From a virus: a DNA stretch of 27,014 bases. Made by a program: the position numbers and the translations under genes. The stretch lies in IMG/VR virus record IMGVR_UViG_3300036398_003980, positions 1 through 27,014 of that record, one strand, 5' to 3'. The notes under the pieces are model-generated. The model saw nothing but the letters and a program-made list of their open reading frames with translations, did not search any database and was not told the origin of the DNA. Positions 1 to 27,014 of the stretch are shown here, one piece after another (the stretch's first letter is position 1; each line of letters opens with the position of its first letter).

Positions 1-1684
1 CAGCGTTGATCGCCGTCGTGTCGTCCGTGGTGCCATTGCCGACCGCACCGTAGTCGCGCACGTTGAAGAGCGGGTCATCGCTCCAGACCGTGTCGTAGGC
101 CGTCGCGCTGTTCTTCTTGAGGAACGCAGCCTTGTTGCCCCCAGCGGGGAATCCGAGACCGGCGGGGCCAGTGAAGCCCGTGGGACCAGTGGGGCCGGTA
201 ACATTCGAGGCTGCACCCTGCGGGCCGGTGAAGCCCGTCGGGCCGGTAAAGCCGGTGGGGCCGGTGACGTTGGACGCCGCACCCTGCGGGCCAGTGAATC
301 CGGTGGGGCCGGTCGCGCCAGTTGCACCTGCGGTGCCCGCTGCGCCCGTGAATCCCGTCGGGCCGGTCGGGCCAGTGAAGCCCGTAGGGCCGACGTTACC
401 GATGCCGCCGTTCGGGCCAGTGTAACCCGTAAAGCCGGTTGGTCCGGTGGGGCCAGCCACACCCTGCGGACCAGTGAACCCAGTTGCGCCGGTCGGCCCA
501 ACGGAGCCAGCAGGACCAGTGAACCCGGTCGGGCCGGTGACGTTCGAGGCCGCGCCCTGTGGGCCGGTAAAGCCCGTGGGGCCAGTCGCGCCTGCGGGAC
601 CGGTGGGTCCGGTTACGGTTGAGGCCGGGCCTGCGGGGCCGGTGAATCCAGTCGCGCCCGTGGGTCCGGTCGGGCCAGTGACGTTTGAGGCCGCGCCCTG
701 CGGACCGGTGAAGCCCGTCGGGCCGGTGAATCCAGTCGGGCCGGTGACAGTCGAGGCCGCGCCCTGCGGACCAGTCGGGCCAGTTGCACCTGCGGTGCCC
801 GCTGGACCGGTCGCGCCCGTGGCACCTAGCGTGCCTTGTGGGCCGGTGGGGCCAGTGGCACCCTGCGCTCCCGTGAAGCCAGTAAAGCCGGTGTACCCCG
901 TGAAGCCCGTTGCCCCGACGGGACCAGTCGGGCCTTGGATGGGGCCGACATTATCCCACGAGGAGCCGCTCCAGACGTACCCGTTGCCGTCGGCCAGCAC
1001 GATGTAGAGGTCGCCGGGCGTCGCCCCTGAGGGCAGACTCGCGATGTTCGGGACGGAGCCCTTCAACACGACGCTTGTGCCCGGAGAGCCCGTGTACCCA
1101 GTGTACCCCGTCGGTCCAGTGAACCCAGTCGGTCCCGTGACGTTTGAGGCCGGGCCAGTGAAGCCCGTGTAACCAGTGTAGCCGGTCGGGCCGGTCGCGC
1201 CTGCACCGCCAGCGACGCCAGTAGGGCCAGTGTAGCCCGTGTATCCAGTCGGGCCAGTGTAACCCGTGCCGCCTCCGCCGCCACCACCGCCAGCAACCGC
1301 GTCAACGTACGCCTTCGTGGCCGCGTCGTTCGCGTTGATCGGGTACGGGAGACCCGTGATTGACCCGCCCGTGATGACGACGCCGTTGGCGTTCTGGAAC
1401 GCCATCGTGCCGAGCATGCCGTACTGCACGAACAGCTCGTTCAGGACGCGCTTGAAATAACAGGCCAGCCCTTCGCCCTCTTGGCGTGGGTACCCGGGGA
1501 TGCCGGTGTCGAGATTGCACGGGAGACTCCAGACGATCTGCCCGTCAACGCACGTCTTCGTGACCTCCCCAAAGAACTGGGTCACGAAGTTGTCAACGGT
1601 GCTCGGCAGCGGCTCGTGCGCGGGGTCACACTGGGTCGAGCACGGTTCGCTGGGGCAGGGGTTGCTGGAGGGCTGGCAAGACAT
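1..1684 (-). CDS. Collagen-like tailspike, 3' end outside window (stalk plus start of pectate-lyase-like domain)
   Basis: Starting at ATG 1684 the frame stays open to the window edge, giving 561 visible residues. The N-terminus is Cys-rich (five Cys within the first 19 residues) and is followed by a non-collagen head to about residue 130. A run of seven glycines then leads into Gly-X-Thr triplets (about 140-193). A small domain ending [13 protein letters not shown] (about 196-246) interrupts them, and a second collagen array runs to about 515. The last visible residues, [20 protein letters not shown], match the opening of the Pectate_lyase_3 / pectin-lyase-fold family, which in phage tailspikes forms a trimeric beta-helix that often cleaves surface polysaccharide. 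Inferred role: trimeric spike with a collagen-like stalk and a glycan-binding or depolymerising tip. The catalytic part lies outside the window, so activity cannot be judged. AAGGA lies 6 nt before the ATG, and a CGTATACT motif sits just upstream. Confidence 0.85.
152..1265 (-). repeat. Collagen-type Gly-X-Thr coding repeats of the tailspike
   Basis: This is a 9-nt-periodic array encoding GPT, GYT, GFT and GAT triplets, interrupted at roughly 946-1095 by a non-collagen minidomain. The longer unit [20 protein letters not shown] recurs several times and also occurs in almost the same form in the 1233-aa fibre at 6080-9781. Threonine dominates the third position of the triplets. Confidence 0.9.
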
Positions 1685-1695
1685 GGCGTGTCCTT

Positions 1696-1703
1696 AGTAT
1701 ACG
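1696..1703 (-). promoter_or_regulatory. CGTATACT motif, candidate promoter -10 before the tailspike gene
   Basis: On the minus strand the sequence reads AGTCGTATACTAAGGA, directly after the stop of the upstream glycosyltransferase. TATACT is one base from the bacterial -10 consensus and ends 11 nt before the ATG at 1684. The same AGTCGTATACT 11-mer occurs before the gene at 10673. No convincing -35 box was found, so promoter function is inferred from recurrence and position. Confidence 0.45.
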
Positions 1704-1704
1704 A

Positions 1705-3471
1705 CTAGACGAGCAGGTGGGAGAACCCAAATTTCTCCGCCCGGGCCTTCAGGAGCTTACGGTCCTCCTCCACGCGGCTGTAGGCCAGCTTGTGGACCTC
1801 GTCCGCCTTGTCCCAGCCGTGCTTGACGGGGTGGTTGTGGGTGATCCGGGCGTCCTCGGCCCACGCGTACTTGCCCAGAAGCTGGCAACGGCCCGTTAGC
1901 TCGTTGTCGCAGCCCGCGTGGTGGTATCCCGTGTGGAAAAACTCGCCGTCCAGCAGGGGCAGGAGCCTCTTGGAGGCCAGCCAGTGGGTCGCGATCTCGC
2001 CCTTGGCCCAAATCCCGTCGTTCAGGCCCACCAGACCGTCCCCGTAGGCAAAACTCCGGTACATCTGCTCCAAAGCACGCCGCAGGAAGCCCTTTTCAGG
2101 CACGCAGTCGTTCCCGAGGAAGCAGACGAACTCGCCCGTGGACTCTTCCACGCCCTTTTTCACCATTTTCGGGACGCCGGAACGATTTTCAAAGGAGTCC
2201 CGCTTCACGATCACCTCGAAATTCTTCCACCCGGTTGTCTCGGGCAGCGAATTCACGAGATTCGTGAGCTGCTCCTCGCGCCCGAGCGTCGGGATGACGA
2301 TGGACACCTTCGGGTTGAGGAAATCGAGGTAGAAAATCGAGTCCCGGCGGTACTTTTCGTTCTCCGGGAAGAAGTCGCGGGCCTTTTTCCAGTGCTCGAA
2401 GCTGCCCTGCTTGTCCCCGAGCCACCAGAGTGCCCAGTAGAGCAGTTCGTGGGGCTCGTGGCGGTAGTGGTTCGCGTTGTTGGCGTAAAAATCCGACCAC
2501 GGGATGGCCGTCGCGGCCATTGCGTACGCCGCCGTGCGCTGCGCGTCGTTCTTCTTGTGGTAGTGGTGAGCCAAACGCATCCACGGTTCGCGCCGCGTGC
2601 AGTCGCGGGCCACGGCCTCGTGCCACTTCTGCACCGCCAGACCCTCGTTCCCGATGTACAAGGCGCACTCGCCTTGGAAGATGACGCTCTGGGTGGCCTC
2701 GGTGTACCACCCGTTCATCCCGATGTGCCGCTCGAACTCGTGGTAGGCCGACTTGTAGCGGCCCGTATACAGCATCTCGCGGGCAAGGTAGTGCGAGTTG
2801 CGGTCGTTGTTGAGATTCTGGAAGCAGTCGAGGGCCAGACCGGTGAGGTAACGGCGTCGGTGGTCCGAGGGCTGCTGCCAGTGCTCCAGCTTGATGATGT
2901 CCGGAGGGAGGTAGGCCATCTTCGCGGAGCCCGCGAGCACCTCGTGCACCACGCCGACCCAGTGGAGCTTCGTGCGGTTGTAGAACTTGCAGTGCCTGAA
3001 CTTGACGATCTCGTTGCCGTGCTCGTCGTGGGCGAAGACGAACTCGTACTCAAGCTGCTCGACGCCTTCAGCGATCTTGGCCTGCACGACATCGAGGTCG
3101 AGACGCGTGTACTCCTCGTCGCAGTCGGGCATCGCGACCATGTCAGTCGGCGCGAGCGAGGCCGCGAAGTTGCGGGCCTTCGCGTAGTCGAAGAGACGGT
3201 CACCGGCTTTGACCAGCGGGGCCTCGTCACCGAAGATGAACCGAGTGTTGATGTCCTTCGCGAGGGCCTCGTCGATGGTGAAGAGGAACCGTTCACCGAC
3301 CTCGTGCACTTCAACCCCGAGGTTGCGTGCGATCTCTGCGCTGTTGTCGGTCGATCCCGTGTCCACCAGAATAACTTTTCCCCCGCGCTTCTGGAACTCC
3401 ACGAGGGAGGCCAGAAGGCGGGGGATGGTGCGGGACTCGTTCCGACAGATCAGTACGATTGAAAAATTCAT
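1705..3471 (-). CDS. Two-domain GT2-type glycosyltransferase with helical middle region
   Basis: The 588-aa protein has two GT-A (family 2-like) domains. The first (residues 1-200) begins MNFSIVLICRNESRTIPRLL, has VDTGSTDNS (36-44) and a metal-binding-type acidic motif PDCDEE (115-120). A middle section (about 205-380) is helical, with repeated WxxA and YxxA patterns like TPR repeats. The second domain (388-588) begins VSIVIPTLGR and carries FLGNDC (451-456), the equivalent of DxD, and a histidine-rich end. Family knowledge: such enzymes transfer a sugar from a nucleotide sugar to a glycan or protein. The acceptor is unknown. The gene lies only 20 nt upstream of the collagen tailspike, so the spike is a candidate acceptor; host surface glycan is the alternative. 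No Shine-Dalgarno precedes ATG 3471. Confidence 0.85.
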   Translation of the reverse strand: MNFSIVLICRNESRTIPRLLASLVEFQKRGGKVILVDTGSTDNSAEIARNLGVEVHEVGERFLFTIDEALAKDINTRFIFGDEAPLVKAGDRLFDYAKARNFAASLAPTDMVAMPDCDEEYTRLDLDVVQAKIAEGVEQLEYEFVFAHDEHGNEIVKFRHCKFYNRTKLHWVGVVHEVLAGSAKMAYLPPDIIKLEHWQQPSDHRRRYLTGLALDCFQNLNNDRNSHYLAREMLYTGRYKSAYHEFERHIGMNGWYTEATQSVIFQGECALYIGNEGLAVQKWHEAVARDCTRREPWMRLAHHYHKKNDAQRTAAYAMAATAIPWSDFYANNANHYRHEPHELLYWALWWLGDKQGSFEHWKKARDFFPENEKYRRDSIFYLDFLNPKVSIVIPTLGREEQLTNLVNSLPETTGWKNFEVIVKRDSFENRSGVPKMVKKGVEESTGEFVCFLGNDCVPEKGFLRRALEQMYRSFAYGDGLVGLNDGIWAKGEIATHWLASKRLLPLLDGEFFHTGYHHAGCDNELTGRCQLLGKYAWAEDARITHNHPVKHGWDKADEVHKLAYSRVEEDRKLLKARAEKFGFSHLLV

Positions 3472-3494
3472 CGTAGGTCTGTTGGAACTGGAAC

Positions 3495-3629
3495 TTACCG
3501 GGAGCGTTTCTCGACGCCCTTGATCCGGCCCTTGTTGGCCGAGGCGTAGAAGACGGCCTTGCCCTTCTTGGCACCGTACTCCTTCTCCATCGCCTTCTTG
3601 ATCTTCGATCCCTTTTTGGTCAGCGGCAT
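3495..3629 (-). CDS. 44-aa basic phage protein (MPLTKKG family)
   Basis: This is a short complete frame from ATG 3629 to TAA 3495. It encodes a lysine-rich protein beginning MPLTKKGSKIKKAMEKEYG and containing VFYASANKGRIKGVE. I recognise this pattern from many tailed phages, where small proteins of this type sit among structural genes; their function is not established. The very regular sequence, high Lys content and fit between the flanking genes (23 nt before the glycosyltransferase) make it a real gene despite its size. There is no Shine-Dalgarno; CCACCAAAC precedes the ATG. Confidence 0.8.
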   Translation of the reverse strand: MPLTKKGSKIKKAMEKEYGAKKGKAVFYASANKGRIKGVEKRSR

Positions 3630-3706
3630 GTTTGGTGGGGTTGGTTATGGCGTGTTAGGCCGCTCCGGTAGTAGGGGATAAACGGAGACTGGTCAAGAGG
3701 TAAGCC

Positions 3707-4045
3707 TCATGGAAACAGCTCGGAGATTGTTGTCGCGGCCCTGTACCTTGCTTTGCGGTCTTGCAGTTCAGTAAAAAGGGCCAAGCGGCGGTTGAAGACT
3801 TGAGCAGCTAGTTCCTTGATTTGCTGCGAGGTAAACGGCACACGGTTGTTTGCCTTGTCCAACCAGTAGAAGTCGGCGGGCAAAGCTGACTGCGCTGCGG
3901 CAGCAAGCATTGCTTCGTAACTTTCTGGGTCAGCCTGATACGTTGCGCCGTTGTACTCTACGTCAAAAATCAACTGCGGCTTGTAGTTTAACTTAGCTGC
4001 CTCGAGTTGAGCCGAAATTGCGTTCGGTAAATTTACGTCGCTCAT
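3707..4045 (-). CDS. DUF4376-like tail-fibre-associated protein
   Basis: The 112-aa protein has a central pattern typical of DUF4376: VEYNGATYQADPESYEAM, then a run of alanines, LPADFYWLDKANNRVPFTSQQ and a helical end. This domain is usually found in phage tail-fibre assembly proteins or at the end of fibre-associated proteins, which fits its place after an adhesin gene and near a tail chaperone. The exact role (chaperone or virion part) is inferred. The gene is visibly less GC-rich than the packaging genes (27 of 60 G+C in 3961-4020). It is also the one gene here with a textbook Shine-Dalgarno, so it may have been acquired from a different background. Confidence 0.75.
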   Translation of the reverse strand: MSDVNLPNAISAQLEAAKLNYKPQLIFDVEYNGATYQADPESYEAMLAAAAQSALPADFYWLDKANNRVPFTSQQIKELAAQVFNRRLALFTELQDRKARYRAATTISELFP

Positions 4046-4051
4046 CGAAGG

Positions 4052-4057
4052 CTCCTT
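4052..4057 (-). promoter_or_regulatory. Canonical Shine-Dalgarno AAGGAG of the DUF4376 gene
   Basis: AAGGAG lies 6 nt before ATG 4045 and overlaps the TAA stop of the upstream adhesin gene. It stands out because most other starts in this window have no such sequence. Confidence 0.75.
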
Positions 4058-5717
4058 AAATAAAAGTTATGGTCACCGATCCATGGCCGCCCGGAGTGCC
4101 GATTTCCCCGTATACCGTACCGCCCGCTCCGCCTGAAGTAGTATTAGTGGATCCGCTATAAGCGGTGCAGTATGTTGGGTTGACGTAAGAGCCGCCCCCT
4201 CCGCCCCCTGCACCTGCGCTTGCCCATCCTCCTCCGCCCCCTCCGAAGTAGCCTCCGCCTCCGCCTCCACCCGAGGCGTACTGGTTTGATGCTACCACAG
4301 CAGAACCCCCCGCTCCGTAGGTGGAATTGTTGGCGTTTCCAGCAGTCCCAAGATCGCCTCCGGGTCCTCCTAATCGACCGCTTGCATTACCTTGAGTAAA
4401 TGGAGCCGTGCCCGGGGTCGCTCCGCCTCCTGTACCTCCAATAGCTGCCCCGTATGAACCAGTTTGTCCGTTAGCTCCGGCAAAAAATCCAGTGTTGTTT
4501 TGAGCCACGCCACCGTTACCACCGTACCCCGGGTTAGCGTTCCATCCAGATCCCGCTCCGCCTCCGCCCCCCGCCGCTACATAAACGGTGCCAGTGTTGT
4601 ATCCGACTAAAAATGAGCCTCCCCCTCCTTGACCGGATGATTTGTACGCTTCGCTTTGATAGGTGAGTCCGCCTCCCCCTCCAGTAAACGCCGTAAAAAG
4701 CCGCCCTTCCGCAGCTAAAACTGAAGACATGGGGATCTCTGCGTTGGCGTATCCGCCGTTTCCACCATAAGTTCCGGGACTGTTCCAGTAACCACCGCCA
4801 CCGCCCCCTCCTCCCACACAATTAATTCGTATCTTCGTGACGTTCGAGGCAACGTTAAAAGTCCTATTTGTTGCGTAGGAAATTGTAAAAGTTTGACCGG
4901 GAGTCCACGTCGTTGTCCCAGCGGGCCACGTTCCTGCTGACGACTGCCCTGAGAGAGTTGTTCCGTAGGAGTTGACGGCCCCAACCGCAACATAGTAGGT
5001 CGTACCAGCGGTCAACCCAGTTAAAGTGTGAGGCGAAGAAGTAATGACGACGGACGTGCTCGCAACGGTGACTGGAGAAGTCGTGCTGTAATAGAGCCGA
5101 TGAGAGGTGGGAGTGGGTTTTCCGCCGCCAGCGGTCCAAGTAACCAAAAGTTCCGTTGCTGAACTCCCTGTCGCGCTGACAAGAGTGGGGGCGGTCGGTA
5201 CTCCGTTCGGGGTTTGCGTAACTTGCGAAGAAAGAACACTGGTCCCGTATCCGTTTGAGGCAGTCACCGCAATGTAGTACGCCGTACCGCCAGTTAACCC
5301 CGTGATCGAGGCCGAAACTATGGTCACGACTACAGACCCGAGCGCATTTGTGGTAGTGACGGGGTTCGTCGTTCCGTAGTAGACGGTGTAGACAGTAGCA
5401 GTTGTCGAGGCATCCCAAGAAACGTCGATCCGTCCTGCCGTGGCCGATGCAGTCGCAACTACGTTTGCGGGGGCTCCGGGCGGGCCGGGAAAGGGTTGGC
5501 TTTGCCAAGTCGTACCGTTGCTTTGGAGAACATATCCGGCTGGACCCGGAGCGATCTCCTGAAAGGGGTTCGCGCCGTTCCCCAGTAGGACGCGATCCGC
5601 CGTATAGTTAAATCCGTTGGGATCACCGATCCACGCCGTGCCGTTCCAAACCCACGAACGGTTACCGGACGTGTAAACCTGATCAAGCGTTGGGTTCGCT
5701 GGAAAATTGAGGGCCAT
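4056..5717 (-). CDS. Tail adhesin: two fibronectin type III domains and a glycine-rich tip
   Basis: The 553-aa protein begins with a phage-tail N-terminal minidomain, ALNFPANPTLDQVYTSGNRS followed by WVWNGTAWI (residues 2-30). Two FN3-like domains follow (about 80-168 and 172-262). Each has the typical VSWDAS or VTWTAG strand, a TVYYGTT or RLYYSTT strand and GLTxGTxYYxAV near its end. Residues 300-553 are dominated by glycine runs (up to eight in a row) alternating with short polar and aromatic stretches, ending GGHGSVTITFI. Glycine-rich regions of this kind occur in phage fibre-tip adhesins. Inferred role: receptor-binding or host-contact part of the tail, located on the virion. The FN3 domains are probably spacers. 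A chaperone gene lies 12 nt upstream. AT content is higher than in the packaging genes. Confidence 0.8.
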   Translation of the reverse strand: MALNFPANPTLDQVYTSGNRSWVWNGTAWIGDPNGFNYTADRVLLGNGANPFQEIAPGPAGYVLQSNGTTWQSQPFPGPPGAPANVVATASATAGRIDVSWDASTTATVYTVYYGTTNPVTTTNALGSVVVTIVSASITGLTGGTAYYIAVTASNGYGTSVLSSQVTQTPNGVPTAPTLVSATGSSATELLVTWTAGGGKPTPTSHRLYYSTTSPVTVASTSVVITSSPHTLTGLTAGTTYYVAVGAVNSYGTTLSGQSSAGTWPAGTTTWTPGQTFTISYATNRTFNVASNVTKIRINCVGGGGGGGGYWNSPGTYGGNGGYANAEIPMSSVLAAEGRLFTAFTGGGGGLTYQSEAYKSSGQGGGGSFLVGYNTGTVYVAAGGGGGAGSGWNANPGYGGNGGVAQNNTGFFAGANGQTGSYGAAIGGTGGGATPGTAPFTQGNASGRLGGPGGDLGTAGNANNSTYGAGGSAVVASNQYASGGGGGGGYFGGGGGGWASAGAGGGGGGSYVNPTYCTAYSGSTNTTSGGAGGTVYGEIGTPGGHGSVTITFI

Positions 5718-5729
5718 GATTGGAAGAGG

Positions 5730-6077
5730 TTAGGGGATGGCGGGCCAGTTCACCGACAGAGGAAATCCAGCCTGAGCTGTGAGGTCGCGAAGTTGCTGGC
5801 GGTAGGGAGCCCACTTGTCCTTGATCGCCTGTGGCGTATCCACGACCTGCGACCAGTCGGACTCGACGAGCTTCTTGTTGCGCTCGGCGCGGATTTCAGC
5901 CGCGAGCTTGGCCTCGTCAATGACGGGGGCAGGGGCGAGGGAGTCGTCCTCGCTGATCTGGTAGGAGCCGAGGACCGCGAACGAAAGCTCCGCTCCGTCA
6001 CAGCGGAGACGATCCGCAAGAACCTCGATCTGCTTAAACGGTCCAAGGACCGAGCCGGGAGTGATGACGACGCTCAT
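5730..6077 (-). CDS. Tail-fibre assembly chaperone (Phage_tail_APC type)
   Basis: In this 115-aa protein the C-terminal half carries the hallmark of the phage tail assembly chaperone family: RNKKLVESDWSQVVDTPQAI followed by a KWAPYRQQLRDL segment and GFPLSVNWP. Members assist folding or trimerisation of tail fibres and are generally encoded next to the fibre they serve. It sits between the 1233-aa fibre (ATG 2 nt after that gene's stop) and the glycine-rich adhesin, so either could be its client. The first 50 residues are less conserved in character and may confer specificity. Confidence 0.8.
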   Translation of the reverse strand: MSVVITPGSVLGPFKQIEVLADRLRCDGAELSFAVLGSYQISEDDSLAPAPVIDEAKLAAEIRAERNKKLVESDWSQVVDTPQAIKDKWAPYRQQLRDLTAQAGFPLSVNWPAIP

Positions 6078-6079
6078 GT

Positions 6080-9777
<3,698 letters not shown>

Positions 9778-9781
<4 letters not shown>

Positions 9782-10035
9782 GGACGAGTGAAAAGGTGAC
9801 TGATGGTCTGCTGGACGACCCAGCCGATGATGCCGACGACGGTGGAGAGTGCTGCAACGCCGCCGATGATCTTTGATCGGTAGGCGAGCTGTGTTTCTTC
9901 GAGGTCTTTGATCCGCTTGTCCTGCGACGCGAGCAGGGCTTGGATGTCAACGAGGCGTTGTTCGCTCTGCTCCAGTTTCAGAAGCACCGAGGCGAACATC
10001 GCATCGACGGATTTCAGGTTGACCTCTTGGCTCAT
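9778..10035 (-). CDS. Small holin-like (XhlA-like) membrane protein
   Basis: The 85-aa protein has an N-terminal heptad-like, charged coiled coil (about 15-50, [20 protein letters not shown] and onward). A single hydrophobic segment (about 56-77, [20 protein letters not shown]) and a short tail follow. This coiled coil plus one C-terminal membrane helix is the layout of XhlA / holin-associated proteins, which act with a holin at the inner membrane in lysis. Assignment rests on layout, not on a clear family motif. Its ATG overlaps the TGA of the lipoprotein gene by 4 nt, and its own TGA overlaps the ATG of the fibre gene, so the three are probably co-translated. Confidence 0.55.
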
Positions 10036-10673
10036 TTTTTGTCGGCCCTTCCTTTGTAGTAAGAAAGTCTAGACAGGGCGTAAATAACAAAGAGCGATCC
10101 GATTCCAGCGAAGAGGATGATCCGCTCGTTGCCCACAAAGAGCGTTGGGCCGAAGACTAGGGTCAGGCCAATCGCTGCCGTGGCCATCTGGACCTCCTTG
10201 CCGCCGCTGATCGCAACACGGACCGCTGGGTGGAACATCGCTGCGGCGACGAGTAACAAGGCGATACCTACATACTGGACTGGCTGAAAGCTGGCGAGCT
10301 TGGCAGAAATTTCCCGGGACGTGTCCTTCTGAGCGGCCCCGATCTGCTGGTTCGTGTCCCGGGTCGATGAGATCACCTTCACCGTGCCCGCCGGGATCAC
10401 TTCCGTCACCTTGGTCACGGACCCGTCCGCGAGCTTCGTTTCCGTCACTCGCTCGGTGGGCTGGGCGAAGACGTACTTCTCTTCCCTCACGTCTCGGGTC
10501 GTCTGGGAGGACGGCGTGGAGGGGTTGTCGGGCGGCTCCAGCGTGAGGTTCACGTCAGCCGCGAGGTTGCCCACGGGCTCGATCTTCGCGGCCCCACCCT
10601 TCAATGGGCGCAGGGCTCCGGTGTTACACCCGGAGACGAGCAGCCAAGCGAAGACGAGGACACCGAACTTCAT
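10032..10673 (-). CDS. Predicted lipoprotein with three membrane segments
   Basis: The 213-aa protein has a lipoprotein signal: MKFGVLVFAWLLVSGC has a lipobox LVSGC with Cys16 as the predicted lipidated residue. A proline- and charge-rich periplasmic-type region (17-128) follows. Then come three hydrophobic segments (about 132-148, 162-180, 184-203) and a basic C-terminus, [11 protein letters not shown] do not recognise a family. Position before a holin-like gene suggests a lysis role (a spanin or holin partner); superinfection exclusion is an alternative. It is the first gene of a new transcription unit: a terminator and a CGTATACT motif lie immediately upstream, and only 6 nt separate TATACT from the ATG. 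Confidence 0.7.
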   Translation of the reverse strand: MKFGVLVFAWLLVSGCNTGALRPLKGGAAKIEPVGNLAADVNLTLEPPDNPSTPSSQTTRDVREEKYVFAQPTERVTETKLADGSVTKVTEVIPAGTVKVISSTRDTNQQIGAAQKDTSREISAKLASFQPVQYVGIALLLVAAAMFHPAVRVAISGGKEVQMATAAIGLTLVFGPTLFVGNERIILFAGIGSLFVIYALSRLSYYKGRADKK

Positions 10674-10679
10674 GGCCTG

Positions 10680-10687
10680 AGTATACG
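10680..10687 (-). promoter_or_regulatory. CGTATACT motif, candidate promoter -10 before the lipoprotein gene
   Basis: The minus-strand sequence reads AGTCGTATACTCAGGCCATG. If TATACT is a -10 box, transcription would begin about at the A of the start codon at 10673, giving a leaderless message. It lies just after the capsid terminator, where a new promoter would be expected. No clear -35 was found. Confidence 0.5.
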
Positions 10688-10696
10688 ACTTTCCGG

Positions 10697-10737
10697 GCCA
10701 AAAGAAACGCCCGCCCCGGTCGGAACCAAGGGCGGGC
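10697..10737 (-). terminator. Intrinsic terminator after the capsid gene
   Basis: On the minus strand an 8-bp perfect GC stem, GCCCGCCC (10730-10737) with GGGCGGGC (10709-10716), is followed by the U-rich tail GTTTCTTTT. The 13-nt loop can form a further 3-bp stem. It follows the capsid stop by about 35 nt. Confidence 0.8.
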
Positions 10738-10742
10738 GGCGG

Positions 10743-10763
10743 CTCTGAGGGACTATCTCAGAG
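10743..10763 (-). repeat. Second hairpin in the capsid 3' untranslated region
   Basis: A perfect 7-bp inverted repeat CTCTGAG / CTCAGAG with a 7-nt loop lies between the capsid stop and the GC-rich terminator, with no U-tract. It could protect the 3' end of the message. Its TCTGAG/CTCAGA arms loosely resemble those of the palindromes before the HTH-glycosyltransferase gene. Confidence 0.6.
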
Positions 10764-10771
10764 GGGGTAGG

Positions 10772-12007
10772 TTACAGCCCGAGGCTGGTCACCGGACACG
10801 CGGTCACCTCGAACTGCAAGCAACGCTTGTACAGGATCGGCGTAACAGCCGCCGGACGGACCGGCTGGTAGGCGCGGGTGATCTCGTACTTGTGCCAGCC
10901 GAAGTCGCCGTACATGTTCTCACAGTTGTCCAGCTCGTAGTGCCACTGCAGCTCACCCATGACGAGCTGCGGAGCGAACTTGAACGAGCCTTCGCCCGTG
11001 TAACGCTCCGGAACCAGACGCTTGAACGAACCGGCACCGATCAGGAAGCCGACCTCGAAGGGAGCAGCGACCCAAGCCGGGTTGACGCGAGCGGCGGTGC
11101 CGTTGGTCGTCGCAACACCGATGAACGGCTCGACGAAGATCGGCTGGCCGTTGATGTCGAGACCGGACGCACGCAGCGGACGCTGGTCGATACCGAAGCT
11201 GACGCCACGGTAGTTGCCGAACGTTTCCCACGAGTAGCTCGTGAGGGCGCGTTCGCCGGACTTGAAGGAACCGGTCGTCAGGGCGATCAGGGTCTCCTTG
11301 ACGCCAGCCTCCTGACGGAACTGCTCGATGATGTCCACCGAACCGATGAACTTGTAGTGGGCACCGTTCGTGCCGTCAGCAAACATCTCATCGAGGATGG
11401 TGTCCTTCTTGTAGCGAGCGACCGCATGCAGGGCCGAGAACGTGAGCTGGCCGATGTTGGCCGCCGGGATGTTCGCGTACTGGATGTCGATCTGAGCCTC
11501 ACCACCGGTGAAGAGCTGGCTGAAGCCGTAGGTGCTGGACAGACCAGCCACGAACTTCGTGCCCGAGCGGTCGTGCAGGGTCGCACGCACGTCGGTGTTC
11601 ATGTACTGAACCATCAGCTTCTTCAGCGAGTCCTCGGCCATCGTGTACGAGCCCTTGTAGGCCGCGAAGCCGTTCTTCACGCACACCTTGGGGCCGATAC
11701 CGCGCTTCGTGCCGAGAGCGTAGCTGTACTCGGTCGTGGCGACGTTGTCCTGCGAGTCAACCGGTCCGCAGATGGTCGCGGTCGTGGCAAACGTCGGGCG
11801 GACGAGGGAGTCATTCGGGAGGGCCTGATCCTGAACGACGGAGCGGACCGTATCCGAAATACCGGACGGGAACACACCACCCTCAAGGACGTTGACCCAC
11901 GGGGAGTTGTAAGCAAGTGCCTTGGCGATCTGGCCAAGCACGCGATTGGTGTCCTTCGTCGCAAGAGCGCGAGCGGCGATAGGACCGAAGCAATTAGAAA
12001 CAGCCAT
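10772..12007 (-). CDS. Probable major capsid protein
   Basis: The 411-aa protein has no signal peptide or membrane segment and a mixed alpha/beta composition with few Lys-rich or low-complexity stretches. I see no diagnostic motif, so the call rests on context. It lies in the usual place after portal and scaffold-like genes (two glycosyltransferases intervene) and has a typical capsid length. It is also insulated as its own transcription unit, with a CGTATACT motif and about 150-nt leader upstream and a strong intrinsic terminator downstream, as expected for the most abundant virion protein. An alternative would be another abundant structural protein such as a major tail protein. The start ATG 12007 has no Shine-Dalgarno. 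Confidence 0.72.
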   Translation of the reverse strand: MAVSNCFGPIAARALATKDTNRVLGQIAKALAYNSPWVNVLEGGVFPSGISDTVRSVVQDQALPNDSLVRPTFATTATICGPVDSQDNVATTEYSYALGTKRGIGPKVCVKNGFAAYKGSYTMAEDSLKKLMVQYMNTDVRATLHDRSGTKFVAGLSSTYGFSQLFTGGEAQIDIQYANIPAANIGQLTFSALHAVARYKKDTILDEMFADGTNGAHYKFIGSVDIIEQFRQEAGVKETLIALTTGSFKSGERALTSYSWETFGNYRGVSFGIDQRPLRASGLDINGQPIFVEPFIGVATTNGTAARVNPAWVAAPFEVGFLIGAGSFKRLVPERYTGEGSFKFAPQLVMGELQWHYELDNCENMYGDFGWHKYEITRAYQPVRPAAVTPILYKRCLQFEVTACPVTSLGL

Positions 12008-12037
12008 GATAAGATGCCCGAAGAATGGATGGTCTCA

Positions 12038-12053
12038 CCGTGCTTGGGCACGG
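12038..12053 (-). promoter_or_regulatory. Hairpin in the capsid gene leader
   Basis: CCGTGC and GCACGG form a perfect 6-bp stem with a 4-nt loop, about 30 nt before the capsid start codon, in the predicted untranslated leader. It could stabilise the message or influence initiation at a start that lacks a Shine-Dalgarno. Confidence 0.4.
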
Positions 12054-12159
12054 CGCGGCGAGAAGGGAAGTGAACGCTACTCCTTCGCCAGACCAGCGGC
12101 TCGGACAATCTTTAGGGTCGATGGACGGTTGAGCACTCCGGCCAATTTAGGCTCGCCCT

Positions 12160-12167
12160 AGTATACG
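12160..12167 (-). promoter_or_regulatory. CGTATACT motif, candidate capsid promoter
   Basis: The minus-strand sequence reads GTGCGTATACTAGGG, 6 nt after the stop of the upstream glycosyltransferase. It predicts a leader of about 145 nt for the capsid message, unlike the nearly leaderless arrangement at the other copies. A TTGAAA lies 19 nt further upstream and could act as a weakly spaced -35. Confidence 0.5.
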
Positions 12168-12173
12168 CACTTT

Positions 12174-12890
12174 TTACGCAGCGTTTTCAAAGAAACGTCT
12201 GCGAATGATCTGCAGCCCACTGTCGTCCTTGATCCCGTGCACGAACGCGTACTTGGTCCCGGGTCGATAGAGGTCCGCCGTGGATACGTTCTGGCCCCGG
12301 TAGAGGTTGAGCATCTGGTTGCTCTTCCACCAGTGGCGGCTCAGTCGATGCGCGTGGTACACGTCCCACCCGATGTGCGGGGCCGAGCCCTCAAGGCCGG
12401 GGACGCGGTCGCAGAGAGACGGGTGGAATAGCATGTTGCCATTGATGTGCCCTACAGGGCTGTGGTGCTCGGACCACGCCCCCATGACCAGCTTCTTGTC
12501 CTCAAGGGCCATCTTCCACTCCCGCTCGATGCGGTAGAGCCAGTTCCTCTGCAGCGGCAGGATGTCCGCCTCTAGTAGCCAGACTCCCGTGACACGCTTC
12601 CACTCGCCCCTGTTCCACTTCTCCTGCGCCAGCATGAAGGCGTCCGAGGCCATGCCGTTGCACCCAGCGGGCCATCCCACCTCCTTGCGTCGGCAGGTGT
12701 GCGTGTAGAGATCGAACTTGCGGCCAACGTACCCGAGGGTCTCCTCGTCCACGGGCGACGCGTCGAAACGCCGTAGGAACATGAACGCGAAGCTGTCGTC
12801 CTTCTGCGGTTGCAGGTCTGCGATGAGCCGGGCAACGGACTGAGCCCGCTGCTTGTCGCCCTCCCAGTACTGCATGCAGAGGACGATCAT
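12174..12890 (-). CDS. GT-A-fold glycosyltransferase-like protein
   Basis: In this 238-aa protein the core motif is VWLLEADILPL (about 103-113), an acidic ExD motif at the end of a strand as in GT-A enzymes, where it binds the metal and nucleotide sugar. GHINGNMLFHP (147-157) resembles the acceptor-side strand of such enzymes. The N-terminus (MIVLCMQYWEGDKQRAQSVA) fits the first Rossmann-like strand and helix. Substrate is unknown. Its ATG overlaps the stop of the HTH-glycosyltransferase gene by 4 nt (ATGA), so the two are probably produced together, directly before the capsid gene. The length is short for a full GT2 enzyme. Confidence 0.65.
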   Translation of the reverse strand: MIVLCMQYWEGDKQRAQSVARLIADLQPQKDDSFAFMFLRRFDASPVDEETLGYVGRKFDLYTHTCRRKEVGWPAGCNGMASDAFMLAQEKWNRGEWKRVTGVWLLEADILPLQRNWLYRIEREWKMALEDKKLVMGAWSEHHSPVGHINGNMLFHPSLCDRVPGLEGSAPHIGWDVYHAHRLSRHWWKSNQMLNLYRGQNVSTADLYRPGTKYAFVHGIKDDSGLQIIRRRFFENAA

Positions 12891-13948
12891 CGCCCCCGCG
12901 TGTTGTGTGCGCCGTAGCAGGCGAATCCGATGTGCCCGCAGTGGACCGACAGGTCAACGTACGACTGGTGCCCAGCGATGCCCGCACGGATGCCGAAGGT
13001 CTGGTCCTCGCCCTGCTGCAGGCGCGAGTTCTTCACCGTCTCCATCTTGGTCTCTTCGAGCTGGGTGCGGATGTCGTCGAACAGACGCTCAACTTCCACG
13101 AGGTCTAGCTTCCCCTCGCGCACGCGCTGGTACGCGCCCGTGACCTGCTCGGACAGCCCGTTGATCTTGTTCACCGCGGCGTCGTTCGCGTTCGAGAAGT
13201 AGTGCCACGACTCCGTCGGGTGCGCTGGGGCGAGGTTGGGGAAGGTCTTGCGGAGATCAAGGTACACCTGACGGTGCACGAGCAGGGCACCCGTCGCGCA
13301 CCACTTCACGGGCTTCAGCTCGTCAATGGGGCCGTTGTGCACGCGGTTGTTCTCGGCGACGCTCTCAGGGGTACTCAGCATCGCCTCGTAGAACATCGCA
13401 CGCCCGTTCGGGTTGCGACCGAAGTAAGTCGCGCCGACGAGGGACTTGTTGTGCGAGAGGAGCGCGTTCAGCGTGTGCTTGCCCGCGTACTTTTCTGGAA
13501 GGTTGAACCCCGTGAAGTGATTAAACCACCCGGCATTCCCAAACGGAAACACCATGTCGTCGTCCGTCCAGAAGGACCACTCGACGCCCGTCTCCAGAAA
13601 CTGATCCGCGAGGACGTTGCGTGCGTGGTGGATGAACGCATCGTTGTGCCGCATGAGGGCACCCATCTTGTCGCGCTCCAAGAGCCCGAGGATGGAGAAG
13701 TGCGTCACCGGGTGCACGGCCTTGTAGAACGGCTGGAGGAGCACGACCTTCTTGCCCTCCCAGTTGGCCCGCTCCACGGGCTTCGCTTCCTTGACCTCGA
13801 ACACCTTCTCCACGGCGGCGATGCTCGGCACCTTGGAGCCGTTGCGCCACTGCTGGATCAGGAGCTTGGATACGCCAAAGAAGTCCGCCGCGGCGTCGTC
13901 GCCGATCTCAACGATCTTCGCCTTTACGATGTTACGAAGGTACGACAT
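12887..13948 (-). CDS. Glycosyltransferase with N-terminal Cro/CI-like helix-turn-helix
   Basis: The 353-aa protein starts with a compact helix-turn-helix (about 17-50): DDAAADFFGVSKLLIQQWRN then GSKVPSIAAVEKVF matches the Cro/CI-type pattern (small residue before GVS, IxxW, G-x-x-x-P). From residue 66 a GT-A domain follows, with KVVLLQPFYK, a triple-Asp motif FWTDDDMVF (127-135), WCATGALLVHR (216-226) and a late GEDQTFGIRAGIAGHQSYVD (313-332) typical of GT2 enzymes. A charged helical insertion (about 256-310) separates the last two motifs. Inferred: sugar transfer plus sequence-specific DNA binding, possibly autoregulation, because two palindromes fill the 56-nt gap before its ATG. No Shine-Dalgarno is present. 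The HTH could instead mediate protein contact. Confidence 0.8.
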   Translation of the reverse strand: MSYLRNIVKAKIVEIGDDAAADFFGVSKLLIQQWRNGSKVPSIAAVEKVFEVKEAKPVERANWEGKKVVLLQPFYKAVHPVTHFSILGLLERDKMGALMRHNDAFIHHARNVLADQFLETGVEWSFWTDDDMVFPFGNAGWFNHFTGFNLPEKYAGKHTLNALLSHNKSLVGATYFGRNPNGRAMFYEAMLSTPESVAENNRVHNGPIDELKPVKWCATGALLVHRQVYLDLRKTFPNLAPAHPTESWHYFSNANDAAVNKINGLSEQVTGAYQRVREGKLDLVEVERLFDDIRTQLEETKMETVKNSRLQQGEDQTFGIRAGIAGHQSYVDLSVHCGHIGFACYGAHNTRGR

Positions 13949-13955
13949 ATAGTTA

Positions 13956-13973
13956 CGTCTGAGGTATCAGACG
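13956..13973 (-). promoter_or_regulatory. Palindrome 1 before the HTH-glycosyltransferase gene (operator or hairpin)
   Basis: CGTCTGAGGTATCAGACG is a perfect 7-bp inverted repeat around GGTA. It starts 7 nt upstream of ATG 13948, where a ribosome-binding site would normally lie. Binding of a protein, or formation of the RNA hairpin, would block translation or transcription of the gene. Confidence 0.6.
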
Positions 13974-13986
13974 CTGTTCGGGTTTT

Positions 13987-14004
13987 GGTCTGGTATATCA
14001 GACC
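13987..14004 (-). promoter_or_regulatory. Palindrome 2 before the HTH-glycosyltransferase gene
   Basis: GGTCTGGTATATCAGACC has 6-bp perfect arms, shares the GTCTG and TATCAGAC blocks with palindrome 1, and is centred 31 bp away (about three DNA turns). It directly abuts the stop codon of the upstream scaffold gene. On the minus strand its centre contains GATATACC, close to a -10 box. Confidence 0.6.
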
Positions 14005-15411
14005 TTAACGCTGCATCGCCTTCCAAGCCTCTTCCATCGCGTCCTCGGCGTTCGTGTCGAAGACATCGACGCGGGGAGCAGCGCGGTCAGCGGTGGCAGA
14101 AGAACGAGTGGTCTTGGAGAGTCGTCCGGCTTCGCGGATGCTGGAGAGTTCCTTCTCCAACGCCTTCACGCGGCCCTCGGCCTCCTTGAGCTGGGCCTGA
14201 TAACGCGGGGCGAGGACACCGGCCAGCGCGAGGATGCTGCGCGTCCGGGCCGAGTCATCCTGCAGGAAAGAGAGCAGCATCTTCTGCGACTCCGCTGCGG
14301 CGGCGTTGTGGCGGTCGATCTCCGCCTTGATGGCGGGCGTCGCGTTCGCGGGCAGTTCCTTTGAGTGGAGGAAAGGAACCTGCGGCAGCACGGGCTTCAG
14401 CGTCCGCACGGCCTCCTCGACGAACTGATCCTGACTGCGGGCGGGCGCGTTGCGCTTCTCGGCCAGAATCTGGTCCGCCTTGGACTTGATGTCCCGGAGC
14501 GCGGACTGGCGGTCGGACTCGATGTTCTCGTTGTCCGCGAGTCGTGCGGTGATGAGGAGCTTGTCACGCGGACTCAGCTTCTCGGCCCAGCGTGCGATCT
14601 GCTCAACCTGCTGGTCGTAGGGCATCGACTTCACCTGATCAACGAGTTCGTCCTTCAGGCCGTTGCGCTTGAGGGCCTCGAAGATCGTGCCGTTGTTCTG
14701 CTCCAAGCGGGAGGAGAACTTCTGCTGGAATTCCGGGTCGCGCTCGGCGTCGAACGTCGCACGGAACTCGCGCAGTTCACGCAGCTCGGCCTCGATGTTG
14801 TCCGGCACCGTCTTCTTCGACAGCTCGTCCACCTTCGCACGCAGCTCAAGCAATTCCTTGCGGGCCTGCTCGGCCTCCGTGCGGGCCTTCGTCTCGCGCT
14901 CCTTCGCGGTGCGCTTCAGCTCTTCAAACGTGTTCTTCGTCTTCTCCGACGCATCGGAGCGGAGCTTCACCTTGTCGTACGGGTCTTCCTCCGTCGGGGT
15001 CTCCGGCTTGGTCTCTACCTTGTCCTCCTTGCCGAGCAGCTTGGTCAGCAGGTCGTCGGGCTGCGGCTCTTCCTGCGCAGGGGCCTCGGGTTGAATCGTG
15101 TCCTCGGGCGTCTCGGGCTTGTCGTTCGAGGCCATCTCGCTCGTGACGACCTCTTCCGTCACGGGCGGCTCCGCCTCCGGCATCTCCTCCGCCGTCTCGA
15201 TCTGGCGGTCGTTCGCCTTGTCGCGGTCACGGTCGGCGATGTTGTCGAGCGTGGTCGGTGCGCGACCAAGTTCGTCCTCGAACAGATTGTCGAGCGCACT
15301 CGTGGCGTCCTCGACATTGTCGGGCGGGAGCACGATGCCGTTCTTGTTACTGAGCGCGGCTTCCGCCATGGCGGAGCGAGAGGGCAGGTCGGGTTGGAGT
15401 GCGTCGGCCAT
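14005..15411 (-). CDS. Putative capsid scaffolding protein
   Basis: In this 468-aa protein the first 150 residues are disordered and acidic (Glu-, Pro- and Thr-rich). A long charged coiled coil follows (about 155-235), then helical segments (270-400), a second coiled coil (about 400-430) and a basic/polar tail ending EDAMEEAWKAMQR. There is no enzyme motif. This long, acidic, highly helical composition directly after portal is typical of phage scaffolding proteins, which guide capsid assembly inside the procapsid and leave or are cleaved. The call is from composition and position, not from a recognised family. Its ATG lies 1 nt after the stop of the small head gene. Confidence 0.6.
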   Translation of the reverse strand: MADALQPDLPSRSAMAEAALSNKNGIVLPPDNVEDATSALDNLFEDELGRAPTTLDNIADRDRDKANDRQIETAEEMPEAEPPVTEEVVTSEMASNDKPETPEDTIQPEAPAQEEPQPDDLLTKLLGKEDKVETKPETPTEEDPYDKVKLRSDASEKTKNTFEELKRTAKERETKARTEAEQARKELLELRAKVDELSKKTVPDNIEAELRELREFRATFDAERDPEFQQKFSSRLEQNNGTIFEALKRNGLKDELVDQVKSMPYDQQVEQIARWAEKLSPRDKLLITARLADNENIESDRQSALRDIKSKADQILAEKRNAPARSQDQFVEEAVRTLKPVLPQVPFLHSKELPANATPAIKAEIDRHNAAAAESQKMLLSFLQDDSARTRSILALAGVLAPRYQAQLKEAEGRVKALEKELSSIREAGRLSKTTRSSATADRAAPRVDVFDTNAEDAMEEAWKAMQR

Positions 15412-15412
15412 G

Positions 15413-15658
15413 TTATTCTGGTGAGGCAGTAAGGTTGATCATCTCCTGCAATGCAAGCTCGTATCCAGCCTGCACATCCGCCTCGGCTATGCGCCGGTCT
15501 GGATCAAAGGGCGCACCCGGCGTGATGGTGGATACGCTTGGGCGCATCCAGAACATCCGCTGGAGAAAAATCTGCCCGGAGGGAGTGTTAAGGAACTGCC
15601 GCAGCGCGGCGGCTTGGTCGGAGGACCAAGTGGGGGTTTCGGTCGGAATCTTAAACAT
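15413..15658 (-). CDS. Small head-region protein of unknown function
   Basis: The 81-aa protein is a mostly helical frame with RQFLNTPSGQIFLQRMF in the middle and AGYELALQEMINLTASPE at the end. Small proteins with a similar 'GYE...' C-terminal helix occur between portal and scaffold genes in phages with short tails, but no function is known to me. Its ATG overlaps the end of the portal gene by 8 nt and its stop lies 1 nt before the scaffold start, so it is part of the same operon. Confidence 0.7.
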   Translation of the reverse strand: MFKIPTETPTWSSDQAAALRQFLNTPSGQIFLQRMFWMRPSVSTITPGAPFDPDRRIAEADVQAGYELALQEMINLTASPE

Positions 15659-17792
15659 TAGGTGGGGGCTGTTCCGCGGGGGCCGCTTGGGCCTCGGCGA
15701 TGGCCTCAGGCGGGATGCCCTGCTGGGCCATTAGAGCTTCCTGCTCCTGCTGCGCTGCGAGGGTAGCTTGGAGCTGCCCCAACTGGGTAGCGGCTTCCCG
15801 AATCTGACGTAGGTCTTCAGCGAATTCGTCCTTCTTGGCACCCGCGGCGACGGCCACCTCGATGTGCTGCGCCCAGTGCCCGAGCGCGATCTGGAACGAG
15901 GCCATGAGTGCCGGGTCGCCAGAGCCGAGCTGCTCCGCAGCCGCCGCGATGACGGGCTTGAGCACCTCGATGTGGACCTGATGGTTGTCGCGGGGAGACA
16001 CCGGCACCTCACGTCCGGCGCTGAGAAGAAGGTTCTCCAGCTCCTGCTGGCGGCTCTGCTCCGTGATCACCGTCGGGTCCGCTTCGGCGAGCATGACATC
16101 CTCCGCGAACTCCGCGTCGATGCGGGCAGCGGCAGCGATCTTCTGGAGCTTGGCCTGATCGAACAGCGGGTCCGTGCGTTTCTCGTTCGCGAATAGGACA
16201 AGCTGCTGGGCCTTGAGGTCGGTGAGGTCATCCACCGTACGCAGCGCGGGCTGCTTGGCGATGTAATCGAGTTCCTCCGGCGACATGTAGTTGAGGAGGT
16301 ACTCGCGGGCCTGCTGGGCCTCGGTGTCGTCGGTCTTGGAGCTGATGACACGCCGCTGGCAGGTGCCGATCATGTTCCCGACCTGAATGAGGAAACGCTC
16401 AAGGATCGCGTCGCGCTTCTCTTCCTCACGCGAGGCGAAGAGGTTCACCTCGCTCGCCGTCGTGCGCTCCCCGCCGAATTCCTTCGGGGTCACGCCGCCC
16501 GCGATCTGGTCCATGTACGCCACGAGCTGGCGGTCAAGAAGGGCGAACGCCTCGACGTTCGGGTCGATGCCCTTCTGCTGCGAGATCGTGTAGTTGGCCG
16601 GGATGAGCACGGCATTACCGTGCACGGCGAGCGCGAAGCGGTTGAGCTGCTTGGCCTCGCCCTGAATGAGAATCTTGCCCGAGAGCTGCAGACGGTCCAC
16701 CACCTCGTTGCGTGCGCGGTCGATTGCCGCGGCGATCTCGAACAGCTCGCGTCCAATGCCCTTCGAGCCCATCAATTTTCCGTTCGCCTGCTGGAACGAG
16801 AAGAGGGCCAGCACGTCGGACATCTGCTCGAACTGGTCGAGCTTCTCGAAGAGAATCTTCTTGGCCCGCCCGTCCACGATGTAGTGACTCACTTGGCCGT
16901 CACACTCGGGGACGTAGAGGTGGTAAATCTCGATGGTCTTCGAGCCGGAGAGAAGCGACAGCGAAACGCTCGACTCGCGGATCGCGTCCTCGAACGTGCG
17001 GAAGTCGGTGTACGGGTTCGAGTTCCCGCCGCCCGTGATGGAGCGCGGGGCCGCGGCGTTGATCGCCGCCACCGTGTTGTCGATGTCCCAGCCAGCGGCC
17101 TCGGCGGCGTCCTTGTTCTCGATGAACGCGGCCAGCTCGTGGATCATCAGGTACTGCTTGCCGATCCAAAGCTGGACACCGGAGATGTTCTGCTTCGTGC
17201 CGTCGGGGACGAAGAATTCATCCTGACGGAAGTGCGTCGGACGCCACGAGTACTCGTCCAGCCACGCGACGGTGGTGAACCCGAAGAGCGCATTCTCCTG
17301 CGACACCTCGTTCAGGAAATCGACCCAACCATCCCAGCCACGAATCGTGTCCGTGATCTTGCGGCGGAAGAGCTCCGTCTTCTGCTTGCCGCCCGGGTGG
17401 TTCTCGGGGAACGACGCGGAGGTGAGGTAACGCGCCGACTGCACGGCCTTCGTGAGACGCGGGCTCACCTTGTCGATGGCCGTGGACAGGGGCTTCGTGG
17501 AGAAGTTGCTCTTCCAGCCCAACCCGTGCTCCTCCAGCTCCTCACGCGTGAACGGACGCTCGGCGTTGTACTTGGCGAGGATGCGACCGTTCTTCTCGTT
17601 CTGATCGCGGCGGGCCTCCTCCAGCGTGGAAATAATCGCGAAGATGTGCTGGACGTTCGAGATCGCACGACGCTTCGGCTTCATCGTCCTCGGGTCGAGG
17701 TCCGGTGAGTTCACCGTGCCGCCGGAGATGCCGTCGGAGGCGGGCGGGATCAGGGCGTTGGTGGACGAAACGTCTGGGTAGGCTTGTTCCAT
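15651..17792 (-). CDS. Portal (head-tail connector) protein
   Basis: The 713-aa protein is of the large portal type known from podovirus-like phages. Supporting features are an early helical clip/wing region, and KGIGRELFEIAAAIDRARNE (346-365), which resembles the portal helix that lines the dodecamer. GERTTASEVN (447-456) is a typical 'xATEV'-like segment, and NHQVHIEVLKPVI (607-619) precedes a long helical, Gln/Ala-rich C-terminus that could form a barrel. Portals form the 12-subunit vertex through which DNA is pumped. Placement between terminase and scaffold supports this. No Shine-Dalgarno precedes ATG 17792. The C-terminal 60 residues are low-complexity (AAQQEQEALMAQQG). Confidence 0.85.
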   Translation of the reverse strand: MEQAYPDVSSTNALIPPASDGISGGTVNSPDLDPRTMKPKRRAISNVQHIFAIISTLEEARRDQNEKNGRILAKYNAERPFTREELEEHGLGWKSNFSTKPLSTAIDKVSPRLTKAVQSARYLTSASFPENHPGGKQKTELFRRKITDTIRGWDGWVDFLNEVSQENALFGFTTVAWLDEYSWRPTHFRQDEFFVPDGTKQNISGVQLWIGKQYLMIHELAAFIENKDAAEAAGWDIDNTVAAINAAAPRSITGGGNSNPYTDFRTFEDAIRESSVSLSLLSGSKTIEIYHLYVPECDGQVSHYIVDGRAKKILFEKLDQFEQMSDVLALFSFQQANGKLMGSKGIGRELFEIAAAIDRARNEVVDRLQLSGKILIQGEAKQLNRFALAVHGNAVLIPANYTISQQKGIDPNVEAFALLDRQLVAYMDQIAGGVTPKEFGGERTTASEVNLFASREEEKRDAILERFLIQVGNMIGTCQRRVISSKTDDTEAQQAREYLLNYMSPEELDYIAKQPALRTVDDLTDLKAQQLVLFANEKRTDPLFDQAKLQKIAAAARIDAEFAEDVMLAEADPTVITEQSRQQELENLLLSAGREVPVSPRDNHQVHIEVLKPVIAAAAEQLGSGDPALMASFQIALGHWAQHIEVAVAAGAKKDEFAEDLRQIREAATQLGQLQATLAAQQEQEALMAQQGIPPEAIAEAQAAPAEQPPPNV

Positions 17793-17808
17793 GTCGGGGG
17801 CTAGTTAC

Positions 17809-18225
17809 CTATAGCTTACGACTGAAGAAGCGGTACCCACGCCGGTTGGTACGAAGGTACTTGATTGCGGCCCGGAGGACGCGAATCTTGTCCTTGGCCA
17901 TGCCGAGGAGGGTGTTGCAGTGCTGGCAGAGGACGCCGCGGACGCGCTTGGTCTGGTGGCAGTGGTCCACCATGAGGGTCCGCTTGAGGGTATGCTCGGG
18001 TACTCCGCAGATCATGCACCGGTGCTTCGCTTTGGCCCGAATGGTGTGCCACTGCTCGCGGGAGAGCCCGTAGCGGTTCCGGAGGTTGTCGCCCATCCGG
18101 TCCCGGGGGTACTTCCGATGGCACTCGCGGCACCGGGACGAGTGGTAGGGCTTCTTGGCCGAGTGGCAGACATAGAACTCCGAGACGGGCTTTTCCGTTC
18201 CGCAGTGGGAACAAACCTTAGTCAC
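17809..18225 (-). CDS. Endonuclease VII-type recombination endonuclease (HNH-like)
   Basis: The 138-aa protein has an N-terminal zinc-ribbon (Cys5, Cys8, Cys32, Cys35; VCSHCGTEKPVSEFY). The catalytic region has RYGLSREQWHTI (51-62), Cys70-x2-Cys73, VDHCHQTKRVRGVLCQHCN (86-104) with the His/Asp catalytic cluster and Cys100-x2-Cys103. This is the endonuclease VII family signature (T4 gp49-like), which resolves branched DNA before or during packaging. Free-standing homing nucleases share the fold. The GTG start at 18225 overlaps the end of the kinase-like gene by 8 nt, which favours a resident operon gene over a recent mobile insertion. Confidence 0.85.
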   Translation of the reverse strand: MTKVCSHCGTEKPVSEFYVCHSAKKPYHSSRCRECHRKYPRDRMGDNLRNRYGLSREQWHTIRAKAKHRCMICGVPEHTLKRTLMVDHCHQTKRVRGVLCQHCNTLLGMAKDKIRVLRAAIKYLRTNRRGYRFFSRKL

Positions 18226-18799
18226 GCTTCAGGGAGTCGAGCCACGTCTGCAGCTTCTCCTTGAGCTGCGTGGGCGTGCCGTCGTTGAGAAGAACGGCGT
18301 CCGCGTCTTTGGACGTGACGGCGGTGTTGTCGCCGGTCGGCGGGTTCCCGGGTCGTTCGACCCAGAAGACGACGAGCGGCACGTTCAGCCAGTGCAGAAT
18401 CTGCCTGATCTCGTCCAGCTCCTCCTTGCGTCGCACGCCGTCAATGATGCGGATGCCCATGAGGTACAGCGAACGGAAGAGCGTGCTCGGGCTGCGGAAG
18501 TAGACGCCGGGTCCGGGCGTGCCGCCGGGGACAACGGACAGGTGCTGCGTCTTCCCGCAGAGGTAGTCGCCGAACTCGACGAGCATCGGGCGGGTCTCCT
18601 CCTTCTCCATCGCACGCAGCTCGGCCTCGGTCATCTTGAGGTGCTTCGCGAGCAGGGGGTAGATGACATCGCTGCACGAGGCACCCGGCTGACCGATCAT
18701 CTCGGAGAGAATCTTCCGAGCGGTGGTTTTGCCGTGGCGCGGTTGGCCGATGAACAGAACGACGGCTGGATTACCAGTAGTTTTTTGGGCAGTACTCAT
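18218..18799 (-). CDS. P-loop protein, probably deoxynucleoside monophosphate kinase-like
   Basis: The 193-aa protein has Walker A GQPRHGKTT (18-26) after a hydrophobic strand (AVVLFI). A strand-acidic motif RIIDGVRRKEEL (117-128) is like the substrate-binding 'DVR' of phage dNMP kinases, and VPLVVFWVERPG (140-151) and a C-terminal helix follow. These enzymes phosphorylate dNMPs in the cytoplasm for phage DNA synthesis. Assignment among P-loop kinases is moderate. The gene overlaps the preceding Cys-motif gene by 29 nt and the endonuclease gene by 8 nt; the first in-frame ATG was chosen because no later start would keep Walker A. Confidence 0.65.
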   Translation of the reverse strand: MSTAQKTTGNPAVVLFIGQPRHGKTTARKILSEMIGQPGASCSDVIYPLLAKHLKMTEAELRAMEKEETRPMLVEFGDYLCGKTQHLSVVPGGTPGPGVYFRSPSTLFRSLYLMGIRIIDGVRRKEELDEIRQILHWLNVPLVVFWVERPGNPPTGDNTAVTSKDADAVLLNDGTPTQLKEKLQTWLDSLKRD

Positions 18800-19007
18800 C
18801 GCGGATCATGGTTTTCAGGGACACGAAGCAGGTACAGATACGGCACTGGCCGTTCGGCTCCATCTGAGGGCACGCCTTGCAGATGTCCAGCCGCTTATCT
18901 CGCTCCAGCGCGTCGGCGAGGAACGGGCCGCTCTTGTTCAGGCGACGCTTCACCTGCCGCTTGAACGCGCCCCAGAGGCTGCGGAACGTATCGGCGTTGA
19001 ACCTCAT
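18771..19007 (-). CDS. Small Cys-rich putative zinc-binding protein
   Basis: The 78-aa protein has a basic N-terminus (KRQVKRRLNK). Its Cys cluster is Cys43-x2-Cys46-Pro, Cys55-x2-Cys58-x-Cys60 and Cys73-Pro near the end, terminating in YW. This fits a zinc-ribbon or knuckle of a small protein type common in phages, function unknown. I placed the start at ATG 19007, which overlaps the TGA of the upstream gene (ATGA), as at many junctions here; a longer version from 19076 would overlap the neighbour by 73 nt. The motif resembles the one in the preceding gene, so the two may be related. Confidence 0.7.
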   Translation of the reverse strand: MRFNADTFRSLWGAFKRQVKRRLNKSGPFLADALERDKRLDICKACPQMEPNGQCRICTCFVSLKTMIRDEYCPKNYW

Positions 19008-19582
19008 CGTCTCCAACAGTGTTCGGGCAATTGGTTGTGGGTCTCCGAGTTTAGGGACGGCGGGGCCTTGAGCCACACCGCCGTGGCATTCTCCTGCCCC
19101 GTGACGGAGCAGGCCATCAGCGCACCCTCATCCTTCGACTTCCTCCCGGCCCGGAACGTGAAGCCGATCTGCTTGGTGGACTCGCGACAGGAACCGCAGC
19201 CCTGACGCCAGTCCTCGTTCAGCGGGCACTTCGCGCAGATCGCCGCCCGCCGGTCCGCTTCCCCTTGCTCGACGAACGCGAACTCGATGAGGATCGACCG
19301 GCTGCTTTGGTAGAGCTGCGCCATCCACGTCGCGACCCTTGAGGCGAGAGTCTGTTTTGATCCTTGGTTGGGGAGAGTTGGGCTGGTGCAAAAGTGGGGG
19401 TGGTTGTTGCAGACATAGTCAAAGACTTCGCGAAGAGGGTTGCCGACCGGGAGCTTGTTGTTGATGCGGTACTGGAGGACAGCGTCCGCGAGGGCCTGAT
19501 AGCTGTGGCTCTCGATGCGGTGTTCGCCTTCCATGAAGTGGAAGCCGCCCGGCGGGATGATGTGCTCCTTGGGTACGCTCAC
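19004..19582 (-). CDS. Unknown protein with paired-cysteine motif
   Basis: In this 192-aa protein the N-terminal half is IIPPGGFHFMEGEHRIESHS, then LADAVLQYRINNKLPVGNPL and EVFDYVCNNHPHFC. The C-terminal half has ICAKCPLN (115-122), GCGSC (128-132) and further Cys158 and Cys189. The four paired Cys suggest a metal site. The overall pattern is one I associate with uncharacterised phage proteins encoded near terminase or portal genes, but I cannot name a function. It starts with an ATGA overlap with the upstream gene and ends with an ATGA overlap with the small Cys-rich gene. Confidence 0.7.
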   Translation of the reverse strand: MSVPKEHIIPPGGFHFMEGEHRIESHSYQALADAVLQYRINNKLPVGNPLREVFDYVCNNHPHFCTSPTLPNQGSKQTLASRVATWMAQLYQSSRSILIEFAFVEQGEADRRAAICAKCPLNEDWRQGCGSCRESTKQIGFTFRAGRKSKDEGALMACSVTGQENATAVWLKAPPSLNSETHNQLPEHCWRR

Positions 19583-19929
19583 TTGAACAGTCGGTCCACG
19601 ATGGCGTCCGGGTAATCAGGGCGGCGACCGACGTAGCAGATCGTGTACAGCTCATCGTTGATGATGACGTGCCGGAAAGTGCGGTTGCCGCGTCTCTTGA
19701 ACTTGCCCGTGCGTGGCACGACGGCGAAACGCTCGGCGAGCGAGATGGCCCTGCGGAGTGAATACGTCCGCGGGTAGATGAGCCGCGTGGTGAATTCGCC
19801 TGCGGGGTCGTAGCTGTACGGCGGTGCGCCAAACGAAAGGCACAAGTCCCAGACGCGCAAAGCGAGGGCACGAATAAAGTGTCTCATGCGACGTATTAGA
19901 ACACAGATACTGAGGATTGAAAAGCTCAT
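19579..19929 (-). CDS. Hypothetical protein
   Basis: The 116-aa protein has a hydrophobic/basic N-terminus (MSFSILSICVLIRRMRHFIR) that could be a weak membrane anchor or amphipathic helix. A basic middle (VVPRTGKFKRRGNRTFRHVI) and IVDRLFK at the end follow. I do not recognise it. The start at ATG 19929 overlaps the TGA of the GT9-like gene (ATGA), and its stop overlaps the next ATG in the same way, which supports it as a real, co-translated gene. Confidence 0.65.
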   Translation of the reverse strand: MSFSILSICVLIRRMRHFIRALALRVWDLCLSFGAPPYSYDPAGEFTTRLIYPRTYSLRRAISLAERFAVVPRTGKFKRRGNRTFRHVIINDELYTICYVGRRPDYPDAIVDRLFK

Positions 19930-21425
19930 TTGTAGGTGGGTGTCTTGGTGCGCCAGTCCTCTTCCTGCCCACCGTATTTGTCCAGCCACTCCGCCATGAG
20001 CTTACGGTTGTGCGCGTTACCGGGCGAGGTGCGGTTGGCGATCCAGTAGCTCGTGTGCCACTCGTGCCAGATGGCGTGCTTCAGTTCGCAGCCCGTGACG
20101 TGCGCGTTCCGGCGAATGAGGTTCCGCATCACGTTGTCCCACGACTCGCGGCCCATGAGCATGTCGGGGAAAAGCCCGCCGTTCTTCCTCCACCACGACA
20201 CGGAGAACGCGTACAGGTCGCACCCGCTGTACCACTGGGCGCGTCGGATGTCGTACTCGTCCTTCGGGAGGCGGATGGTGAGCGGGTGGTGGTAGTCCCA
20301 CCGGTGCGCGTAAGCCGCACCATGACGCTGCACGGTTTCCGCGATCTGGCCCGTGAGCCCCGCACTGAACCCGATGTCGTCGTTGCAGAGGACGATGATG
20401 GAGTCGTCGCCCTTGGCCTGCGCCACTGCATTCTCAATCAGGTCGCGGATGTACGGCACCGGCTTGTCCCCAATGTCGCGCCCGTCACGCTTGGCCTCGA
20501 AACGAATCTCCTTCCACGGGCCGTTCTGGAACTCCAGCTTCCGCGTGGCGATGGCACGACCGAGCCGCGCCGCCGTCTTGTCGCCGTCCACGGGTCCGTA
20601 GTTCGTCGCGAAGAGTAGCTCCGGCATCGTGCCCTTGGTGACAGCGTGGGCAATCTCCTCCACACGCTTGATCGCCTCGCTGTAGAAGCACCGCAGCACC
20701 TGATGAGTGCGCCACGCGGCCCAACCGAACTCGACGTTGTGATCCGGCAGCAGGGCCACGGTCTTCATCGTCGGCACGGCGGCGGAGAGGTGCAGCGGGA
20801 ACGAGTCGATGGTGACGAGCCCCACGGCCTTCTCGTAGAAGGCCAAGAGGTCGTACGGGTGCTTGCCTCTGTAGGCACTGATGTTCTCGACCTGATAACC
20901 CGGAAGTGCGGCCTTGAGCAGCTCGAAGAACTCGGGGGCCTGCTTGAACGGAGCGGTCCACCCTGCGCCCGAGAAAAGAACAAGCGGCTTCGTAATGGGG
21001 CCGAGCTGCTCCAAGAGTTTCGCCTCGGCCTCCGTGTCGCGCTGGTCGAACACCAGCTCAGGACGCTCGAACGACAGCTCGGTCCGAGAACGCTTCCAGA
21101 TTTCCCGGCTGAATGACCGCATGTCGAACGCGTAGTTCACGCCGGTCCCGTGCACCGAACAGTCGATGATCGGGTACCCCTGAAACTTCTTCGCGAGGAA
21201 CGCCTTCGCCTCCGCCACCTGATCGAACTTGCCGTCGAAGAGAATGGGCTCGACGTAGCTCACGCCCTCCAAGAGCGGCGCGAATTCCTTCGCGATGCAC
21301 AGCCTTGCGGGGCGGTTGTGGTTCTCGGCGTACTGCCTGAGGACGGGGAGCAGGATGGTGATGTCCCCGTTGCGACCCAGCATCAGGTAGATGTCAGTCG
21401 AGGTACTGGAAACGGTTCGTTGCAT
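19926..21425 (-). CDS. Two-domain glycosyltransferase: GT9-like N-terminus, GT-A-like C-terminus
   Basis: In this 499-aa protein, residues 10-270 follow the GT9 (ADP-heptose transferase) plan. DIYLMLGRNGDITILLPVLR is the first strand and loop, LVLFSGAGWTAPFKQAPEFF (149-168) matches the GT9 'HPGA' segment, and LVTIDSFPLHLSAAVPTMKT (203-222) matches the 'vDTgxxHlAaA' donor site. Residues 300-499 look like a second, GT-A-type domain: IIVLCNDDIGFSAG (343-356) as DxD, and WYSGCDLYAFSVSWW...DMLMGRESWDN. Donor and acceptor are unknown; modification of host lipopolysaccharide or virion protein are both possible. The chosen ATG 21425 overlaps the terminase end by 32 nt and keeps the first strand; a later ATG (21383) would lose it. 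Confidence 0.75.
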   Translation of the reverse strand: MQRTVSSTSTDIYLMLGRNGDITILLPVLRQYAENHNRPARLCIAKEFAPLLEGVSYVEPILFDGKFDQVAEAKAFLAKKFQGYPIIDCSVHGTGVNYAFDMRSFSREIWKRSRTELSFERPELVFDQRDTEAEAKLLEQLGPITKPLVLFSGAGWTAPFKQAPEFFELLKAALPGYQVENISAYRGKHPYDLLAFYEKAVGLVTIDSFPLHLSAAVPTMKTVALLPDHNVEFGWAAWRTHQVLRCFYSEAIKRVEEIAHAVTKGTMPELLFATNYGPVDGDKTAARLGRAIATRKLEFQNGPWKEIRFEAKRDGRDIGDKPVPYIRDLIENAVAQAKGDDSIIVLCNDDIGFSAGLTGQIAETVQRHGAAYAHRWDYHHPLTIRLPKDEYDIRRAQWYSGCDLYAFSVSWWRKNGGLFPDMLMGRESWDNVMRNLIRRNAHVTGCELKHAIWHEWHTSYWIANRTSPGNAHNRKLMAEWLDKYGGQEEDWRTKTPTYK

Positions 21426-23265
21426 CGGTGCGTGGTTTGAAACGATTGATGGCCTCGTCGGAACCGGAGCCTCTTTCCGCAGTGCCCACGGGACCGGCGA
21501 CATTCAATCTTACGCCATGGATCAGCAGAGTTAAAGAGTCCGCGAAGTCGGGCGACTTGTTGCCACGCGACTTGTACTCGGTCTTCGCCTCCACCTTGAT
21601 CTTGCCGCGTGCCGACGTGTTGAACTGCCGCGTCGTGAGTTCGTGGAACAGACGCTCGGTCGGCATCGTGCCCGAAATCTTGAGGATGCTGTGCTCGAAG
21701 AATTTCCTCGTCGCGTACCACAGCTCCGTCACCAGACGCTCGTAGAGGTCGAATGGCGTCTCGGTGTCCTCCGCGAGAATCTTGATCTCGGACGCGGAGA
21801 AGCTGGGGTTTACGCCCCTCACCGGCCCCCACGTCGCCTTGAGGTAGTCGTGCACGCCCGCGCCGTTCACGGTGCGGTCCACGCACAGCCACTCCGGGTC
21901 CACGCCCGCGTTCTCGCACGTCTCGCGAATACTCCTCGCCATCGCCAGCGTCTCCGCCTTCGGCAGCTTGAACTGCTGGTCGATCTGAATGACGTTCCGA
22001 CGCAGCGGCCTGCCGTCTTCCCCGACGAACGTGCGTATCTCGCCCTCGGGCTTCTCCTTCGTCGGGCGCATGCGCCACCCGGACGCAAGGCCGTAGCGTC
22101 CCACGGTCATCACCGCGTTGTCGTCGCCTTCGAGCGCAATGTCCACGCCTGCGACCGGCGTTGAGTTGACGAAAACAAATTCCCCCTGCGCTTCGTTCAG
22201 CAGGGCCTGCGGGATGATGACGATGTCCGAGCCCTCACGCGGGAACGCGCCACGGGCGAAGGTGTAGTACCCACGCGTGTTCACGCCGCCCGCGTTGGCG
22301 ATGATCCGCTCGACGCCCGTCTTCGTCTGCAGGCCGGGGTACAGCATCTTGCCCTCGATGACGTTCTCGGAACGCATGCCGTCGAGCCGCACGACGTTCC
22401 AGCCTCTGCGGCTCTTCCACGTTATGCTGTGGTCCAGATCGAAGTGCCCCCAACCGTTCTCGGGCTCGCAGCGTACACCGCACGCACCGTTCTGGTCCTT
22501 GGGGTTGAAGGCCGCGAAAATCTTGAACTGCTCCAGACCGTCGGTGTTCGACAGAATGTTGGACACGTCCTCCCAGATACCCACCGGGATGTCCTCCGCT
22601 TCCTCCAGCATGATGCGCAGTCGGCTCATGCGGCCCAGAAGAGGGTGGGGCTTCGGACGCGGCTTTACCTTGATGCCCTGCAGTTTTGCAGGTGCCTTCT
22701 TGCCGATGGGAACAATGACGCCGTAGATACCGGCGTCTCGCTTGTGCGGGTCAAGAGTGATACCCAGACGAATACACTCGCCCGGGCTAGGAATCGCAGC
22801 CGACTGGTGAAGGTTGACGAGGTGCGAGAAGAGATTCTTTTCAAGGTGATCCTCGCTGGGTCCAACGACTTTCACGTTCGTGAACTCTGGGTCGCGGAGC
22901 CAATCGAGGTACAGCCAGACGCCCAGCGAGAACGATTTGCCCACGGACGCCGCGCCCATGATCATGAGCTGGCTGGACTTCCTGATCTCCTGCCACATGA
23001 GCTGCACGCTGCCGGGGTGTGGGGAGAAGGTCGCCGCGGGCCAGAGTAGGGCAGCGGTGTCGGCGTACCGTCCTTGGTCCAGCAGCCACTGCCGGAACGT
23101 GACCAGAATCTGAATCGCCTCCGCGTCGCTGGTCGTTTGGGCGTTCGCCCTCTTGACCTGCAGGATGAGGTCCGCAGCGGCCTTCTTGTCGTCAAGCTCG
23201 TGGAGCTGGTGGGCGACGCGACGCACGAGGTCCGTCACCGCATCGGGGGCAGCGGTGGTAGTCAT
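21394..23265 (-). CDS. terL: Terminase large subunit
   Basis: The 623-aa ATPase-nuclease packages DNA into the procapsid through the portal. The Walker A-like motif is MGAASVGKSFS (103-113) and Walker B is RIMLEEAED (217-225) with the catalytic Glu. A motif III-like FAAFNP (250-255) follows. The nuclease domain has GVDIALEGDDNAV (373-385) with a catalytic Asp, VDRTVNGAGVHDY (462-474), and RGNKSPDFADSLTLL (567-581) with the final catalytic Asp(s). Length and motif order are normal for TerL. ATG 23265 overlaps the TGA of the 93-aa gene upstream. The last 30 residues overlap the glycosyltransferase start. Confidence 0.93.
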   Translation of the reverse strand: MTTTAAPDAVTDLVRRVAHQLHELDDKKAAADLILQVKRANAQTTSDAEAIQILVTFRQWLLDQGRYADTAALLWPAATFSPHPGSVQLMWQEIRKSSQLMIMGAASVGKSFSLGVWLYLDWLRDPEFTNVKVVGPSEDHLEKNLFSHLVNLHQSAAIPSPGECIRLGITLDPHKRDAGIYGVIVPIGKKAPAKLQGIKVKPRPKPHPLLGRMSRLRIMLEEAEDIPVGIWEDVSNILSNTDGLEQFKIFAAFNPKDQNGACGVRCEPENGWGHFDLDHSITWKSRRGWNVVRLDGMRSENVIEGKMLYPGLQTKTGVERIIANAGGVNTRGYYTFARGAFPREGSDIVIIPQALLNEAQGEFVFVNSTPVAGVDIALEGDDNAVMTVGRYGLASGWRMRPTKEKPEGEIRTFVGEDGRPLRRNVIQIDQQFKLPKAETLAMARSIRETCENAGVDPEWLCVDRTVNGAGVHDYLKATWGPVRGVNPSFSASEIKILAEDTETPFDLYERLVTELWYATRKFFEHSILKISGTMPTERLFHELTTRQFNTSARGKIKVEAKTEYKSRGNKSPDFADSLTLLIHGVRLNVAGPVGTAERGSGSDEAINRFKPRTDATNRFQYLD

Positions 23266-23543
23266 CGGGTCGCTATGGCCAAAAATTTATAAAAATCTCT
23301 GGGTCTACTTAGCGGCTTTGCGGGGCGCGGCCCCCCCTCCCGGGGGTGTGCGGCGACCGTCGTGGCCAGCCCACTACGCGTCACAGCGGTCCCACTACGC
23401 GTAGTTATCAGGCACTTACGCAGGCCGACGTGGGCCGTCTGCGCACAACAAATATTATGTTTAGTCGGAGCGTGTCGTACCAACGTAACGACCTGACCAC
23501 TACGCGTGTCCACGACTCCGGGACGATGGGTCGTCGGGCTCAT
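23262..23543 (-). CDS. Candidate 93-aa gene between the terminase genes, carrying in-frame TRSG repeats
   Basis: The translation is basic and low in hydrophobic core (many Arg, Thr, Pro) and matches no family I know, so by composition alone it would be doubtful. Both its ends, however, fit the coupling pattern of this genome: its ATG (23543) overlaps the TGA of the gene before it, and its TGA overlaps the ATG of terL. It contains three identical 11-mers (ACGCGTAGTGG on this strand) all in the same frame, each encoding TRSG. It may be a real small gene, or a spacer carrying a DNA site that happens to remain open. Confidence 0.45.
   Translation of the reverse strand: MSPTTHRPGVVDTRSGQVVTLVRHAPTKHNICCAQTAHVGLRKCLITTRSGTAVTRSGLATTVAAHPREGGPRPAKPLSRPRDFYKFLAIATR
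23371..23507. repeat. Three copies of CCACTACGCGT between small and large terminase genes
   Basis: Identical 11-mers lie at 23371-23381, 23392-23402 and 23497-23507, with offsets of 21 and 105 bp (2 and 10 DNA turns). The middle copy extends to the perfect 12-bp palindrome ACTACGCGTAGT (23394-23405). Spacing and location suggest a protein-binding array such as a packaging site, but all are also in frame within a possible gene. Confidence 0.75.
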
Positions 23544-23971
23544 GGGCCTACGGGACCACTCCCCTGCCCTGCCGGAGTGGGGGAGGGCTCAGAAACTTTT
23601 ATGTCCGAGGTGAGCGAAGCGAGTTCGCTAAGGGCGTTTTGCGCGGTAGTTAGGTTCGTATTCGCGCCAGCATTATTGTAGGGCTGAGTCCGATACTGTT
23701 CGGAAGAAATCTTCCCGTATCCGAAACGCTCGGCGTATTCACGGAGACGCTTCACCGACTCAAGCGTCGGCACTCTGCGCCCGTTGACCCACAGCGGAGG
23801 AAGCCCTTCGCCCATGTAGTGGTCGAGGTACTGCATCCGCTTCTTCCACCCTGCGCCCTGCGTGCGGTCCATCCACGCGACGATCTCGCGGACCTCATCA
23901 CGTCGGCGCATGGCCTCGACGCGGAACTCAGTCTTGAGGCAATACAGCCGGTACTTTTTCTTGGCTACCAT
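23540..23971 (-). CDS. Hypothetical protein between the terminase genes
   Basis: The 143-aa frame from ATG 23971 is basic at the N-terminus (MVAKKKYRLYCLKTEFRVEA). It has WMDRTQGAGWKKRMQYLDHY in the middle and a Ser/Thr/Pro-rich C-terminal tail (about 95-143). I do not recognise a family. It overlaps the small terminase candidate by 44 nt and ends with an ATGA overlap with the next ORF. A longer version from 24097 would overlap too deeply and has a junk-like Arg/Ser-rich extension. Confidence 0.6.
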   Translation of the reverse strand: MVAKKKYRLYCLKTEFRVEAMRRRDEVREIVAWMDRTQGAGWKKRMQYLDHYMGEGLPPLWVNGRRVPTLESVKRLREYAERFGYGKISSEQYRTQPYNNAGANTNLTTAQNALSELASLTSDIKVSEPSPTPAGQGSGPVGP

Positions 23972-24629
23972 CGGAAAGATTCTCCGCTGCCCGCTGCGCT
24001 TTGCGTGCACGCTTCTCTTCCTCGGCGTGCTCCTGCATCTCGGTGAGTGCGCTGATGACCGAGCGCACGCTGACCACGCTCGCGGCACTCGTGCCACGGT
24101 CGCTGGAGTTCACGGTCTCGGCGGCGGTGGGAATCTTGTCGCCGAGAGCCCGGTACGACATGTTCTGCACCGTCTCCAACGCCTTGGCCAAATCGAGCAC
24201 GGCCTTCGGGTTCACGTCGATCCGCTCAACCGCACCGTCCGCAGCGAACTTGAACTTCACCAACTGCCGCAGAAGTTCCTCGGGATCGGAAAGAAGTCGT
24301 AGTGCGTCCTCCAGCACGTCGCGCATGCGCTGTGCCTGCAGGTAGTTCACGGCGCGGTTGGCCACGCGCTCGGCGTCGCTCTCGCCCGCACCGGTCTTCA
24401 AACGCTTGAGCTTGGCGACCCAGTTGAAGTCGTGCTCCAAGGCGACGAGCGCAGCGAGCGGCACCTTGGAAGCGATGGCGGTCTTTTCGAGGTCACCCGA
24501 GAACGCAGCGTAGCACATCCACGCCCGGGCCTGATCGACCGACTCCAGCGAAACCTTGGGTCGCCGAGGTGCTGGCCCTTCCGCGGGGTCTTCGATCCAC
24601 GTCGTCAGCGGGTTGGGGGTGTCATCCAT
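23928..24629 (-). CDS. Putative terminase small subunit
   Basis: The 233-aa protein has a disordered N-terminus (1-28). A helix-turn-helix-like region (about 33-75: RAWMCYAAFSGDLEKTAIAS, VPLAALVALEHDFNW) resembles the DNA-binding part of TerS proteins. Helical segments then follow (85-165) for oligomerisation, and a charged C-terminal tail (about 195-233). Its place as first gene of the packaging operon upstream of TerL supports the role of recognising the phage DNA for packaging. The call is from layout and context, without a decisive motif. ATG 24629 was chosen over an upstream ATG (24722) because the CGTATACT motif lies 7 nt before it and the upstream extension has no family character. Confidence 0.65.
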   Translation of the reverse strand: MDDTPNPLTTWIEDPAEGPAPRRPKVSLESVDQARAWMCYAAFSGDLEKTAIASKVPLAALVALEHDFNWVAKLKRLKTGAGESDAERVANRAVNYLQAQRMRDVLEDALRLLSDPEELLRQLVKFKFAADGAVERIDVNPKAVLDLAKALETVQNMSYRALGDKIPTAAETVNSSDRGTSAASVVSVRSVISALTEMQEHAEEEKRARKAQRAAENLSDGSQEKVPAVLPQD

Positions 24630-24636
24630 GTGCTGC

Positions 24637-24644
24637 AGTATACG
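24637..24644 (-). promoter_or_regulatory. CGTATACT motif, candidate promoter of the packaging operon
   Basis: The minus-strand sequence reads CCGTATACTGCAGCACATG. A -10 at TATACT would place the start of transcription one base before ATG 24629, giving an effectively leaderless message. It is the first minus-strand gene after the divergent region, where a promoter is needed. Confidence 0.5.
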
Positions 24645-24727
24645 GTATGCGTTCGGGCAATACCAGAAAGAATCGCGTTTACGGGCCGAACGACCCGAAA
24701 GCCCACCGACCCATCGTCCCATCGACG

Positions 24728-24765
24728 AAAAGCCCGCAGGATCAAGGGCAGCAGGGCCTGCGGGC
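24728..24765 (-). terminator. Possible intrinsic terminator upstream of the packaging operon
   Basis: A perfect 9-bp stem, GCCCGCAGG (24732-24740) with CCTGCGGGC (24757-24765), has a 16-nt loop. Read on the minus strand it is followed by TTTTCG. It would stop transcription entering from the right before the CGTATACT motif, the same order (terminator then motif) as after the capsid gene. Confidence 0.5.
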
Positions 24766-25129
24766 CGAAGAGAAGGCGGAGCCCAGCCCTAAAACAATAG
24801 GCCCCAAACCACACACAAGTTTCAAACCCTAAGTCACGGTCCTCCAACCACTTCTATCTCTATTTCTTTTTATACTTAATATAATAAAAAAAGAGAGAGA
24901 GTCTGGGGAACTGCAGCGGCTCCCGAGCGTGTTCGGGACCGGACCCGCCGCCCGCCACCTCTTGTCCGCCAAACATTCCACATATCGACGATAACCCGTT
25001 CTCGCCTCCTACGACCTTACGTCCCAACGACTTACCTCTGCACAAACCCCTAAATAATTCCGTCGGAAATTCGCAAAGACCGAAAAAACCCGCTGGACAG
25101 GGGCTCCGAGGGCCTGTCATTGCAAGAGC
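24766..25129. other. Divergent non-coding region with AT-rich tract
   Basis: No convincing gene lies between the leftward packaging operon and the rightward module. At 24861-24900 there is a sharp AT-rich, purine/pyrimidine-biased tract with CTATTTCTTTT, TATACTTAATATAATAAAAA and then AAGAGAGAGAG, including a perfect TATAAT at 24880-24885. No properly spaced -35 was seen on either strand. It could hold early promoters or a DNA-unwinding element of an origin; neither is shown. Confidence 0.5.
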
Positions 25130-25804
25130 ATGACACCCATCCAGACCTTTCACTCCGCCCCGCTGGACCAGCGTATTCCCGACACCGCTACCTCCCGGCG
25201 CACCGCGGGCAAGACGAAGTACAAGCCCGTGATGGACGAGGATCAGGCCCGGGAGATCGTCCTCTGCCGTATCGGCGAAGCCGAGAGCCCCACCGGCCCG
25301 AGAACCCTGAGCGTCTTCGCCCGGCAGATGTACGAGTACGGGCTCACGCGGCGCATCGTCTCAGCGAGCCTTTTGAGCCAACTGTTCTCCGGCAACATGT
25401 ACCCGCACCTCAAGGACCGCGAGGGCCGACCGTTTGACTGGAAGCTCGTCCCGCGTGCTACCCGGGGACGCCGCCCGGGAGGACAATCGAAGAAGGGCGA
25501 CCTGAGCCGCCTCCAGCGGCAGGTCAATCACCTGAGCCTCGTGGTCCGCACGCTCTGCGACCGCATGGGCCTGTCGGACGAGCTGGACCCGTTCGAGGCT
25601 CCCGAGGCGGACGACGCCGAGGTCAGCGACACGCCGCCGGTCCGCAAGCCGAGGTACGTCAACGACATCTTGGTGGAAGACGACGCGGACCTTGTCGAGA
25701 CGCCCGCCTCCACGCCGCCTCCCGAGGACGAGGACGAGGACGACGGTGACGAGCCCGTGAACACGATCCCGCAGCCCACCGTCCCGCCGCCCCGCCGGAG
25801 CTAA
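25130..25804 (+). CDS. Hypothetical protein with possible HTH and acidic tail
   Basis: The 224-aa protein is the first gene of the rightward module. Residues about 60-100 (LSVFARQMYEYGLTRRIVSA followed by SLLSQLFSGNMYPHL) have the look of a small helix-turn-helix ending in a 'G-x-x-x-P-H-L' turn as in phage DNA-binding regulators. A basic patch (RATRGRRPGGQSKKG, about 109-123), a helical segment (125-147) and a strongly acidic, Pro-rich tail (150-224, with EDEDEDDGDE) follow. A DNA-binding early regulator is a reasonable guess, no more. There is no clear Shine-Dalgarno before ATG 25130. Confidence 0.65.
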   Translation: MTPIQTFHSAPLDQRIPDTATSRRTAGKTKYKPVMDEDQAREIVLCRIGEAESPTGPRTLSVFARQMYEYGLTRRIVSASLLSQLFSGNMYPHLKDREGRPFDWKLVPRATRGRRPGGQSKKGDLSRLQRQVNHLSLVVRTLCDRMGLSDELDPFEAPEADDAEVSDTPPVRKPRYVNDILVEDDADLVETPASTPPPEDEDEDDGDEPVNTIPQPTVPPPRRS

Positions 25805-25841
25805 ACCTTTTCGTCCAGTAATCCCACAACCCATACAGCAC

Positions 25842-26084
25842 ATGTCCTCAAAGAAACCCAAAGAAAGCCCGTACCTTCTTCGCCGCGTCGAGAACGGGTA
25901 CATGATCCTCGACCTGTCCACCGAATCCAAGCCCGGCACCGTCTGGGTCGCCAAGACGAACGACGAGGTGTACTCGTTGCTCACTCTTCTCGGGGCCACG
26001 TCCATCGAAGTCCTCACCGACCAAGCTGCCGAGCTGATCGCAGTGAAGAGGCAGATCAAAAAGGCGAAGGAGAACAAGTCGTGA
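25842..26084 (+). CDS. Hypothetical small protein
   Basis: The 80-aa protein has a basic start (MSSKKPKESPYLLRRVENGY), a beta-strand-like middle (MILDLSTES...GTVWVAKTNDE), and a helical, Lys-rich end (VKRQIKKAKENKS). I do not recognise it. The stop overlaps the GTG start of the next gene (GTGA), indicating coupling. No Shine-Dalgarno precedes its ATG. Confidence 0.65.
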   Translation: MSSKKPKESPYLLRRVENGYMILDLSTESKPGTVWVAKTNDEVYSLLTLLGATSIEVLTDQAAELIAVKRQIKKAKENKS

Positions 26085-26479
26085 GCACCCCCGACGCATT
26101 CAGACTCGTCCGCGACCTCCGCATCATGCAGGAGTCCGAGGACGAGCGCAACGGCGACGCCGCGCCGCAGACGGCACGTCACGCTGCCGAGATGATCGAG
26201 TCCTTGTCGGTGCGCCTGTACTGGGCGGAGCGCAATCTCGCTTCCGCGTTGGACGCGCTGAAGTGGCCGCAGGGAGAAGATCGTTCTTCCGAGCCGCCCA
26301 TCCACTCGGTGGTGATCAGTGTCTGCGGCGAACGCGCCGGGAAGTCCCTGCGGATTGATTACGCCTTCTCGCCGGAGACGATTGAATCGTCCAAGTTCGA
26401 CGTGTTCCGCTTCGCCTACGATCACTTGTGCCGCAAGCTGGCCAAGGAAATCGCCCGCCCGGAGGAGGCCCAGCCATGA
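26081..26479 (+). CDS. Hypothetical protein, GTG start
   Basis: The 132-aa protein is rich in helix (AETMIESL-type segments around 34-60), followed by a beta-like part (PPIHSVVISVCGERAGKSLR, about 72-91) and a helical, basic end (DHLCRKLAKEIARPEEAQP). No known family was recognised. GTG 26081 overlaps the previous TGA. AAGGAG lies 9-10 nt before it, inside the upstream gene, and may help initiation. The stop overlaps the next ATG (ATGA). Confidence 0.65.
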   Translation: MSTPDAFRLVRDLRIMQESEDERNGDAAPQTARHAAEMIESLSVRLYWAERNLASALDALKWPQGEDRSSEPPIHSVVISVCGERAGKSLRIDYAFSPETIESSKFDVFRFAYDHLCRKLAKEIARPEEAQP

Positions 26480-27014
26480 GCACGAACACGATTGTCAGTG
26501 ACATCATCGCCGAGCACGACGCGAGGCAGCGCACGCAGCAGACGCGGACGCCGAAGGAAGTGCACGCCCGGATGATCGAGATGACCAACGCGGCCAACGG
26601 CCTGAGGTACGAGGTCGCACGTTTCGGCGACATCGAGCGTCAGCTCAAAGCGGTCCACGAGAAGATGGAGCCGCTCGTCCTGAAGGCCAAGGAGCTGAAC
26701 GACCTCATCTGCGAGCGCGTGTCGCAGGCCAGCCAGCCGTGGGCCATCCACGAGTCGGAGGAACTGTTGCAGAAAGTGCAACAACTCGAACGCGAGAACG
26801 CCGAGCAATGCGTGCTGCTCGGAAAGGGCGGCGAGCGCGAGTGCGCTCTGCTCGGTAAGGTGGAGCGACTCGAACGCGAGAACGCCGAGCTGCGTCGCGA
26901 CGTGTACCAGTGCCCCCCGACATCGGAGAACGATTACGAGGGGCTCACGTGGTCCGATGCTTTCGAGGTGCTCGAACGCGACAACGCTGCGCTGCGCGAT
27001 GACCGCAACGAGTT
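26476..27014 (+). CDS. Coiled-coil protein, C-terminus outside window
   Basis: From ATG 26476 (overlapping the previous TGA) the frame stays open to the window edge, giving 179 visible residues. After a polar N-terminus (MSTNTIVSDIIAEHDARQRT) it is almost continuously helical and charged, with leucine-zipper-like units LERENAEQC, LERENAELR and LERDNAALR. It is probably an oligomeric early protein. No enzymatic motif is seen, and the function is unknown. Confidence 0.7.
   Translation, partial: MSTNTIVSDIIAEHDARQRTQQTRTPKEVHARMIEMTNAANGLRYEVARFGDIERQLKAVHEKMEPLVLKAKELNDLICERVSQASQPWAIHESEELLQKVQQLERENAEQCVLLGKGGERECALLGKVERLERENAELRRDVYQCPPTSENDYEGLTWSDAFEVLERDNAALRDDRNE
26785..26991 (+). repeat. 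Three near-identical 21-mers encoding LERENAE units
   Basis: CTCGAACGCGAGAACGCCGAG occurs at 26785-26805 and 26869-26889, and a variant (CTCGAACGCGACAACGCTGCG) at 26971-26991, all in frame. Spacing is 84 and 102 nt. They look like an internally expanded coiled coil. Confidence 0.8.

Follow-up and report, generated by a model that had tools for sequence, protein, structure and literature searches.

A helix–turn–helix/glycosyltransferase fusion in a phage structural-gene cluster and the clade-restricted paired palindromes upstream of its gene

RESULTS

A glycosyltransferase gene in the virion module of an uncultured phage

The window, that is, the whole stretch of DNA analyzed, is the 27,014-nt (27-kb) virus record IMGVR_UViG_3300036398_003980 from an uncultured tailed phage. 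Genes on its minus strand are arranged in the order terminase-like, portal-like, 81-aa ORF, scaffold-like, helix–turn–helix (HTH)–glycosyltransferase (GT), 238-aa partner, capsid-like, and collagen-like tail fibre (Table 1). The terminase-like call is a weak PHROG match, and the portal, scaffold and capsid names were given by position and size, with no match for any of the three in the family libraries. The 81-aa ORF (15413–15658) was ruled out as non-coding sequence, being conserved as a protein. The tail fibre (6080–9781, minus strand; 1233 aa) contains many G-P-T and G-Y-T triplets and is a possible GT acceptor. Elsewhere, a small minus-strand ORF at 17809–18225, in the gap 17793–18217, resembles an HNH/recombination-endonuclease-VII-type protein, with cysteine pairs and a DHCH motif recognized by eye. 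No Rfam family was detected in the window. Close relatives of the GT, capsid-like and portal-like proteins were absent from GenBank phages, suggesting that this phage group has no cultured members.

Table 1 Features of the HTH-GT locus (positions in the window).
Feature	Position	Strand	Description and basis
Major-capsid-like gene	10772..12007	-	411 aa; assigned by position, no family match; 31 loci in viral contigs; anchor for finding relatives
238-aa partner gene	12174..12890	-	Downstream of GT gene; accompanies GT in nearly all relatives; no family match
HTH-glycosyltransferase gene (P0001)	12887..13948	-	353 aa; ORF and translation; 14 homologous loci in viral contigs
GT-A glycosyltransferase domain, ~residues 64–342	12923..13759	-	Fold comparison, PHROG matches, invariant residues; DDD 129–131, GED 313–315, H339
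Cro/CI-like HTH domain, residues 2–50	13799..13945	-	AlphaFold2 helices, hhalign, conservation in 13/14 other homologues
Palindrome 2	13956..13973		CGTCTGAGGTATCAGACG, 7-bp arms; minus-strand reading CGTCTGATACCTCAGACG; 7 nt before ATG
Palindrome 1, first in transcript	13987..14004		GGTCTGGTATATCAGACC, 6-bp arms; minus-strand reading GGTCTGATATACCAGACC; directly after stop codon of scaffold-like gene
Scaffold-like gene	14005..15411	-	468 aa; upstream of GT gene, between portal-like and capsid-like genes; position and conservation in relatives; no family match

Relatives were collected as five contigs from a search with the GT protein and 31 from a search with the capsid-like protein, in which the GT was read out by phmmer. 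With identical copies left out, 14 other loci were compared (L002, L003, L004, L005, L101, L102, L105, L113, L114, L116, L117, L119, L120 and L125), all of which have this gene, likewise within the structural-gene cluster. A WTDDDM pattern scan of viral contigs added one further GT-like ORF (L077), a weak match. The closer relatives share the order portal–scaffold–GT–partner–capsid, even where the capsid protein is only 44–65% identical, which indicates that the GT gene belongs to the virion module; in the L105–L125 group (L105, L113–L125), GT and partner still lie upstream of the capsid gene. Both genes are absent from L104, where the scaffold gene is followed by the capsid gene, and they thus constitute an accessory pair. 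The partner has invariant E-x-D, H-x-N-G-N, G-W-D and H-G-x-K residues and, on this motif reading, is a possible second transferase.

The protein joins a predicted Cro/CI-like HTH to a GT-A domain

The initial annotation described P0001 as a Cro/CI-like HTH fused to a GT-A enzyme with a TDDDM motif, and our analyses agree, with TDDDM at residues 128–132 and a GT-A fold in the model. AlphaFold2 with 13 homologues (pLDDT 79) predicted a GT-A domain that starts at residue 64, preceded by four short helices at the N terminus, and in a run with five close sequences the HTH alone was well modeled. The N-terminal helices (residues 2–15, 17–24, 28–36 and 43–49; pLDDT ~75–92) were the same in two independent models, and their predicted arrangement matches the Cro/CI (XRE) layout, a bundle of four to five short helices in which helices 2 and 3 form the HTH. 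The HTH family profile aligned with the P22-like CI of Salmonella phage SPN9CC in pairwise hhalign (E 8.5e-5), PHROG returned an HTH match for the N-terminal domain (E 0.017), and tblastn in phages gave weak matches (E ~0.1), mostly to phage repressors. Since Pfam returned no HTH match for this domain, its assignment as an HTH is based on the model, on conservation and on the profile alignment.

VIA-align comparison of the GT domain gave Z-scores of 16.4 over 186 residues to LH3, 16.2 over 170 residues to STIV A197, and 14.8 to both Mnn9 and COLGALT1, with most other GT-A families at ~13. All 13 family members matched phrog_1574, and eight matched phrog_34859 (‘glycosyltransferase’). Asp129, Asp131, Glu314, Asp315 and His339 are invariant in 13 homologues (26–97% identical), and the D-x-D and GED/H motifs are intact in the window protein. 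The GT-A fold is thus confirmed, and by its modeled fold and catalytic-type residues the protein is a predicted GT-A glycosyltransferase. A profile search of PDB sequences returned nothing relevant. We consider the fusion genuine. It appears to be undescribed in the libraries that were searched, and open-access papers yielded no description of an HTH-glycosyltransferase fusion, although the absence of such papers is no proof.

The HTH is retained throughout the relatives with the exception of L102, whose protein starts at the GT domain. In the L105–L125 group, it is preceded by a proline-rich N-terminal extension of ~150 residues, and its recognition-helix region is near neutral, most basic residues having been lost; this region is basic in the window (net +3), L003 and L005.

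Paired palindromes occupy the gap upstream of the gene in one clade

The gap before the gene had been annotated as 56 nt with two related palindromes 31 bp apart. This is correct: the gap (13949–14004) is exactly 56 nt, and the palindromes are in register. GTCTG/CAGAC arms are common to both, and within the window GTCTG-N6-CAGAC occurs in this gap only. The accompanying claim that no other gene junction has such sites holds for the GTCTG motif, but a different palindrome, CTCTGAGGGACTATCTCAGAG, lies at 10743–10763 in the junction after the capsid gene. In the contigs G001 and G003, GTCTG-N6-CAGAC is found directly before the HTH-GT gene only, and no further occurrence was seen in six phage records; a wider regulon or phage-wide repeat was thereby ruled out. 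Lone palindromes with arms of 7 bp are common in the window, but only one pair has the same 5-bp arms within 60 nt, versus 2 in 20 first-order Markov shuffles; twins of this kind are thus rare in shuffled sequence. An intrinsic terminator was also ruled out, as no T run follows the palindromes on either strand.

Palindromic sites directly upstream of the gene were found in three of the 13 other HTH-bearing homologues, all from the window’s immediate clade: two each in L002 and L004, and in L003 one palindrome (GTCTGATAAGTCAGAC) plus a damaged copy (GTCTGATATGTCGCAC) now running into the start codon. L005 has neither palindromes nor intergenic space, its scaffold stop and GT start overlapping as ATGA; in its 41 kb, there was no site with fewer than two mismatches and there were two matches at two mismatches, a control pattern also giving two. 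L101, which overlaps its upstream gene, and L102, which starts right after the upstream stop, have no palindromes. No GTCTG palindromes were found upstream of the gene in L105–L125; an unrelated palindrome, ATCTGCTGGAAGGAAGCAGAT, lies 35 nt upstream in L120, and one lies 126 nt upstream in L105.

Across the 56 nt of the window, L002 and L004, seven positions vary, none of them among the 26 arm positions (hypergeometric P=0.009), while 83 of 354 third positions of the GT gene differ between the window and L004. From this comparison of a small, closely related sample, the arms appear to be under selection in the closest kin. The constraint bears on whether the palindromic stretch is an inserted relic without function, as might be supposed from its absence in L005 and all more distant relatives, its decay in L003, and the finding that a junction of the relative G003 likewise holds a short tandem array (period 32) that forms hairpins. 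The arms, however, have been spared substitution while neighbouring sites vary at about the third-codon-position rate, and we regard a relic as improbable.

The shared invariant arms would also suit a sequence-specific protein other than the GT, of phage or host origin, acting as a regulator of the late operon at the scaffold/GT junction. In public genomes, the twin pattern was found in 82 stretches of bacterial genomes, many within ORFs or tandem repeats, and in two further viral contigs, inside an ORF. None of the bacterial stretches was taken as a relative; the one likeness noted is in Streptomycetaceae loci (L157:2062–4500 and L145:355–2785), which carry paired palindromes, GTCTGGGATCCCAGAC, with a spacing of 22 or 32 and the same arms as the phage sites. 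The genes on either side of these near-identical pairs encode an IclR-family regulator and an aromatic amino acid lyase, and such palindrome pairs can therefore be operators of unrelated regulators. However, the motif is found nowhere else in the phage contigs, and the Streptomycetaceae likeness may be due to chance; we regard sites of another protein as improbable, slightly more so than a relic.

Self-repression is not supported as a family trait

The initial annotation proposed that the enzyme represses its own gene. Its premises hold, in that the fusion and the palindromes are real, the pair is unique, and the arms are constrained in the closest kin. However, when the accompanying expectation that HTH-bearing homologues keep upstream palindromes was applied to the relatives, 10 of the 13 other HTH-bearing loci were found to have none, an outcome that the annotation itself had named as refuting the proposal. 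With the palindromes limited to the window’s closest kin, self-repression is not borne out family-wide; it is unsupported as a family trait and, judging from these comparisons, possible only if it arose locally, within a single clade.

In such a clade-specific arrangement, HTH-GT dimers on the two palindromes would block transcription arriving from the scaffold gene as a roadblock, possibly tuned by nucleotide sugar. The resemblance of the HTH to a P22-type CI repressor, the basic recognition-helix region, and two sites with identical invariant arms in one helical phase, placed directly before the HTH-GT gene as the sole occurrence of the pair in the window, G001 and G003, all speak for it. 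The distribution of recognition helices speaks against it. At residues 28, 29, 32 and 33, which we take from the P22 and 434 repressors to be the DNA-contact positions, the window and L005 have K-L-Q-Q and L003 has K-A-M-Q. L005 therefore retains Lys28, Leu29, Gln32 and Gln33 but has no site, and its 41 kb hold no more near-sites than expected from the control; L003 has changed two of the four contact-type residues (L29A and Q32M), yet keeps a GTCTGA..TCAGAC palindrome. A helix unchanged where the sites are gone and altered where a site is kept is, over the few lineages compared, the reverse of what an operator would be expected to show. Nor is the HTH decaying where palindromes are absent, since the L005 protein (75% identical to that of the window) is similarly conserved in the HTH (40/52) and the GT domain (77%). 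Moreover, a scan of 9900–15700, gap included, for sigma-70-like promoters found none. We consider clade-specific autoregulation unlikely, although it is a serious alternative. The fuller scenario, in which a GT of the structural module acquired an operator pair in the window’s clade and its CI-like HTH now limits its own synthesis, with the nucleotide-sugar donor as a possible signal, is if anything a shade more doubtful.

The palindromes may act as hairpins in the late mRNA

We tentatively prefer, at somewhat less than even confidence, a role for the palindromes at the RNA level in the late mRNA; paired mRNA hairpins are slightly more likely than an operator of the enzyme itself. Their position between a stop and a start codon fits this role, as does the lack of a sigma-70-like promoter in the scanned region. 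RNA folding of the gap strand gave z-scores of −4.5 in the window, −4.4 in L002 and −4.2 in L004, values that are not independent of the palindromes themselves. In L004, the G-T pair next to palindrome 2 has become A-T, a wobble-compatible change that keeps the RNA pair. The same relative preserves the hairpin that follows the capsid gene by means of a G-U pair, which suggests that this clade makes use of RNA hairpins at gene junctions. The confinement of all seven variable sites to positions outside the arms further indicates a functional element.

Several observations nevertheless weigh against hairpins. Both palindromes have the same arms, which hairpins do not need and a sequence-reading protein does, and palindromes of 16–18 bp at a 31-bp spacing suit a dimeric CI-like protein. 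L003 keeps one palindrome only, and its gap strand folds no better than shuffles (z −0.35). In addition, the arms show no compensatory change of the kind that would support base pairing.

Based on these data, we propose the following model. The protein is a phage GT-A glycosyltransferase that belongs to the structural-gene module and carries a Cro/CI-type HTH, old and accessory, at its N terminus. This HTH may help to place or dimerize the enzyme and may bind nucleic acid, but would not be tied to the palindromes. Such a separation is consistent with the HTH being present in 13 of 14 other homologues and the palindromes in only three, and with L005, which combines the same recognition helix with an ATGA junction; L102 and stand-alone phage GTs that lack an HTH are consistent with its accessory status. 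The palindromes would form a separate, young cis element of the window’s clade, inserted between the scaffold-like and GT genes at the junction where a relative (L005) has a direct overlap. As two hairpins in the late mRNA, they could decouple GT expression from the abundant scaffold message or adjust its level relative to that message.

Structured elements were also seen at other junctions. The leader of the capsid-like gene (12008–12173, minus strand) has a promoter-like AAAGTGCGTATACT followed by a ~140-nt untranslated stretch, the first part of which is strongly conserved together with a CCGTGC-CCAA-GCACGG hairpin, even in L005; the consensus fold (−34 kcal/mol) shows no clear covariation and has no Rfam match. 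After the capsid gene (10674–10771, minus strand), a hairpin is followed by a G+C-rich terminator-like stem with TTTCTTTT and by a second CGTATACT box just before the next gene, and GTCGTATACT is kept in L005 too. In G003 (~27.3 kb), a 32-nt unit with a CGGCGGACGACGCCG hairpin is present as three tandem copies at the end of a nuclease-like gene, before the next gene (L213:7317–7400); this array looks like a tandem duplication of the 3′ end of the nuclease-like gene.

DISCUSSION

The position of the gene in the virion cluster and the modeled fold suggest that the GT glycosylates a virion protein. In our model, the acceptor is most likely a virion component, either the capsid protein or the collagen-like tail fibre. 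Collagen-modifying enzymes are among the best fold matches, which makes the fibre a lead to follow rather than evidence of the acceptor. Glycosylation of DNA bases was also considered and left as unsupported: neither a thymidylate-synthase/dCMP-hydroxymethylase family nor a Tet/JBP match was found in 12 related records, which are fragments, and because control genomes likewise gave no Tet/JBP match, that negative is uninformative.

Glycosylation of phage virions is an emerging field of study, and the conserved HTH-GT next to the capsid gene offers a defined enzyme class for tests of acceptor and targeting. Nucleic-acid binding by the HTH would tie sugar transfer to gene control or to the genome; without such binding, a repressor fold would have been reused as a targeting or dimerization module. 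Should autoregulation in the window’s clade prove true, a single protein would link virion glycosylation to late gene expression. A more general lesson is that relatives should be checked before palindromes beside an HTH gene are called operators.

Phage glycosyltransferases have been linked to capsid glycosylation in a passage of PMC11256854 that cites Freeman et al. 2023. By profile match, the phage GT-A enzymes of PHROG 1574 and 34859 have the same domain as the window protein, without the HTH. The Manatee Spring phages MW202496 and MW202711 likewise encode a stand-alone GT with this domain and without an HTH, also beside scaffold and capsid genes. The window protein differs from these GTs also in a helical insert at ~residues 256–310, of which Sinorhizobium phage P0003 has a shorter counterpart. 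LH3, COLGALT1, yeast Mnn9 and STIV A197 resemble the window GT in fold (Z 14.8–16.4) at only 8–18% identity; a common GT-A fold reveals neither donor nor acceptor.

The HTH shares its helix order and the turn W-x-N-G-x-x-x-P-S with the P22-like CI of SPN9CC (34% identity over 47 columns). Unlike in CI repressors, it is not followed by a LexA-like cleavage/dimerization domain, and its gene sits in a structural-gene cluster rather than an immunity region. The combination of activities is reminiscent of GmaR of Listeria monocytogenes, which is both a GlcNAc transferase and an antirepressor of MogR (PMC9638930). GmaR works by binding the MogR repressor with a C-terminal antirepressor domain rather than by means of its own DNA-binding HTH, in contrast to the architecture predicted here; it provides a precedent for one protein that combines sugar transfer with transcription control (PMC9638930).
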